64,000 nt of DNA from Chloroflexota bacterium (lineage in GTDB: Bacteria > Chloroflexota > Anaerolineae > Anaerolineales > UBA4823), in NCBI GenBank assembly GCA_029782365.1, contig JAKOUW010000009.1:186001-250000 (forward strand), given 5' to 3'. Positions 1 to 64,000 of this stretch are shown piece by piece. The notes under the pieces are model-generated. The model had not been told where the DNA came from and did not search any database. It worked only from the letters and a program-made list of their open reading frames with translations. Within the stretch, counting starts at the first letter, position 1, and every line of letters starts with the position of its first letter. The position numbers and the translations under genes were made by a program.

Positions 1-693
1 GCCCTTAGCAGGGTTGTTCAACTGCTTGGCAACGGCGAAGAAATCATCCACTGAAGTGCCGTATTCAGGCGCGTTCAGGTTGGCGGCTTCGTAGAGATCC
101 TGGTTGACAAAGTAGCCCATGATAAACTGTCCGGCTGGCAGAGCCAGAGTCTTGCCGGAGTAGGTGAAGGCGTCTTTCAATGCCTGGGGAATGAGCTTCC
201 AATCGGCATCATCCTTGGTGATATCGCTTAAATCGGCGAGCCAGCCATTTTGCACATACAACGGAACGTTGTTCGCCATGAAAACATCAGGCAGTTGGCC
301 TTTGGCGGCGTAACCGGTCAAGACAGCATCCCAGCCACCTTCAGCAGACATATCCACAAATTGGATCGTTACATTGGGGTGGGTTTCGGTATAGACATGC
401 ACCATTTGCCGCTCCATATTGTTTTCAGCGGCGGTGCCCAGGTTCCAGTTCGCATAGCGCAGAGTCACTGGTTGAGGTGCGGGGGTATTGGTTGGCGGAA
501 CGGCTGTCGGTGTGGGTGGAACTTCCGTCGCGGTGGGCGCAGTTGTCGCGGTAGGTTGGGGCGGTGGTTGGGTCGCTGCTGGGGGTTGGGTTGGAGCCTC
601 AGTGGGCGCCGGTGTGGGCGTCGCGCAGCCAGCAAGGCCGAGCACGAAGGTAGCGATGATCATCAGGCTGATCAGTTTGGATAAAATTTTCAT
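1..693 (-). CDS. Sugar ABC transporter substrate-binding lipoprotein (partial)
   Basis: I translated this directly from the minus strand; 231 codons are present and the C-terminus lies off the window. The protein starts MKILSKLISLMIIA and has a lipobox LAGC with the lipidated Cys at residue 23. A Pro/Thr-rich linker of about 50 residues follows, then a family 1 extracellular solute-binding fold (LRYANWNLG near the start, LPDVFMANN, and MGYFVNQDLYEAAN about residue 190). The role is to capture an oligosaccharide or sugar outside the membrane for an ABC importer whose permeases should lie further left. GGAGAG precedes the ATG. It follows the GH94 phosphorylase in the same direction, which suggests uptake followed by phosphorolysis of a beta-glucoside. 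The substrate cannot be read from the sequence. Confidence 0.88.
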   Translation of the reverse strand, partial: MKILSKLISLMIIATFVLGLAGCATPTPAPTEAPTQPPAATQPPPQPTATTAPTATEVPPTPTAVPPTNTPAPQPVTLRYANWNLGTAAENNMERQMVHVYTETHPNVTIQFVDMSAEGGWDAVLTGYAAKGQLPDVFMANNVPLYVQNGWLADLSDITKDDADWKLIPQALKDAFTYSGKTLALPAGQFIMGYFVNQDLYEAANLNAPEYGTSVDDFFAVAKQLNNPAKG

Positions 694-746
694 ATTTCTC
701 TCCTCTATAGGTTTAGTGATTTAATCCCAAATATACACACGGGTTG

Positions 747-795
747 TTTCGTATTGGCTATCTCGATACGTGCCTCCTTTCGATTCGATACGAAA
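747..795 (-). promoter_or_regulatory. Repeated CGTAT/ATACG half-sites between phosphorylase and binding protein
   Basis: The 120-base gap holds TTTCGTAT (747-754) and its inverse ATACGAAA (788-795), plus two direct copies of TCGATACG (763-770 and 785-792) spaced 22 bases apart. This could be an operator cluster for a separate promoter of the binding-protein gene, or an intercistronic hairpin that sets different mRNA levels. No T-run follows. Confidence 0.3.
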
Positions 796-813
796 ATTAC
801 AATTTTACTCATT

Positions 814-3234
814 TCAGGATTTCCCCATAATGATATCGACTGTATGGGTTTGCCCCTCGGGAAAGGCCGGAATCAACTGACCCACCAGTTTCGCACCATC
901 CACTGTAATCGATTTAATGCCTCGATTGACTCTTTCTGGATTGGATACTTTTATTGTATACAAGGAATTGCGGAATTTCCGGGTTACAATGAACCCAGGC
1001 CAGGAGGATGGAATAGAAGGGTCGATATAAATTCCATCTGCTTGTGGGCGAATGCCGAGGATCCAATGCGTGGCCACCCGGTGCAGCCACTGCGCAGAAC
1101 CGGTGTACCAGGTCCAACCGCCGCGCCCATAATATTCCGAGATCGGCCCATCCACATTGCCAGGTGTGACATACGGTTCGGCTTTATAGGCCTCGATATC
1201 CGCACTGCGGTTAGGCGGGCAAATTTTCTGATAAGCCTCGTAAGCCAATTCCGGCTGGCCAGCCAGGGTGTATGCCCAGACAGACCAGGTAGCAGCGTGC
1301 GTGTACACACCGCCGTTTTCGCGCAGGCCGGGCGCGTAGCGGGTAACATAACCGATATCCGGGCGCGGCTGGGTGAATGCCGGGTAATTGAGCAGTGTAC
1401 CGTAATCTTTTAACAAGTAATGGGTCACGGCATCCATAGCAGTTACGACGCGCTGTTCATCCGCCGCTCCACTGATCACCGCCCAGTTGTTCGGCATCAA
1501 GAAGATTTGGCCCTCTGCATTCGCTTTCGAGCCTAAGAGCAGCCCATTATCGGTTGTGGCCATCAGGTACCATTCGCCATCCCACCCATGTTTATTGAGC
1601 GCCTCTTTCAGGCTCTGACGGACAACTTCGCAGCGATCGGCAAAAGCCTGGTCAGAGTATCGCTGGGTGATAGGTATGAAATTACCCAGGATCATATACA
1701 AGAATTCTGCAACCCAGAAGCTTTCTCCCTTCATCAGGTTGCCCACGGCGCTCAGGCCATCGTTCCAATCGTGGTCACCCATCAGTGGAATGCCCCTGGG
1801 CGAGAAGCGCGAGAAAGACCGCTCGATGGCGCGTTTACAGTGCTCATAAATAGTCTCTGGGCCGCCGTTTAGAAAAGGAACTTTTTCATCCAGGATCGTG
1901 AAATCAGCTGTTTCTTTGAGATAGGCGTCCAGGATGAACGGCAGCCAGAGCAAATCGTCGGAACAGTTGGTGCGAGGGCCGCCGCCGCGAATCGAGAACC
2001 ACCAGTGATAGACATCCCCCTCGGAGAACTGGTTGGCGGCGTGCAGCAAGAGCTGCTTGCGAGCATATTCTGGTTCGCTGATCAAAAAAATCTGGCTGTC
2101 CTGCAGCTGGTCGCGGAAACCGATCCCGGCCGAGACCTGATACAAAGCCGATTTACCCCACAACCGGCAGGATATAGCCTGGTATTTCAACCAATAGTTG
2201 GTCATGAAATTAAGCGCCTCATCTGGCGTCTCAACTTTTTCAGTATCGACAAAACGCGACCAGAAGGCTTTAACATCCAGCAAGGCCTGGGCTGCAGCGG
2301 CTGGTGAGGTGTATTGGGCAGCCAGGGCAGCGGCATCTTCGTGGGTATACTGGTTTTCCAGCGAGCTCCCTGCCGGCCCATCGGCGGCGGCGCCCAGGGC
2401 GAAGACCACCGTTTTCGATTCACCGGGCCCCAGCTCGACTTCAATCTGTAGGGCAGCAATCGCATCGGTAAAGCGACCAGTCCGCCCTGACAGGCAGGGC
2501 TCTGCCATTGCCCGAGGTTGATCATCGTTGCGATACATACCGATGAATGTTTCTTTGTCACAGTCGAAAGATTTCAACGGCTCACTGGCTGCCATAAAGG
2601 CGGTGAAAGGCCAGTCGATGTTGTTGTGGCGGCCGCGTTCATCAGGAAAACCCCACAGGTACTTGCGGGCGTAAACTGTGCCAGCCGCAGAATCTGCAGA
2701 AGTATCGATAAATAACTTGTGGAATTCACGGTGCTCATCGGGTGAAAAGCCCAACAGCCACTCGGCATAAGAGGTGACATCCAACAGGCGCGAGTCAGCA
2801 CTGCGATTCGTCAGCTTGAGCTCAAAAATTTCAACCGGATCTTTCGCGGCGACAAATACGGTGAGCTGGCTTTCGATATCTTCCACTTGTTGGATGAACC
2901 GGGAGTAACCTATTCCGTGTACGACAGAATAAGATGTGTAGGGATGCATCACCGGCTTATAAGCCGCTGACCAAAAAATATTTCGCTTAAGATCGCGGAT
3001 ATAAAAATATTTTCCCCAATTATCTTTAATTAAATCCTGAAAAGAACGCGTGATGCGGTTTTGGCCTGCATTGCCTCGCCAGCTGTAACCCGAACCTGTC
3101 TGCGAGATCATCATACCGTAATCGCCGTTGCTGATCACATTTCCCCATGGCCTCGGAGTCAGCGGAGTGGTGATGATATATTCTCTGCCATCTTCTGAAA
3201 AATACCCGTATGCACTCTCGAATTTTCGCTGCAT
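814..3234 (-). CDS. GH94 family glycoside phosphorylase (cellobiose/cellodextrin phosphorylase-like)
   Basis: About 806 residues, typical of single-chain GH94 enzymes. The N-terminal region (RPWGNVISNGDYGMMISQ, then SWRGNAGQNRIT) is the beta-sandwich of the family, followed by the helical barrel. GDHDWNDGLSAVG carries the conserved general-acid Asp. The enzyme should cleave a beta-linked disaccharide or oligosaccharide with phosphate, giving glucose-1-phosphate in the cytoplasm. There is no signal peptide, which agrees with intracellular action after uptake. A start nine codons upstream (3261) is possible, but GAGGGA lies 5 bases before the ATG at 3234, so I prefer that. The binding protein follows in the same direction. 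Bond specificity (beta-1,2, 1,3 or 1,4) is not determined. Confidence 0.88.
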   Translation of the reverse strand: MQRKFESAYGYFSEDGREYIITTPLTPRPWGNVISNGDYGMMISQTGSGYSWRGNAGQNRITRSFQDLIKDNWGKYFYIRDLKRNIFWSAAYKPVMHPYTSYSVVHGIGYSRFIQQVEDIESQLTVFVAAKDPVEIFELKLTNRSADSRLLDVTSYAEWLLGFSPDEHREFHKLFIDTSADSAAGTVYARKYLWGFPDERGRHNNIDWPFTAFMAASEPLKSFDCDKETFIGMYRNDDQPRAMAEPCLSGRTGRFTDAIAALQIEVELGPGESKTVVFALGAAADGPAGSSLENQYTHEDAAALAAQYTSPAAAAQALLDVKAFWSRFVDTEKVETPDEALNFMTNYWLKYQAISCRLWGKSALYQVSAGIGFRDQLQDSQIFLISEPEYARKQLLLHAANQFSEGDVYHWWFSIRGGGPRTNCSDDLLWLPFILDAYLKETADFTILDEKVPFLNGGPETIYEHCKRAIERSFSRFSPRGIPLMGDHDWNDGLSAVGNLMKGESFWVAEFLYMILGNFIPITQRYSDQAFADRCEVVRQSLKEALNKHGWDGEWYLMATTDNGLLLGSKANAEGQIFLMPNNWAVISGAADEQRVVTAMDAVTHYLLKDYGTLLNYPAFTQPRPDIGYVTRYAPGLRENGGVYTHAATWSVWAYTLAGQPELAYEAYQKICPPNRSADIEAYKAEPYVTPGNVDGPISEYYGRGGWTWYTGSAQWLHRVATHWILGIRPQADGIYIDPSIPSSWPGFIVTRKFRNSLYTIKVSNPERVNRGIKSITVDGAKLVGQLIPAFPEGQTHTVDIIMGKS

Positions 3235-3305
3235 GCTTCCCTCAGAGAAGGTGGTTATCAAATAATATTAGAACTATTCAAATGGAGCCGTTATTTAGCC
3301 AAAAG

Positions 3306-3321
3306 AGTGAAACGTTTCACT
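3306..3321. promoter_or_regulatory. LacI-family operator upstream of the GH94 gene
   Basis: AGTGAAACGTTTCACT is a perfect 16-bp palindrome with the central CG step and AAACGTTT core typical of LacI/CcpA-type operators. It lies 72 bases before the phosphorylase start in the divergent region shared with the MarR gene. No LacI gene is in the window, so the regulator probably lies elsewhere, perhaps left of the window with the transporter. Confidence 0.65.
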
Positions 3322-3451
3322 ACTTAAAATTATGATATCTTTCTCTTTATTTGTCAAGATGTTTTAAAACAAATAGTAATTTTCTCATATTCCTAAACAC
3401 GATTTGAGCCGTATATTTCTGAAAAAGGGTCGTCAATTATCCAGGATGGTT

Positions 3452-3479
3452 TTGCATTTGAAGCAGACAGGTGTATAAT
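3452..3479 (+). promoter_or_regulatory. Promoter of the MarR-MFS operon
   Basis: TTGCAT (3452-3457) and a perfect TATAAT (3474-3479) are separated by 16 bases. Transcription would start near 3486, inside the palindrome at 3484-3502, so a repressor bound there would block initiation. Confidence 0.7.
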
Positions 3480-3483
3480 TTCA

Positions 3484-3502
3484 CTTTCTAATTATTAGAA
3501 AG
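3484..3502. promoter_or_regulatory. Perfect 19-bp palindrome, probable MarR operator
   Basis: CTTTCTAATTATTAGAAAG is fully symmetric around base 3493. It covers the expected transcription start and runs into the ribosome-binding AGAAAGG (3498-3504) of the MarR gene. This is the usual layout of autorepression in the MarR family. The assignment to this MarR protein is inferred from position. Confidence 0.65.
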
Positions 3503-3512
3503 GCTAAGCAAT

Positions 3513-3947
3513 ATGGCGGATCAATTACCTTTATGCGCTCGTGAGCTTATGGAAACAGCCCCTAAGATTGTTCAGGCCATCCGGGTTGAAATGCGCCAGG
3601 GACGCGGCTCAAGTCTCTCCATTCCACAGTTTCGCACACTGCGCTTCATCCAGGTCAACGCTCCAACAACCCTGTCCAGCCTGGCAGAAAACCTGGGTCT
3701 CACACTACCCTCCACTTCAAAGCTGGTGGATGGCCTGGTCAGGCAGGAGCTGGTTGTGCGTCATGAATCTGCTAATGATCGGCGCTGTTTGGCGTTATCG
3801 CTGACGCCTGCCGGAGAGTCGATCGTCAACTCGGCGCGCAGTGCGGCACAGGCCAGCCTGGCTCAAACGCTGAGCCGTCTTTCTACATCAGAGCTAAATA
3901 CGGTCCACCAAGCAATGGAGCTTCTCCAACCACTCTTCAGGGCATAA
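3513..3947 (+). CDS. MarR family transcriptional regulator
   Basis: 144 residues, normal MarR length. The winged helix lies around residues 35-100: LRFIQVNAPTTLSSLAENLG, then LTLPSTSKLVDGLV as recognition helix, and HESANDRRCLALSLTPAG as wing with the conserved DxR. Flanking helices form the dimer interface. The MFS exporter begins 28 bases downstream on the same strand, so this is probably its ligand-responsive repressor. A strong promoter and a perfect palindrome lie directly upstream. The ligand is unknown; many MarR-MFS pairs respond to phenolic or lipophilic compounds. Confidence 0.9.
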   Translation: MADQLPLCARELMETAPKIVQAIRVEMRQGRGSSLSIPQFRTLRFIQVNAPTTLSSLAENLGLTLPSTSKLVDGLVRQELVVRHESANDRRCLALSLTPAGESIVNSARSAAQASLAQTLSRLSTSELNTVHQAMELLQPLFRA

Positions 3948-3975
3948 GCAGGGTCGCCAGGAGCAGGAATACTTT

Positions 3976-5247
3976 ATGAGAGAACCATCACGGGTTGATG
4001 CACAAAACAACGAGTCCACTGCTGGGCGTCGCCTGGTCACCGGCCAGACTTTTTCTGCGATGCGACATCGCAATTTTCAGCTTTATTTTGGCGGCCAATT
4101 AATATCGAATATCGGCACCTGGATGCAGATCATTGCTCAGAGCTGGGTGGTTTACCAGTTAGGGCATTCTGAGGTAACTTTAGGGCTGGTCGCCTTTGCT
4201 TCAGCAGTCCCATCCCTGTTAATTACACCCTGGGGAGGTGTGGTGGTTGATCGGATGTCGCGCCGCATGCTGTTGGTTTTAACCCAGACCGGCGCAATGC
4301 TATTGGCTTTTGTACTGGCCTGGCTTACTTTTGCCGGTATTGCCCAGGAGTGGCATATCATCGTCTTATCCGCTTTATTAGGGATTGTGAATGCGTTCGA
4401 TGCGCCCGCCCGGCAAGCGTTCGTCCCAGAAATGGTTGGCAAAGAAGATCTTTCAAACGCGATTGCCTTAAATTCGATGATGTTCAACAGCGCTCGTGTT
4501 CTGGGGCCAGCCTTGAGTGGGTTCCTGTTGGCGATCATTGGCGCCGCCTGGTGTTTTACATTAAATGGCATTTCTTTTCTGGCTGTCATCGTTGGTCTCT
4601 GGCTGATGAAATTGCCCGATCACAAGCCCACGCACAATCCTGCTTCTCCATGGCAGCAGCTTGTCAGCGGTGTAAAGTACACTGCCAATAACAGTGAAAT
4701 GTCCGGATTGATTCTATTGGCGCTGGTTTTTAGCTTCTTTGGCATCTCCTACTCTACTTTACTGCCAGCTTTCGTGGAAAAAGTCTTGCAACAAGGCGCT
4801 CTGGCGTATGGTTGGCTCAACGCCGCTGCTGGATTGGGGGCTGTGACCGGCGCTTTTATCCTGGCCCAAGGATATGGCTACGGCAGGCGCGGCAAACTGC
4901 TTGCGGTTGTCAATATCTTCTTCCCGATCATTTTGATCGGTTTTGCAGTAAACACCAACTTCCTAATCTCATTGCTCCTGGGTTACGGATTGGGCGTAGG
5001 CTTTATGGTACAGTTCACCACCATTAACACATTACTTCAAACTCGTGTAGAAGATATTTACCGCGGGCGGGTCATGGGGCTGTACACGATAACTTTTTTT
5101 GGATTTGCACCTTTTGGAAATCTGTTGATCGGAGCTTTAGGTGAAAAATTGGGCTTAGGACTCTCGATTATTGGCTTTGCCATATGCTCACTGGTTCTTT
5201 CGCGGTGGGTGTTAATCAAATATCCCGAAATTAATCAGCTTCCATGA
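3976..5247 (+). CDS. MFS transporter, MFS_3/EntS-like
   Basis: 423 residues with the alternating hydrophobic segments of a major facilitator protein. A cytoplasmic N-terminus of about 28 residues precedes FSAMRHRNFQLYFGGQLIS, the opening typical of the MFS_3 group (EntS-like exporters). The first cytoplasmic loop carries GGVVVDRMSRRMLLV, a variant of MFS motif A. DAPARQAFVPEMV after the fourth segment is also typical of this group. Proton-driven export of a small molecule is expected. It is in an operon with the MarR gene and convergent with the ABC genes that follow. Confidence 0.88.
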   Translation: MREPSRVDAQNNESTAGRRLVTGQTFSAMRHRNFQLYFGGQLISNIGTWMQIIAQSWVVYQLGHSEVTLGLVAFASAVPSLLITPWGGVVVDRMSRRMLLVLTQTGAMLLAFVLAWLTFAGIAQEWHIIVLSALLGIVNAFDAPARQAFVPEMVGKEDLSNAIALNSMMFNSARVLGPALSGFLLAIIGAAWCFTLNGISFLAVIVGLWLMKLPDHKPTHNPASPWQQLVSGVKYTANNSEMSGLILLALVFSFFGISYSTLLPAFVEKVLQQGALAYGWLNAAAGLGAVTGAFILAQGYGYGRRGKLLAVVNIFFPIILIGFAVNTNFLISLLLGYGLGVGFMVQFTTINTLLQTRVEDIYRGRVMGLYTITFFGFAPFGNLLIGALGEKLGLGLSIIGFAICSLVLSRWVLIKYPEINQLP

Positions 5248-5264
5248 GCCAGCTTGTGATGCAT

Positions 5265-5306
5265 AAAAAAACAGGGTGATTTTCGGTGCATACGAAAATC
5301 ACCCTG
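5265..5306 (-). terminator. Rho-independent terminator of the ABC-2 operon
   Basis: A perfect 14-bp stem CAGGGTGATTTTCG (5272-5285) pairs with 5293-5306 across a 7-base loop. Read on the minus strand, seven T follow (5271-5265). It ends the minus-strand operon that stops at 5333, and the stem may also stop transcripts from the MFS gene on the plus strand. Confidence 0.9.
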
Positions 5307-5332
5307 AGCATCTTTCGCTGCTAGAAACAACG

Positions 5333-6127
5333 TCAGATATAAAGATCGCGTTTGTTATAAATCCAATATGCTGACACCAGACTGACGGCAATGATCGCTG
5401 CCGAGATCAGCAAATATGTCCCGTCTAATTGGCGGGTGCGAAAGAGCTGACCCGCGTCAAAATACTTGAATGGCGAGAAATATTTTAGAAAGTCCAGGTT
5501 TTCCTGCATGCTCGAAGCGACCGACAAAAAGTAAGTCACGATAATGATACCCACAGCAGTTGAACCAGAGAGTTTATACTGTTTCATGGCGCAGCCCAAC
5601 AACAAACCGATAGCCAGGAATATCAATTCGATGGCCAACATGCCTTGCATCTCGAGGGATAGGAAATCAAAAAATGCCTGATCCGGTTTGTATGAGCGGA
5701 CAGCTACAAGCGACACTAACCAGGTGATCAGCATAAAAGCAATGCAGTTGATCAGGGCAGCCAGCGCTTTCGCCGTAATAACTCTGCTGCGAGAGACCGG
5801 CAGCACCAAGGCAAACTCGACCGTTTTGTTGCGCTCTTCTTTGGAGATAATCTCACTGCCCCACATCGCCGCAGCAATAGCGCCCATCAATCCAAAATAG
5901 ATGAACATGATGCCGTAAAAGCCGCTCAGTGTGGTCAGGTTGAAGGCGCGCATGTTTAACGCATCCAACATGGCAGGCGGCATGGCATCCAACATTTTTA
6001 ACATTTCGGGATCCCCAGCAAAAGCGGAAAACTTGGCCACCGCAATTACGGTCAGGAGAAAGATTATGAAGCTCCAAATCAAGAGTGATTTTAGGTTAGC
6101 TTTCAATTCACGCAAAAGGATGTTCAC
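5333..6127 (-). CDS. ABC-2 type transporter permease
   Basis: About 264 residues with six hydrophobic segments and the ABC-2 pattern: MNILLRELKANLKSLLIWS at the N-terminus, a long first loop, then SKEERNKTVEFALVLPVSR. The E-x-x-x-x-T-x-x-x-L-x-x-P-V-S-R stretch is the coupling helix typical of ABC-2 exporters. I chose the GTG at 6127 because AAGGAGG lies 6 bases upstream; a longer frame to 6178 would overlap the previous gene. It pairs with the permease just upstream (11-base gap) and the ATPase to form one exporter. The substrate is unknown. Confidence 0.85.
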   Translation of the reverse strand: MNILLRELKANLKSLLIWSFIIFLLTVIAVAKFSAFAGDPEMLKMLDAMPPAMLDALNMRAFNLTTLSGFYGIMFIYFGLMGAIAAAMWGSEIISKEERNKTVEFALVLPVSRSRVITAKALAALINCIAFMLITWLVSLVAVRSYKPDQAFFDFLSLEMQGMLAIELIFLAIGLLLGCAMKQYKLSGSTAVGIIIVTYFLSVASSMQENLDFLKYFSPFKYFDAGQLFRTRQLDGTYLLISAAIIAVSLVSAYWIYNKRDLYI

Positions 6128-6138
6128 TGTACGCCTCC

Positions 6139-6948
6139 TTACGAAACCGCCGGGATGTCGCGGCGAATATACAACCAATAACTGACTGCCAGAGACACCA
6201 GGCTGACTGCCACGTTAAGCAGCACCAGCGGCATATTATATGCGCTGTGCTTGACAATCGCTGCCGCGTCAAGGTGTTTAAATGGTGTCAGCAGTTCCAG
6301 GGCGACGTCGCCAAACACACCGCTGAATCCATTCAGCACATACGCCCCAAAGCCCAGGCCGAGCGCGTAGGGCGTCACGCTGCGCAAGCGTTTCACCAGG
6401 AGTGAGATAATCAGCCCGATACTCAGGAAAAAGACCTGGAAGATGATGATACTGGCCAGCAGCAAAACCAGAGTCCCCGGTTCATAGGCGCGCCCCTCTC
6501 CAAACAGGGCAATTGCCGCGAAGCTGACCACCCATACCACCAGGTTGGTGATGGTGAGGCTGGTCAGAGCCGCCAGCAGTTTGCTAGTCATTACCTGGGC
6601 CCGGCTGACAGGCTTGCTGAGCAAGAAATCGGCGGTTAACTCGCTCTCCTCAATTGAAACCAGCCCAAAACCATACGTGCTGGCCTGGATGGACAGGCAA
6701 AGCTGTACAAAAATAAAGATGAAACTGTAAAAACCAAGCACGGTCGCCAGGTCCATGTTATCCAGGCCAAAAGCCGCGCGCAGTTCCGCCGGGTAGCGGG
6801 CCAACAGTTCGTTCATCAGGGTCGCCTGGTCGGAAAAAACCGGGAACAATGAGAAGAAGAAAGCGACGAGCACGACCAGGGCGAGCGACCAGGTGAGTAC
6901 CGATTTCATGCGCATGCGAAATTCGTGTAGGTAAATGTTCTTGTTCAT
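6139..6948 (-). CDS. ABC-2 type transporter permease
   Basis: 269 residues, about six transmembrane segments. The N-terminus MNKNIYLHEFRMRMKSVLTWS and SIEESELTADFLLSKPVSRAQ closely parallel the next permease, so the two form a heterodimeric pair. It starts 8 bases after the ATPase stop. The order ATPase, permease, permease on one strand ending at a strong terminator makes this a self-contained exporter operon. Confidence 0.85.
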   Translation of the reverse strand: MNKNIYLHEFRMRMKSVLTWSLALVVLVAFFFSLFPVFSDQATLMNELLARYPAELRAAFGLDNMDLATVLGFYSFIFIFVQLCLSIQASTYGFGLVSIEESELTADFLLSKPVSRAQVMTSKLLAALTSLTITNLVVWVVSFAAIALFGEGRAYEPGTLVLLLASIIIFQVFFLSIGLIISLLVKRLRSVTPYALGLGFGAYVLNGFSGVFGDVALELLTPFKHLDAAAIVKHSAYNMPLVLLNVAVSLVSLAVSYWLYIRRDIPAVS

Positions 6949-6956
6949 TTGTGTGC

Positions 6957-7829
6957 CTACTCGTAGTAATGCATGAAGATCTCTTCCAGGGTTGGCTCTT
7001 CGATCGTCACATCCGACACCTGGATGGCGCTCACCTTCTGCAGCAAGGTGTTAATCTCACCCTTGTAAAAGAAGTACACACTGCCATCTTCGGTCTGTAG
7101 ATTAGTCACCCCAGGCAGGTTGAAGGTCTCCGGGTTGAGCCCTTCGGCTGAAACGCGCACTTTTTTGTAATTGTTTTGCTGCAATGTGCGGATGTTCGAG
7201 ACCTCCACAAGTTTGCCTTCGCGAATGATGCCTACCCGGGTGCACAGGCGCTGGACCTCGCCCAAGATATGTGAGGAGAAGAAAACTGTCACCCCCCGGG
7301 CATTTTCCTCGCGGATTAAGTTGAAGAACTTGCGCTGCATAAGCGGGTCCAGGCCAGCTGTTGGCTCATCCAGGAAGAGCAGTTTGGGGCTGTGCAGCAG
7401 ACCCTGCACAATGCCGACTTTCTTTTTATTGCCATAAGACAGGTCACTGATCCGGCGGTTCATCTCCAATTCCATGATTTCCGACAGATCGTGCATGCGT
7501 TTATCGCAGTCACAGTTGTAAAAACTGGCTGAATACTTCAGCAAATCGATGACTTTCATCCCTTCGTAATAATAAACCTCCGAGGGCAGGTAGCCTATAG
7601 TACGCCGGATCTCCGGGCCATTGGTCACCACATCCTTTCCAAATATAGCGGCGCTGCCGCTGGTTGGATGGATCAGGGATAACAGCAGGCGGATGGTGGT
7701 GGATTTCCCGGCGCCGTTTGGGCCGATGAAGCCAAAGATCTCGCCTTCTTCCACGTCAAATGAAACATCCACGATGCCACGGGCTTTGCCGTAATACTTG
7801 GTCAGCTTTGAAACTTCGATTATGCTCAT
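6957..7829 (-). CDS. ABC transporter ATP-binding protein
   Basis: 290 residues. Walker A GPNGAGKSTT is near residue 38, Walker B LLFLDEPTAGLDP near 153, and the switch His is in FFSSHILGE. The ABC signature is LSYGNKKKVG in place of LSGGQ, a variant common in the CcmA/YtrB type. An accessory domain of about 80 residues follows. AGGAG stands 7 bases before the ATG. It energises the two downstream permeases. Function by family: drug, peptide or lipid export; the substrate cannot be told. Confidence 0.92.
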   Translation of the reverse strand: MSIIEVSKLTKYYGKARGIVDVSFDVEEGEIFGFIGPNGAGKSTTIRLLLSLIHPTSGSAAIFGKDVVTNGPEIRRTIGYLPSEVYYYEGMKVIDLLKYSASFYNCDCDKRMHDLSEIMELEMNRRISDLSYGNKKKVGIVQGLLHSPKLLFLDEPTAGLDPLMQRKFFNLIREENARGVTVFFSSHILGEVQRLCTRVGIIREGKLVEVSNIRTLQQNNYKKVRVSAEGLNPETFNLPGVTNLQTEDGSVYFFYKGEINTLLQKVSAIQVSDVTIEEPTLEEIFMHYYE

Positions 7830-7949
7830 CGATTTGCTCCTGTGAAAATATGATCATGGCGCTGCGAAAAGGCCAACAGGCACACCAGAGCGCCTCTGCG
7901 AGCCTGAACAGGGGGAATAGTCGGCTTACGACATCCCACCCCAATATTT

Positions 7950-7978
7950 AGTTTATTACCAGAGGTAATTTAAGTCAA
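7950..7978 (-). promoter_or_regulatory. Promoter of the ABC-2 operon with an internal palindrome
   Basis: On the minus strand TTGACT (7978-7973) and TAAACT (7955-7950) are 17 bases apart. The spacer contains ATTACC AGA GGTAAT (7955-7969), arms of 6 bp around 3 bases, a plausible operator between -35 and -10. No regulator gene is adjacent, so what binds it is unknown. Confidence 0.5.
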
Positions 7979-8011
7979 CAAAAGGCGGTGTCAAGAACAG
8001 TTCGGAAGAGT

Positions 8012-8917
8012 TTATTCCAGGAATGCCTTTTCAAACTCCCAACACTCAGGTCCGGTTTGAAAGCCGAGCGATTCTCCCAGGCGCCGCACTGCCTGATTGC
8101 CTGTTTCTGTCCAAAGAATGATGTGCTGTATCCCTCGTTGCGCTTGTTTACGGAACTGCTCTGCCAACAGCCAGCGGCCAATCCCCCTGCGCCGGTAATC
8201 CGGTTCAACGCCCAGCCATTCGACGGTGCACCAGGATGAATACCCGGGGCAGGCCGAAAAGTGCGGTGGGATTCCCCAGGCAGAGCACTCGCCGACTAAC
8301 GCATCACCGGAATGCAGCCCAAGGTCCCATTCTATTGTGCTGTTATTTTCATTCCAGGTAGCAGTGAACGATGAAGGTAACACAGGCTGGTTGATCATCG
8401 GCGGATCAACGGCGCTGGTGAGAAGAATCCATTGGCTGCCGCGGACAAAACCGGCCTGCTGCAGCGCCCGGATTACATGCGGCCATTCAGCCGAGACTCC
8501 CAGCCAACCGACTCCAAAACAAAAGCGGCCCGTTAAGATTCGCTCGACGCCGGTGGCGCGTGCCCGCTTTAAAATTTCATCCACCAGCAATTTTAATTCT
8601 CCAGGATGGCCTGGCTCGCCAACCAGCCAAAACAGCACACTGGCATTGTTGAGCGCAGGTGGAGTCTCACCGAAAACTGGTGTTCCCCACTGCGCCGCGG
8701 CGACCAGATGGTCGTCCACGAGCATACACAGGGTTTCCAACGTAAATTCCGCGCGCTGCTCCGGAAAATGCATTCCCCACAGTTCAGGCGCACTTTGGAT
8801 GGTTTGGGAAACCTGGTGTTCAGTCATTACCCAGCCAGGTGGGATATTCTTAATGTGCGAATTTACCAACCTGGTCAGATCTGGGAGGAAATCAAGGGAA
8901 TATCGGATGAACTGCAT
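8012..8917 (-). CDS. GNAT acetyltransferase, double-domain type
   Basis: 301 residues, twice the usual GNAT length. The C-terminal domain holds motif A with VEWLGVEPDYRRRGIGRWLL (Q/R-x-x-G-x-G/A, acetyl-CoA pyrophosphate site) and WTETGNQAVRRLGESLGF as motif B. The N-terminal half (residues 1-150) has a degenerate GNAT-like pattern and probably a structural role. The acetyl acceptor is unknown. It is followed on the minus strand by the ABC-2 operon, but a promoter in between makes co-transcription unlikely. Confidence 0.8.
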   Translation of the reverse strand: MQFIRYSLDFLPDLTRLVNSHIKNIPPGWVMTEHQVSQTIQSAPELWGMHFPEQRAEFTLETLCMLVDDHLVAAAQWGTPVFGETPPALNNASVLFWLVGEPGHPGELKLLVDEILKRARATGVERILTGRFCFGVGWLGVSAEWPHVIRALQQAGFVRGSQWILLTSAVDPPMINQPVLPSSFTATWNENNSTIEWDLGLHSGDALVGECSAWGIPPHFSACPGYSSWCTVEWLGVEPDYRRRGIGRWLLAEQFRKQAQRGIQHIILWTETGNQAVRRLGESLGFQTGPECWEFEKAFLE

Positions 8918-9026
8918 AACTACCCGGTTTTCACTCGATAGCCCTGGCGGGTGTTGGTCGATCTATTTTTTACCTGATACTGTTGCCGGTCGCCCAATAC
9001 GAAGAGAGGCGATATGACGACTTCGC

Positions 9027-9512
9027 TCATTGTGGTTCTCCGTCCAGGGTAAGCTCCAGCACCATACGCAGATGGGCGGGATCGAAACCTTGCTCGACTG
9101 CCCCAAGCCTACGCCATATACGCAATGAGGCGATATTCTGCCGCTCGATCGTTGCACTGACCTGGCGGATACCCTCACGACAGGCAATCTCTACTACCTG
9201 GCGGAATGCTTCAGTGGCAATCCTTTTACCCCATGCGCTGTTGGCCAGCCAATAACCGATGCGGGCAGTTCCGTCTGGTCGGCGATTGCTCAATGATATT
9301 GTACCAACCGGGCGGTCTGTATAAATGCAATAAGTGGTTGCGTTGCGCGTTTTTTGCCAGTCTGAACTTTGCTGAATGAAGCCTGCCCGTGTGATGGTTC
9401 GTTTACTCGGGCCTCCCAGGCATGCATTTAAGGCAGAATCGCAATTCAAGATTTGCACCAGTGTATCCAGGTCGGCGCCTGATAAGGTTGACAATGGCAG
9501 TAGTCTGACCAT
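9027..9512 (-). CDS. GNAT acetyltransferase (RimJ/RimL-like)
   Basis: 161 residues from the ATG at 9512. IGYWLANSAWGKRIATEAFRQ is the RimJ/RimL-type motif A, and RQNIASLRIWRRLG is the N-x-A-S-x-x-x-x-x-x-x-G signature of N-terminal or small-molecule acetyltransferases of this group. The open frame runs on to 9815, but that part would lie antisense inside the TetR gene and its promoter, so I discard it. The start has no good ribosome site, and starts at 9575 or 9590 remain possible. Confidence 0.75.
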   Translation of the reverse strand: MVRLLPLSTLSGADLDTLVQILNCDSALNACLGGPSKRTITRAGFIQQSSDWQKTRNATTYCIYTDRPVGTISLSNRRPDGTARIGYWLANSAWGKRIATEAFRQVVEIACREGIRQVSATIERQNIASLRIWRRLGAVEQGFDPAHLRMVLELTLDGEPQ

Positions 9513-9542
9513 AAGAGGAGATGTTATTCTAAAGTTTACCAC

Positions 9543-9571
9543 TTGACCGCCAAAAACGGTTAGCGTATAAT
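9543..9571 (+). promoter_or_regulatory. Promoter of the TetR-ABC-HlyD efflux operon
   Basis: TTGACC (9543-9548), 17-base spacer, perfect TATAAT (9566-9571). Transcription should begin around 9578, immediately before the palindromes at 9579-9606. The leader then reaches the TetR ATG at 9630 with AAAGGA upstream. Confidence 0.8.
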
Positions 9572-9578
9572 TACTCAT

Positions 9579-9606
9579 AATACGAGTATTCATTCGTAAA
9601 ATGAAT
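9579..9606. promoter_or_regulatory. Double palindrome, probable TetR operator
   Basis: AATAC-GA-GTATT (9579-9590) overlaps ATTCATT-CGTAA-AATGAAT (9588-9606, 7-bp arms). Both sit at the expected transcription start, between the promoter and the TetR gene. TGAAT/ATTCA half-sites are common for AcrR-like TetR repressors. Inference: autorepression of the efflux operon. Confidence 0.6.
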
Positions 9607-9629
9607 TCAAATTCGCAATAAAGGATTTT

Positions 9630-10265
9630 ATGGAACAAACCCCCGATCAAGCAGCCAGGCTGGCGCGGCGCGAACGACGTTTCGAGCGAAGGCGGCTGGA
9701 AATCCTGGAAGCGGCTGCCCAGGTATTTGCCGATAAAGGGTACGAGAGCGCTACTACGCGCGATATCGCCAACGCGGTGGATATGGGCGAGAGTACACTG
9801 TATAACTATTTTCAAAACAAGCGTGAAATACTGTTGGCGATCGTTGAGCTGAAAAAAGTTGAGATGGACGAATTCCTCAGCCAGATCGATCGGGTGGAAA
9901 ATCGCCAGGAATTGGTGGAGCTCATCGACCAGGCCATGCTGATCGTTTTTTCCCGCCTCGCCTACACACGCACCTTGTTTGGGGAAGCCTGGCGAGATCC
10001 GCAGGTTTTCGATATCGCCCAGGCTCGTTTGCTGCGCATTTATGATTTATTAAAAAGTTACCTCGACCGGCACATCCTGGATGGGCATTTTCGCCCGGTG
10101 CACACCGACCTGACCACCCGCATGATCATCGGTATGTTTATGGCGATCCTGGCGCCAAGCACTTTTGGTGGACAGCCCGTACCTACGGCTGAACAGCGCC
10201 GCCAATCTGCAGAAGCGATGGCAGACTTACTATTGGCAGGCATCACCTTCGGTATTAACCAATGA
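9630..10265 (+). CDS. TetR/AcrR family regulator of the efflux operon
   Basis: 211 residues. The N-terminal HTH spans about residues 17-65: RRLEILEAAAQVFADKGYES, ATTRDIANAVDMGESTLYNYF, QNKREILLAIVE. The helical C-terminal domain should bind an effector. The stop overlaps the next gene's start (ATGA at 10262-10265), so it is translationally coupled to the first permease. The position matches CecR, the TetR repressor of E. coli ybhGFSR. A palindromic operator lies just upstream. Confidence 0.9.
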   Translation: MEQTPDQAARLARRERRFERRRLEILEAAAQVFADKGYESATTRDIANAVDMGESTLYNYFQNKREILLAIVELKKVEMDEFLSQIDRVENRQELVELIDQAMLIVFSRLAYTRTLFGEAWRDPQVFDIAQARLLRIYDLLKSYLDRHILDGHFRPVHTDLTTRMIIGMFMAILAPSTFGGQPVPTAEQRRQSAEAMADLLLAGITFGINQ

Positions 10266-11386
10266 TCCAACGCATCGGCGCCATCCTGCAAAAAGAACTG
10301 ATCCAACTCCTGCGCGACCGGCGCACCCTGGCAGTACTCATCTTCACTCCACTTCTCCAGTTGGTGCTGTTCGGGTACGCCGTGCATATGACCGTCACCC
10401 ACATTCCCATGGTGGTAGTTGATCAGAGCCTGGATGTACAAAGCCGAGCTTACCTCGACAACCTGGTCAGTTCACAGTATTTTGACATCACCGGTTGGGC
10501 TGCCAATCAAGCTGGTGCTGCCCAGGCGATTGATGCAGGACAGGCGCGAGTCGGAATCATCATTCCCTCAGATTTTGGCACTCGCATCCAGCAGGGAACC
10601 GCCGAAGTGCTGTTCCTGGTGGACGGGTCGGATATGTTTACCTCGCAGTCTGCTTATAACGCGGCTAACCTGGTAGCCCAGGAACACGCCATCCAGCTCA
10701 AGATGGCTGAACAGGCAAGCCAGGGCAGGCCGGCGGCCGGTCTGCCGCTGGCAGCATTCGTAAGGGTGCTGTACAACCCCGATATGAAAGATCTATGGTT
10801 TGTACTGCCGGGCATGATTGCCATTTTGCTGCAGCAGGAATGTGTCATCCTGACCGCCCTGGGAGTAGTACGCGAGCGTGAGAACGGCACCCTGGAGCAA
10901 ATCCTGGTCACCCCTATCCGGCCGATGGAGTTGATGATCGGCAAAGCCCTGCCCAACCTGATCATCGCCATGATCAACATGCTGACCATCCTGGCAGTAG
11001 GCGTGTTTTGGTTCAAAGTGCCTTTCCAGGGTGATTTCTGGCTTTTCACCGGTCTGTCAGTCATCTTCTCATTGGCGGGCCTCGGTCTCGGTTTGTTGAT
11101 CTCCAGTGCCTCCGAAAACCAACGCCAGGCTCAGCAGCTCTTGTTAGCGGTCAACATGGTCAGTCTGATCCTGGGAGGCACGTTTTTCCCTGCCTATGCC
11201 ATGCCCCAGGTCGTTCAGTGGATTGGGAAACTGATCCCTGTCAGTTATTTCATCCCGATTTCACGCAGCATTATCAATAAAGGGGTGGGCATCAGCTTCC
11301 TGTGGTACGAAACTTTGGCGCTGGCAGCATTTGTGTTGATTATCCTGGTTCTGGCGGCGCGCGCCTTCCGTCAGCGTTTGGATTAG
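10262..11386 (+). CDS. ABC-2 permease, YbhR/YbhS-like
   Basis: 374 residues with the YbhR/YbhS layout: an N-terminal transmembrane helix after LQKELIQLLRDRRTLAVLIF, a periplasm- or exterior-facing domain of about 150 residues (VVVDQSLDVQSRAYLDNLV), then five membrane helices including ERENGTLEQILVTPIRP, the coupling motif. It is one of two permeases in the operon, start-coupled to the TetR gene. Family members export drugs or cationic compounds together with an HlyD-type adaptor. Confidence 0.9.
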   Translation: MIQRIGAILQKELIQLLRDRRTLAVLIFTPLLQLVLFGYAVHMTVTHIPMVVVDQSLDVQSRAYLDNLVSSQYFDITGWAANQAGAAQAIDAGQARVGIIIPSDFGTRIQQGTAEVLFLVDGSDMFTSQSAYNAANLVAQEHAIQLKMAEQASQGRPAAGLPLAAFVRVLYNPDMKDLWFVLPGMIAILLQQECVILTALGVVRERENGTLEQILVTPIRPMELMIGKALPNLIIAMINMLTILAVGVFWFKVPFQGDFWLFTGLSVIFSLAGLGLGLLISSASENQRQAQQLLLAVNMVSLILGGTFFPAYAMPQVVQWIGKLIPVSYFIPISRSIINKGVGISFLWYETLALAAFVLIILVLAARAFRQRLD

Positions 11387-11393
11387 GTGCTTT

Positions 11394-12530
11394 ATGTTGA
11401 AATCGTATCACCGCTTAAGTGCCTTATTATGGAAAGAATTAGTCCAGGTGCTGCGCGATCGGCGTACCTTGCTGATGACGTTCGCCTTACCGTTGTTTGA
11501 GTTGTGTCTGTTTGCTTTTGCCGTCCATTTGACAGTCGATCACATTCCGCTGGCAGTATTTGACCAGAGCAAAGATTACCAGAGCCGCGCTCTGGTGCAG
11601 TCATTGACCAATTCCAATTATTTCAGCCTGCAGTCAAACCAGGACAGCCGGGATGGAGTGGTTCAAGCCATTGACAGCGGCGAAGCGCGCGCCGGCCTGG
11701 TGATTCCTCCCAATTTTGCCAGCCACGTCACGAGCGGCGATGCCAGCGTGTTCATCTTGTTGGATGGCTCCGATTCTTTCAGCGTACAGGGCGGATACAG
11801 CAGCGCCAACGTGATCAGCCAGCAGTTTGCCCTAAACCTGGCTGCCCGGCGGCTGGCAGCCGCCGGCAGCGCTTCTGGTCAGGCGTTGTCCATCACAGCC
11901 CTGCCGCGCATTCTGTATAACCCGGACAATAATGATTTGATTTTCATCCTCCCTGGTTTGATCGGCATTGTCATGCAGATCCAGGCGATCGGCAGCGCCG
12001 CTCTAGTGGTGGTGCGCGAACGCGACGCCGGCACGTTAGAACAGCTTCTGACCACACCCATCCGTCCCTTGGAATTGATGATCGCCAAGTTGGTGCCGAA
12101 CTTGCTGGTGATCTTGTTGGACGTCTTTTTGATGATCGCCGTTGGTGTGTGGTTTTTCAACGTGCCGTTTGTGGGCAGCGTATGGCTGTTCTTGTGGATG
12201 GCAATCCTGTTTGTCGCCTCTTCCCTGGGTTTAGGTTTATTGGTTTCCACGGTCTCTCAGACTCAACGCCAGGCCCAGCAGTTTTCCAATATCTTCAGTA
12301 TGTTCAGCATGCTGCTGACCGGCTTTTTGTATCCCACCGAAACCATGCCCTTCGTGCCGCGCCTGATCGGCCAGATGATGCCGCTGTCTTATTTTCTGCG
12401 CATCGTGCGGGGCATCATCACCAAGGGCGTCGGGCTGCAGTTCTTCTGGCAGGATGCCCTGGTGCTGACCATTTACGGCATCGTCATTCTGCTGCTGGCT
12501 TCATTCACATTTCGCAAACGCCTGGATTGA
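11394..12530 (+). CDS. ABC-2 permease, YbhR/YbhS-like
   Basis: 378 residues, clearly paralogous to the preceding permease (LLWKELVQVLRDRRTLLMTF, then FDQSKDYQSRALVQSL, then ERDAGTLEQLLTTPIRP). It begins 8 bases after it. The pair should form the membrane channel as a heterodimer. The ATPase gene follows after 8 bases. Confidence 0.9.
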   Translation: MLKSYHRLSALLWKELVQVLRDRRTLLMTFALPLFELCLFAFAVHLTVDHIPLAVFDQSKDYQSRALVQSLTNSNYFSLQSNQDSRDGVVQAIDSGEARAGLVIPPNFASHVTSGDASVFILLDGSDSFSVQGGYSSANVISQQFALNLAARRLAAAGSASGQALSITALPRILYNPDNNDLIFILPGLIGIVMQIQAIGSAALVVVRERDAGTLEQLLTTPIRPLELMIAKLVPNLLVILLDVFLMIAVGVWFFNVPFVGSVWLFLWMAILFVASSLGLGLLVSTVSQTQRQAQQFSNIFSMFSMLLTGFLYPTETMPFVPRLIGQMMPLSYFLRIVRGIITKGVGLQFFWQDALVLTIYGIVILLLASFTFRKRLD

Positions 12531-12538
12531 GCTTTCTA

Positions 12539-13516
12539 ATGAACTCTGCAAACCCGCCTTCATACGCAATCATAGCCCAGGATCTGGTCAAGGTGTTCAA
12601 GACTCGTTCAAGTCCGCTGACTGCGGTCAATAAAGTGTCTTTTGAGATCGCACCCGGCGAGACATTCGGCCTGATCGGCCCAGACGGCGCCGGCAAGACT
12701 ACAACGCTGCGTGTACTGCTGGGGCTGCTGCGCCGCAGTGCGGGCAGCAGCGCAATCCTGGGACACGATTCGATGCACGACACTTTTGCAATTCGCGAAA
12801 AAGTTGGATATATCGCCCAGCAATTTTCGCTGCCGGCCGATCTGACAGTCATTGAGAACATGCGCTTCTTTGCGCGCGTACATTCAGTCCCTATAGAGGA
12901 GCAAAAAAAACGCATCCCCGAACTGCTGGCTCTGGCTGGCCTGGAGAATTTTACAACCCGCCTGGCAGGTAAATTATCGGGCGGTATGAAAAAGAAGCTG
13001 GCCCTGGCCTGCTCGCTGGTGCATGCCCCCCAGGTGGTGGTTTTGGATGAACCTACACTGGGCGTGGATCCGGTCTCCCGGCGAGAGTTCTGGACGTTAT
13101 TGGGCAACCTGCGCGTGGAGAAGGGCCTGACAGTGCTGGTAAGCACGCCCTACATGGATGAAGCAGAGCGCTGCAACCGGGTTGGTTTGATCTTCAACGG
13201 CCGCCTGATCGCCTGCGATACCCCTGCTGGCATTAAGCGGCGCACACCGGGATCGATGCTCGAATTTTCGCCCCAGCCGTTTGTCGCCGCGCGCGACCTG
13301 GTGGCTGTTATGGAAGGTGTGCTTGAGCTGCAGACGTACGGCGTTATGCTGCATGTCTTCGTAGATGAGCCCGAACAGCGCCGCAGGCAGATCGAAGCCG
13401 ACCTGGCCGCGCACAGTATCCAGGTCAGCGGGATGCGCCTGATACAGCCGCGCATGGAAGAAGCCTTCATCAGCCTGGTCAAACGCCAGGCGGCTTCTGT
13501 ACAGGAGGAAGCATGA
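12539..13516 (+). CDS. ABC ATPase corresponding to the first half of YbhF; H-loop His missing
   Basis: 325 residues from the ATG at 12539; a longer open frame upstream lies inside the permease gene. Walker A is GPDGAGKTT (residues 47-55), the Asp variant seen in the first nucleotide-binding domain of E. coli YbhF. The signature is LSGGMKKKL and Walker B VVVLDEPTLGVDP. Where the switch His belongs the sequence is VSTPYMDEAERC, so His is replaced by Pro. This suggests one degenerate ATP site in a pair with the next protein. Its stop overlaps the next start (ATGA). Confidence 0.9.
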   Translation: MNSANPPSYAIIAQDLVKVFKTRSSPLTAVNKVSFEIAPGETFGLIGPDGAGKTTTLRVLLGLLRRSAGSSAILGHDSMHDTFAIREKVGYIAQQFSLPADLTVIENMRFFARVHSVPIEEQKKRIPELLALAGLENFTTRLAGKLSGGMKKKLALACSLVHAPQVVVLDEPTLGVDPVSRREFWTLLGNLRVEKGLTVLVSTPYMDEAERCNRVGLIFNGRLIACDTPAGIKRRTPGSMLEFSPQPFVAARDLVAVMEGVLELQTYGVMLHVFVDEPEQRRRQIEADLAAHSIQVSGMRLIQPRMEEAFISLVKRQAASVQEEA

Positions 13517-14502
13517 GCCTGATTACCGCCGGGCGCCGCCGCATTCCCCAGCCAGAGCTAAACGAAACGCCGTACTCGATCCAGGTTGAACACCTGAGCA
13601 AGCGCTTTGGAGATTTCCTTGCCGTGGACGACATCACGTTTAGCGTCCGGCCGGGCGAGGTTTACGGGTGGCTTGGACCGAACGGCGCCGGCAAGACCAC
13701 TACCATCCGCATGCTGTTGGGGCTGCTGCGCCCGAGCGCCGGCAGCGCTCACGTATTGGGATACAACTCAACCACCCAGGCCAAGATTATGCAGTCGCAA
13801 ATCGGCTATATGTCCCAGCTTTTCACGCTGTACAACGACCTGACGGCGCGTGAGAATATCCGTTTCTATGGACGCACCTATGGCCTGTCGCGCCTCGAGC
13901 TCAAAGAACGCGAAGCCGAGATCATCGAAATGGCCGGTCTGAAAGGGCGAGAGAACCGCCTGACAGCCAACTTGTCTGGCGGCTGGAAACAGCGCCTGGC
14001 GCTGGGATGCGCTATCCTGCACCAGCCCAAGGTGCTTTTCCTGGATGAACCGACCGCGGGGGTTGACCCGATCAGCCGGCGGGAATTTTGGGGGCTGATC
14101 TATGCGATGGCGAAGAAAGGCGTGACCATCCTGGTGACGACCCATTATATGGACGAAGCCGAGCTGTGCCAGCGAGTCGGCTTTATCAGCCAGGGCAAGC
14201 TGTTGGCGTTGGATACGCCTGAGCAGTTGAAGCTGACGCAGATGCGCGGGCAAGTACTGGAGATCTTCACCAGCGAGCCAGATCACACACTGCGCGCCCT
14301 CAAAGCTGCCCAATCCTCTGGGCGGCTGCCCCTGGACGAAGTGGCATTGTACGGCGCTCAAATTCATATTGTGGTGCCTTCGGCCCAGGAATATACCCCG
14401 GTTATCCGGCAGTTTCTTGAGGGCGAAGGGCTGCCCACTCCGCAGATCGCATGGATTGCGCCCACATTGGAAGATGTTTTCATCTCAGCGGTCCGGAATT
14501 AA
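13513..14502 (+). CDS. ABC ATPase corresponding to the second half of YbhF
   Basis: 329 residues. Walker A GPNGAGKTTT near residue 56, signature NLSGGWKQRLALG, Walker B VLFLDEPTAGVDP, and an intact switch region VTTHYMDEAELC with His. It starts by a 4-base overlap with the previous ATPase and has GGAGGA upstream. In E. coli these two domains are one polypeptide (YbhF); here they are separate, coupled genes. Together they drive the two upstream permeases. Confidence 0.92.
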   Translation: MSLITAGRRRIPQPELNETPYSIQVEHLSKRFGDFLAVDDITFSVRPGEVYGWLGPNGAGKTTTIRMLLGLLRPSAGSAHVLGYNSTTQAKIMQSQIGYMSQLFTLYNDLTARENIRFYGRTYGLSRLELKEREAEIIEMAGLKGRENRLTANLSGGWKQRLALGCAILHQPKVLFLDEPTAGVDPISRREFWGLIYAMAKKGVTILVTTHYMDEAELCQRVGFISQGKLLALDTPEQLKLTQMRGQVLEIFTSEPDHTLRALKAAQSSGRLPLDEVALYGAQIHIVVPSAQEYTPVIRQFLEGEGLPTPQIAWIAPTLEDVFISAVRN

Positions 14503-14541
14503 GCATACCGGCGCTCAGATTAACAACAAAGGATTGTCTTT

Positions 14542-16134
14542 ATGAAGAAAAACAGCATTTCTTTCCTGCTCATCTCACTCCTAGCCCTATCCCTGGCGGC
14601 TTGCAGCGCTTTGACGCCTGGCAAGAACAGCGCAGCCCTGGGCGCCTCTGGCACCATAGAGGCAGAAATCATTCATCTGGCGCCCGAGATCGGTGGGCGA
14701 ATCACGGCCATCAACGCGCAGCGCGGCGACAAGTTATCTGCCGGGGCCGAAGTATTCCGCCTGGATGACAGCGCGCTGCAGGCACAGCTCAGCCAGGCCA
14801 GCGCCGCTCTGCAGGCCGCCCAGGCCGCGCAGGCGGCAGCCAAAGCAAACCTGGCACTGCTGCAGGCCGGTCCGACCGAATCTCAGCTCCAGGTCGCCCA
14901 GGCCCAATTGGACCAGGCGGAAGCCAGCCGCCAGGCAGCCCAAACGAACCTGTGGGCGCTGACTGCCGGCGTGCGCCCGGAAGAGATCAGCGCGGTGCAG
15001 GCGCGCCTGGATTTCGCCCGTTCGACCTACTACAACCTGGTGGTGGTACTCAGCTCTAAGCAATTGGAAGATGTCAACCTGTCTGTCACCCAGGCCACCA
15101 GCAACCTGGCGCAGGCGCAGCAGCGCAAAGAGAAACTGGACGCCGACCTCCGCACGCCGCCCAGCGCCGCAGACATGGCGGCGATCACCATCCAGGATGC
15201 ACAGCAGGTGCTCGACCAGGTGACACAAGCCTACCAGGCAGCCCAAGACAAGAAAATGCCCTATTCCAAGCAGATCGAAGCCATGCGCATCACCTGGAGC
15301 CTGGCCGATTTAAACCTTTCGCGCGCCAAAGCGCGCCGGACCAGCCTGCAAGCCGATGGCAATATGACCCAGGAAGCGCTCGATGCCGCCAAATCGGCTG
15401 TCGATGATGCACAGACCCTGCTGGATAAGTGCAAAACTGCCTATAACGGGCTCTCGACAGGCGATAACGCCGAACGGTTAAAAAGCGCCTGGAAGGATGT
15501 CCAGGATGCCCAGAATAATCTGAACAAACTGGCCAGAAGCGCTCAGGGCGCCCCCAGCCTCGAAAGCCTGCTGAGCCAACTGAACGCCGCCGCAGCCCAG
15601 CGCGATGCCGCCCAGGCCAACCTGACCAACCTGAAGAACGGCGCCCGCCAGCAGCAAATCGATGCGGCCCAGGCGCAGGTGGACGCCGCCAAAGCCCAGG
15701 TTGCCGCAGCTCAAGCCGCTGTCGACCTGCTCAACGTGCAGATCGGCAAGCTGAGCGTTAAAGCGCCGACAGCCGGGGTGGTATTAGACCGCGCTTTGAA
15801 CGCCGGCGAGATCGCAGCGCCCGGCGCCGTGGTCGTCGAGCTAGGCTCATTGGACAAAGTGACGCTCACGGTGTATATCCCCGAAGATCAATACGGGAAT
15901 ATCCAGCTCGGGCAGCAAGCGACCATCAAGGTTGATTCATTCCCCGGCAAAACCTTCGAGGGTGTGGTGGAGTACATCTCCGACCAGGCCGAGTTCACGC
16001 CGCGCAATGTACAGACCGTGGAAAGCCGCAGCACCACCGTTTACGCTGTGAAGATCGGCCTCCAAAACCCGGATCGCCAGTTAAAGCCGGGCATGCCTGC
16101 CGATGCGGAGTTTCAAGTCGGCCAGGCAAAATAA
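14542..16134 (+). CDS. HlyD/YbhG-like membrane fusion lipoprotein
   Basis: 530 residues. The signal peptide ends in SLAAC with Cys21 as the lipidation site. A biotinyl-lipoyl half-domain follows (IEAEIIHLAPEIGGRI, about 36-75). An unusually long Ala/Gln/Asp-rich coiled coil covers about residues 75-400, then the second lipoyl half (KLSVKAPTAGVVLDRAL) and a beta-barrel (VTLTVYIPEDQYGNIQLG, DSFPGKTFEGVVEYI). It is the adaptor of the exporter and the last gene of the operon. YbhG is about 330 residues, so the coiled coil here is roughly twice as long. In a cell without an outer membrane the hairpin may span the wall. Confidence 0.9.
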   Translation: MKKNSISFLLISLLALSLAACSALTPGKNSAALGASGTIEAEIIHLAPEIGGRITAINAQRGDKLSAGAEVFRLDDSALQAQLSQASAALQAAQAAQAAAKANLALLQAGPTESQLQVAQAQLDQAEASRQAAQTNLWALTAGVRPEEISAVQARLDFARSTYYNLVVVLSSKQLEDVNLSVTQATSNLAQAQQRKEKLDADLRTPPSAADMAAITIQDAQQVLDQVTQAYQAAQDKKMPYSKQIEAMRITWSLADLNLSRAKARRTSLQADGNMTQEALDAAKSAVDDAQTLLDKCKTAYNGLSTGDNAERLKSAWKDVQDAQNNLNKLARSAQGAPSLESLLSQLNAAAAQRDAAQANLTNLKNGARQQQIDAAQAQVDAAKAQVAAAQAAVDLLNVQIGKLSVKAPTAGVVLDRALNAGEIAAPGAVVVELGSLDKVTLTVYIPEDQYGNIQLGQQATIKVDSFPGKTFEGVVEYISDQAEFTPRNVQTVESRSTTVYAVKIGLQNPDRQLKPGMPADAEFQVGQAK

Positions 16135-16190
16135 TAGAGGGATTACCACATAATACTCAAGCATCGGCCTACCAATCAAAAGTATCGCGC

Positions 16191-19085
16191 TCAACTCGAA
16201 AGCAGCCCAAGGTCCCTGGCCTTCGCCAGGGCCTCAGCGCGATTATGCACCTCTAATTTGCCGTAGATAGTCTTGGTATGTGTTCTGACAGTATTCGAGG
16301 AGATCAGCAGCCCGGCAGCGATTTGTGGGCGCGACCAGCCAGCAGCAATCAACTGCAGCACTTCCTCCTCGCGCTTGCTGAGCAATTCGACCACCCCCTT
16401 CCTCAGTGCGTTCCGCTCCTTCTCCACTTCCGCCGGCCGGGTCTCAGATTCGACAGCTTCCAGCAATCTCTGCGCATAAGCTTTGCTCGAGACCGGGATA
16501 GTATTTTGCTTCACACCGTGCGCACAGCGTGCCAGCAGAGCGGCTATCGGCTTGCCCCCATCCAGGAAAGTACGCACATACCCATCCGCTTCCGCCAGCA
16601 GCAAAGCTTGCCCCATGATGCGGGAAGCCAGGTCAGGGCGGTGCAATCTTTCTACAGCCGGTGCCAGCAGCACGAGGATTTTGATTGCGCTGTCCACGCG
16701 ACCGCTTGTCTCGGCGGCCGTCAGCAGACGTTCGAGCAAGCTGACTGCCTCTCCATACTGATCCTGTGCTATCAGCAGGCGCGCCAGTGTCAGATGGGCC
16801 GCCTCGCGCAAGTAGGTCGGCTCATCCTTGGCGCTTAAGCCAGTCGCCTCGGCCCAATGGATGGCCGAATTCAGGTCGCCGCACGCTAGTTGCAACCGGG
16901 TCTGGTAAATAGAAACCCGGGCCAGTTCTTGCCGCAAACGGTTGGCGCGTGCCAGGCATTCCGCCTCTTGCAGCCAGTTTGCCGCTTCGCCCCAATCGCC
17001 GCGCGCCTGCGCCAGGCGCGCCGCCACGCGGTATCCCAACGAAAGAATATCCATCATTCCACTTTGCCGTGCCAGTTCCAATCCCTCGATTGCCCAGCGC
17101 CTGGCCGCTTCCAAATCGTTCCACTCGTAATACAGCAAGGCCAGGCCCAGGTATGCACGGCCGGCAATGGGCTGTACCTTACCCTCCATGTCCATAGCCA
17201 ACTGGATCGCGCGTTGGTTTGTCCGGCTGGCCTCGTGCAGCCTGCCCCGGGCCACCTGCACGCCAGCTAACTGGCACGAAGCCAACACGCTGGTAAAGGG
17301 ATTGCCAGGTTGTTCGCTCTCCAACAGCGCCTCGGTCAGCATCTTTTCCGCGCTAACGACATCTCCATCCCACAAATAAGCGCTGCCAAGGTTGTGCAGC
17401 AGTCGGCCGCGCAAGAAGCGCTCGTCCGATCCAAAAGAACGTTCCAGCGCCTGGCGCGAAAGGAGAATGGTGAGCTGGGCATCGCGCCGGGTGGCAGCGA
17501 TGGCGGCGCGCAGCGCCAGGGTGTGGTTGCTGATTCTCCGCGCGTAGCGTTGCTCGATCTCCCCTTGCGCTTTGTCCTTTTCTATCTCTAGCCAGCGAAC
17601 AGCGTCCAGCAGGTGCGCTTCGGCGGCATCGACCTGACCTGATGCGAGCAGAGCGTGAGCCATCCAGACAGCAAGAAAAGGACGGACACGCACAATCACT
17701 TCGGGCAGCGCGCCCAACCAATCGAGCAGCGTCGCCACTTCACTGTGCGCCACCATGCTTTCAGCATAGGCCTCAACCAGGTCGGCAGCCAGCTCGAACT
17801 CTTCCCCAGCTACTGCGTGTTTCATAGCGCTATCAGCCATCCCCTTTGACTTGAACCAGACACTGGCTGCGAGGTGCAGGATTTGTTCTTCACGTGGATG
17901 CAGCAGGCGCAAGCGTGCTCTCAGACACTCTGCAAAGAGCGGATGATAACGGTACCAACTGCGGCAGCTGTCCAACGGCGAAGTGAACAGGTTCGCTCGC
18001 TCCAGGTATTCCAACATGGGTTGGCCCTCCCCTTCAGGCAGTCCCACCACAGCCTCGACGAGTGAGCTATTGAGACGGTCAAGGATAGAAGTGCGCATTA
18101 AAAATCTCTGCACTGCTTCAGGCTGCCGATTGACCACCTCTTCAATAAGGTAATCGACAATGCGCCAGTTATCGCCTGAAAAAGTTTCGACAAATTTATG
18201 GATGTCGCCGCGCTCGCGCACGGATAGGGCCGCAGTCATTAACCCGACAATCCAGCCTTCCGTGCGCTTCTCCAGGGCAGTCACCTCGTCCGTCTTCAAT
18301 CCGAGGCGCATCGTCTGGTTAAGAAATGAGTCTGTTTCAGCCAGGGTAAAGTTGAGATCAGCAACTCTGAATTCGACCATCTGGCCTTTTGCCCGAAAGC
18401 GCGCCAGGGGGAACGGCGGGTCACTGCGCGTGGCGATGACCAGGTGCAAGCGCGGCGCGGGGTGTTCCAATAGTAAGGTCATTCCCTGGTGAATGGCTTC
18501 GTGCTTGATGGCATGGTAATCGTCCAAGATTAACACAAGCTCGCCGGCCTCGGAGGCGATTTCGTTGACCATCAGCGTGACGACTGCTTCAACCGAGCGA
18601 GCCGACGCCGAGCGCAGTAAAGCTAGGGCAGCGCCGCCGAAGCTCGGGTGCTGTGTGCGGATGGCAGCGATGATGCTGGATAAGAATCTTACCGGGTCGC
18701 TGTCGGCCGCATCCAATGAAACCCAGGCCGTGGGCAGAGAGCAGTTCACAGCCCACTGGCTTAATAGTGTTGTTTTTCCAGAGCCGGCTGGTGCTGAAAC
18801 CAACACCAGCCGGTGCTGCAGGCCTTCTTCCAGGCGCTGCATCAAGCGCGTGCGCGGCACCAGGTTTGCGCTGGCTAGAGGCGGCGAGAGCTTCGTATTG
18901 ATCAGGGGATCGAGGTGGTCTTCTCTGGGAAAGCGATTCGAACGGGAGCGGTCCGGGCGTCTGGAGAGCAGTCGAGGCTTTTTTGGCGTAGCAAAAGCCT
19001 CACCCGACTCTTTATCAGCATTGGCAGAGGCGGATGCACTATCCTGCTTTAGGATGGCATGGCTTAGATCTTGCTTATGCCGCAT
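16191..19085 (-). CDS. MalT-like LuxR family ATP-dependent regulator
   Basis: About 964 residues with the MalT/STAND architecture. An Arg-rich N-terminal tail of 60 residues precedes the NTPase with Walker A APAGSGKTT (98-106) and Walker B ELVLILDDYH (about 192-200). A long TPR-like helical region follows to about 850. The C-terminal LuxR HTH is LSKREEEVLQLIAAGWS followed by RPQIAAGLLISSNTVRTHTK. I chose the ATG at 19085 because AAAGGA stands just upstream. It is divergent from the acyl-CoA catabolic operon at 19252, so it is a likely activator of that operon, with ATP and an inducer as signals by family analogy. It is convergent with the efflux operon. Confidence 0.9.
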   Translation of the reverse strand: MRHKQDLSHAILKQDSASASANADKESGEAFATPKKPRLLSRRPDRSRSNRFPREDHLDPLINTKLSPPLASANLVPRTRLMQRLEEGLQHRLVLVSAPAGSGKTTLLSQWAVNCSLPTAWVSLDAADSDPVRFLSSIIAAIRTQHPSFGGAALALLRSASARSVEAVVTLMVNEIASEAGELVLILDDYHAIKHEAIHQGMTLLLEHPAPRLHLVIATRSDPPFPLARFRAKGQMVEFRVADLNFTLAETDSFLNQTMRLGLKTDEVTALEKRTEGWIVGLMTAALSVRERGDIHKFVETFSGDNWRIVDYLIEEVVNRQPEAVQRFLMRTSILDRLNSSLVEAVVGLPEGEGQPMLEYLERANLFTSPLDSCRSWYRYHPLFAECLRARLRLLHPREEQILHLAASVWFKSKGMADSAMKHAVAGEEFELAADLVEAYAESMVAHSEVATLLDWLGALPEVIVRVRPFLAVWMAHALLASGQVDAAEAHLLDAVRWLEIEKDKAQGEIEQRYARRISNHTLALRAAIAATRRDAQLTILLSRQALERSFGSDERFLRGRLLHNLGSAYLWDGDVVSAEKMLTEALLESEQPGNPFTSVLASCQLAGVQVARGRLHEASRTNQRAIQLAMDMEGKVQPIAGRAYLGLALLYYEWNDLEAARRWAIEGLELARQSGMMDILSLGYRVAARLAQARGDWGEAANWLQEAECLARANRLRQELARVSIYQTRLQLACGDLNSAIHWAEATGLSAKDEPTYLREAAHLTLARLLIAQDQYGEAVSLLERLLTAAETSGRVDSAIKILVLLAPAVERLHRPDLASRIMGQALLLAEADGYVRTFLDGGKPIAALLARCAHGVKQNTIPVSSKAYAQRLLEAVESETRPAEVEKERNALRKGVVELLSKREEEVLQLIAAGWSRPQIAAGLLISSNTVRTHTKTIYGKLEVHNRAEALAKARDLGLLSS

Positions 19086-19251
19086 CAAATCCTTTATTCA
19101 TCATCTGTCTGCAGGTAGAGTTAGAGGCATATTATAACTTGTAAATCGCCCCGCGGGGGTGATGCCTTCGCCCGTGAATTTTGATACACTTTTACAAATA
19201 TTCTCAGATTTCAGCGGCAATCATGTGGAGCAATCCCCAAAAGGACTTACA

Positions 19252-19689
19252 ATGGAAATTAAAAGAAAAATCCCTGCAGTGGAGGGCTTCTTCACCTGGC
19301 CCAGTGCTCAACCGGCGCTCATCGCCAGCCGCTGTCGTTCGTGCGGCAGTTATTCCTTTCCCGCTTATTCCACCTGTATCAATCCAGGCTGCACTGAGAA
19401 ACAAGTGGAGCAAATTACTCTCAGCCGCAAAGGCAAGCTTTGGACTTATACAGTTCATTATTACCAACCCCCGCAGCCCTTTCAAGCACCCGAACCGTTC
19501 AAACCGTTCGGCATCGGGGCAGTTGAACTGCCGGAAGGCATCAAAGTCCTGGGGATGCTGACCACCATCGATCCACAGTTCTTAAAAATAGGAGCGGAAA
19601 TGGAGCTTGTCATCGAAAAGATGAACAACGATGCAGAGGGTGTAGAATATTTGACCTGGAAGTTCGCGCCAGTTGAAGGAGGCGCATGA
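19252..19689 (+). CDS. DUF35 OB-fold/Zn-ribbon acyl-CoA-associated protein
   Basis: 145 residues. An N-terminal helix (KIPAVEGFFTW) precedes a rubredoxin-like zinc ribbon CRSCGSYSFPAYSTC then C (four Cys), and an OB fold ending in EYLTWKFAP. DUF35 proteins partner with thiolases in catabolism of CoA esters, and the next gene is a thiolase overlapping by ATGA. The true start is at 19252 with AAAAGGA upstream; an earlier in-frame ATG at 19159 lacks one. It opens the operon that runs to 27118. Confidence 0.85.
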   Translation: MEIKRKIPAVEGFFTWPSAQPALIASRCRSCGSYSFPAYSTCINPGCTEKQVEQITLSRKGKLWTYTVHYYQPPQPFQAPEPFKPFGIGAVELPEGIKVLGMLTTIDPQFLKIGAEMELVIEKMNNDAEGVEYLTWKFAPVEGGA

Positions 19690-20867
19690 TGCGAGAAGTG
19701 GGCATCCTGGGCATTGGCATCCACCCCTGGGGTAAATTCCCTGGCAAAACCTTTGTTGACCTGGGTGTTCACGCAACACGCGCTGCACTTCAAGATGCGG
19801 GTCTGGAATGGACGGATGTCCAGGCTGTGGCTTGCGGCTGCTATGTTTGGGGCGGTATGGCCGGCCTGCTCGCTGGACACCAGCTGGCTTATGTAATGGG
19901 AGAGACGGGCATCCCGATCGTAAACATATACAACGCCTGCGCCACTTCGACCGCCGCGCTGCGAGAAGCCTGGCTGATGGTCGCCAGCGAGCAATGCGAT
20001 GTAGCCCTGGCAGTCGGACTCGACAAATCTCCAGAGGGATTTCTGCCTGCCCTGAATGATGATCCGCACGACGCCGATTATGTGCGCTGGCGGATGGTCG
20101 GCGTCAGCAACCCCGGTTATTGGGGGCTGGAAGCGCGCCGCCGGATGGTGGAATATGGCACGACTGAGACGGACCTGGCGCGCATCAAGGTCAAAGCCAG
20201 CAAAGCCGGCGCGCTCAATCCCAATGCGCGCTACCGCAAGGTTTTTACATTGGAGGATGTGCTCAAATCGCCGATGGTGTGCGATCCCTTGAGGCTTTTT
20301 GAAATTTGCGCGACCAGTGACGGCGCGGCGGCGGTGATTGTGGCCAGCCTGGAGCGTGTGCGTCAGCATACCACCCGGCCTGTTAAGATTGCTGGTGTAT
20401 CTGTCAGCAGCTCTAAATTTGGCGATCCGGCGATTCGAGTTCTCACCCTCAGCTCACCGCTGCAGGCCAGCGCTCCCTATATGAGCGAGAGCGTTTTGGC
20501 CGCACAAATGGTGTACGAGCAAGCCGGAATTGGACCAGAAGATATCGATATCGTCGAACTGCCCGATAACAGCTCGTGGCATGAGCTGGTGTACATGGAA
20601 AATATGGGCATTTGCAAGCGCGGCGAAGCAGAGCAGCTTATGCGCAGCGGCGCAACGGAGATCGGCGGTCGGATTCCCGTCTGCCCGAGCGGTGGGGCGG
20701 CATCCTTCGGAGAAGCGGTGGCAGCCCAGGGGCTACTGCAAGTTCACGAGAATGTGATGCAGTTGAGGGGACTGGCCGGGCCAAGGCAGGTGGAAGGCGC
20801 CAGGGTGGCTATTTCCCAGGTATATGGCATGCAAGGCAACAATTCGGCCGTCCTGCTGACCGTTTAG
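19686..20867 (+). CDS. Thiolase-like acetyl-CoA acyltransferase (SCP-x type)
   Basis: 393 residues. The nucleophilic Cys is in YNACATSTA (Cys85). The C-terminal thiolase region contains GASFGEAVAAQGLLQ-like sequence (PSGGAASFGEAVAAQG, about 325-340). The pattern fits the thiolase group that works with a DUF35 partner in side-chain or ring catabolism and not the classic FadA type. Expected role: CoA-dependent cleavage of a 3-ketoacyl-CoA. Its start is coupled to the DUF35 gene, and the heteromeric complex is inferred from this and from the known family partnership. Confidence 0.85.
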   Translation: MMREVGILGIGIHPWGKFPGKTFVDLGVHATRAALQDAGLEWTDVQAVACGCYVWGGMAGLLAGHQLAYVMGETGIPIVNIYNACATSTAALREAWLMVASEQCDVALAVGLDKSPEGFLPALNDDPHDADYVRWRMVGVSNPGYWGLEARRRMVEYGTTETDLARIKVKASKAGALNPNARYRKVFTLEDVLKSPMVCDPLRLFEICATSDGAAAVIVASLERVRQHTTRPVKIAGVSVSSSKFGDPAIRVLTLSSPLQASAPYMSESVLAAQMVYEQAGIGPEDIDIVELPDNSSWHELVYMENMGICKRGEAEQLMRSGATEIGGRIPVCPSGGAASFGEAVAAQGLLQVHENVMQLRGLAGPRQVEGARVAISQVYGMQGNNSAVLLTV

Positions 20868-20887
20868 GATTACGAAGAGGCCCAAAG

Positions 20888-21838
20888 GTGAAAGGCAGAT
20901 TGAAAGACAAAGTGGCCATCGTGACCGGTGCGGGCCGGGGCATCGGCAGAGCGGAAGCTCTGCTGTTAGCCTCTGAAGGCGCGGCGGTGCTTGTCAACGA
21001 CCTGGGCGCCAATGCTGATGGCGTCTCCAGCAGTCACGACCCTGCCGATCAGGTTGTGGATGAAATTCGCTCGGCGGGCGGGCGGGCCGCAGCCAATTAC
21101 AGTTCGGTCGCCTCTTTAATAGAAGGGCAAGCCATGGTGCAGGCTGCGCTCGATCACTTTGGAGGCCTGGATATTGTGGTGAACAATGCCGGGATTACGC
21201 GCCACAAGATGATCTTCGAAATGACCGAAGAAGAATGGGATCAGGTGATAGATGTCGATCTCAAAGGGCATTTTACGGTGACGCGCGCTGCCGCGCCGCT
21301 CTTGCGCAGGCAGCGATCCGGGCGCATCATTAATACTTCGTCCGACGCCGGCCTCGGTACAGTGGGGGCTAGCAATTACAGCGCGGCCAAAGAGGGCATC
21401 ATCGGGTTGACGCGCAGCCTGGCGCTCGAGATGGGCCGTTATGGCGTCACCGTGAACGCCATCCGGCCCTGGGCTGCCACCCGCCTATCGCTGACCGATA
21501 AAGTGGACTGGTCGGTGGCCATCCTGGCCGGGCTGGGCAAAACGCGCATAGCAGAGGGCCTTTCCAGGCTGGAAACCTTCGATTCGCAGTCCGTTGCTTC
21601 CCTGGTTGCCTGGCTGTGCACCGAGGCAGCCGCCAATGTGAACGGCCGCACGTTCCTGGTGGCAGGCCCGACAGTGGCGCTGTTCAGCGAGCCGGAACCC
21701 ATGCAAACGCTTCAATCCGCCCAGAATCAGTGGACGCTTGAGGCGTTAATCCAGGCTATGCCCGCCGTTACCGGCAAGTTAATCAACCTGGCAGCTCAAA
21801 CTCGCCAGAACAACGAACAACGGCCCGATCAACAATAG
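20888..21838 (+). CDS. Short-chain dehydrogenase/reductase, 3-hydroxyacyl-CoA dehydrogenase-like
   Basis: 316 residues from the GTG at 20888, with GAAGAGG 7 bases upstream; the upstream extension lies inside the thiolase gene. Cofactor motif TGAGRGIG (13-20), NNAG (VVNNAGIT), and catalytic Ser, Tyr, Lys in NTSSDAG and NYSAAKEG. The N-terminus KGRLKDKVAIVTGAG and the ALLLASEGAAVLVNDLG stretch resemble bacterial and peroxisomal hydroxyacyl-CoA dehydrogenases. The C-terminal tail of about 70 residues beyond the SDR core is longer than usual. Probably oxidises a 3-hydroxyacyl-CoA to the substrate of the thiolase. Confidence 0.85.
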   Translation: MKGRLKDKVAIVTGAGRGIGRAEALLLASEGAAVLVNDLGANADGVSSSHDPADQVVDEIRSAGGRAAANYSSVASLIEGQAMVQAALDHFGGLDIVVNNAGITRHKMIFEMTEEEWDQVIDVDLKGHFTVTRAAAPLLRRQRSGRIINTSSDAGLGTVGASNYSAAKEGIIGLTRSLALEMGRYGVTVNAIRPWAATRLSLTDKVDWSVAILAGLGKTRIAEGLSRLETFDSQSVASLVAWLCTEAAANVNGRTFLVAGPTVALFSEPEPMQTLQSAQNQWTLEALIQAMPAVTGKLINLAAQTRQNNEQRPDQQ

Positions 21839-21867
21839 CTAAAGAAAAACCAAATGGAGGAACGAAA

Positions 21868-23613
21868 ATGCCAGCGACAGAGTTCAAGGTAATTTTTGAA
21901 GGGAATGTGCCAGGCAAGATGCGCGACGGTGTGGTGCTGCGGTCTGATATCTGGCGTCCCGACGCGCCGGGTCAGTATCCGGTCATCCTGGTGCGCACTC
22001 CATACGACAAAACATCGTATGTCTTGCGCGTGGTCTACAGTGTAGAGCCGATTCGCGCCGTCCAGCAAGGGTACGTCGTCATTATGCAAGATACCCGTGG
22101 GCGCTACGCTTCTGACGGCGATTATCGGCCATACATGGATGATTTCAACGATGGGTATGACACCGTTGAATGGGCGGCCAGCTTGCCGTACTCCAACGGA
22201 AATGTGGGGATGATGGGCGCTTCCTATTATGCCGGCACGCAATGGCTGGCAGCCCTGCAGCAACCGCCGCACCTCAAAGCAATCTTCCCGACCTGGTTTG
22301 CTGACAGCGGCATGTACACCGGCGGCGCACTGCAGTTGGGCCTGTTTCAAATCTGGGGTTACCTGATGGCTGCCGACGCCCTGAAACGCAAACTGTTGGC
22401 GGGTCAAAGGCAGGTGGCCGCCTACCTGCCGGCCTTGATGCAGGCATTGGACAATATGCCCAGCGCCTACGAAAAGCTGCCTTTGAAAGGCGGCTTGCCC
22501 TTCATGAGCGAGCTGGTGGCCTCGTATGATGAGTGGCTCGACCACCCGGGCAACGATCCATATTGGACCACGCTGGGCTTCTCGGCCAGCCTCGAAAAAG
22601 TGATGGTGCCGGCTTATAATTTGGCCGGCTGGTTCGATCTCTTCAGCGGCGCGCAGCCGGCGCTCTTTTCGGCAATGCGCCAACGCGGCGGCAGTGAAGC
22701 AGCGCGTAAAGGCCAAAAATTGATCATCGGTCCGTGGGCGCACGGAGCGAGCAGCGACCAGTTCGGAGATATTTACTTCGGAACGACCGCCACGCTGGCG
22801 GGTGTCGATATCGGTGCGGTGCATTTGCGCTGGTTCGACTATTGGCTCAAAGGCGCGCAGAATGGCATTATGGATGAGCCGCCGATCAAGATCTTCGTGA
22901 TGGGCGCAAATAAATGGCGCTTTGAGAACGAATGGCCGCTGGCGCGCACTCAGTGGACGGACTATTTCTTGCACAGCAGCGGAAACGCCAACTCCCGCTC
23001 GGGTGATGGCATCCTCAGCCCGGTCGCGCCAACCAGCGATGAGCCGGTCGACCGCTATGTTTACGACCCACACAATCCGGTGCCCACGTTGGGCGGTTGT
23101 ACTGCGCTGCCCGGAGCCAGTGTGGTGGCCAACGCAGGACCCAAAGAGCAAAGCCCGGTCGAAACACGCAGCGACGTGCTTGTTTACACCAGCCAGCCGC
23201 TGGAACAGGATATCGAAGTCACTGGCCCGGTCACGGTCACACTCTTCGCCGCCACCAGTGCCGCCGATACTGATTGGACGGCTAAGCTGGTCGATGTGCA
23301 CCCGGATGGCAGTGCTTACAACCTGGCAGACGGCATCCTGCGAGCACGCTACCGCAGCGGAACAGAGGAACTGCTGGAGCCAGGAGCGATCTACGAGTAC
23401 AAGATCGACCTGCAGGCAACGAGTAACGTATTCAAAAAAGGCCACTGCTTCCGCGTCCAGGTCAGCAGCAGCAACTTCCCGCGTTTCGACCGCAATCCGA
23501 ACACCGGGCGCACCATTGCTACTGAGACCGAACTCATACCCGCCTCACAAACTGTGTACCATGACCCCGGCCATCTCTCGTGCATCACCCTGCCGTTGAT
23601 TCCGGCGGCTTAG
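21868..23613 (+). CDS. CocE/NonD family alpha/beta hydrolase
   Basis: 581 residues. N-terminal substrate strand MRDGVVLRSDIWRPD, oxyanion Tyr in RTPYDKTSY, nucleophile elbow GMMGASYYAG (Ser119), IIGPWAHG with the catalytic His, and a C-terminal jelly-roll (DIEVTGPVTVTLFAATSA, DTDWTAKLVDVHPDG). This is the X-Pro dipeptidyl-peptidase/cocaine-esterase group, which hydrolyses esters, amides or acyl compounds. No signal peptide, so probably cytoplasmic. Its place inside an acyl-CoA operon suggests it opens an ester or lactone before activation. GGAGG precedes the ATG. Confidence 0.88.
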   Translation: MPATEFKVIFEGNVPGKMRDGVVLRSDIWRPDAPGQYPVILVRTPYDKTSYVLRVVYSVEPIRAVQQGYVVIMQDTRGRYASDGDYRPYMDDFNDGYDTVEWAASLPYSNGNVGMMGASYYAGTQWLAALQQPPHLKAIFPTWFADSGMYTGGALQLGLFQIWGYLMAADALKRKLLAGQRQVAAYLPALMQALDNMPSAYEKLPLKGGLPFMSELVASYDEWLDHPGNDPYWTTLGFSASLEKVMVPAYNLAGWFDLFSGAQPALFSAMRQRGGSEAARKGQKLIIGPWAHGASSDQFGDIYFGTTATLAGVDIGAVHLRWFDYWLKGAQNGIMDEPPIKIFVMGANKWRFENEWPLARTQWTDYFLHSSGNANSRSGDGILSPVAPTSDEPVDRYVYDPHNPVPTLGGCTALPGASVVANAGPKEQSPVETRSDVLVYTSQPLEQDIEVTGPVTVTLFAATSAADTDWTAKLVDVHPDGSAYNLADGILRARYRSGTEELLEPGAIYEYKIDLQATSNVFKKGHCFRVQVSSSNFPRFDRNPNTGRTIATETELIPASQTVYHDPGHLSCITLPLIPAA

Positions 23614-23625
23614 AAAGAGGCACGA

Positions 23626-24393
23626 GTGAGCGACCCTGTCCTGCTGAGCGCAGAAAATAACGGCGTCTTGACGCTCACCCTCAACCGCCCTTCGGCGTTG
23701 AACGCCTTAAATCAACCTTTGTTCGAGGCGCTGAACCGCGCGGTTTATCACGCCAGGTTCGATAAGGCTGTGCGTGTGCTGGTGATTCAAGGTGCTGGGA
23801 AAGGCTTCTGCGCTGGGGTGGATATGGGCTACATTGCGAACGCCGGCGAGACCGATCTGGCACTGCGCACGTTTGCCAACCTTGATCTCGTGCGCCATCT
23901 AGTGCGTATGGAAAAACCCGTGGTGGCCAAAATCGCCGGCTGTGCCATCGGCGCAGGCCTCAGCCTGGCGCTGCTGGCCGATTTCGCCATCGCTAGTGAG
24001 GATACTGTGTTCCAAATGCCTTTCACCCACTTGGGAGCGGTGATCGATATGGGCGCTTCCCAAATACTACCGCGGCTTGTCGGCATGGCGCGCGCTAAAG
24101 CCGTTGCCATGCTCGGCGACCACCTGAGCGGCGCCGAGGCGGCCAACTGGGGTCTGATCTACAAAGCCGTCTCGGCGGCAGAACTGGACATAGAAACCAA
24201 TGCGCTCGTCAGTCGATTGTTGGAGCTCTCACCGGAAGCCCTGGGGCTGACCAAGCGCGGGCTCGACCAGGCGCATTATTGGGATATCGACCAGACGGTG
24301 GATTGGGAAACTTCGCAGCAGATGCGTTTGATCCCAGGTGAGTATGTGCAAAGACAAGTCCAGGCATTTCGATCCAGAAAAGAGGGTTCCTGA
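23626..24393 (+). CDS. Enoyl-CoA hydratase/isomerase family protein
   Basis: 255 residues, GTG start. Crotonase landmarks: LNRPSALNALN, the first oxyanion-hole strand GAGKGFCAGVDM, and the second AGCAIGAGLSLAL. The two catalytic Glu of classical hydratases appear to be absent: the usual PE-x-x-LG is PFTHLGAVIDMG, and the second position reads KAVAMLGDHLSG. The enzyme may therefore be an isomerase or another crotonase reaction. This alignment is by eye. The stop overlaps the next start by one base (TGATG). Confidence 0.85.
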   Translation: MSDPVLLSAENNGVLTLTLNRPSALNALNQPLFEALNRAVYHARFDKAVRVLVIQGAGKGFCAGVDMGYIANAGETDLALRTFANLDLVRHLVRMEKPVVAKIAGCAIGAGLSLALLADFAIASEDTVFQMPFTHLGAVIDMGASQILPRLVGMARAKAVAMLGDHLSGAEAANWGLIYKAVSAAELDIETNALVSRLLELSPEALGLTKRGLDQAHYWDIDQTVDWETSQQMRLIPGEYVQRQVQAFRSRKEGS

Positions 24394-25529
24394 TGGCGCG
24401 TTTTTTAAATGCCGAACACCATCAATTTCAAGAAGTGTTTCATCGCTATGTTCAAAACAAAATCGTCCCCAACATGCCCAAATGGGAGGAGGAGCGCGGC
24501 GTTCCCCGCACAGCGTGGAAAGATATGGGGGCGCAGGGTTACCTTTGCCCCTGTGCGCCGGCCGAATTTGGCGGGGGAGACGCCGATTTCGCGTACGCCT
24601 ACATAATCAACCACGAGCTGGGCAGGACGGGTTACACGCTGGGCTTTGGCCTGCACAGTGACATCATCGTGCCCTATATCAGCCACTATGGAACGCCTGA
24701 GCAAAAAGAGCGCTGGCTGCCGGGGTGTGTGAGCGGCGACATCATCACTGCCATTGCCATGACCGAGCCGGGCACCGGCTCGGACCTGCAAGCCATTGCC
24801 ACCACCGCGGTAAAAGATGAGCATGGCTACGTGATCAACGGTTCTAAAACATTTATTTCAAACGGCATTTGCAATGACCTGGTGATCGTCGTCTGCCGCA
24901 CCGACCCACATGCCAGCGGCGTGAAAGCATTGAGCCTGATCGTGGTTGAGGATGGCACTGCCGGGTTTGTCAAGGCGCGTAAGCTGGACAAGATGGGACT
25001 GCACAGCCAGGATACGGCCGAGTTATTCTTCCAGGACTGCCGGGTGCCAGCCAGCAACCTGTTGGGAGAAGAAAACCAGGCCTTCAAGTATCTGATGGCC
25101 CGCTTGCAGGAAGAACGGCTGATCGTTTCGATTGAAGCTCAGGCGATCGGTGAGCGCATCCTGGAGGTGGCGTTGGATTATGCCAGGCTGCGCACTGCGT
25201 TCGGCAAGCCGATCGGTTCGTTCCAGCATAACCAGTTCAAGCTCGCCGAGATGGCAACCGAAGTCGCACTTGGCCGCACCTTCATCGACGATTTGGTGCA
25301 AGACCATATCGATGGTAAGGATATCATCACAAAGGTGTCGATGGCCAAGTGGTGGGTCGCTGAAATGGTCAACCGCATCGCCTACCACGCTGTGCAGCTG
25401 CACGGCGGCTATGGTTACATGGAAGAGTACGAGATTGCCCGGCTCTACCGAGATGTGCGCATGCGCACGATCGCTGCAGGCACCACCGAGATAATGAAAC
25501 AGACGATTGCCAAACGCATCGGGCTGTAG
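24393..25529 (+). CDS. Acyl-CoA dehydrogenase
   Basis: 378 residues, standard length. FAD/acyl-CoA motifs AIAMTEPGTGSDLQAI and GSKTFISNG, then ARLRTAFGKPIGSFQ and the C-terminal QLHGGYGYMEEYEIARLYRD with the catalytic-base Glu position, and AGTTEIMKQTIAKRI. FAD-dependent alpha,beta-dehydrogenation of an acyl-CoA thioester is expected, passing electrons to ETF. It is translationally coupled to the crotonase gene. The pair supplies an unsaturated CoA ester for the pathway. Confidence 0.92.
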   Translation: MARFLNAEHHQFQEVFHRYVQNKIVPNMPKWEEERGVPRTAWKDMGAQGYLCPCAPAEFGGGDADFAYAYIINHELGRTGYTLGFGLHSDIIVPYISHYGTPEQKERWLPGCVSGDIITAIAMTEPGTGSDLQAIATTAVKDEHGYVINGSKTFISNGICNDLVIVVCRTDPHASGVKALSLIVVEDGTAGFVKARKLDKMGLHSQDTAELFFQDCRVPASNLLGEENQAFKYLMARLQEERLIVSIEAQAIGERILEVALDYARLRTAFGKPIGSFQHNQFKLAEMATEVALGRTFIDDLVQDHIDGKDIITKVSMAKWWVAEMVNRIAYHAVQLHGGYGYMEEYEIARLYRDVRMRTIAAGTTEIMKQTIAKRIGL

Positions 25530-25570
25530 CGTTCAGTTCACTTTGATTGGAATGTTTCCGGAGGTTTGTT

Positions 25571-27118
25571 ATGCACCCAAAAGCAAGCGGCACCGTTTCT
25601 GTGGGCAACCTGATCAAAATCGCAGCATTCCGCTACCGCCACCGCGAAGCCATTTACTGCAGTGCCACAGGTAGACGCTATACTTTTGGTCAGGTGAACG
25701 AGCGCACTAACCGCCTGGCCAATGGTCTGCTGGGCCTGGGTTTCAAAAAAGGGGATGTGGCCGCCTTTTTGTGCACCAACCGTGCGGAGATGGTGGAGAT
25801 TTACTTCGCCCTGGCCAAAACCGGCATCGTCGGCGTGCCGCTCAACTACCGCCTGGCGCCAGCCGAGATGATCCAGTTGATGGCCGATTTTGGGGCCCAG
25901 GCGCTGATTTACGAGCAAAAATTTGCGCCTGTGGCTGAAGGAGCCAGAACCCAGGTTGCCTCTCTGCGCGTCCTCATCGGCATCGGTGATGAACTGGCTT
26001 CTTTTGCGGCAGGCTATGAAAAAATCCTGGCCGATTCTTCCGAAGCAGAACCCAATGTTGATATCCTGGAGGAAGACGATTATTACATGAATTTGACTTC
26101 AGGGACGACTGGCCTGCCCAAAGCGTACATCCTGACTCAATATAACAACGCACTCACTGTGGCAGGCTTTCCTTTCCTCATGGACCTGACCGGAGATGAC
26201 ACCGTGCTGACTGTTTTCCCGATGTTCGGGCGAGTCGGCTTTGCCTGGACCGGCGCGGCGGCGTATGTAGGCGCCAAGAATGTGCTCTTCAATTTTGACC
26301 CCAAGACTGTGTTGGGCATTATCCAATCTGAGCGTGTCACAGTGACCAACTGGGTGCCCACCATGGCTAACCTGGCGATAGCAAACTCAGACCTCAGCCA
26401 GCATGATCTGTCCACTTTGCGGGCAATCATTTTCGCAGGCGCCACATTCCCTGTTTCCGTTCAAGAAAAGGTCAGGAAATACCTTTGCCCGAATATTTAC
26501 GAATACTACGGGATGCAGGAAACCGGCGTATTGACGATGGCCAAAGCAATCGAGAAGGCGCGCAAGCCCGAATCGGTCGGCCAGGCGATCCAGTTTGCCG
26601 AAGTGCGCGTGGTCGATGCAAGCGGCAAGGATATGCCGGTCGGTGAGATCGGTGAAGTGATCGCCCGCTCGCCGGGCTGCACATCCAGCTATTATCGCTC
26701 GCCTGAAAAATCTGCTGGCACCTTTCGCAGCGGCTGGGTGTACACCGGCGACCTGGGCAGATTCGACGAGGAAGGATTTCTTTTCCTCTCAGGTCGTATC
26801 AAAGACATCGTGATCACCGGCGGGCAGAACGTCTTTTCGCCGGAAGTGGAAAATATAATCATGTCACATCCTGCGGTAGCCGATTGTGCTGTGATTGGCC
26901 TGCCTGATCCAATTTGGGGCGAAGCAGTGACGGCCATCGTCATCAAAGCAGCCGGGGCAGAGGTTTCGGAAGAGGAGCTCGTGGATTACTGCAAAGAGCA
27001 CATCGCCCATTTCAAAGCGCCGAAGCGTGTAATCTGGTCGGATACCCCCCTGCCTCGCACTGCCACCGGAAAAATAGTCAAGTACCTGCTGACGGAGAAA
27101 TACTCAATGGGCGTGTGA
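25571..27118 (+). CDS. AMP-forming acyl-CoA ligase
   Basis: 515 residues from the ATG at 25571 (GGAGG 6 bases upstream; the in-frame ATG at 25547 lacks one). P-loop-like motif MNLTSGTTGLPKAY, adenine motif YEYYGMQETG, YTGDLGRF, hinge GRIKDIVITGGQNVFSPEVE, and the C-terminal catalytic Lys in PRTATGKIVKY. It activates a carboxylic acid to its CoA ester and is presumably the entry step of this operon. Its last 41 bases overlap the 3' end of the convergent gene at 27078. Confidence 0.92.
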   Translation: MHPKASGTVSVGNLIKIAAFRYRHREAIYCSATGRRYTFGQVNERTNRLANGLLGLGFKKGDVAAFLCTNRAEMVEIYFALAKTGIVGVPLNYRLAPAEMIQLMADFGAQALIYEQKFAPVAEGARTQVASLRVLIGIGDELASFAAGYEKILADSSEAEPNVDILEEDDYYMNLTSGTTGLPKAYILTQYNNALTVAGFPFLMDLTGDDTVLTVFPMFGRVGFAWTGAAAYVGAKNVLFNFDPKTVLGIIQSERVTVTNWVPTMANLAIANSDLSQHDLSTLRAIIFAGATFPVSVQEKVRKYLCPNIYEYYGMQETGVLTMAKAIEKARKPESVGQAIQFAEVRVVDASGKDMPVGEIGEVIARSPGCTSSYYRSPEKSAGTFRSGWVYTGDLGRFDEEGFLFLSGRIKDIVITGGQNVFSPEVENIIMSHPAVADCAVIGLPDPIWGEAVTAIVIKAAGAEVSEEELVDYCKEHIAHFKAPKRVIWSDTPLPRTATGKIVKYLLTEKYSMGV

Positions 27119-27704
27119 TGTAAGATTTGTACGCTTCGAAAAATTCCTCCAGGCTATCGTAAGGCCACAGCGGGTTCACTTCCAGCAGTTCCGCCTCGCT
27201 CGGCCCTGCTTGAGATGGAAAAAGCAGGTTGAGGCTGTTATCTTCTGGCAGGCGGCCGGGCATGAGCGCCTCGAGCCGCACCTGCCGGTCATCCATGTTG
27301 GAGATCGACCAGGCGGCTACCAGTCGGCGCGCTGCGCTGGCCTGCTGAACCTCTTCTCGACTGAGCGGGCTGACATCCTGCTCGAAGGAGACGCGCACCA
27401 GGCTATTGGCAAGGCGCTGGTATTCAACGATGCGCGCCTTTTGCAGTTCGGGTTGGAGTTCGCTGAACTGTGCAAGCGGCATTTCCACCTGCGCCTTGAC
27501 CAGCAAAAATTCTGCCTCACCGAACGGCAAGCGGTGATACCAGGTGATTGCCGGGCTGATGATAGGGGGAATATCTCTGGTAAACAAATTGAATCCGCCC
27601 CGCCTGTTGGTGAGCAGGCGCGGCGAATTGGGAATGACCGGGTGCGGCGTACCATATTTCGCTGTAAGATCCCAAAACGACAGGCTTTCCCAGGGTCTTT
27701 TCAT
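27078..27704 (-). CDS. Hypothetical protein, convergent overlap with the ligase gene
   Basis: 208 residues from the ATG at 27704; a TTG two codons earlier is unlikely. I do not recognise the family. It is soluble, mixed alpha/beta, with WESLSFWDLTAKYGTPHP at the start, an acidic middle and Pro-rich stretches. No signal peptide or membrane segment is visible. It follows the CE7 esterase on the same strand by 21 bases, so the two are probably co-transcribed. The C-terminal 13 codons overlap the ligase gene in the opposite direction. Confidence 0.65.
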   Translation of the reverse strand: MKRPWESLSFWDLTAKYGTPHPVIPNSPRLLTNRRGGFNLFTRDIPPIISPAITWYHRLPFGEAEFLLVKAQVEMPLAQFSELQPELQKARIVEYQRLANSLVRVSFEQDVSPLSREEVQQASAARRLVAAWSISNMDDRQVRLEALMPGRLPEDNSLNLLFPSQAGPSEAELLEVNPLWPYDSLEEFFEAYKSYITRPLSISPSAGT

Positions 27705-27725
27705 AGGCAATGTAAATCTGTCAGT

Positions 27726-28694
27726 TCATCCCCATAAATTCTTCAAATATTTCATCTTCTCCAAAGTTTGGAAGGAGTCGCCGCCCTCGTGATTGTTGTA
27801 CGGCCAGATGCGGATCTCTTTTTTGCCCTGGTAGTGGTTGTACGCTGAGAACACCGTGCTGGGCGGGCAGATATCATCCATCAGGCCGACGGAGAAAAGC
27901 GCCGGCGCCTGGGCGCGGGCGGCAAAATTCATACCGTCGAAGTAGGTCAGGGTTTCGAAGACTTTCTCCGTCTTGTCGCGGTGGGTTTTGCAGTAACTGG
28001 TGATTTCATGGTACGGATTTGTGTCGATGATATCGGTGGCGCGCTTGAAATTGCACAGGAATGGCACATCCGGCAGAGCCGCATCCAGGTCGGCCACCAG
28101 GCCTGCCGCCGCCAGTGTGATGCCCCCGCCCTGCGACCCGCCTGTGATGGCGATGTGCGCCGGATCGACAGCCGGGTGAGAGCGGGCGGCGTCGATGGCG
28201 CGCACCGCATCGGTGAACACCCGCCGGTAATAATAGGTTTTGGGGTCGAGCACGCCGCGCGTCATGAAGCCGGGAAAATGGGCGTTGCCTCCGTCGGGCT
28301 CAGGGTCGGGCGTGTCGCCGGGCGACCAGGTGCTGCCCTGGCCGCGTGTGTCCATCACAAAATGGGCGTAACCCATGTTGGCGAAGATCAGCCAGTCGAC
28401 CGGCAGGTTCCGCCCGCCGCCGTAACCGATGGTTTCGACCACACAGGGCAGCCGGCCCTGGCGGCTCCGGGGCAGCACCAGCCAGCCTTTGATCGGCTGG
28501 CCGGCGTAGCCGGGGAAGGTGACATCCAGCACATCTACCAGCTTGAAGCCCGTTTCCACGGGGACAAATTGGGTCTGCAGTTTGCTGGAGCGCGCCTCAG
28601 CCAGGGTTTCCTGCCAAAAGGCGTCAAAATCCGGCCGGGCGGTGAGCGCCGGCCGGTAAGTGTACAGTTGTTCCAGAGGTAAGTCAAAATACAT
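27726..28694 (-). CDS. CE7 acetyl xylan esterase/cephalosporin-C deacetylase
   Basis: 322 residues, typical of AXE1/CE7. Start [19 protein letters not shown], then [10 protein letters not shown] and [15 protein letters not shown]. Ser nucleophile in ITGGSQGGG, Asp in [13 protein letters not shown], His in PYNNHEGGD. It removes acetyl groups from small xylo-oligosaccharides or other acetyl esters and normally acts as a cytoplasmic hexamer; no signal peptide is seen. Its start overlaps the end of the small ORF left by a molybdenum-hydroxylase fragment. Confidence 0.93.
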
Positions 28695-28854
28695 TGGTTT
28701 GCTCGCTTTCTGCCACGACGGCGTGCGGCCGGTGCGCCATCAGCATTTTCAAATAAACCTGCACCGGCAGGCGCATATCGGAAGCGAATATCGCTTCGTC
28801 TTTGACCTTGGCGAGCGCATCGACGCCCGGCACAGATTGACCGATGTAATTCAT
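28684..28854 (-). pseudogene. N-terminal fragment of a molybdenum hydroxylase large subunit
   Basis: A 56-codon frame on the minus strand begins MNYIGQSVPGVDALAKV and continues with FASDMRLP and [12 protein letters not shown]. This is the conserved N-terminus of xanthine dehydrogenase/aldehyde oxidoreductase large subunits (IGKSVPRxDAxxKVTG, then A-x-D-x-x-LPGML). Similarity stops after about 47 residues, and the frame ends inside the start of the CE7 esterase gene. The remaining 700 or more residues are missing. The frame still covers the ribosome-binding region of the esterase, so it might act as a leader ORF. Confidence 0.75.
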
Positions 28855-29011
28855 AGGAATTATCCGTTCTTTGAAGGTAAAACAAGTACAAACATATTCT
28901 ATTACAATCCGGCACAGGGGAGTATGAATTTACACAGAGGAAATGACAGCCAGAGGTCTCTTGCCCTGGTAATATAAACCTATGCTACACTATGCGGGAG
29001 GAGAATTTCGT

Positions 29012-29689
29012 ATGGCCAAAAAGGTCCGGTCCTTTCCCATATCCCTTGAAACGATCACCGCCATATTGATCGCCCTGGCGACATTGGCCACAGCCCTGGC
29101 TGCCTGGCGCACGAATGTAGTCAACTCCGACGCCTCCAATTACAATCGCGAAGGCCTGATCCTGTCAATTAAGGCCGGGGCTTCGCAAGGGGAAGACTGG
29201 CGCAAAGTGTATGAAGAAGCCGGTTATGCCCGCGATTACCTGGCCGAGCTGGCAGGGGTGAATGCCATGGAGGCCAGCGGCGCGGCGCTGGATGCGGCTG
29301 CCGCGGCTAACCTGCGCCAGTACCTGCTGCCGGGCATGAGCAGCCTGACCGGCCCCCTGGGCGCTGATACCGCATATCGCAAAACCGATGGCACATTCGA
29401 TGTGCAGAAACGCTTCCAGGAGCTGGAAAACGAAAATCCTGACCTGGCGAGCATTAACCCTGCGGCTTCTTTCAAAAAAGCTGACCGGTCATTCCAGGAA
29501 CAGCGTTTCTTGATGATCGGCGTGATCCTGCTGGCGATCAGCTTGTTCTGGCTGGGCCTGGCAGAAATCTCGGCAGGGCGCATCAAAATCATGACTCTTG
29601 TAGTCGGCGCGGGCGGCTTCCTGGTGACGCTGGCTTACCTGGGGGTAGTGGAAGTCGCCTTCGTTGTACTTACCTGGGTGGCTAAATGA
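29012..29689 (+). CDS. Membrane protein of unknown function, first of a paralogous pair
   Basis: 225 residues, start at 29012 with GGAGGA upstream. Layout: one transmembrane helix near residues 14-33, a soluble domain of about 115 residues rich in Ala with ANLRQYLLPG and FDVQKRFQELENENP, then three hydrophobic helices at the C-terminus. I do not recognise the family. The next gene has the same size and layout and overlaps by ATGA, so the two probably form a hetero-oligomer in the membrane. Confidence 0.8.
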   Translation: MAKKVRSFPISLETITAILIALATLATALAAWRTNVVNSDASNYNREGLILSIKAGASQGEDWRKVYEEAGYARDYLAELAGVNAMEASGAALDAAAAANLRQYLLPGMSSLTGPLGADTAYRKTDGTFDVQKRFQELENENPDLASINPAASFKKADRSFQEQRFLMIGVILLAISLFWLGLAEISAGRIKIMTLVVGAGGFLVTLAYLGVVEVAFVVLTWVAK

Positions 29690-30363
29690 GCGCCGAAGCT
29701 GCACCCCAAACCGACCGCCGCCCGTTTTACGTCCTCGCACTGCTGCTGGTGACCACCGTGTTCGCCGCCTTGGTGACTGCCTTGCAAGCCGACGCCAGCA
29801 TCCGCGCCAGCCAGGCGGATATCAAATCGCAGTATTATGCCGTCCTTGCCTCCGCCGAATTGTTCCGCCAGGGACAGCAGTCGGCGTTCGACATAGCCAC
29901 ACTCTCAACCTATACACGCTATGAACAGCAAGCCACGGTGCTCGAATACAGCGCTCTGCAGCTTGAAAACACAGGCGACCAGAGCGGCGCAGCCAGTCTG
30001 AGGCTGCAGGCTGGGCCTCTAAGTGCCCGCGCACAGGCTGTCAAAGGAGTTTCGCTCTTTTTTAATGACCCGCGCTATGCCCCCGCCAGCCCAGACCAAC
30101 TGCCCAACCTGCAGTCTTACTTGGGCGACCAGGACAAGATCGCAAATGACATTGTATCCAAACAGAACGCGGCCGCTGACGAATATCACCATTGGGATAA
30201 TAGAGGCAACGGTTACCTGACGATATTGACCATCCTGGCGCTGGTTTTTTTTCTGCTCGGACTCGCACAAAACTCGCAAAAACTGCGCCTTTTCTTCGCC
30301 CTGGCAGCCGTGCTGATCCTGGCAGCGTGCGGCGTCGGGACTTTGTGGACGCTGATCAGCTAA
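29686..30363 (+). CDS. Membrane protein of unknown function, second of the pair
   Basis: 225 residues with one N-terminal transmembrane helix (about 15-34), an extracytoplasmic domain (ADIKSQYYAVLASAELF, QATVLEYSALQLENTGD), and two to three C-terminal helices. Topology and length mirror the gene before it, with which it is start-coupled. The soluble domain looks like a long helical bundle. No catalytic motif is visible. Confidence 0.8.
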   Translation: MSAEAAPQTDRRPFYVLALLLVTTVFAALVTALQADASIRASQADIKSQYYAVLASAELFRQGQQSAFDIATLSTYTRYEQQATVLEYSALQLENTGDQSGAASLRLQAGPLSARAQAVKGVSLFFNDPRYAPASPDQLPNLQSYLGDQDKIANDIVSKQNAAADEYHHWDNRGNGYLTILTILALVFFLLGLAQNSQKLRLFFALAAVLILAACGVGTLWTLIS

Positions 30364-30412
30364 TTGTGTCTTGTCTTTTTCCTGCAAGCAAAGCGCTGCA
30401 CCGTGAAGCGCA

Positions 30413-31690
30413 TCAAGGGCTTGGGCGGAAGCTGGCGCCGTCATTGAACAACGTTTCCGAGGAACTGTCCCGTCCACCCCATATAATCAAATCTGAACCT
30501 GTCCAGACAGATGACGATTCCCAGCGTGCCGGCGGTGCCCCTTCCGTTGAGAATATTCGCCAGCGATCGGCAGCCGGATCGTAACCGGCGGCCTGGTTTT
30601 GAATGGCGTACTTACCCATGTAAATGCCGGAGACGATCATTTCGCGGCCGGTCCACACGGCGCTGTACGAGGCAAAATGGTTCAGCCCGCTGCTGGCGAT
30701 GGGCGCCCAGCTGTCAGTGACAGGATTGTACCGTCCTCCCACATAATCCTTCTGACCGATCACGATTCCCCACACCAGCAGTTCTTTGCCGGTCCACACC
30801 GAGACAAAAGAGTCAAACCCCGCTGGACCCCCATCTGCGGAGATTGATTGCCACGTATCCTCAGCAGGGTTGTAACTGGCGCCGTTTGCCAGGCCGGTAT
30901 TCTGCTTATCCGACCCTCCCCAAACGATCATCTCCCTGCCCGTCCAGGCAGTAGCTGCACAGCAGCGCGCCGAAGGCGCTTTAATGGATGAGATAGACAG
31001 CCAGGTATCCGCTCCCGGGTCATAACGCCCGCCATCGCCGAGGTAATATCCCCCCTGGTAACCGCCCCAGAAAATCATCTCTTTGCCTGACCAAACCGGC
31101 ATGGCGGCCCAACGACCCTGGGGCGCGTTGATTGTGGAAATTCCCTGCCACGAATCGGTGCTCGGGTTATACCGTCCGCCAAGTGCGACCGTGCTTCCCA
31201 TGCGGTATGCGCCCCATAAAATCAACTGTGTGCCGGTCCACACTGCGGCTCCTCCGCCCAGTTCAGGCACACCCTGGGCGTTGATCGGACGCCAGGAGTG
31301 TGTCGCAGGGTTATACAGCTCACCATTGGGGATAATGGTGTGCTGACGGTCGCTTCCACCCCAGACCAGGACCTCACTTCCGGTCCAGATCAAATCGGGG
31401 TGGGCGCGTCCGGATGGCGCTCCTTGTGCAGGCAGAGGCAGCCATTCGCCACAACCAGGGCAATTGGTGGGTGTGAGGGTATCTGTGGGCTGCATGGTCG
31501 AAGTCGCCGGAATAATGGTAGTTAGAAGGAACACAGTCGCAGACGGCGAGTCAGTGAAGGTAGGGCTGAAAGCAGCCGGGAGAGTTTTATCGCCAGGCTG
31601 GCGAGTGGTATCGGCGCTCAGCGGCAGGGTGCATGCCAGGCTCAGCGTCATAAGAAAAAGTATGAAAATACACAATCGTCGTTTGGTCAT
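30413..31690 (-). CDS. Kelch-repeat lipoprotein
   Basis: 425 residues. Lipobox LSLAC with Cys20, then a Ser/Thr-rich linker to about residue 75. Six to seven kelch-like repeats of about 50 residues follow, each reading like AAVWTGTQLILWGGxxxxx with YNPxTDSWxxIS, for example SVWTGKELLVWG and YDPAADRWRIFS. They should form a beta-propeller anchored outside the cell. Function unknown: binding of glycans or proteins is likely. AAGGAGG precedes the ATG. It is convergent with the membrane pair and divergent from the TetR gene. Confidence 0.88.
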   Translation of the reverse strand: MTKRRLCIFILFLMTLSLACTLPLSADTTRQPGDKTLPAAFSPTFTDSPSATVFLLTTIIPATSTMQPTDTLTPTNCPGCGEWLPLPAQGAPSGRAHPDLIWTGSEVLVWGGSDRQHTIIPNGELYNPATHSWRPINAQGVPELGGGAAVWTGTQLILWGAYRMGSTVALGGRYNPSTDSWQGISTINAPQGRWAAMPVWSGKEMIFWGGYQGGYYLGDGGRYDPGADTWLSISSIKAPSARCCAATAWTGREMIVWGGSDKQNTGLANGASYNPAEDTWQSISADGGPAGFDSFVSVWTGKELLVWGIVIGQKDYVGGRYNPVTDSWAPIASSGLNHFASYSAVWTGREMIVSGIYMGKYAIQNQAAGYDPAADRWRIFSTEGAPPARWESSSVWTGSDLIIWGGRDSSSETLFNDGASFRPSP

Positions 31691-31816
31691 CAGACCTCCT
31701 TTTTAAAATTCTACACTCAGTCTGAAATTCCTTCTTGCAAAAACAGCGTCAGTGCCAGGGTGTTTTCACCCAAATGCGAATCACCTGGGACACATGTAAA
31801 CCGGAACATGTCAAGA

Positions 31817-31845
31817 TTGACTTTATATTGACCAGTCGCTATAAT
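31817..31845 (+). promoter_or_regulatory. Promoter of the second TetR gene with internal operator-like core
   Basis: TTGACT (31817-31822), 17-base spacer, TATAAT (31840-31845), near consensus. The spacer contains GACCAGTC (31830-31837), a dyad-like core resembling operators I recall for LmrA/YxaF-type TetR repressors. Autorepression by the downstream TetR protein is a reasonable inference. Confidence 0.65.
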
Positions 31846-31881
31846 TACAGCGATTGTCAAACATTCCTTCCAGGAGGTGGA

Positions 31882-32454
31882 ATGACAAACGTGCGTGAAG
31901 AGATCATCCTGGCCACCTGCCGGCTGCTCGAGAAGCAGGGTTACCCGGCAACCGGTCTGAATGAGATTGTCAAAGAAAGCGGCGCGCCGAAAGGATCGCT
32001 TTATTATTATTTCCCAGAGGGAAAAGAACAAATCATCAGCGAAGCCGTGCGCTATGCTGGGCAGATCCTGGTCGAGCGCATGCGCACCGGGCTGATCAGA
32101 GTGGATGATCCCTTGCAGGCGTTGTACGAATTTATTAATCACCAGGCAGATCAGGTGGAAAAGCAGCATTTCACCGCAGGCAGCCCGCTGACGATTGTCT
32201 CAGTAGAAGCCGCCGGGTCCAGCGAACGCATCAGCCAGGCCTGCCGCGCAGTGTATGACCAGATTGAAGCCGTGCTTCAAGAGAGATTGGCTTGCTGCGG
32301 GCTGACAGAGGCCGAAGCCGCTGAGCAGGCCCGCCTGACCCTGGCAAGCCTGGAAGGCGGGATGATTCTCAGCCGGGTGCACCACTCAGCCGCCCCCCTG
32401 CGCTCCGTTGCCCGTCACTTGAAAGACAGCATGAAGAAGGCTGTTGAGAAGTAA
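31882..32454 (+). CDS. TetR family regulator, LmrA/YxaF-like
   Basis: 190 residues from the ATG at 31882, which has AGGAGG upstream; a longer frame to 31735 crosses the promoter. HTH: REEIILATCRLLEKQGYPAT, GLNEIVKESGAPKGSLYYYF, then GKEQIISEAV. The GSLYYYFPEGKEQ stretch is typical of the LmrA/YxaF subgroup. It heads a plus-strand group with the flavodoxin-like protein 41 bases downstream. Confidence 0.88.
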   Translation: MTNVREEIILATCRLLEKQGYPATGLNEIVKESGAPKGSLYYYFPEGKEQIISEAVRYAGQILVERMRTGLIRVDDPLQALYEFINHQADQVEKQHFTAGSPLTIVSVEAAGSSERISQACRAVYDQIEAVLQERLACCGLTEAEAAEQARLTLASLEGGMILSRVHHSAAPLRSVARHLKDSMKKAVEK

Positions 32455-32495
32455 ATTGATCAGGATTGAAAAACTCCGTATGAGAAAGGAATTCA

Positions 32496-33017
32496 ATGAC
32501 CCCAAAAATTCTGGTTACGTATGCCAGCCGCTTCGGAGCGACCGCTGGCGTGGCAGAAGCTATTGGCAAAACACTGGCCGAACGCGGCGCCCAGGTCGAT
32601 GTGCTGCCGATGAAAGAAGTGCAAGACTTAACGGCTTACCAGGCAGTTGTGGCTGGCAGCGCCATCAACGGCGGCGCCTGGCTGCCAGATGCCATGACAT
32701 TCCTGCGGGAGCGCCAGACCGAGCTGCGCAGCAAACCTCTTGCCGTCTTCCAGGTGTGCATGACCCTGGCGATGAAAAATGGTGAACAGTACCGCAGCCA
32801 CGTAGCAACCTGGTTGGAGCCAGTGCGCTCGCTCGTCAGACCGCTCAGCGAAGGGCTGTTCGCCGGAACATTGGACATCAGCAAAATCCCCTCCTGGAGC
32901 GACCGGCTTAAGTTCCGCCTGAGTGTGCTCTTCGGCGTCTGGCAAGAGGGCGACCACCGTGATTGGAAGACCATCCACGAATGGGCTGACGGGCTGGTTC
33001 CGCTCCTGATCCACTAA
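32496..33017 (+). CDS. Flavodoxin-domain protein (HemG-like)
   Basis: 173 residues. The FMN phosphate loop is TYASRFGATAGVAEAIG near the N-terminus. GSAINGGAWLPDAMTFLRE follows, matching flavodoxin_5/protoporphyrinogen oxidase-like proteins. The C-terminal half (DISKIPSWSDRLKFRL) is the usual extension of this group. A flavin-linked redox function is expected, and control by the upstream TetR protein is likely. AAAGGA precedes the ATG. Confidence 0.85.
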   Translation: MTPKILVTYASRFGATAGVAEAIGKTLAERGAQVDVLPMKEVQDLTAYQAVVAGSAINGGAWLPDAMTFLRERQTELRSKPLAVFQVCMTLAMKNGEQYRSHVATWLEPVRSLVRPLSEGLFAGTLDISKIPSWSDRLKFRLSVLFGVWQEGDHRDWKTIHEWADGLVPLLIH

Positions 33018-33129
33018 CTGCAAGGCAACAGGTAGAACCCAGCTACAGGGTTCCCTGATGCTGGTATGCTAACAGTAGGCTGTGCCGCAAATTGTACTAA
33101 GATCAATTAGAAAAGATGAAGGAAATGTT

Positions 33130-33621
33130 ATGGCTAAGATAGAAAACCTTGTTCAAGATTTCTTGTCTCAAAAGCGCATCGCCGTGGTCGGCGTCTCAGA
33201 CAAGCGGGAGACCGGCTGCAACCTGGCCTATCGCAAATTCAAAGCTGAGGGTTACACGGTGAGTGCGGTGAACCCGCACCTTGCAACCTTCGATGGCGAT
33301 CCATGCTACCCCGACCTGAAATCGATCCCCGAGAAGCCACAGGCTGTTTTCATCCTGACCAATCCCAAGGTAAGCGAACAGATCGTACAGCAGTGCGTCG
33401 AGTTGGGGATTAAGCGGGTTTGGATGCACTGCATGATGGGCACTAAACCCGGCCTGGCGGCCAATATGACCAGCGTGTCGCAGGAAGCGGTGCGCCTGTG
33501 CCAGGAGAACGGCATTACCGTCATCCCCGGCGCCTGCCCAAACCAATACCTCAAGCCTGATTTTGGCCACGCCATGATGCGCGCCATGTTCGGCGCATTT
33601 GGATTCCACAAAGTTGGTTAA
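33130..33621 (+). CDS. CoA-binding domain protein (YccU-like)
   Basis: 163 residues from the ATG at 33130. It is a single Rossmann CoA-binding domain: KRIAVVGVSDKRETGCNLAY, VNPHLATFDGDPCYPDL, then VFILTNPKVSEQIVQQC and VWMHCMMGTKP. It resembles the small stand-alone CoA_binding_2 proteins of unknown cellular role. It follows the flavodoxin gene after 112 bases and the SdpI gene begins 7 bases after it. Confidence 0.85.
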   Translation: MAKIENLVQDFLSQKRIAVVGVSDKRETGCNLAYRKFKAEGYTVSAVNPHLATFDGDPCYPDLKSIPEKPQAVFILTNPKVSEQIVQQCVELGIKRVWMHCMMGTKPGLAANMTSVSQEAVRLCQENGITVIPGACPNQYLKPDFGHAMMRAMFGAFGFHKVG

Positions 33622-33628
33622 GGAAAAA

Positions 33629-33955
33629 ATGAACGTTCTTTTCCCCTTTTTCGTCATCAGCGGCCTGGTCGTAAGCGCCATTTCCATCCCGCTGATCTAC
33701 CGGCGCATCCCGCCGAACGGTTTATACGGCTTCCGGGTGCGCAAAACGCTGGAAAACCCCCACATCTGGTATGAGGCGAATGCATACGCCGGACGGCGCC
33801 TGTTTATCTTCGGCTTGTTGGTGGCGCTGGCCTCTGTTGGCTTATATTTTCTAAATCTATCTCTGGATGCCTACGCCTTGAGTGTGCTGGGGGTGATGAC
33901 GGCGGTGTTCGCGGTGGTGCTGGCGCAGTGTATCAGGTACCTTCAGCGGTTATAA
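33629..33955 (+). CDS. SdpI family membrane protein
   Basis: 108 residues from the ATG at 33629 (AAGGAA upstream). Three hydrophobic segments, with YGFRVRKTLENPHIWYEAN between the first and second; this is the conserved SdpI motif (G-x-R-x-x-x-T-x-x-x-x-x-x-W). In Bacillus SdpI gives immunity to the SdpC toxin; most homologues have unknown roles. It is in a probable operon with the CoA-binding gene. Confidence 0.85.
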   Translation: MNVLFPFFVISGLVVSAISIPLIYRRIPPNGLYGFRVRKTLENPHIWYEANAYAGRRLFIFGLLVALASVGLYFLNLSLDAYALSVLGVMTAVFAVVLAQCIRYLQRL

Positions 33956-33986
33956 AAGAGCAGGTAGACAGAACCATGGGGGAAAT

Positions 33987-34022
33987 CTGAAGTATCATTG
34001 CCAGATACAAAAAGTACTTCAG
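33987..34022. promoter_or_regulatory. Inverted repeat upstream of mgsA
   Basis: CTGAAGTA (33987-33994) and TACTTCAG (34015-34022) are perfect 8-bp inverses separated by 20 bases, ending 16 bases before the mgsA start and just before GAAGGAG. It could be an operator or an mRNA hairpin controlling translation. Confidence 0.4.
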
Positions 34023-34038
34023 GCTGAAGGAGTGTTTT

Positions 34039-34497
34039 ATGGTTTACAAGAAAATCACCATGAACCAAAACAAAAAGATTGCGTTAGTAGCCCATGACAA
34101 CAAAAAACGTGACCTGCTGGAATGGGCAGAATTCAATCGTATTTTACTGGCCCATCACGATATTTATGCAACCGGCACTACAGGCACAATCCTGGAGAGC
34201 AATTTGGGGCTGACAGTGCACAAACTGCAAAGCGGACCGTTGGGCGGCGACCAGCAAATTGGCGCCAAGATCGTCGATAATGAGATCGATTTCCTGATTT
34301 TCTTCTGGGATCCGCTCGAACCGATGCCTCATGACCCCGACGTTAAGGCGCTGTTGCGCATGGCCGTCGTATGGAATATACCGATTGCCTGCAACCGTTC
34401 ATCGGCTGATTTTATGATTTCTTCACCGCTCATGGATGGGGAGTATGAGCGGCTGATTCAGGATTATGAAGATTATCGTGCGAGGAAGGTCGGGTAA
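34039..34497 (+). CDS. mgsA: Methylglyoxal synthase
   Basis: 152 residues. It converts dihydroxyacetone phosphate to methylglyoxal and phosphate, a bypass of lower glycolysis. All family hallmarks are present: [12 protein letters not shown], phosphate-binding [17 protein letters not shown] with the catalytic Asp, [21 protein letters not shown], and [17 protein letters not shown] stands 6 bases before the ATG at 34039; an in-frame ATG seven codons on is less likely. The gene appears monocistronic. It is convergent with the PaaK fragment. Confidence 0.96.
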
Positions 34498-34525
34498 AAA
34501 AACCGCTTCTCGAGAATCTTTCTTT

Positions 34526-34981
34526 TCATTCGATCACATCACGGTTGTACCACTCGCCGCCGATGCGCAGTACATTGACCGTCATGATCACGGCATCCCA
34601 GTTCTTGTCTTCCAGGAAGATGCCCGGAGCGCCGGTTGTGCCTGAGGTCGTCCAAACCATGTATTTACCCAGGTAGGGCTTGCCGAGGTTCTCCAGGCCA
34701 GCAAGGTGTTCCTGTACGCCGGCTTTATGCAGCGCCGGATCCGTGACCACTTCGTCAAAGTGTTCCATCAGTTCAGGTTTGGTGACAGGTGGAAGCTGGC
34801 GCACATCGTTGATGGTTTCAGGCAAACCGCGGTATTTTTCGGCGTAGAAGCGTGAGTGGATGCGAGCGAAAGAGACCAGGTCGTTGAGACGTTCTCTCTG
34901 GCGGACAGCGAGCAGTTCAGGGGCGCCGCGAGTCAGGCGGTGAGCGTCCAGCATGATAGATATAGGATTGAAAGAAGTCAT
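34526..34981 (-). pseudogene. Truncated PaaK-like AMP-binding ligase
   Basis: 151 codons are left of an enzyme normally about 430 residues long. The N-terminal region (LNDLVSFARIHSRFYAEKY, LPPVTKPELMEHFDEV) and the ATP motif MVWTTSGTTGAPGIFLED match the phenylacetate-CoA ligase/CapK group. The frame stops 28 bases before the end of mgsA, and no continuation exists in other frames. Lacking the adenylate and C-terminal domains it should be inactive. Expression from the upstream lipoprotein operon remains possible. Confidence 0.8.
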
Positions 34982-35034
34982 GGACGAAGAATCCTTTGCT
35001 TGATGTTGATCAATAATTTCCAGCTTGACGGAAA

Positions 35035-36306
35035 CTAAGGCGCAACCACCATCGATTGGAGCATGGCATCCAACTGGTTGAGGGCGGGCATGAACGAATC
35101 CGGTGTTTGTGCATTCAGCAGAGCGGAAACGGCAGATTGGTACGCAGGGAAGTTCGCATTCGGGTCGGCCAGGTTGGGGAAGGCGATCCCGCCCGGGGGC
35201 AGAGGCGCCCCGGCATCGCCAGATTCGGGCAGAACCGGAGATGTGATCGGCAGAATGGCGACAATATAATAAGCGCCGTCATCGGTCAGACCCTCGAAGT
35301 GATAGAACAACTCATGATTGTTGATCGGCGCAATGGCCTGGCCAGTTTGTGTCACAAAACGCACACCGCGCCCGTTTTGGAAGGTAATCACCTGGATATT
35401 CGAAGCGAAAGCAGGCACATCGTTGAAGAACGGCGCCGCCGGTAGCTGATCCAATCCAAGCGGGGCGGTAGGATCGCCCAGGATATTGTTCAAGCGGTGC
35501 ATGCTCTCGAAGGCTAACGGAAGCAGTTCGGCATAGCCCTGCGCAGGGAAAACATAGATCTGCGGTTGATGAGACTTGCCCTGTAGAACGTAATCATCGC
35601 CCAGGTTTACTTGCAGATGGCCGGGTGTTTTTTGCCACCAGGCGGCCTCGGGGCTGTCCTGACGAGGCTGCTCACTGCCGCTGGCTCCGCTGGCGATATC
35701 TGGCGGCAGCAGGAAACTCAACGGCGTGAAGCTGATTTCCACCCCAACCTGGGTTGGCAGCGGAGCAGGTGTGACTACAGCCACGACAGTCAGGGGAATT
35801 TCGGCCACCCCTGGCCACTGCAGGCCCATCACGACAGCGGTTTCGGGCACAGTGAAGTACAAGGCGAGCTGCTGGGTGGACGGCGCATAGGCCAGAAGGC
35901 GATTGAAAGGCGTGACAGCGCCGGTTTCGTCGTGAACAGCGATCCCCTGCGGCAGGTTTTTGTAATCCAGCGCCTGGCCTGCAGGCAGATTTAGGGCTTG
36001 CAGGGTAACGCGCAGATAGCGCGTCCCGGCTGGCGCGGCGGGGCAGTCTGGCAGATCGCAGCTACTGAAGGATGCTTCCACCACAGCCAGGGTGACGCCG
36101 CTCAATTGAACCTGCGCAGGGATAGCCTGCGTGCGAGCGATGAAAATTTCGGGGGTAACAGTGGCTGCCAGGGATTCTTCAGGAATTGCACTGATTTGAA
36201 CCGCGATTTCTGGCGAGGGCGTCGCAGACGGCAGCGCAGACGGAGTCAGGCTGCAGGCCAGGCTGATGAATAAAAAGATAGCGAGGAGCACAGCAATTTT
36301 CTTCAT
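35035..36306 (-). CDS. Lipoprotein of unknown function
   Basis: 423 residues. Lipobox ISLAC (Cys18) with a short Pro/Ser/Thr linker. The first half (residues 60-190) looks like an Ig-like beta domain (GTRYLRVTLQALNLPAGQALDY, then VPETAVVMGLQWPGV). The second half contains YVLQGKSHQPQIYVFP and FQNGRGVRFVTQTGQAIAPI, a pattern seen in other Chloroflexota lipoproteins but without assigned function. Its start overlaps the stop of the upstream membrane gene (ATGA), so they are coupled. Confidence 0.8.
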   Translation of the reverse strand: MKKIAVLLAIFLFISLACSLTPSALPSATPSPEIAVQISAIPEESLAATVTPEIFIARTQAIPAQVQLSGVTLAVVEASFSSCDLPDCPAAPAGTRYLRVTLQALNLPAGQALDYKNLPQGIAVHDETGAVTPFNRLLAYAPSTQQLALYFTVPETAVVMGLQWPGVAEIPLTVVAVVTPAPLPTQVGVEISFTPLSFLLPPDIASGASGSEQPRQDSPEAAWWQKTPGHLQVNLGDDYVLQGKSHQPQIYVFPAQGYAELLPLAFESMHRLNNILGDPTAPLGLDQLPAAPFFNDVPAFASNIQVITFQNGRGVRFVTQTGQAIAPINNHELFYHFEGLTDDGAYYIVAILPITSPVLPESGDAGAPLPPGGIAFPNLADPNANFPAYQSAVSALLNAQTPDSFMPALNQLDAMLQSMVVAP

Positions 36307-37220
36307 AGGTCTTTTCCTTTCAATATTGTTTGCAGGGACTTTTTATCCAGGTCGCGAAACAGAACTGCCGTCAGCCAGATTGCGATACCGGCCATGATCA
36401 TGAAGGAGACATCCTTCCCAATCAGTTCACCCGGCGTGAGGTGGATGCCAGCGCTCAACTGCATCAACGTCTGCCCGACGACCATCGCTCCGACCAGGAT
36501 CAGCATGATGCTGAGCGTGGCAAACAGCACGATCCCGAACGGAGCGCGCCGCCATAACTGGACGCCAGCCAGGATGCAGGCGACGGCGATGATTCCCACA
36601 TCCAGGGTGTACGTGACGACCGTGGTGTACGGCCCCAACACAGTGGGGACCAGGTTGCCGAGCAGCGCGGCGACTGCATCGCTCAGCCAGATCAAAGCCA
36701 GCCCTATACCCACGATGAACATAAAAACCGCCATCCCACGCCGCGGCAGGTGGTCTGACGCCTGCCTGGATAGCGCCGCCAGGTCATACGAAGTGAGGAT
36801 CAGGGCAAACGCATAAAAGCAGGCCGAGAAGAGGGCGATGTACACCAGGAACAGGCGGTTGTAGGCTATGCCGAGCCCCAGAGAAGCGCCGTAGTAGAGG
36901 AAATAAGCCAGTGTTCCGGTCAAGAGCAGCCCGCCGCGCAGCGAGCCGCGCCGGTAGAGCCAGGCCGAAACGAGCAGCACCGGCAGTCCAACGAATAAGG
37001 TGGCCAAATCGGTGCCCCAGGAGAGTGAGGCGGTGAACAGCGTATCGTGAAAGTAAACGCCTTGCCCGGACATCTGGACGGTTTCGCCGTGCACGGTAGT
37101 GAAGGAGAAAGGGCCGCTGCCATTTCGATCCAGCAGCCCGCTCCCGCCGGCTGCCAACGTCAGCACGAGAATGAGCGGGATCAAGATCGTCATTGCGGGT
37201 TGGTACTTGATGATCTGCAT
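36303..37220 (-). CDS. Multi-pass membrane protein, HGETV family
   Basis: 305 residues from the ATG at 37220 (GGAG upstream; a longer frame to 37304 is not supported). One N-terminal helix, an external segment with VHGETVQMSGQGVYFHDT, then about seven helices. It is paralogous to the protein at 38810 (RGETVMINGRGLYQYDT). Function unknown. It is coupled to the lipoprotein gene that follows. Confidence 0.8.
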   Translation of the reverse strand: MQIIKYQPAMTILIPLILVLTLAAGGSGLLDRNGSGPFSFTTVHGETVQMSGQGVYFHDTLFTASLSWGTDLATLFVGLPVLLVSAWLYRRGSLRGGLLLTGTLAYFLYYGASLGLGIAYNRLFLVYIALFSACFYAFALILTSYDLAALSRQASDHLPRRGMAVFMFIVGIGLALIWLSDAVAALLGNLVPTVLGPYTTVVTYTLDVGIIAVACILAGVQLWRRAPFGIVLFATLSIMLILVGAMVVGQTLMQLSAGIHLTPGELIGKDVSFMIMAGIAIWLTAVLFRDLDKKSLQTILKGKDL

Positions 37221-37252
37221 AGCTACTCCTATGTAATTTATTGAGGCCAGGC

Positions 37253-37864
37253 CTAATTCGCAGGGACAAGCGCTTCGGCGCGCGCTTTGATGCCCAGCAT
37301 ACATTTGCTCATCATGATGAGGTCGCCAAAATCATAAACCAGGTAATAAATCACCCAGGGGAACGAGAAATCGTAAACCGTGCGCAGACGGGTTACCAGC
37401 CGGGTCTGGTTGGGCGCGATTTCGTCGATCTGCCACAACCAGGTAGCTTTAAGTTTTTTATCCCACCAAAGAATGACATGCGGTTCCTGGTATTCTTTCA
37501 CCCACATCCCATTTTTTTGATCAGGTGTGAAAGGGATGAAATAGCCGGGTTCGATTTTTTGAAACTGAGGCAAAATCTCGTGCGAGCTTTCTACCCCGGC
37601 ATTATCCAGCCAATCGTGGCTGTACCAACCGGCGCGAGCCGAGCCAATCTGCAGGATCCAGCGCCAGACATCCGCCGGGGCGGCCTGGATGGTCACGGCG
37701 CGGGTGGCGACGAAGTGGGGCTGGGTCACGAGCTCGTCGCCCATATAAACGCGTTGGATTTCAGCCTGGGTGGCTCCCCAGTGCAAAATCCAGGGACGGA
37801 CCAGGAAGAAGTAGATCAGCGCTGCAAACAGCGCCGCAAGGATCAGGGTGACAGCAGGATACAT
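37253..37864 (-). CDS. Membrane-anchored SRPBCC-like protein
   Basis: 203 residues. One N-terminal transmembrane helix (about 5-23), then a START/SRPBCC-like domain: TRAVTIQAAPADVWRWILQIGSARAGW, LPQFQKIEPGYFIPF, ATWLWQIDEIAPNQTRLVTRLRT. Such domains bind lipophilic ligands in a deep cavity. GAGGAG precedes the start. It is the first gene of the group SRPBCC, membrane protein, lipoprotein. Confidence 0.8.
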   Translation of the reverse strand: MYPAVTLILAALFAALIYFFLVRPWILHWGATQAEIQRVYMGDELVTQPHFVATRAVTIQAAPADVWRWILQIGSARAGWYSHDWLDNAGVESSHEILPQFQKIEPGYFIPFTPDQKNGMWVKEYQEPHVILWWDKKLKATWLWQIDEIAPNQTRLVTRLRTVYDFSFPWVIYYLVYDFGDLIMMSKCMLGIKARAEALVPAN

Positions 37865-38001
37865 GGTTTGCTCCTCAATATGGGTTGTGAAGGAAATACG
37901 TCACAGCGGTTGAGCGGTGAGCGTTTTAACTTTGTGTGACTGTGTAAAGGATACTTCCAGCGCGAGAAAAAATCCTCTGTCGGAGGGAGAGGTCGAGGTG
38001 T

Positions 38002-38040
38002 CCGGATGGACAAATTTTCGACTGGTCAAGTGGACAGGGA
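38002..38040. repeat. Dispersed repeat with TGGTCARGTGGACAGG core, copy 1
   Basis: CTGGTCAAGTGGACAGGGA (38022-38040) matches CTGGTCAGGTGGACAGGTA at 40204-40222 in 17 of 19 positions, and the similarity extends about 18 bases upstream. This copy overlaps the last codons of the methyltransferase gene. Its role is unknown. Confidence 0.45.
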
Positions 38041-38808
38041 GTTTTCCTTTGCCAGGTAGAGATAACGGGCGTGCAGTCCATCTTCAATCGCCTGGCGGAT
38101 GCCTTCGCTGTCGCCCAGGCGGTTTTCGTAGAGGAACATAGTCTGCTCGGCTTCGAAGACAGGTTTCAATTCTTCCAGCACCACCTTGCGGCGCAGAGCC
38201 AGAGCGTGATCCTGAGCGGTCAGATTCCAGTTTTGGAAGGCCAGTCCGTTAGACCACAGCGCCTCAGCCAGGGGTGTTTTGTCGGCAGGCAGGCGATCCT
38301 TGGGGAACTGCTCCACCGGCACCCAGGGTTCGCGTCCATAAGAATAAAAGATCGCCACCTGACCACCCGGCTTGAGCGACGCTTTGAGGGCTGCCAGCGT
38401 GGCGGTGTAATCTTCGCTGAAATAGATCGTGTCGATGGATAGAATGAGATTGAAGGCGGCTGGCGGCAAAGCCAGGTGATTGATGTCGCCCACTTGAAAA
38501 TTCAGGCGCTCAGCTTTGGCCGTTGTGCGCTGCTGCGCCTGCTGGACGGCCAGGGGGATGAAATCCAACCCGCTGACGTGCGCCGCGGAGCGATCCGCCA
38601 GGTATTCTGCGATGCGGCCATCGCCGCAGCCCAGGTCGAGAACGCTCTGGCCGAGCCTGAGCTGAGTCACCTGCAGAAGCAGTTCAAGCTGTTCCACGTC
38701 CGCGAAACCGTGCTGGCCCAGATCCTTGCCGTACACGCGCTCACAGAAAACGTGGTAAGCCCGGCTGTGTTCCAGGGCGCGGTAAAAAGCATCGTAAAAG
38801 TCTTTCAT
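38026..38808 (-). CDS. SAM-dependent methyltransferase
   Basis: 260 residues. Motif I VLDLGCGDGRIAEYL near residue 56, acidic motif II SGLDFIP, motif III-IV FNLILSIDTIYF, then ASLKPGGQVAIFY. It is a class I small-molecule methyltransferase. N-terminal helices (FYDAFYRALEHSRAYHVFCERVYG) probably cap the substrate site. It starts one base after the stop of the membrane gene upstream. The substrate is unknown. Confidence 0.88.
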   Translation of the reverse strand: MKDFYDAFYRALEHSRAYHVFCERVYGKDLGQHGFADVEQLELLLQVTQLRLGQSVLDLGCGDGRIAEYLADRSAAHVSGLDFIPLAVQQAQQRTTAKAERLNFQVGDINHLALPPAAFNLILSIDTIYFSEDYTATLAALKASLKPGGQVAIFYSYGREPWVPVEQFPKDRLPADKTPLAEALWSNGLAFQNWNLTAQDHALALRRKVVLEELKPVFEAEQTMFLYENRLGDSEGIRQAIEDGLHARYLYLAKENSLST

Positions 38809-38809
38809 C

Positions 38810-39667
38810 TTATTCGACGATATTTCTTAACAAAGACGCCGTGGCTCCCAGGTTGAGCAGGGTGATCGCCAGGAACGGCACAACGATTGCCAGGCTGTCG
38901 GGAACGCCCTGCAAAGCCATATTGACGCCCATGGCGCTGACGCCCAGGCCCAAGGTCACAGCTTTCAGCACGAACACCGAGGCCAGCAGGTAGCCCCAGG
39001 CCGAGCGGCGCAGCAATAATATTCCCGCCAGGATGGACAAAGGCACGATCAGCCCCAGGTCCATCGTCTGGATCACCAGGGTGGTGGTATTTTCCAGGGC
39101 GGGGGTTGTGCCATTGACCAGCGGACCGCCGATCCGCCCCAGCCAGGCCAGCGAGAGAAACCCGCCTACGACAAACAGCAAAGCGGCTATCATGCCATGC
39201 GGCAAACGCGCTGAGAATTGACGCGGCAGGCCAGCCAGGTCAAACGACATCATGCTCAGGATAAAGGCATACAGGCTCAAGCCGAAAAGCGCCACATAGA
39301 CCAGGAACAGGTTGTTGTAGGCTGTCAGCATCGACATGGACATATAGGTGTAAAGGAAGAAGCCCAACGTCCCCGTCAGCAAGAGCTGCCCGCGCAGTTT
39401 GCCTTTAAAGGCCAGCCAGGTGGAGAACGCCAGCAGCGGCAGGCCGACGACAAGGGTGATGAAATCATTGCCCTGCATCTGTGCGGCGGTGCTGAGCGTG
39501 TCATACTGATACAATCCCCGCCCGTTGATCATGACGGTTTCGCCGCGGTGGTTGGTGTAAGCATAGGGTTGGCCAGGGGTGGGGTCAAACAGCCCCCAGG
39601 CCGCGGCCAGCAAGGCCAGGACGAAGATCGGAGGAATAAGCCATTTCAGGGCGGATTGGTGTTTCAT
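38810..39667 (-). CDS. Multi-pass membrane protein, HGETV family
   Basis: 285 residues with about eight hydrophobic segments. YTNHRGETVMINGRGLYQYDTLSTAA after the first helix, then FITLVVGLPLLAFSTWLAFKG and LLTGTLGFFLYTY, match the paralogue at 36303. Function unknown. It lies between a four-helix protein gene and the methyltransferase gene on one strand. Confidence 0.8.
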   Translation of the reverse strand: MKHQSALKWLIPPIFVLALLAAAWGLFDPTPGQPYAYTNHRGETVMINGRGLYQYDTLSTAAQMQGNDFITLVVGLPLLAFSTWLAFKGKLRGQLLLTGTLGFFLYTYMSMSMLTAYNNLFLVYVALFGLSLYAFILSMMSFDLAGLPRQFSARLPHGMIAALLFVVGGFLSLAWLGRIGGPLVNGTTPALENTTTLVIQTMDLGLIVPLSILAGILLLRRSAWGYLLASVFVLKAVTLGLGVSAMGVNMALQGVPDSLAIVVPFLAITLLNLGATASLLRNIVE

Positions 39668-39685
39668 TGGCAGTTCTTTCAGGCG

Positions 39686-40099
39686 TCATGCCTGGACGAG
39701 CCAGGCGTGAATGACGGTATTGAGAACCTTCGCGGCGATCAACCCCACAACCCATAAGAGCGCCTGCTGGTCGCTGGCGATGAAGGACGGCCTGGCATTG
39801 AAAAACACTGCCCCTGCCAGGAGCAGGATGGCCGCGCCCAACACATAGCCGACAATGGCCAGGGGATGCGCCCAGGCATTGAGCGCCGCCACGCGGTTGA
39901 TGCCGCTGGCAGTGCACATTGCCATGCCCAAAACAATCAAGACAACTAAGGAGATCCGGGGTTCAGACAGCAGCGGCACTTTTTTGCCGCTCAGCGCCAG
40001 CAGCACCACTCCGATGATGAGCAGGCCCATCACAATCACGCTGAGATTGATGGGCTGGGGGATGGCGGTCGGAGTGGTGGTTTGAGAAAGTGTTTTCAT
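39686..40099 (-). CDS. Small four-helix membrane protein
   Basis: 137 residues, four predicted transmembrane helices, with ISLVVLIVLGMAMCTASGINRV and HPLAIVGYVLGAAILLLAGA in the centre. AGGAG lies 8 bases before the ATG at 40099. Not recognised. It leads the minus-strand group that continues with the eight-helix protein after 18 bases. Confidence 0.75.
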   Translation of the reverse strand: MKTLSQTTTPTAIPQPINLSVIVMGLLIIGVVLLALSGKKVPLLSEPRISLVVLIVLGMAMCTASGINRVAALNAWAHPLAIVGYVLGAAILLLAGAVFFNARPSFIASDQQALLWVVGLIAAKVLNTVIHAWLVQA

Positions 40100-40144
40100 G
40101 GGTTTAACTCCTGGATAGCGGGATATCGTGATGATACTCCGAGA

Positions 40145-40176
40145 TGAAAAACAACTCCCCCGCCGCGGGGGGAGTT
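40145..40176 (-). terminator. Rho-independent terminator after the DUF3788 gene
   Basis: AACTCCCCC (40153-40161) pairs with GGGGGAGTT (40168-40176). On the minus strand the stem is followed by GTTTTTCATC. It separates the GNAT/DUF3788 genes from the membrane-protein group. Confidence 0.85.
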
Positions 40177-40184
40177 CTGGTTGA

Positions 40185-40222
40185 CCGGTTGACTATCGAA
40201 ATCCTGGTCAGGTGGACAGGTA
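40185..40222. repeat. Dispersed repeat with TGGTCARGTGGACAGG core, copy 2
   Basis: The core at 40204-40222 matches copy 1 at 38022-38040. Together with the CGGTTGACTATC stretch upstream it makes an imperfect repeat of about 37 bases. It lies in the gap between the DUF3788 stop and its terminator. A third, partial match (GGTCAAGTGG on the minus strand) occurs at 46697-46706. Confidence 0.45.
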
Positions 40223-40231
40223 TCCTTGCGA

Positions 40232-40687
40232 TCACACGACTGCCTTCCTCCTGGGTGGCCTTTTCTTGATCAAGATCAACTGCTCGATGTCCTGCACATC
40301 CTGCTGGCAGGTCAGCGAATCGGCCACGCGGATGTACATCCAGCAGCCATCGTGATACCTGGGTGATTCCACCAAAGCCTGCCGCACGGTCGGGCCAAAC
40401 GAATCCAGCCTTGCCAGGGCCTGCTCCAGGTCGGCTTTACCCAGGATCACCAGGGCAGTAAAAGAACCGTGCTCGGGGTACATTTCACATAAGGGCCGCC
40501 CGCCAATGCGGTGCTGCAGATTCCAGCCGTATTTCTGCCCGCCCGAGTTGAAAATGGGAGCGATATGGTAGGTGTCCACCAGGAACTGCCGCAGGGCGGT
40601 ACAGGCGCCGGCGATGGGCTGCCCGATCGTGCTGATCATATCCTCATCCGATGGCTGGATCGATTTATCGGCCATTCGTTTGTGCAT
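40232..40687 (-). CDS. DUF3788 family protein
   Basis: 151 residues. IFNSGGQKYGWNLQHRIGGRPLCEMYP, then SFTALVILGKADLEQAL, and SPRYHDGCWMYIRVADS are the conserved features of DUF3788, a family of unknown function. GGAGG stands 5 bases before the start at 40687. It lies 72 bases after the GNAT gene on the same strand and ends at the terminator at 40145-40176. Confidence 0.85.
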   Translation of the reverse strand: MHKRMADKSIQPSDEDMISTIGQPIAGACTALRQFLVDTYHIAPIFNSGGQKYGWNLQHRIGGRPLCEMYPEHGSFTALVILGKADLEQALARLDSFGPTVRQALVESPRYHDGCWMYIRVADSLTCQQDVQDIEQLILIKKRPPRRKAVV

Positions 40688-40759
40688 CGCATCCTCCGTT
40701 TTGTATCAATAGAATTGCTCATAAGCTCAATCTGGTAAGGCTCGGCCAGGCAGCCCGGC

Positions 40760-41236
40760 TTACTTGATCGCCAACACCAGCTCGATTTCGTCACCGTACA
40801 TTTCTCCGGTGGGCGTGAATCCCATCTCTCTATAAAACCCTTCCGGACTGGCTTCACCCTGGCCGCAGCTCGTGTACAACTGCGGAACGCCTTGCGCCTT
40901 CAAATGGGCCAGCAGGCGGTCCAACGCCATGCGGCCGTACCGCTTGCCCTGCTGTGGTCCAGCGATCATAAAACGCCACAGGAAATACCCGGGGCAGTCA
41001 ATGCCATCCTGGTAATCCGAGCCAATGTGGAGCAGAACAAACCCGACCAGCTCGCCATTGGCATAGATGGCCCGCATCCAGGCGTTTTCAGAACAATGCG
41101 CCTGGGCAATCGACACGGCATTGTCCGCCACCATTTTGCGCTGCGACGGCGTAAGGGTTTCACTCAATTTGCAGACTGCCACCACGTTTGTAGCGGTGAT
41201 CCGCTGGAAATGAACATCCGGAAGCTGGGTATTCAT
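40760..41236 (-). CDS. GNAT acetyltransferase, spermidine acetyltransferase-like
   Basis: 158 residues. FQRITATNVVAVCKL at the start, GFVLLHIGSDYQDG, LWRFMIAGPQQGKRYGRMALD (motif A) and GFYREMGFTPTGEMYGDEIELV at the end are the pattern of diamine/spermidine N-acetyltransferases (BltD/SpeG group). AAAGGA lies 4 bases before the ATG. A GC-rich hairpin (41271-41291) lies between it and the preceding gene. Confidence 0.85.
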   Translation of the reverse strand: MNTQLPDVHFQRITATNVVAVCKLSETLTPSQRKMVADNAVSIAQAHCSENAWMRAIYANGELVGFVLLHIGSDYQDGIDCPGYFLWRFMIAGPQQGKRYGRMALDRLLAHLKAQGVPQLYTSCGQGEASPEGFYREMGFTPTGEMYGDEIELVLAIK

Positions 41237-41306
41237 GCGTTCCTTTCCTTCGCAGGTCCACGAACCCTGGGGGGCTTTTCTCTGAAGCCCCGATTAGAGG
41301 TTCTTC

Positions 41307-41753
41307 TCAATGCTGCAATTCGGCTATCAGTGAAATCGCGATTCTGGTGGCATCCTCAGCGCATTGCAGACAACGCTCCATGAGCTGATTTTCTATGAAA
41401 TACCGCTGTCCTGCCTCGGTGGCCAGGTCGCAGCCGATCAATTGGCGGCAATTGACAGAACCATGGAGCTCTTCAAAACGGCTGATCAATTTTTGAGTAA
41501 GGGTATAGCAGATTTCGATGGATTCGTGCGGTGAATTTCTGCCGGCAGCCAGGCTGATGCCCATGATTGCCCCGCTGAGCGCACCACACATACCGCCTGT
41601 GCGAGAAACACCGCTGCAAAAGCCCGTGGCAATCCTGGGAATCAAATCGGAGTGGATGCCCTGGCTTTCCGCGATCGCCAGCAGCACACTCTCTGCGCAG
41701 AAAAAACCTGACCTGAACAGTTCCAGGCTGCGCTGCGGGGCTTGTTCGCTCAT
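41307..41753 (-). CDS. C_GCAxxG_C_C family redox-active protein
   Basis: 148 residues from the ATG at 41753 (GAGAGG upstream); the open frame continues upstream but not as a gene. Cys positions match the family: SGFFCAESV, GFCSGVSRTGGMCGALSGAI, VNCRQLIGCDL, and MERCLQC. The GMCGALSG segment corresponds to the GCAxxG motif. These proteins are thought to bind metal or act in electron transfer; the reaction is not known. Confidence 0.88.
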   Translation of the reverse strand: MSEQAPQRSLELFRSGFFCAESVLLAIAESQGIHSDLIPRIATGFCSGVSRTGGMCGALSGAIMGISLAAGRNSPHESIEICYTLTQKLISRFEELHGSVNCRQLIGCDLATEAGQRYFIENQLMERCLQCAEDATRIAISLIAELQH

Positions 41754-42065
41754 GTTTTGACCTCTCATATCGGGCTCCGGCGATCCGGAAGATCCCTTTA
41801 ATCTATTTACAACGAACAGCAGCTTGCATCCCGGCTGGCGGGATGCAAGCTGCGCCGGGTGTTTAATGCATGCGCTTTCATTATAACGCCGCGCGATCAA
41901 CGGCGTGTTCGCTAAGTTCTCGTCGATATTCTTCATTTGCTTACTGCTCAACAGATCGAGCCTGGGGGGCTGCCTGGCGATTCTTTCCAGGCAGCCCCTC
42001 GGTGAACTGCCCCAGAATGGCGTGGAAGAGGGACTTGGGGTTGGCAAATACGGCCAACACATTTA
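41754..42065. other. Gap of 312 bases without a gene, carrying two strong hairpins
   Basis: No convincing coding sequence on either strand. It contains the 15-bp stem at 41819-41853 and a 12-bp stem GGGGCTGCCTGG (41966-41977) with CCAGGCAGCCCC (41987-41998). The rest shows no promoter I would defend. Confidence 0.6.
41819..41853 (-). terminator. Perfect 15-bp hairpin, terminator or attenuator
   Basis: GCAGCTTGCATCCCG (41819-41833) pairs with 41839-41853 over a 5-base loop. Only a weak T-rich tract (TGTTCGTTGT) follows on the minus strand. It lies after the membrane-protein genes and before the redox protein gene, so it may reduce read-through between them. Confidence 0.55.
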
Positions 42066-42614
42066 TCAGGCTCTCTCCAGGGTCGAACGGGATGGCGCTC
42101 GCAGCCCATATCCCACGATGACGCCAAGCACAATGCTCATGATCAGGTGCATGACGAAGGATCCACCGAACCACTGCAGGGCTGCAGGCGCCGCCATTTT
42201 CAACAGCATGGGCGTTGTCACCAGGAGCGGCTGGCTCAGGATCTCCACATACACAAACGCAGCCAGGGTGATCTTCTTCCAGGAGGCCTGGCGAAGAGCA
42301 GGGAACAACGCTACGATCGCTCCAAAGAGCATGCCGAACAAAGGACCGACAGTATAATGCGTAACCACGCCCGTGGGGACGCCGCCCGCCACCTGCATGT
42401 TGAACAGCGCCAGGAAACGGGAAACCGTGTCTCCGACGATGGAAAAGCACATCAACGCTGGCTGCCTGAGCGCCAGCAGGGCTCCCATGAGCACGATGTC
42501 CATCACCAGCGTGCCGGCCAGGCCCCCGAGGAAGCCCCATGCGATCCCTGCGGCGAGAGGGGCACGTTGGCCGTGCCCCTCCATGAACCGCTGTCCTTGT
42601 AATGTTTTATCCAT
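42066..42614 (-). CDS. Four- to five-helix membrane protein
   Basis: 182 residues with hydrophobic segments near 22-48, 85-105, 118-138 and 150-172. GIAWGFLGGLAGTLVMDIVLMG and TGVVTHYTVGPLFGMLFGAI are the most distinctive parts. Not recognised. Its start overlaps the end of the preceding gene by 8 bases, and GAGAGAG precedes the ATG. Confidence 0.75.
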   Translation of the reverse strand: MDKTLQGQRFMEGHGQRAPLAAGIAWGFLGGLAGTLVMDIVLMGALLALRQPALMCFSIVGDTVSRFLALFNMQVAGGVPTGVVTHYTVGPLFGMLFGAIVALFPALRQASWKKITLAAFVYVEILSQPLLVTTPMLLKMAAPAALQWFGGSFVMHLIMSIVLGVIVGYGLRAPSRSTLERA

Positions 42615-42954
42615 TGTTTTTACTCTCTCTCAGTCCACTGCCCAGCAGGATCAGCCCCAGCGCCAACAGCAGAATGGCGAAGATCGGGAGCTCGAACGAC
42701 AGGTGCAGGTATGGGCGCGCCAGCTGCAGAGCGCCCAACAGGAGCGCCAGGATGCCGAAGGTGGTCGTAAAACCGCCGATGGGTTCTTGTTTCCATAACC
42801 GGGCCAGGTTGAGGCCGATCAGGATGGCGCCGATGCCGGCTGCGCCTGTGCCCTCCGGCAGGGATGGAATCATTTCTGTGATTCCCCACAGGATGAAGAA
42901 GGCGCCCCAAGCGATGGTGCCGAGATCCGGGTTTAACTTGCGTGTGTTTTCCAT
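42607..42954 (-). CDS. Small membrane protein starting MENTRKLNPDLGTI
   Basis: 115 residues, three to four hydrophobic segments, ending GLILLGSGLRESKNNG. The first 14 residues (MENTRKLNPDLGTI) nearly repeat those of the next gene upstream (MENTNQFNPDLGTI), although the rest differs. It overlaps the start of the following membrane gene. TTGGAG precedes the start. Function unknown. Confidence 0.75.
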   Translation of the reverse strand: MENTRKLNPDLGTIAWGAFFILWGITEMIPSLPEGTGAAGIGAILIGLNLARLWKQEPIGGFTTTFGILALLLGALQLARPYLHLSFELPIFAILLLALGLILLGSGLRESKNNG

Positions 42955-42998
42955 TTCTTTTTCTCCAAATTACGGTTGTCTGATTGTGAATGATTCGA

Positions 42999-43229
42999 TC
43001 AGGCCTGAGCCTTGGCCGCCGCGCGCAGGGCGCACGCCCGCGCCTGGTGGAGCTTCCAGCCAGGCCACCAGGTCTTGTGCCAGATGTGGAGCCGGGCAAA
43101 GATCGAGCGCGGCCGTTTGATCGCCAGGTGCCGGATGGGGCAGTCTGCGCAGTTGTGAATCTTCTCGATGATGAATGCGCTCCGCCCAATGGTTCCCAGA
43201 TCGGGATTGAACTGATTTGTGTTTTCCAT
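42999..43229 (-). CDS. Small Cys-containing protein, MENTNQFNPDLGTI
   Basis: 76 residues from the ATG at 43229 with GAAGGAGA upstream. After the shared N-terminal motif it reads SAFIIEKIHNCADCPIRH, a C-x-x-C pair, followed by a basic, Trp-rich tail (WHKTWWPGWKLHQA). The C-x-x-C pair might bind metal. It looks like a chimera of the neighbouring membrane-protein start and a different C-terminus. It lies between two co-directional small genes. Confidence 0.6.
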   Translation of the reverse strand: MENTNQFNPDLGTIGRSAFIIEKIHNCADCPIRHLAIKRPRSIFARLHIWHKTWWPGWKLHQARACALRAAAKAQA

Positions 43230-43264
43230 TTCTGAAATCTCCTTCTTGAATGGATTCTTTGACA

Positions 43265-43537
43265 TTATTTCTTTTGCTCGACTTTGCTCAGCGAGAGCAA
43301 GGTCAGGTTCAGCCCGTACAGTTTGTTCAGGGTGCCCAGCAGGGCGGCCTGGTCTCCGATGTGCCCGCAAAGGATCATTTCACCGTTCTGCAAAAGCGTC
43401 ACATCCAGGCCTTCCAGCCAATCCGACCAGCTCTCATCGAGATGACCTTTGACGTGGATCTCGAAGAAGGCTCCCTGAGCGCCGGTGGAAAACGCTGTTT
43501 GACTTTCCTTGCTGTTTGTATCCTGCTTGTTCATCAT
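43265..43537 (-). CDS. Small WSDWL protein found next to regulators
   Basis: 90 residues. FFEIHVKGHLDESWSDWLEGLDV, then GHIGDQAALLGTLNKLYGLNL, matches a small conserved family (VKGHLDxxWSDWxxGL ... VDQAALHGxLxKIRDLGLPL) that is common in Chloroflexota and Actinomycetota beside LuxR or TetR regulators. The function is not known to me. It is the first gene after the MalT-like regulator on the same strand. Confidence 0.82.
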   Translation of the reverse strand: MMNKQDTNSKESQTAFSTGAQGAFFEIHVKGHLDESWSDWLEGLDVTLLQNGEMILCGHIGDQAALLGTLNKLYGLNLTLLSLSKVEQKK

Positions 43538-43620
43538 ATTCTCTCTGGTTCTACTGTAGCAGTTTCCTGGTCAGGGTTCATCGTCTGAAGGTTGTATCTG
43601 GGGTTGTATTTCTTCCACAT

Positions 43621-43662
43621 GAAAAAGAAAGCCGGCCGCGGACGATGTCCACTGCAGGCTTT
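43621..43662 (-). terminator. Probable terminator of the second MalT-like regulator
   Basis: AAAGCC (43628-43633) pairs with GGCTTT (43657-43662), with an inner GGAC-GTCC stem. On the minus strand CTTTTTC follows directly. It lies 25 bases past the regulator stop and before the WSDWL gene, so that gene may need its own promoter or read-through. Confidence 0.6.
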
Positions 43663-43686
43663 TGGAACGTGCTGATCTGCCGCCGC

Positions 43687-46386
43687 TCAATCGAATATTT
43701 TGAGCTCTTTGCCGATGGCGACGGCCTGGGTCCTGCTTTGTACCCCCAGCTTGGCATACACATTGCTGATATGGCGCTTGACGGTGGGGAGGGAGATGAC
43801 TAACTGCCTGGCAATATCCTGGTTGGAGCAGCCGGCCTGGATGAGCTTCAGAACCTCCACCTCACGCGCCGTCAGGGGCTCGCTCAAAAGCTGCATGGAG
43901 GGCTGGGTCATGGCGGTGATTTTGCCAATCCTGGAAAGCAGCACCCCCGCATACCCGCTCCCAACCTGGCGTGACTGCGCCTGGCACAGCAGTCTCGTCA
44001 TCGCTTCGCCTTCATCCAGAAAGGATCGCACATACCCCTCCGGCTGGGCCAGCGAGAGGACTCTTTCCAGGGCCGCCAGGGCCGGCTCGGTCTCTTTCTG
44101 CGCCTGGAATGCCAGCGCCTGGAGGATCAGGATTTCGATGACCAAGCCCATCCGCCCGGCCGCTAAGGCCTGTTTCAGCAGGCGTTGGGCTAAGGCCAGG
44201 CCAGCTTCAACATCATCCTGGGCGAGGAGCGTTCGCAGCAGGATGATGTATTCGGGCTCCCGCGGATAGGGAATTTCGTCCATCGTCGACAGAGCGCTCT
44301 GTTGAATGAGCTGCGACAGTTTTTCCAGGTTCCCTTGGGCCAACCAATAGCGCGCACCTTCATACTTCCACTGGATAGAGCGCAGCAGGGGAAGCGGATG
44401 CTCGCCGGCCAGCCGTTCTGCCTCCCGAAACGTTTCCTGGGCTTTCTCTGCATTCCCCCGGGCAAGCTCCAGCCTGGCCAGCATGGCGCTGGCAATGGCC
44501 TGCAGGTCGTCTTCCCCCCACTGCCGGCACAGCTCGATGCACTGCCGTAAATTTTGATCTGCATCGTGCAGTTGGCTGCGCTCATAGGCTATCCTGCCCA
44601 GGCCGGCGTACAGCTTGGCGGCCAACGGCGATCTTTGTCCATCTGGGCGAACCGCCATCTGCAGGGAGCGTGTATAGGTGCCGGCTGCCTGGTGGAGCTG
44701 GCCCTGTTCCATGCATATATCGGCCAGGTTGGTATTGGCAATGATGACCATGTGCAGGTTCCCGGCCTCCCGGCCGATGCGGATGGCTTCGGCGTAGGCG
44801 CGGGCGGCCTGCTCCAAATTCCCGTTGATCCAACTGGCATCCCCAAGGATCGAGGTCGCCACACTGCGGATACTTTGAGCAATGGAACTGCAGTCGGGCA
44901 GCAGATCCAGGGCGCGCCGGGCATACTGCGCGGCCGCCTGTGTATCGCCGCGCAGGTTGGCGCACTGGGCGCGGGCCGCGGCGATGGTGCCCTGCATGGT
45001 CCGGACCTCAACGGTGGGTTCCAGCGGAGCAAGCAGCTGCTCGGGAGCCTGCAGGGTTGGCTCGATCTGCTCCAGGCTGCCGCTGAGGGCGAGCGCCCAG
45101 GCTTTTTGAATGGCCAACCAGGGATGGTTTGCGGATTGAAATTCGATGGCGCCGGCCCAGTTCAGCAGCGTCGAGACCTCGCCGCTCATCAGTAAGGTAC
45201 AGCCGTTCTGCTCGATCAACTGCGCCGCCCGGCCTTGATCGCCGGCGGAGATCGCCTGCTGGATGGATTCGGCGATACATCCGTTGCGCTCGTACCACTG
45301 CGAGGCGCGGCGGTGCAGCTCGGGAAGCAAATGGGGAAACTGGTGCTGCAGGCGCTTGCGCAGCACGTCGGCGAAGAGATGATGATAGCGATACCAACGC
45401 CGTTCATCGTCCAGCGGGATCACAAATAGGTTCATCTCTTCCAGGGTTTCCAACGTACCCTGCCCATCCACCGGCTCAGCCGTGTCCAAGCGGACAACAG
45501 CCTCGCACAGCGACCCGCACAGGCGGTCCAAGAGCGAAGTTTGCAGCAAGAAGCCGCTCACATTCTTCGGTTGAAGTTTGAGCACCTCTTCAACCAGGTA
45601 GTCCATGACATAATGGTGGCTGCCGGTGAACGCCGAAACGAAGGCGTGAATATCGTTGCAGCCTTGCATGGAAAGGGCGGCCAACTGCAGGCCAGCGATC
45701 CAGCCTTCAGTGCGCGACTCGAGGGCGGCCAGGTCTTCAGCAGACAGGCTCAGCCCCATCCCTTCGTTCAAGAAGGCCGCAGCTTCATCCGGTGTAAAGC
45801 GCAAATCGGCCTCACGAATCTCAAGAATGTGGCTGCGAGCGCGCCAGCGCGCCAGCGGCAGAGGCGGGTCGGTGCGGGAAAGGATGGCCAGGTGCATGGC
45901 AGGCGGCAGGTGGTCAAGCAGGAAGGCCAGCGCGGCGTGGATGGCGCTCGTCTGGATGACATGGTAGTCGTCGAGAACCAGCACAAAATCCCGCTGGTTC
46001 TCGGCCAGGGCATTCGCCAGGGGGGTAAGGACCGCTTCAAAGGGAGGCGGTTCAGAGGACTGCAGCAGGGGCAAGAGATCGTGCAGAGCGCCAGGCAGCG
46101 CGCCAGGCAGGGCGGCCTCCAGGCAGGCCAGCAGATATTGATAAAAGCGGGGCAGGTCGTTGTCTTCAGCGTCGAGCGAGAGCCAGGCCAGCGGGACAGC
46201 GGCGCCAGGCCCGGCGCGCCACTCGGAGAAGAGCGTTGTTTTGCCGTAGCCGGCAGGCGCGGAGAGCAGGGTGAGAGGCCCGTCCAATCCATGGGCCAGC
46301 CGTGCGAGCAGGCGCGGGCGAGCAGTGAGCGTGGCGCGCACCGGCGGGACAAAAAACTTGGTGGAAAGCAGCGAGCTGGAGGCCAT
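43687..46386 (-). CDS. MalT-like LuxR family ATP-dependent regulator
   Basis: 899 residues. TKFFVPPVRATLTARPRLLARL is the typical opening, Walker A SAPAGYGKTT (42-51), Walker B DFVLVLDDYH, and a long TPR-like array. The C-terminal LuxR HTH is LTAREVEVLKLIQAGCSNQD followed by LVISLPTVKRHISNVYAKLG. It is shorter than the regulator at 16191 and without its basic N-terminal tail. It precedes, on the same strand, the run of small genes from 43537 down to 41307, which are its likely targets. The start has no strong ribosome site. Confidence 0.9.
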   Translation of the reverse strand: MASSSLLSTKFFVPPVRATLTARPRLLARLAHGLDGPLTLLSAPAGYGKTTLFSEWRAGPGAAVPLAWLSLDAEDNDLPRFYQYLLACLEAALPGALPGALHDLLPLLQSSEPPPFEAVLTPLANALAENQRDFVLVLDDYHVIQTSAIHAALAFLLDHLPPAMHLAILSRTDPPLPLARWRARSHILEIREADLRFTPDEAAAFLNEGMGLSLSAEDLAALESRTEGWIAGLQLAALSMQGCNDIHAFVSAFTGSHHYVMDYLVEEVLKLQPKNVSGFLLQTSLLDRLCGSLCEAVVRLDTAEPVDGQGTLETLEEMNLFVIPLDDERRWYRYHHLFADVLRKRLQHQFPHLLPELHRRASQWYERNGCIAESIQQAISAGDQGRAAQLIEQNGCTLLMSGEVSTLLNWAGAIEFQSANHPWLAIQKAWALALSGSLEQIEPTLQAPEQLLAPLEPTVEVRTMQGTIAAARAQCANLRGDTQAAAQYARRALDLLPDCSSIAQSIRSVATSILGDASWINGNLEQAARAYAEAIRIGREAGNLHMVIIANTNLADICMEQGQLHQAAGTYTRSLQMAVRPDGQRSPLAAKLYAGLGRIAYERSQLHDADQNLRQCIELCRQWGEDDLQAIASAMLARLELARGNAEKAQETFREAERLAGEHPLPLLRSIQWKYEGARYWLAQGNLEKLSQLIQQSALSTMDEIPYPREPEYIILLRTLLAQDDVEAGLALAQRLLKQALAAGRMGLVIEILILQALAFQAQKETEPALAALERVLSLAQPEGYVRSFLDEGEAMTRLLCQAQSRQVGSGYAGVLLSRIGKITAMTQPSMQLLSEPLTAREVEVLKLIQAGCSNQDIARQLVISLPTVKRHISNVYAKLGVQSRTQAVAIGKELKIFD

Positions 46387-46769
46387 AGGCGGATTGTTTA
46401 TCTAATCATAGCATATACATCCAGAACCGGAGCAGTCTTTGGCGGTGAGGGGGCGATAGCGCGTTATTTCCTGCCAAGGCGAGGCAGCCCCAGCGATGAG
46501 AAGAGGCGCAACTACGTCAATTTGACGCGGCGCGCCGGCTGGGGCGCGGAGGCCGTACGAAGGGCAGCTTCGCAGGCGCTGGCCCAATCGCACAAAAGCG
46601 ACCTGGTAACCATCACCGGCCGGATGGCCTATGAGGTTTCCGAGACCAACAGCGGCAGTGGGCGGGGCAGGGATGCTGTTTAGAGACGGGTAAGTGGCCC
46701 ACTTGACCCAGATTATGAACCCCTGCGGTGTTCTACGAGATCGACTAGCTCTTACCCATTCTCTGGAGA
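46387..46769. other. Gap of 383 bases between regulator and helicase relic
   Basis: No intact gene. The plus frame 46432-46683 reads like worn coding sequence: RRNYVNLTRRAGWGAEAVRR, then SDLVTITGRMAYEVSETNSG, ending in TAG. I cannot assign it. A hairpin follows: GGGTAAGTGG (46688-46697) with CCACTTGACCC (46699-46709). This may be the decayed front part of the element whose end is the helicase fragment at 46770. Confidence 0.45.
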
Positions 46770-47216
46770 GTGATGCGAAGCATTGCAGTTTACCGCCCGG
46801 GCGCGCCGCTGCCGGTGCGGGTGCTCTTCCCGACCTACGAGAACACGCTGGAAGAGCGGGCGCTGAACCTGCTCGGCCAGAAGATGAAGGCTGCTCAATT
46901 GTTTTACGGTGACGAGGTGGCGTCGGCTTTGTGCGATGACGAGGAAGGCGACTTCCTGAACGACCTGATCCTGTCGGTGTTGAAAGACGACCGCCTGGAA
47001 CGGGCCAATGCCATCTTCTCTACTCAGAACGATATGACGGCCTCGCCGCTGAGCGATGTTCTTTATCGCCGCTCACTGACCGCGGCCAGCCCGCATCTCA
47101 ACCCCTTCAAAGCGCGCACCTGGTCCGAGTGGCTGGCGGCGCGCAACAAGGCGCTGCCCACTCGCAATGGGAGGCCCAAGAGCGCTGCCGCGCAAGGACG
47201 GTTGTCGCTGTTTTAG
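46770..47216 (+). pseudogene. C-terminal fragment of a large helicase (mobile-element type)
   Basis: 148 codons. VRVLFPTYENTLEERALNLL, then GQKMKAAQLFYGDEVASAL and DDEEGDFLNDLILSVL, resemble the C-terminal part of large SNF2/DEAD-type helicases found on integrative elements: a stretch after motif VI where the chain reads ERAxxLxxxKMxAAxxLYGD. All helicase motifs are missing. The frame starts by chance at an ATG and ends before a proper hairpin terminator, as expected if only the 3' end of a gene survived. The family assignment is from memory of such sequences. Confidence 0.6.
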
Positions 47217-47230
47217 CGTGACCTAACACG

Positions 47231-47257
47231 ATAGCCCTGGCCAACCGCCAGGGCTAT
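47231..47257 (+). terminator. Hairpin terminator of the helicase relic
   Basis: ATAGCCCTGGC (47231-47241) and its perfect inverse 47247-47257 enclose CAACC. CTACTTTTGG follows on the plus strand, a short T-run. It stands 14 bases after the stop of the relic. Confidence 0.7.
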
Positions 47258-47400
47258 CTACTTTTGGATTCGGGCGCTAAGGGTTGACTCTACTTAATCA
47301 TTCCATTTTCCCTGAACATTCCACCTTTTCATTGCGGCGGTAAGTAACGAAGAATAATAGTTCCCAGGAAAGATGAGCCAAGATTCAAATGTCCGCTGGC

Positions 47401-48057
47401 TTACTTGGCTGACAACTTTCCGAGTTTTTCCTGTACGTGGAAGCGCCCCATTTCCACCTGGTCAAATGGATATTTCGAATTTCGGTTCGCCAGCACTCTA
47501 TATGTCAATCCATTGACGATCCCACCTGCAATGATTAGCAAGTAAACAATACCTAAAAGCCAGTCTGTTCCCTGCGCCAATCCTTTGGAAGTGATATACC
47601 AGATGTAATAAATCCCAATGGGAATATGAAGGAATACCACCGCCCCAAGACCCGGGTTGTAGATGGATTTCATCTTGATGTTGGTGGCAATCCCATGCAC
47701 AACGAACTGCATCATGCCCATTAGCATCGGCGCCAGCCCGAGCCAAATCACATTTGATAGAAAAACGGGAAGTAAATAAACTGTGTATGTAACCAATACA
47801 TTGGTAATCATGGCAGAGTTTTGGTTTAGCGGATAGCGGTCGGGGATATCGCTGTTTCGCAAAGCGATATTCATAATCGCCGGTTCGCCGCCAGGAATAC
47901 CATATTCCTCGTACTGGTGAACCAGAATAGCAATAAAGCTCAAAAGCTGCAATCTGACCAGCACATCCATTTGGTTCCAAAAAATCACCAGGCAGGCAAA
48001 CGCTGCAATTGCAACGATCCCGCCGATATCATACCAATGCCTTCTAAAGAATTTCAT
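47401..48057 (-). CDS. HXXEE domain membrane protein
   Basis: 218 residues, about six hydrophobic segments. LVHQYEEYGIPGGEPAIMN carries the H-x-x-E-E motif; FVVHGIATNIKMKSIYNPGL and VVFLHIPIGIYYIWYI carry the other conserved His. The family is of unknown function, with a di-metal-like pattern of His and Glu in the membrane. It is divergent from a TetR gene, with a shared palindromic region, so it is probably repressed by that protein. Confidence 0.85.
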   Translation of the reverse strand: MKFFRRHWYDIGGIVAIAAFACLVIFWNQMDVLVRLQLLSFIAILVHQYEEYGIPGGEPAIMNIALRNSDIPDRYPLNQNSAMITNVLVTYTVYLLPVFLSNVIWLGLAPMLMGMMQFVVHGIATNIKMKSIYNPGLGAVVFLHIPIGIYYIWYITSKGLAQGTDWLLGIVYLLIIAGGIVNGLTYRVLANRNSKYPFDQVEMGRFHVQEKLGKLSAK

Positions 48058-48099
48058 AGGTCAATTCCTTTCATCTCGACTTACCTATGTTTATCCAAC

Positions 48100-48125
48100 A
48101 CTGTGTCGGACAAACACAGTATAAT
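48100..48125. promoter_or_regulatory. Divergent promoter/operator of the HXXEE-TetR pair
   Basis: ACTGTGT (48100-48106) and ACACAGT (48114-48120) are perfect inverses with a 7-base spacer, containing the smaller TGTC-G-GACA. TATAAT (48120-48125) overlaps the right arm and could be the -10 of the TetR gene. A good -35 is not visible. Confidence 0.5.
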
Positions 48126-48200
48126 TCTTCTGCCCTCGTGCATCAACCATCAACCATCACCCGAATGTCGGATGATCGCATTCTGGAAGGAGTTGAACGA

Positions 48201-48773
48201 ATGAAAAAGCAACCCGAGATCACAGCCCAAACGCGAGAAAACCTGATTGAAGCTTTTTGGAGCCTGTATTGCCAGATAAAGATCGAAAATATCACCATCA
48301 AAGACATCACAACAAAGGCCGGATACAACCGAAGTACGTTTTACGAGTATTTTGCCGATATTTGTGATGTCTTGAATCAGTTGGAGGATTGGCTTCTTGA
48401 ATACTTGAAGGTCCAGGTTCTTAATAGCCTGGAAGGCGGGCTGAACGATGACATTATCCAGAAAGTGGCAGAGGTCTATGAATCAAAAGGAAATTACCTA
48501 AGTGTGCTGTTGGGTGAAAACGGAGACCCAAATTTTGCCAGGAAGCTGAAGGCCGTCATGCGTCCTGCGTTGGCAACGGCTTTCGGGCTACCTGAAAACG
48601 ATATCCACGTCTCTTATATATCTGAATTTGCACTGTCTGCCATTCTCGCGACGATCACTCATTGGTATCACAACCATAAAGATATTCCATCGAAAGAAAT
48701 GGTTCTCCTGGTTCGTTCTATGTTGGTGAAAGGGGTTGCGCCTGAGATGCAAAAGTATTCAACTGCATCCTGA
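48201..48773 (+). CDS. TetR family regulator
   Basis: 190 residues from the ATG at 48201 with AAGGAG 8 bases upstream; the frame is open to 48087 but that part holds the operator. HTH: TRENLIEAFWSLYCQIKIEN, ITIKDITTKAGYNRSTFYEYF. The C-terminal part (ALSAILATITHWYHNHKDI) resembles the TetR_C_7-like group. Likely represses the divergent HXXEE gene and itself. Confidence 0.87.
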   Translation: MKKQPEITAQTRENLIEAFWSLYCQIKIENITIKDITTKAGYNRSTFYEYFADICDVLNQLEDWLLEYLKVQVLNSLEGGLNDDIIQKVAEVYESKGNYLSVLLGENGDPNFARKLKAVMRPALATAFGLPENDIHVSYISEFALSAILATITHWYHNHKDIPSKEMVLLVRSMLVKGVAPEMQKYSTAS

Positions 48774-48800
48774 CCTGCCCACAACGATATAGCTTCATCA

Positions 48801-48923
48801 TCAATTGCTTCTCCGGCCCTGTCTCCTTGACCTGCCCTCGCCTGATAGCATCACAGGCACCCATTGACGGTTCGCCACCTTGTCAAATTCATCCTTCGGC
48901 ATACGTTTTATTCTGAGCGCCAT
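48801..48923 (-). CDS. Small 40-residue ORF coupled to the methylase gene
   Basis: On the minus strand ATG at 48923 overlaps the methylase stop by one base (TGATG). The frame reads [20 protein letters not shown], continues WVPVMLSGEG, and ends in a basic tail. A -1 or +1 slip after about 24 codons would open another long frame, so it may be the start of a broken gene. No family recognised. It counts as a possible last member of the defence operon, not as a firm gene. Confidence 0.35.
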   Translation of the reverse strand: MALRIKRMPKDEFDKVANRQWVPVMLSGEGRSRRQGRRSN

Positions 48924-51900
48924 CACTTCACCTTCACCCACTCCACGCCCTTGCCCTTATGCGCCTCCCGCGCGTGATTCTCGCGGTCGAAGCCCATCAC
49001 CATCTTTCCGCACGCGCCGCACTTATACAACCCGAAATCGCTAAACGATGCTTGCATCGCCGTGGGCTGCCCAGGTGTTTCCTGCACCGGCTTCTCCTTG
49101 ACCGCCCGCGCAGGTTTCTCCTTCACCGCCGGCGCATACACCTCTTTCACTGGCTCGGCCGCTGCTGGCTTCTCAATCTTCGCCGGTTCAACCCCCTCCA
49201 ACCGATCCCACGCCTCCAGCACCAGCCGCCGCGTGCGATACTCGCCAAACTGCCTGATCTCCTTCTCCTTCAACACCCGGAACGTCTCGCCGGGAAAATC
49301 CGGCCCATACACATCCTGCGGGTCGAGAATGTAGCGTAATTCGTCGCGCGTCAGGCCATAGAGTTTGGCGTAATAGGCATCCAATTCGGAACGCAGCAGG
49401 GCGCGGCGCTCTAGATCCCAACGGAACGGCTCGCCGTAATACTCCATATCTTCAGCAAACGGTCTGAGGTCATAAGCAGTGTAAACTAGCTCTAGCACTC
49501 GCGGAGCTATGAAGTTAATTGCCACCGAATCATAACTAGAGGGCGGAAGTATGGGAAATTGTTTCAGGATAAAAAGGTTAATGGTGACGCCAGCAACTTT
49601 TTGACGAGCAACAAAATCAAGTACCATACAGTTTAGATTTGAGAGTAAGCAAGCATTTAAGTTGACATTATCTAAATCAGATAATAACAAGGGAATTTTG
49701 TTGCCAACCCCTTCTCGCGGCAAAAGGCTTGCAATCAAAGTTCGCTCATTTGTTGCCGATGTTATTTCCTTTATACCTAACAACCAATTTCTTGGCCATT
49801 GACTTAACCGTGACTCAACTTCAGAGCGAGGAACCCACCAAGTCGGTTTTGGTGAATAAGTAGGATCCGTATATTGGTCCAGCGATGATTCCAAAGGCTG
49901 GCTTTGTCGAACCGCATTACTCGCGACATATACTGTACTTGCAGCTCGATGATCAAACGCCTGCACCATTTTTCCCTCAAATAATCTCTCGTAACCTTCT
50001 CCTGGATGGTTGACAAATAAATAGCTATCGTTCGACATATGAAACATAGCCATAAACCGCATGCGCCATGGGTTCTGGTGTGAGTTTTCATTTACTAATA
50101 CTGGAACAGATTGATAAATCTTACGCGTTAATTCAGCGTCAGATCGGGTGCGAAAAAGGGGCATGGTGAGAGTATTTGGATTGAACAATGCGATCTCAGA
50201 TGGTTCGAGGCTAAAGCGACGGCGCTCATCGCGCAAATGTTCAACGCGGGTTGCAAAAAAGACGAAATTGGTATGTTTTTCCGTCGCACCAGACAATGTA
50301 AGTAAAGAAAACTTCATACGACTATCAACCGCCGGAAACAGATTTTCTCGGTTTTCAAAATCGTACAGGGAAGCTAGAGACAATTTTTCAGTCAAGTCAG
50401 CAAAAAAATTCTTGGTGGTATCATCGGTTGCAATTCCGGTTGGAACAATGATTCCAGAATATCCGATTCTTGCAATCAGGTTACGAATATGCTCGGCAAA
50501 CAGGGCGTATGAGTTTACATCGCCTACAGCAGTCAGGGGGTAACGTTCACTTTCACGAACAAACTTACTTATGCACTCAGCCATATGTTTAGCTTTCTCA
50601 AAAGCTTTGGCAAGCGTTAGGTTAGAATGTATTAGTGCGGTGATTAATTTCTGGCGCACAGCCTTATTGGGCGCAGCAGCAATTTCCAGGTCGCGCTGGG
50701 CGAAAAATTCTTCTTCTTGCAACTTGATGCGCTCCCACGGCGGGTTGCCCAGTAAACAGTCAAAACCGCCTCGGTCAAACACATCTGGGAATTCTAATGA
50801 CCAGTGGAAAAAATTAAGTTCTTCTGAGATGCACCGCGCCTCAGCGGCCAATCCAAGCGAAGGCTTACCCAGGCGAGCGTTGCGCCACTCGCCCTGGGTC
50901 GGAGCGGCCAGCGCACCTTTAGAATCGAGCCGCAGCTTCCAAAAGAAGGCCGCCGTCCATAAATCGGCCAGCAGGCGACGGTGTTGAGCCTGGTAATCAG
51001 CTTGCAGGGCCTCGTAAGCCGAGGCTTTTGCAGCTACCTGCTCAGGTGTATCCTCCGGCATGGCTTCCACCTGGCGGGCGCGAGCAGCGTAGTCTTCCGT
51101 CGGTTCTTCGCGCACGCCGGATAGATCGAAGGTCAACTGGCCTTTGCGCTCTTCCTTATTGCGCTTCTTTAGCGCACTAGCTACTTTCTTATCGTCGCCG
51201 GTGACCGGATCGAAGGCTTCGTCGGGGATAGTCAGATCGTACACATCCATGCCCGGCCCCACCCCAACCAGGCTGTTGCCGCACTTGATGTGGGCATCCA
51301 GGAAGGTCAGCGGCTTGCCTGGTTCGAGCGCTTCCAGCCACAGGTTGACCTTGCACAGCTCGACCGCCATCGGGTTGATGTCCACGCCGTAGATGCAGTG
51401 GGCGATCACTTCGCGCAGGGCATGGCGGATCATTGAGGGGGACGGCTCTTCGTCGCCAGAGCGAAGCTGCGCCAGGCGGCGGGCAATCCGGCGGGCGGCG
51501 GCGATCAGGAAATGCCCGGAACCGCAGGCGGGGTCGCAAATTTTCAGGGCAATTAACCGCAAAGACGCGAAGGACGCAAAGTCTTTTTCTAAAAATTCCT
51601 TAGCGCTCTTTGAGTCTTCGCGGTTCCATTCTTCTTTGGCCCTTTCAAGCGCCTGGGCGATCACCGGGTCGAGGGCGGAGTCCAGGGTGATTTTAATCAG
51701 CCCGGCGTTGGTGTAGTAACTGCCGGTGGTCTTGCGCTCGTTGCCTGCTACCGTGGTCAGTTGGAACGCGCCGGCTTCGACATTGAGAATGGGTTGGAGT
51801 TCGAGCAGGCTTTCGTACACACTGCCCAGTTCTTCGGAGCCCAGGTTCTTGTAATCTACGGCCCTGCGGGAGCTTTTTTCTTGGGTAAAAGCCAGCGAGC

Positions 51901-53167
51901 GCACGGCGTTGAGCAGCGCCTGGTTGTCCACCTGGGCATCTTCCAGGTCGGGCAGGGCAGTGTGCGAGAACAGGAAACCGCCTAATACCGGCAGGCCAAG
52001 AGCTAACCGCGAAGACGCAAAGGACGCGAAGTTTTCTTTTTCTAAAGAATCTTGGCGCTCTTCGCGCCTTTGCGGTTCCATTTTCTCTCCGCTCAAAATC
52101 CCTATTATCACCTGCAAGCCAATCCACAGGTCGGGATGGCGCCCGCCGCGCTGGCGCTCGGCCAGGCGGCGCAGGCGGGCGGTGGAGTAGAACTTCAGAT
52201 AACGTTCTTTGGCTTCAGGCGCGGCCTCCGGCAGAAGCAGCAGGTCGCGGTCTTCGGCCACGAACAGAAAGATCAGCCGGTACACCAAACGAAGCAATTG
52301 GCGAAAATACTGCTGGCGGTCTAGCTTGCCGCTTTTCAACTGCTGGCGCAGCGCCTGGTTGGCCGGATGCACCAGAAAACCTTGTCCCAGGGCGATGATG
52401 GCTTCTTCCACGCCGCTGCGCAGCCCCTCCAGGGCGCGCGTACCTTGATCCTGGGCCACTTGCGACCAACGCTCCAACCACTGCGCTTCGGGTTTGTCGC
52501 CTTCCAGCCGCGATTGGTGGCACACCAGCCACAACACGGCGAAGTCGGCATAGATTTCGCCGCTGAACATCGCTTCCAGGTCGAATTCCAGATACGCCTG
52601 GCGGGTCAGGCTGGCATTGTCGCGCAGCACCCGCAGGCGCAGGCCGTTAGAGACCAGGCCCCAGTGGCGCGTCTCATCGCGGTTAAGCAGTTCCTGCATC
52701 AGCGAGTGTGGGCTGGACTTGGACGCCCCGCTCACCCCCGCCTGGCGTTTTTCGATATCCACCCCGCAGCCCACCAGGTGGATGGGCGTCGGTAGCTCCG
52801 CTGTTCCCCAGGTGTGCGAGATGGCGTAACTCTTGCCCTCAATTTCGATGGCCTTGGCTGTTTGCAGCCGCCCATAGCCCAACTCCTGAAACAGCGGCAG
52901 CAGCCAACGTTCGCGGGTCAGGGTGGTGCCGGGGTCGCCTTCCTTCAGGCGTCCGCGACTGGTCTGGAACGCCGCCCAGGCCCCTTGCAAGTGGTTCCAG
53001 GCGCGGTTGATCGCTTCGTTGACTTTTTCGCCAGAGAGGTGATAGTCTTCGGGAGCCAGGCCGGGCAAATCTTTATCGCCGGCCAGAATGCGCTGCAGGA
53101 GATCGATCGGCAACAGGGCGCCTTCGGTGTGGATGGTCAGGAAGGGAGAACGGTGGAAGGTTTGCAT
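48923..53167 (-). CDS. Large Eco57I-type adenine DNA methyltransferase (DrmMI-like)
   Basis: 1414 residues. SAM motif [11 protein letters not shown] (545-554) and catalytic motif IV NPPW (808-811), [16 protein letters not shown], place it among Eco57I/type IIG N6-adenine methylases. The C-terminal half should recognise the target. N-terminal 350 residues are helical and may hold a decayed nuclease. A basic Pro/Lys linker (1325-1370) leads to a C2H2-like zinc finger: Cys1383, Cys1386, His1398, His1403. Two in-frame repeat insertions occupy residues 364-388 and 515-538, the second just before motif I. Size and partners fit the methylase of class 1 DISARM. Inferred role: marking self DNA. Confidence 0.88.
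51555..51625. repeat. Palindromic ~72-bp repeat, copy A, inside the methylase gene
   Basis: Starts AACCGCAAAGACGCGAAGG and ends CTTTGAGTCTTCGCGGTT. The ends are inverted, with a T/A-rich centre. On the minus strand it is translated as [11 protein letters not shown] followed by [13 protein letters not shown], seven residues before motif I DPACGSG. The frame is preserved. Confidence 0.85.
52005..52077. repeat. Palindromic ~72-bp repeat, copy B, inside the methylase gene
   Basis: AACCGCGAAGACGCAAAGG at one end and CTTCGCGCCTTTGCGGTT at the other. Translated as [19 protein letters not shown] then ASSRLA, residues 364-388 of the methylase. Same family as copies A and C. Confidence 0.85.
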
Positions 53168-53175
53168 CGTTATTC

Positions 53176-53203
53176 ACCGCAAAGGCGCGAGGTACGCCAA
53201 GAA
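53176..53203. repeat. Half-copy of the repeat, left of the GxxExxY gene
   Basis: CACCGCAAAGGCGCGAGGTA then CGCCAAG equals the left arm of the repeat. It lies 9 bases upstream of the methylase start codon, so it replaces the normal leader of that gene. The matching right arm is at 53690-53720, beyond the GxxExxY gene. Confidence 0.7.
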
Positions 53204-53310
53204 TTTGATATAATTAAAGACGCCAGTGGACAAAAGTCGGCTCTGCGCCGTGTAATTGTCTGGTTGCGGCCAGTTCAATTCTATATCCCTGGCTTTTTTG
53301 TTTAAGGGTA

Positions 53311-53688
53311 TCATAATTTATTCACCATCCGCTTGATGCCGTCCTTGACCAGGGGCACATGCCAGTTGATCAAGTAGCCCAATCGGCAATCCCGAAGTCG
53401 TAAATATGTGAGCAATTGAGCTTCATGAATTGGTAAAACAGTTTCCACAGCTTTGTTTTCAATGATAACCTGGTTGTCAACCAGCATATCTAACCGATAA
53501 CCAGCTTCAATTTGTAAACCATCATATTCGACGGGCTGTGAAACCTCACACTCAACGCACAAGCCGCGCTTGCGTAGTTCATGCGCCAGGCAAGCCTGGT
53601 AAGCAGATTCCAATAATCCCGGCCCTAACGCTCGATGAACCTTGATCGCCGCATCTACGATTTGCTTTCCAACTGCCTCTATTTCCAT
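53311..53688 (-). CDS. GxxExxY protein (PD-(D/E)XK-like)
   Basis: 125 residues, usual family length. VVDAAIKVHRALGPGLLESAY-like N-terminus (here QIVDAAIKVHRALGPGLLES) with the G-x-x-E-x-x-Y signature GLLESAY, then YRLDMLVDNQVIIENKAVE carrying the D...E-x-K nuclease-like residues, and LLTYLRLRDCRLGYLINW. Function unknown; the fold is related to endonucleases. It interrupts the operon between the SNF2 helicase and the methylase, and both flanks are half-copies of the hairpin repeat, so it may be a passenger or a mobile unit. The flanking half-repeat contributes AAGGACACAAAG upstream of its start. Confidence 0.93.
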   Translation of the reverse strand: MEIEAVGKQIVDAAIKVHRALGPGLLESAYQACLAHELRKRGLCVECEVSQPVEYDGLQIEAGYRLDMLVDNQVIIENKAVETVLPIHEAQLLTYLRLRDCRLGYLINWHVPLVKDGIKRMVNKL

Positions 53689-53689
53689 A

Positions 53690-53718
53690 AATCTTTGTGT
53701 CCTTGGCGTCTTTGCGGT

Positions 53719-53720
<2 letters not shown>
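53690..53720. repeat. Half-copy of the repeat, right of the GxxExxY gene
   Basis: CTTTGTGTCCTTGGCGTCTT then TGCGGTT equals the right arm of the repeat. It overlaps the last two bases of the SNF2 helicase stop region and the start region of the GxxExxY gene. With 53176-53203 it forms an inverted pair enclosing about 485 bases. Confidence 0.7.
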
Positions 53721-56702
<2,982 letters not shown>

Positions 56703-56706
<4 letters not shown>

Positions 56707-57236
56707 TTGGACCACCTGCGCCGGACTTCTTCGAAATAGGTCCGGAATTCTTGGGCGTCTATATCTGATTTTGACGCCCGCGGCAGGATTGCCAGGAAAA
56801 GCTGCTCCAGAAAGTCAAACTGGATTAATTTTTCTTCCAGCAAAAACAGAACATCTTCAATATCGGATTCAAAACCTCGGGCAATTTTGCTCAGAGCAAT
56901 ACTGTAAAGATCAAAAATATAGACATCCATTTGGCCGAAGCGACCGATGAAACGGCGGCGTTGGTGCGATTCGGGGGGCAGCGGAATAAACTCGCCCAAG
57001 GGCACTGACTCTAGATCAAGTTTCATTTCGTTGCCAAGCTGATTCAGTGCGGATTGAAATGCCTCGGATTGGTCAGGGCTTAATTCGAATGTGTAATCGA
57101 CATCCAAAGTCTCGCGCGGGCTGCCGAGCAAGCACAGTGCGCTGCCGCCCAACAAGTAAAACTCAGCCGGATCGGGATATAAAACCCCCAGTCGCTGGAG
57201 AAAATGTTGCAAGGCGAGCGATGTTACAGGTTCCAT
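56703..57236 (-). CDS. DUF6036-type nucleotidyltransferase-fold protein
   Basis: 177 residues. FYLLGGSALCLLGSPRETLD followed by VDYTFEL is the nucleotidyltransferase signature: GGSAL helix and the D-x-D pair (ETLDVDY). DVYIFDLYSIALSKIARGFE follows, typical of DUF6036/AbiEii-like proteins. Such proteins may modify tRNA or proteins with nucleotides in defence or toxin systems. It overlaps the following SNF2 gene by ATGA and the preceding 174-residue gene by 13 bases, so these three are tightly coupled. No substrate can be told. Confidence 0.82.
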
Positions 57237-57748
57237 TGTTTTTCTTTCTCCCAGCGGTGGAGTAAATGCTGTACCACATTCTCATAAGTGCCGGACCAAT
57301 TTAAAACAACCCCGGTGACCTGGCAGTGAATCAGGCCCAAAGAGCGCAGGCCCTCTTCAGGGGCCTGGCCGGGGCGGATGCCTAACCCGGCCGAATACAA
57401 ATCGGGAAGCCGCTGCCAGCGGGATCCCAGAAAAACGCGTAAACGGTCAGCATATTTTTGCTGCAAGATGACTGCCGCGGTATAGAGCAGTTTAAGGGTG
57501 AGTTGCTCGTCTGGCTTTAACAGGGTTATTGCTTCTGGGACAAAAGCCGCGAGGTCAGGCTGCGCCAAAAGAGCGGCAATCAGCGCCGTACGCACCCGGC
57601 TGGTCGGCTGGCGCACCAGATCAGACAGGAAATGGGCTGGTGAGCGCCGCGAAACAGCAGGAGCTACAGCCTGGCGCGAAAGATAACGCACCCCCAGGCT
57701 TTCCAGTTCTGCAACCAGGCGTTCTTCGTTGGTATCTACTCTGGTCAT
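57224..57748 (-). CDS. Helical protein partner of the nucleotidyltransferase
   Basis: 174 residues, predicted mostly alpha-helical: LVAELESLGVRYLSRQA, HFLSDLVRQPTSRVRTALIA, LKLLYTAAVILQQKYADRL. It ends HRWEKEKQWNL. I do not recognise the family and see no R-x(4-6)-H HEPN motif in the right context. Its end overlaps the nucleotidyltransferase gene by 13 bases, an arrangement shared with two-gene toxin-antitoxin or abortive infection modules; that reading is inference only. Confidence 0.7.
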   Translation of the reverse strand: MTRVDTNEERLVAELESLGVRYLSRQAVAPAVSRRSPAHFLSDLVRQPTSRVRTALIAALLAQPDLAAFVPEAITLLKPDEQLTLKLLYTAAVILQQKYADRLRVFLGSRWQRLPDLYSAGLGIRPGQAPEEGLRSLGLIHCQVTGVVLNWSGTYENVVQHLLHRWEKEKQWNL

Positions 57749-57798
57749 AGATTATCCATAATATATGCCCATCATTTTTAGCTGACCCGGTTCTTGTT

Positions 57799-58125
57799 CT
57801 ATTTTCTGAAATGTAATATGCGTTTTGGTAAAGGAGTAAAAGTTACGCCTGGAATTTCTCGAAGAACGGCCATAAGTTTGTCCGTTCGAGTCCTGTGGAG
57901 ACGGGTAACTTGATGATGAATTTCGTCTACGCTTAATTCGCCATTTGCTATCAAACGACGGATCGCCTCTCTTACCATGGAAGAAGGGAGAAAAACACTC
58001 AAACCCGTGGGATATACGACTGTAATCCCTGCATCATCTACTTCCATCCTGGCGGGATTATTTCGGGATAATGTATAGCAATTCTGACCATTTTTCTTTT
58101 TAAGTTCCGCATATAGATCGGCCAT
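57799..58125 (-). CDS. Small conserved-looking protein of the defence operon
   Basis: 108 residues. NPARMEVDDAGITVVYPTGL, then SVFLPSSMVREAIRRLIANG and ELSVDEIHHQVTRLHRTRTD. The second half resembles a winged-helix or a helix-rich DNA-contact region, without a clear match. It lies 18 bases after the giant helicase stop and 50 bases before the next gene, so it belongs to the operon. Confidence 0.65.
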   Translation of the reverse strand: MADLYAELKKKNGQNCYTLSRNNPARMEVDDAGITVVYPTGLSVFLPSSMVREAIRRLIANGELSVDEIHHQVTRLHRTRTDKLMAVLREIPGVTFTPLPKRILHFRK

Positions 58126-58143
58126 TTCTTCCTCCGATTGCCT

Positions 58144-61100
58144 TTATTTTCCAAATATGGATGAATATTTTGTAATTAGCGCTTCCCATGATTCCAATAG
58201 GCCGAATCGAATCACGGTGTAACCGCAATCTTCCATGCACTCCTGCTGCGCCTGGTCGCGCGCCCGGCGCTCAGGGAACAGGTGGTGGTAGCCGTCCACA
58301 TAGATCGCCACGTTGTCTTTCTCGTAGAAGAAATCCGGGCGGGTGTGGCAGGCCTCGATCAACTTTTGAGCGTGCGAGGGCAGGTTGTAATGCTGTTGCT
58401 CCAAGTAATCCAGCCACTGGCGTTCCAGGTCGGATTGGCACAAGTTGCGAAGCTGCTGCAAATGCTCGGCGCGTGTCAGGGAACTCGGCGAGATTTGCGC
58501 TTCGGCCTGAGCCAGAGCTTGCAGAGTCTCTTTGATTTCCTGGCGATCCAGGCGGCGGTGATCGGACTGGTTGAAGTAGCTCATCAAGCAGTCGTAGCAG
58601 GCGGCTTCGCAGTCTTCTTTGGCGTTGGGGGCGCGGCGCAGATCTTCGCCGGTTGCTGGGTCGAAGTGGCACAGGCGCAGGGCTTCTTGCGCCACTTCTG
58701 CAAAAGCCTGGGGTGACTCCAGCAAGCGGCGCAGCACACCTGCCCCGCCTTCCGCCGATTCGTAAAAGAGCAGCAATCGGCGTTCATTTGCGCTTGGCAG
58801 GGGTTCGGCAGCCAGTTCATCATCTTCGAGCTGGTAATGCACCTGGATGGCGGCTTTGAGGGCGGCCTGGAGCGAGGCCATCTGACCTTCGTCCAGGCCT
58901 TCCGCCGGCTCGAAGAGCAGGCAATTCTTGGTGTCTTCCACATAGGGAGTGACACGCTGGATGCGCGGCGACATCGGATCGTCCGGTTCATCTTCCTGCT
59001 CGCTCTGCTTCGACCAGTAGCCGCGCTCGATGTCAAGCAAGAAGCCTGGCGGAGTATTTTCAGCGCGACGCTTCCAGCCCATGTTGATGCGCCAGAGTGT
59101 AGCAGAACTGGCATAGGTAATGGTTCCCAGAACGGCATCGCCGGATTTTAGACTGGCTGAGCGAGCCGCCGGCTGGCCGGGCGCCAACTCATGGAAGCGC
59201 ACGGCGGTGCGCAGTTCGAAGCCCTGGCGCATGCGCTCTTCTTCGTCCGAACTGATGCGGTCGCGCCGGCGGGTGGAGACGTTTTGCAAACGGAACAATG
59301 CGAACAGGGTTTCGTTGAGCGGAGCATGACAGCGCTCGCACAAATCCAGTCCGTCGCCGGCCGTGATCGGGTGGAAATAACCGCAGACCGGGCATTGCTT
59401 GGCGCGCTGGGTCGCCGCGCTGTTTGAATTGGGATCCTCACTCTCGGCCACCGGCAGGTTGACTTTGTTGATGATGTAGCGCGAGCCTTCGTGATAGATG
59501 ATCGCGCGCGGCCCGAACTCGGAGATGGCCAGGAAGCGCGGGCGCGAGAGGAACTCGTCGGCGTTGCCCTTGATGCGCCGCCCGGGGATGTAAGCTGAGA
59601 GCGGCAGGCGCGGGAAGCTGTAGCCGGGCAGGAAGCCCTCGCTGGCAAAATAGCGATAAGAGTAGAAGTCGGATTGGATGATGTTGTCAGCTTCGGTCAG
59701 CAGCTCGATCTGGCTCTCGGCCTCCATGCGCAGGCGTTTGGCCTGATCGTGGTCGTCTTTGGAGCGCGAGTGGTCGTCAATGATCTTCTGCTGCGCCTTT
59801 TGTTGGCCTTTAGCGGCGCGATACAGGCTGCGCCAGCGCTTGCAGGCTTGCTCGAACTGGATCGGAATCTGCTTGAGCATCGTCTCCAGCCAGGTCTCGT
59901 TGTACCAATCGGCGTGGGCCAGTTCATCGGCAACCGTGTTCAAGACCGCCTGGGCGCGCTGCTGCGCTTTCTTGGCGTAGGTCTCGGAGTTCAGGGCAGC
60001 TTTGACCGATTCGAGCAGTTGGAGCGATGGGTCGTCGCCCGAAGCCTTTGGCTCGAGATCCAACAGTTCTTTGAGCGAAAGACCCAAATCTAGCCCGCTC
60101 TCGGCCAACCACATAGCATGCACGTGCGAACGCGCCAGGTCTTCGTTGGCTAGGTCGAGCCGCGGCGGGGCAACCGCCCCGGCAACCATCAGGTTGGGGC
60201 GCTTGAAATAATACTGGTCGTGCGGGCTGCCGATGGTGGCGTAGGTGAAGACCAGGGCCGGTTGCCCGCTGCGCCCGGCGCGCCCGCTGCGTTGGGCATA
60301 ATTGGCCGGAGTGGGCGGGACGTTGCGCATGTTGACCGCATTCAGTTCGGCAATGTCTACACCCAATTCCATCGTCGGCGAACAGTACAGGATGGGCAAA
60401 TCGGCGCTGCGGAAGCGCTGTTCGCGTTCTTCACGCACGGCGCTCGGTACCTGAGCGGTGTGTTCATGCGCTTCCAGACCGAGCAGTTTACTGGCCACAC
60501 CCTGGTAGAAATCAACGAAGAAGGGATTGGTGCGCCCGCCGCCTTCTGGTAAGCGCGGCACGCTGATTGGGTCGTGGAAAGCCTTGGTTCCATCACCGGC
60601 CTTCCAGATCAGGGCCGAGGCGGGAATTTGGTAACCGTTCACGCCTTCGCCGTTCTTGGTTTCCTCGACGATCTTTACCAGGTCGCCAAACACCAGCGCA
60701 TTCAGCAAGTGTTGGATGATTACAGCGGTTTCGGGTACGGTGATCTTGTCGGAGAACTCTGGGAAGGTGGTGCTGCGGCGCAGATACTGACCAAAACCGC
60801 CACGCGCCGATAGATACGCGTTTTCGCTGTTTTGCTCTTTCTCACCCCGCGCGCGCGGATAGAGCACAGCGCCGCGACTCAGGCGTTCCATCTCATCTAA
60901 AGCCCAAGGGGTTTTAAGATACTGACTGCTCTGCTGCTTGAGACTGTCCTGGTAGACCGGGTCCAGATAATCAACCTTGATCGCCAGCGAGCGGCGCATG
61001 TAATCCAGCAGTACTTTACAGACTTGCAGGCGGGTTTCGGGAGAAGCGCCAGCCAGGGTTGGATGCGTCTGCTCCCATAAGTCGTCCGCCGTGCAGACCT

Positions 61101-63396
61101 CGGCCAGCGAAATGTAACCGATTTCCAACAGCCCGCACTGCTCCAGGTTGGGCGAGGTCAGGCGCCAGCCGCGTTTCAGGTCGCGGTACACGCGGTAGCC
61201 CAGCACCTCGCGCAGCGCGCGTAAGGTGTTATCCTTTTGCCCGAAGCGTGCATCCGGGTTGGCGGCAAAGAGGGCAAAATCGAGTTGGAAAGCCTCGAAT
61301 ACTCTTTGCGCCAGCACATCATGGCGAATACCATCTGCTCCAGCTTTTTCGACTGCACGATAGAGGGCGGCGCGCTGTAGGGCAATCTCGATGAAATCAT
61401 TGAAATGCCCGGCCTGCAGACTGGCATCCTGGCGGTTGTCGGTAAAACTGAGTAGTTTGCGGGCTTCTTTCTTCAAGTCGGCGTCGCTGCGCAGAGTGCG
61501 CAGGAGCGACAGGCTGAGCAGGGTGGTGTCAGTGCTGCGCCCGCCGGAAGACAGTTCGGTCAGCTTAGAGAAATCGGACTGCTGACGAGCGCCGTAGGTT
61601 ACGCCGCAGTGCAGGCACAGACGGAAAGGGGCGGGAACGAATTGCATGCGAAGCTTCGCTGCGCCCGCTGCCCCAGAATCGCCGTCCGGGCTGGCCGGGC
61701 CAGCAAAGCTGGCCGCGTCGGCTAGACCATCCGGCGCAACGGAGAGACTCTGCGGCACATGCTTGCGCTGGTTAGAGCGCACGCGCAACCCGCCGTGAAA
61801 TTCTTCCAGCCAATCTTCAGGCAAGCGTTCAATGATCTCCTGGTCCGTGGCTGGCCAGGGATTGTCGCTGCTAGTGTATAGGAATCCAGGATCGCCGCTC
61901 TCTTCATCGGGCCGGTCAGAAAGGTCGCGTGGAATGAAGGTGTACAGGCCGGTTTGCTGGTCTTTGACTCGCTGGACGACATAATATTCCTGCCCGCACT
62001 CACGGCAGAAGGCCAACGGTAACAGGATGCGTCCCCGATCGCCAGGCACAAACTGTTGGCCATATACAGTCAAGTAACGTTTATTTTCTGCCTCAAGCGA
62101 GGCATAGACCGTATCGCCACGGCTGATGAACTGGTGCAGGCGGAAGGCGAAGGTGGGCAGGCTGGTTTCCGGATTGGGGATGCCGTAGCCAGCCATTAGT
62201 AAGCGGGTCAAGGCTTCGGCGCAGCGGTTCTCTGGAATACCGGTTTCGGCGCTCAACTGCCGGGCGGCGCCATCCTGCCCTGAGATGCTGCGCGGGCGAG
62301 CGCGGATCAATCTTCCACTGACAGCGTCGGTAGTTAGCCCCAGGTTGCTTTCGATCCAACTTGCCAGCGGATCCTGGCGCAGGCTTTCGTAATCGGTAGG
62401 TACGGCCTGGGGTGCAGCGACGCGTTGCGCCAGGCGGTTGAGGAATAACCGATCATCAGGTTTGTGCTCTGGCGTGGCGCGGCGCAGGGTCTCGCCAATG
62501 ATGTGTTCGGGTTGGACGGTATCGCCAAACAGCATGGTCGCCACCCGGGCGACTTCCTGGCGCTGCTGCTCCAGGCTGCCTGGACCGGCTAACGTAGCCG
62601 AGGTGCCGATGCATTGTAATTTATAGGCATTCAGCGCATTGCGCACCCGGCGCACCAGCATGGCCACATCGGCGCCCTGGCGACCGCGGTAAGTGTGCAA
62701 CTCGTCCAATACCAGGAAACGCAGCCCCTGGGCGTTGGTGACCAGCGATTTTTGCTCCTTGGGCCGGGTCAGGATCAATTCCAGCATCACATAGTTGGTC
62801 AGCAGGATGTCCGGCGGATTGGCCATGATGCGATTCTTCTCTTCATCGCTTTCCTGACCGGTATAGCGCTCGAAGGTGACCAACGGCTTATTGTCTGGAA
62901 AACCCAGTTTGAGAAACTTGCTCAGCTCACCCATCTGGCTGTTGGCCAGGGCATTCATAGGGTAGACGATGATGGCCTTGATACCTTTGCCAGGATTGCG
63001 CAGCACATAATCCACGATTGGGATGATGTAGGCCAACGACTTGCCCGACCCGGTGCCGGTGGTCAGGACATAGTTATGCCCTGTACGAGCAACGCGGATG
63101 GCTTCTTCCTGGTGTTTGTGCAGGCGCAGTGGGCTGCCGGATGGGTTTTGTTCGTTTTTGCGGCGGAAGATAGATTTGCAAGCCTTATCCACCAGGCCTT
63201 CGTCAGCCAATTCGTCAATATAATGGCCCGGCTCGAAGGCTGGGTTAAGCTGGATCAAGGGGTCCGGCCAAAGCAAGCCCTCGCCCAGGCTCTGGTTGAC
63301 GAAACGCCGCAAATATGGGTCTCGAATTTGAATAAAGCTAGAAATATAACCGTGGTAATCCTGGATCAGGTGGTCGCGCAGTGCAAAGACATCCAT
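58144..63396 (-). CDS. Giant DUF1998 helicase with C-terminal nuclease-like domain
   Basis: 1750 residues. Walker A TTGTGSGKS (112-120), motif II DELHTYRGRQGAD (231-243), SAT at 266-268. A 740-residue insertion separates these from TMELGVDIAEL (1008-1018) and motif VI QRSGRAGRSG (1035-1044). The insertion contains CREC (464-467) and CLHC (594-597) and SFTDNRQDASLQAGHF (650-665). A second Cys set CPVC (1335-1338) and CERC (1353-1356) follows. DUF1998 spans about 1540-1620 with GGAG and Cys1576, 1596, 1600, 1603. Residues 1655-1740 look like a Vsr/DUF559 nuclease: Glu1658, RPDFFY (Asp1688), AIYVDGYHH (Asp1701). It resembles DruE of Druantia, or fused DISARM DrmA and DrmB. Begins 2 bases after the HTH gene. 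Confidence 0.87.
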   Translation of the reverse strand: MDVFALRDHLIQDYHGYISSFIQIRDPYLRRFVNQSLGEGLLWPDPLIQLNPAFEPGHYIDELADEGLVDKACKSIFRRKNEQNPSGSPLRLHKHQEEAIRVARTGHNYVLTTGTGSGKSLAYIIPIVDYVLRNPGKGIKAIIVYPMNALANSQMGELSKFLKLGFPDNKPLVTFERYTGQESDEEKNRIMANPPDILLTNYVMLELILTRPKEQKSLVTNAQGLRFLVLDELHTYRGRQGADVAMLVRRVRNALNAYKLQCIGTSATLAGPGSLEQQRQEVARVATMLFGDTVQPEHIIGETLRRATPEHKPDDRLFLNRLAQRVAAPQAVPTDYESLRQDPLASWIESNLGLTTDAVSGRLIRARPRSISGQDGAARQLSAETGIPENRCAEALTRLLMAGYGIPNPETSLPTFAFRLHQFISRGDTVYASLEAENKRYLTVYGQQFVPGDRGRILLPLAFCRECGQEYYVVQRVKDQQTGLYTFIPRDLSDRPDEESGDPGFLYTSSDNPWPATDQEIIERLPEDWLEEFHGGLRVRSNQRKHVPQSLSVAPDGLADAASFAGPASPDGDSGAAGAAKLRMQFVPAPFRLCLHCGVTYGARQQSDFSKLTELSSGGRSTDTTLLSLSLLRTLRSDADLKKEARKLLSFTDNRQDASLQAGHFNDFIEIALQRAALYRAVEKAGADGIRHDVLAQRVFEAFQLDFALFAANPDARFGQKDNTLRALREVLGYRVYRDLKRGWRLTSPNLEQCGLLEIGYISLAEVCTADDLWEQTHPTLAGASPETRLQVCKVLLDYMRRSLAIKVDYLDPVYQDSLKQQSSQYLKTPWALDEMERLSRGAVLYPRARGEKEQNSENAYLSARGGFGQYLRRSTTFPEFSDKITVPETAVIIQHLLNALVFGDLVKIVEETKNGEGVNGYQIPASALIWKAGDGTKAFHDPISVPRLPEGGGRTNPFFVDFYQGVASKLLGLEAHEHTAQVPSAVREEREQRFRSADLPILYCSPTMELGVDIAELNAVNMRNVPPTPANYAQRSGRAGRSGQPALVFTYATIGSPHDQYYFKRPNLMVAGAVAPPRLDLANEDLARSHVHAMWLAESGLDLGLSLKELLDLEPKASGDDPSLQLLESVKAALNSETYAKKAQQRAQAVLNTVADELAHADWYNETWLETMLKQIPIQFEQACKRWRSLYRAAKGQQKAQQKIIDDHSRSKDDHDQAKRLRMEAESQIELLTEADNIIQSDFYSYRYFASEGFLPGYSFPRLPLSAYIPGRRIKGNADEFLSRPRFLAISEFGPRAIIYHEGSRYIINKVNLPVAESEDPNSNSAATQRAKQCPVCGYFHPITAGDGLDLCERCHAPLNETLFALFRLQNVSTRRRDRISSDEEERMRQGFELRTAVRFHELAPGQPAARSASLKSGDAVLGTITYASSATLWRINMGWKRRAENTPPGFLLDIERGYWSKQSEQEDEPDDPMSPRIQRVTPYVEDTKNCLLFEPAEGLDEGQMASLQAALKAAIQVHYQLEDDELAAEPLPSANERRLLLFYESAEGGAGVLRRLLESPQAFAEVAQEALRLCHFDPATGEDLRRAPNAKEDCEAACYDCLMSYFNQSDHRRLDRQEIKETLQALAQAEAQISPSSLTRAEHLQQLRNLCQSDLERQWLDYLEQQHYNLPSHAQKLIEACHTRPDFFYEKDNVAIYVDGYHHLFPERRARDQAQQECMEDCGYTVIRFGLLESWEALITKYSSIFGK

Positions 63397-63398
63397 AA

Positions 63399-63623
63399 TT
63401 AGTCCCCGGTTTGTTCAACACCATCGATTTTTGCCGAAATGCCTGCTTGCGGATAAGCATCTAACCAGCGATCAAGAGTTTGCCGGCGAAAGCGCCAATG
63501 CCGCCCCACTTTCTGGCAAGGGATGCGCCTCTCCTGAGCAAGCTTGTATAGCGAACGCAGGGGGATGCGCAGGTAAGCCGATGCTTCATGAACATTCAAC
63601 ACTTCAGGCAGTTGATCGTGCAT
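63399..63623 (-). CDS. Excisionase-type HTH_17 DNA-binding protein
   Basis: 74 residues. LNVHEASAYLRIPLRSLYKL and AQERRIPCQKVGRHWRFRRQ are the MerR-like excisionase (HTH_17) motif with its wing, followed by LDRWLDAYP. Proteins of this kind act as small regulators or recombination directionality factors. No integrase gene is in the window, so here it is more likely the transcriptional regulator of the defence operon, whose first gene it is. Confidence 0.88.
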   Translation of the reverse strand: MHDQLPEVLNVHEASAYLRIPLRSLYKLAQERRIPCQKVGRHWRFRRQTLDRWLDAYPQAGISAKIDGVEQTGD

Positions 63624-63674
63624 AGCTTATTACCTTTGGTTGGTAGAGATGGGAACTCTGAGAATATAAGTATG

Positions 63675-63703
63675 AGTGTAGCAGAAGTTGTCAGTTATTG
63701 CAA
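63675..63703 (-). promoter_or_regulatory. Promoter of the defence operon
   Basis: On the minus strand TTGCAA (63703-63698), 17-base spacer, TACACT (63680-63675) with an extended -10 TGC (TGCTACACT). Transcription should start near 63668, giving a leader of about 45 bases before the HTH gene. Confidence 0.6.
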
Positions 63704-63890
63704 TTCATTTCACAGCTCGTTTTCACCGGAATAATCCTCTCCCCCTTTTTTCTTAATTAACTGCGCTGATTGATTTTTTCCCAAAAAAATTTTCAGCTTA
63801 TCCCATTTATATCTCCTTGCCTACAGTTCTCAAGCTTGCATTAATAGAATCGGGTCAGAAACAATTGAAGAGGAATGGGCTTTTAAACGA

Positions 63891-63917
63891 ACAACTCTGC
63901 CAGATCGGCAGAGTTGT
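63891..63917 (-). terminator. Perfect 11-bp hairpin upstream of the defence operon
   Basis: ACAACTCTGCC (63891-63901) and its inverse (63907-63917) enclose AGATC. On the minus strand TCGTTTAAAAG follows, a weak tract. It may end a minus-strand gene to the right of the window and insulate the operon. Confidence 0.5.
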
Positions 63918-64000
63918 CTAGACAGCGGAGAGGGAGGGCACGCGCCCCAGACATACTACCTGCTTATGGGCAAACAACGCTTGATTGTGCTTCCGGATAG

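Follow-up and report, generated by a model that had tools for sequence, protein, structure and literature searches.

A thiolase-like protein of a Cys85/Glu343 clade in a seven-gene acyl-CoA operon of a Chloroflexota bacterium

DUF35-linked enzymes of the thiolase fold are known for unexpected chemistry and include steroid aldolases, Friedel-Crafts acylases, and benzoylsuccinyl-CoA thiolase, the last of which (BbsAB) we take to be a DUF35/thiolase pair of BbsA and BbsB. The SCP2-type and DUF35-associated thiolases (6hsj, BbsAB 7pxp, and the archaeal AACT 6esq) have a nucleophilic cysteine together with the motifs HDCF or HDAF and GHP. In the aldolases Ltp2-ChsH2 (6ok1) and Sal-Shy (9myr), the catalytic motif is the tyrosine of YDHF or YDCY, as described in excerpts of PMC12329534. 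Here we describe a DUF35/thiolase-like pair that differs from both groups, encoded in an operon within a window of 64,000 nucleotides (the whole stretch of DNA analyzed) from a Chloroflexota genome with an estimated contamination of 8.67%.

A seven-gene acyl-CoA operon

Seven intact ORFs lie on the forward strand at positions 19252 to 27118 of the window, in the order given by an earlier sequence-only reading (Table 1), and each product is backed by a Pfam or NCBIfam match. Chance cannot account for seven catabolic-family matches that all cover the full length and run in one direction, and the seven-gene acyl-CoA operon of that reading stands. Its starts had been described as coupled, which holds for two of the six junctions, where the DUF35 and thiolase-like genes overlap by 4 bp and the crotonase and dehydrogenase genes by 1 bp, but not for the other four, which have gaps of 12, 20, 29, and 41 bp. 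Purine-rich stretches, putative ribosome-binding sites, precede the operon gene starts. A promoter and terminator scan at the operon gave counts near the chance level of shuffled sequence and does not indicate the transcript ends. The neighboring regulator gene is divergent from the operon, and its product has the TPR_MalT and LuxR-type HTH regions expected of the MalT-like regulator proposed earlier; because it scores 465.4 bits against the MalT equivalog model, short of the cut-off of 537, we regard it as LAL-type and not as MalT itself.

Table 1. Genes of the operon and the divergent regulator, with window positions and supporting matches.
Feature	Position	Strand	Details
LAL/MalT-like STAND regulator, LuxR-type HTH	16191..19088	-	965 aa ORF, true start uncertain; Pfam TPR_MalT 238.9 bits, GerE 59.3 bits
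DUF35/ChsH2-type Zn-ribbon OB-fold partner	19252..19689	+	145 aa; PF01796 54.8 bits, PF12172 23.7 bits; OB_ChsH2_C
P0002, putative non-canonical thiolase-like enzyme, Cys85/Glu343 clade	19686..20867	+	393 aa; NF004715, Thiolase_C_1
SDR, MFE-2/17beta-HSD4-like (3R)-hydroxyacyl-CoA dehydrogenase	20888..21838	+	316 aa, GTG start; adh_short 159.5 bits
CocE/NonD-family serine hydrolase	21868..23613	+	581 aa; Peptidase_S15 and PepX_C; TIGR00976 507.8 bits (cut-off 66.3)
Crotonase, probably isomerase-type	23626..24393	+	255 aa, GTG start; ECH_1 172.3 bits
Acyl-CoA dehydrogenase, long-chain/isovaleryl type	24393..25529	+	378 aa; Acyl-CoA_dh N/M/C
AMP-forming acyl-CoA ligase	25571..27118	+	515 aa; AMP-binding 244.4 bits

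The thiolase-like protein and its clade

The thiolase-like protein, P0002, scores 459.3 bits against NF004715 (PRK06059, cut-off 424), whose title 'lipid-transfer protein' is a name without an assigned reaction. Comparison of its predicted structure (AF2, pLDDT 90.2) gives it the full-length fold of thiolases that have DUF35 partners: its best matches, with VIA Z of 53-55, are 6esq (54.8, rmsd 2.0, 372 aligned), 7pxp (BbsB; 54.2, rmsd 1.8, 365 aligned), and the SCP2 thiolase entry 6hsp, and the scores with 6ok1 and 9myr are 47.3 and 45.4. Like the SCP2-type and DUF35-associated thiolases it keeps the nucleophilic cysteine (Cys85), and like BbsAB and the archaeal enzyme it has a DUF35 partner, here with cysteines at 28, 31, 42, and 47. 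It differs from these thiolases in having PDNS in place of HDCF/HDAF and GEA in place of GHP, which puts Glu343 where the GHP histidine would be. Thiolysis, which the sequence-only reading took as given, is not supported as it stands, since both catalytic histidine motifs are gone and Cys85 is kept; judged by these residues, P0002 is a non-canonical thiolase. Losing the catalytic histidine could alternatively mean that the protein is weakly active or serves a structural role.

The replacements extend well beyond this genome. Cys85 is present in all 66 full-length Glu343 relatives and the HD.F motif in none of them, whereas sequences outside the clade have histidine at 343 in 58 of 60 cases and HD[ACG]F in 59 of 60; W42, D129, R182, S211, E343, and N385 are each found in 66 of 66 members and in no more than 8 of the 60 others. 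The best 80 of 95 relatives were taken; among the 66 members, L049 and L060 are duplicates, apparently from a single contig, and about 28 are closely similar sequences of Desulfobacterota type. With motif columns masked and three partial rows removed, IQ-TREE recovers the Glu343 sequences as one clade (SH-aLRT 100); in an earlier FastTree run that kept the partial rows, they did not form one branch. A second tree of 96 of 135 rows, which carried a warning of long branches, places P0002 inside a 41-row clade (SH-aLRT 100); seven named rows and near-identical rows had been dropped, the clade thinned to 41 rows, and Ltp2, CtSal, 4u4e, and one locus ORF used as the outgroup. Members come from Chloroflexota, Desulfobacterota, Pseudomonadota, Myxococcota, and Binatota. 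Of 46 proteins aligned, 41 of them clade members with P0002 counted and 5 from outside, only 13 match NF004715 with a comparable E-value, so this model spans just part of the clade.

Like P0002, Ltp2-ChsH2 and Sal-Shy have a DUF35 partner, have the thiolase fold, and lack the GHP histidine, and the DUF35/P0002 pair might likewise be a retro-aldolase, splitting a 3-hydroxyacyl-CoA into a ketone or aldehyde and an acyl-CoA, with the SDR acting on the product. Known DUF35 partners do include aldolases, and Glu343 aligns with the catalytic acid Tyr344 of Ltp2 and with Gln352 of CtSal, in agreement with excerpts of PMC12329534; a 'GEA' that P0002 and Ltp2 seem to have in common lies two residues apart in the alignment. 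However, the YDHF/YDCY tyrosine is replaced by proline, alanine, or glutamine in 62 of the 66 members, including P0002 (Pro293), and is a tyrosine in four YDL[ST] members. At the sites of the second acid P0002 has Glu343 (Ltp2 Tyr344) and Asn295 (CtSal Cys304), and it keeps Cys85 where CtSal has a glycine, a residue taken from excerpts of PMC12329534, as the MAFFT alignment is poor at position 85 for Ltp2 and CtSal. The clade also stands apart from Ltp2 and CtSal. A retro-aldolase therefore seems to us quite unlikely, and we reject membership of the Ltp2/Sal steroid aldolases on the separate clade and the absent tyrosines, which leaves the earlier analogy with sterol side-chain catabolism unsupported.

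The accompanying enzymes and a possible pathway

The SDR is nearest to the (3R)-hydroxyacyl-CoA dehydrogenases of MFE-2/17beta-HSD4 (2et6 best, then 3qlj and 1zbq), with its Ser-Tyr-Lys region at residues 149-168. The hydrolase is similar over its full length to the cocaine esterase of Rhodococcus (CocE; 407 bits) and differs from it in sitting within an acyl-CoA operon; its S119, D257, and H292 match up with the triad region in an alignment with 7f65, an entry that reads alanine at the serine position, and are presumably the Ser-Asp-His triad positions. Aligned with human LCAD (8w0t, with 2pg0 a best PDB match), the dehydrogenase has E241 in EERL at helix G and A362 in AAGT at the MCAD Glu376 position; we take E241 to be the helix-G glutamate base, the Glu376 position presumably being used instead in MCAD-type enzymes. 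The ligase has FadD13 (3r44) as its best PDB match, followed by a fatty-acyl/feruloyl-CoA synthetase; general fatty acyl-CoA ligase matches are about equal to aryl ones, and among models those for long-chain acyl-CoA ligases score best.

In an alignment with 5zai, the crotonase has F133 and A159 at positions that we take to be the catalytic glutamate sites of enoyl-CoA hydratases, and on this ground we reject a classical hydratase. Its D141 aligns with the PD of 4fzw_C and 6sl9 at the site of the PaaG catalytic aspartate (D136 in excerpts of PMC9493321). At 180.8 bits it misses the TIGR02280 cut-off of 345.15 and is PaaG-like but not PaaG. Because both hydratase glutamates are absent and the PaaG-type aspartate is present, the crotonase is probably an isomerase, and of the hydration or isomerization first suggested only the second fits. 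The operon encodes no hydratase; at other places the genome does contain MaoC-type genes (three matches).

Our preferred reading, to which we give a probability of roughly 0.45, is that the seven genes form a catabolic module that breaks down a bulky or branched carboxylic acid in the cytoplasm, the acid perhaps arriving as an ester or amide, with a Cys/Glu thiolase-like cleavage as the last step. The genes present, the residues, the clade, and the linkage to DUF35 are observed; this substrate class and each of the following reactions are inferred. The CocE hydrolase would release the acid from its ester or amide, the ligase, going by its family, would convert it to the CoA thioester, the dehydrogenase would put in a 2,3 double bond, shifting or resetting a double bond would fall to the PaaG-like crotonase, and the SDR would oxidize a (3R)-hydroxyacyl-CoA. 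The DUF35/thiolase-like pair would then break a C-C bond with a non-thiolase active site, most likely by acyl transfer onto Cys85 (retro-Claisen), helped by Glu343 and the clade-specific Asp, Arg, and Asn; Glu343 would stand in for the cysteine-activating histidine, and PDNS for HDCF. CoA-dependent breakdown of an unusual acid, as proposed by the sequence-only reading, remains plausible given the LCAD/IVD-type dehydrogenase, the MFE-2-like SDR, and a CocE hydrolase with its full triad positions. The acid is probably not a plain fatty acid, and no residue or neighboring gene pins it down.

The gene content would also suit an ordinary beta-oxidation operon acting on a common medium- or long-chain fatty acid; P0002 would then be a functional 3-ketoacyl-CoA thiolase, with Glu343 taking over from the GHP histidine. 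The retained Cys85, the fit of the ligase to long-chain models, and the fact that its best structural neighbors are true thiolases all agree with this. We nevertheless consider it unlikely, since both histidine motifs are lost throughout the 66 clade members, the crotonase is isomerase-type in an operon without a hydratase, and the DUF35-linked relatives adjoin Mo transhydroxylase-like, hydantoinase, BVMO-like, and ETF genes, not fatty-acid genes.

Gene linkage across genomes

The exact seven-gene set, which the sequence-only reading had proposed to search for, occurs in no other genome examined. In 296 class-level genomes, no contig outside this genome carries both a CocE and a dehydrogenase match among those listed at E <= 1e-100, and the best ligase match outside it is 40% identical. 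Without conserved synteny, some of the seven genes may belong to a different pathway, and the proposed ester, lactone, or amide substrate, which derives from the CocE gene, gains no backing from gene order in these genomes. Two related Dehalococcoidales loci, L085 and L087, have a weaker CocE homolog next to the pair, but we do not treat this as a conserved feature, as the two are close relatives and, by a rough estimate, about one such neighbor is expected by chance. In the literature searched, we found no report of a cocaine esterase in an operon with an acyl-CoA dehydrogenase. An acyl-CoA module and an unrelated CocE hydrolase could have been recruited by chance under one promoter, in keeping with the unlinked matches, the mid-operon place of the CocE gene, and the 29 bp gap before it. 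This seems very improbable to us for seven genes on one strand with gaps of at most 41 bp and the CocE gene inside the run, not at its edge; the L085 and L087 homologs, possibly fortuitous, also count against it.

Actinobacterial clusters (for example, L127 of Mycobacterium helveticum) have the same order of DUF35, thiolase, and SDR genes, followed by a ligase and a dehydrogenase, with SDR identities of 45-48% in L121-L123 and L125-L127. Their thiolase falls in a different clade and has Ser at 85 together with HDAF and GHP, and no CocE homolog was found in these loci. A gene for an R2-like ligand-binding oxidase lies upstream in L127.

Within the Cys85/Glu343 clade, DUF35 is directly upstream in 63 of 65 loci, and the other two end at a contig edge. 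Beyond DUF35, the neighborhoods differ between sublineages; one Desulfobacterota cluster that contains the pair also encodes a pyrogallol-hydroxytransferase-like enzyme and a ring hydrolase of the cyclase family. Because the neighborhood varies while the DUF35 linkage stays, the pair resembles a C-C cleaving module that can be exchanged. In the literature searched, largely without subscription journals, we found no described chemistry for the clade and no report joining thiolase, DUF35, and sulfate-reducing bacteria. As a tentative and still doubtful proposal, the clade may be a further catalytic type in the DUF35-linked thiolase fold, beside the thiolases (Cys/His), Ltp2 (Tyr/Tyr), and Sal (Tyr/Cys), carrying out a C-C cleavage so far unassigned to the fold, such as the retro-Claisen splitting of beta-dicarbonyl acyl-CoAs that are cyclic or hindered, and recruited into at least five degradation clusters, including the Desulfobacterota one.

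With its wide distribution, sharp bounds, retained nucleophile, and two exchanged histidine motifs, the clade is a tractable target. Assigning a reaction to the pair would give new names to genes of anaerobic and environmental bacteria that currently carry the label 'lipid-transfer protein' or 'thiolase', and would also hint at the substrates of this operon and of the conserved sulfate-reducer cluster.

Operon layout, enzymes and distribution

The seven-gene operon proposed in the sequence-only reading is real. All seven ORFs lie on one strand of the window (G000:C30:186001-250000), part of a genome of 6.8 Mb split over 261 contigs. The operon's junctions comprise two overlaps (4 and 1 bp) and four gaps (12, 20, 29, and 41 bp), and its G+C content (0.573) differs little from the 0.560 of the whole window. 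The minus-strand ORF at the ligase end may be a spurious or an unrecognized gene.

Features of the operon, the window and a second locus of the same genome
Feature	Position	Strand	Remark
Operon: DUF35, thiolase-like, SDR, CocE-type hydrolase, crotonase, acyl-CoA dehydrogenase, AMP-forming ligase, in that order	19252-27118	+	seven ORFs
Thiolase-like protein P0002	19686-20867	+	393 aa
MalT-like regulator	upstream of operon	divergent	965 aa
AXE1-type esterase	downstream of operon	opposite	
ORF without Pfam match	27078-27710	-	210 aa; ~40 bp overlap with ligase gene end
GH94-family glycoside phosphorylase gene	814-3261	-	
Second DUF35-thiolase pair	G000:C22:252082-254059		MaoC-type hydratase directly adjoining

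The SDR is closest to MFE-2/HSD17B4; SDRs of this kind use (3R)-hydroxyacyl-CoA, normally supplied by MaoC-type hydratases, of which there is none in the operon and three elsewhere in the genome. The acyl-CoA dehydrogenase is closest to 2pg0 and human LCAD; its Glu lies on helix G, and the MCAD position is occupied by Ala. In the crotonase, Phe and Ala align with positions held by Glu in the dehydratase 5zai, and an Asp aligns with the catalytic Asp site of PaaG (D136 in PMC9493321). The triad positions of CocE, a serine hydrolase, are present, and the genome has five PF02129 matches in total. The general reading of an acyl-CoA operon for an unusual acid is plausible but unproven, and its reaction and substrate are inferred.

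Sought in other genomes, as the sequence-only reading had proposed, the exact gene combination is known from one genome only, because CocE and dehydrogenase share no contig outside the window's genome among the matches listed for 296 class-level genomes (the window's included; labels compared by eye), and the best ligase match outside it has 40% identity (matches in four genomes at E <= 1e-95). At E <= 1e-100, CocE has matches in 29 and the dehydrogenase in 20 of the 296 genomes. The thiolase has matches in 17 of 400 phylum genomes at E <= 1e-60; among the loci read for these matches, six listed ones excepted, the Glu343 type is found in the window, G454, G601, and G642. None of the genomes listed for the class and the phylum shares its genus or family with the window's genome. 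In two further genomes of the class (G167:C400, where the thiolase is GHP-type, and G172:C164), close homologues of the dehydrogenase lie ~8 kb or less from a thiolase of DUF35 type, so the association of this kind of dehydrogenase with such thiolases may be a recurrent one.

A thiolase-like clade with Glu343

P0002 scores above the cut-off of NCBIfam PRK06059 (459.3 vs 424 bits), the only protein of its genome to do so. Its PDB relatives by sequence are SCP2 thiolase, BbsB, and archaeal thiolases, with the steroid aldolase Ltp2 more distant. Its AF2 model is of good quality (pLDDT 90.2, pTM 0.92), and the best matches of this predicted structure are DUF35-partner thiolases (VIA Z 54.8 to 6esq and 54.2 to BbsB, against 47.3 to Ltp2 and 45.4 to the aldolase CtSal). 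A single search of 84,980 species genomes, queried with P0002 aligned to three Chloroflexota homologues, turned up 95 relatives; the best 80 of these, together with loci from other searches, gave 126 loci and 128 homologous ORFs, and motifs were counted in 126 full-length sequences, P0002 included.

Position 343 is Glu in 66 of the 126, all with Cys85; among the other 60, it is His in 58, and 59 carry HD[ACG]F. These 66 group as a single clade when the motif columns are masked (SH-aLRT 100), and a thinned tree that includes PDB sequences recovers them as a 41-row clade (100) separate from Ltp2, CtSal, SCP2, and BbsB. Every member has W42, D129, R182, S211, E343, and N385, which the remaining 60 sequences have in 1, 8, 3, 5, 0, and 0 cases, respectively; R134 is present in 64 members and in 0 of the 60. 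Residues 293-296 read PDNS (36), QDNT (13), ADNT (9), ADNS (3), YDLT (3), YDLS (1), or QENI (1). One sub-branch (L082, L085-L087) has YDLS/YDLT and GES/GEC, an Ltp2-like Tyr alongside Cys85 and Glu343.

According to PMC12329534, Ltp2 uses Tyr294 of its YDHF motif as catalytic base and Tyr344 as acid; CtSal uses Tyr302 and Cys304 of YDCY, has Gln352 as counterpart of Tyr344, and has Gly in place of the nucleophilic Cys. The clade has the Cys of thiolases but Glu instead of their GHP His, and most members have neither the first-motif residue of thiolases nor that of the aldolases: 62 of 66 carry Pro, Ala, or Gln there, and the four YDL[ST] members carry Tyr. Since the alignment sets Ltp2 Tyr344, CtSal Gln352, and the GHP His at Glu343, the predicted active site combines the thiolase Cys with a Glu foreign to thiolase and aldolase families alike.

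Six Mycobacterium loci (L121-L123, L125-L127) hold a DUF35-thiolase-SDR-ligase-ACAD cluster ordered as in the window; their thiolase, in contrast to P0002, carries Ser where the nucleophile would stand (NASATG) and retains HDAF and GHP. An R2-like ligand-binding oxidase gene lies upstream in L127.

Neighbourhoods of the clade

In 63 of 65 clade loci the gene immediately upstream encodes DUF35, and in the remaining two the locus is cut off by the contig end. Apart from DUF35, neighbours vary between sublineages; one or two proteins of each neighbour cluster were scanned, further members being assigned by similarity only. Chloroflexota loci have paired acyl-CoA dehydrogenases, with a FAS1_DH-type hydratase shown in one (L079). 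L051 and L096 have CoA-transferase III-type, luciferase-like, and hydantoinase-type clusters in common (luciferase-like match scanned in both, the others in L051). ETF-type ORFs occur in Steroidobacteraceae, Sterolibacterium, Myxococcota, and Binatota loci, many with NMO. Loci from Caulobacterales, Halieaceae, and Comamonadaceae carry MaoC-like and ligase ORFs, and many of them also encode a BVMO-like flavoprotein or a hydrolase.

ATP-grasp, CoA-binding, crotonase, DUF35, and thiolase-like genes stand in a row, a Desulfobacterota-type arrangement, in 19 of 66 analysed loci (window included), and in 12 of the 19 a molybdopterin/AhtL-like gene adjoins an Fe-S gene. ORFs of the PF04199 cyclase-family cluster occur in eight loci; dihydrophloroglucinol cyclohydrolase also goes by that family name (PMC10470551). 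Twelve loci (L056, L057, L059, L061, L062, L066, L067, L068, L070, L072, L076, L115), one titled Dehalococcoidia (L068), share a conserved Desulfobacterota-type cluster of AhtL-like Mo enzyme, Fe-S subunit, two-gene ADP-forming acyl-CoA synthetase, crotonase, DUF35, and Glu343 thiolase-like genes. Most of them also have an SDR, and some have PF04199 cyclases or TRAP transporters. This cluster looks like one for anaerobic breakdown of a hydroxylated ring compound. The notable element of the window's operon is the thiolase-like clade rather than the association with CocE.
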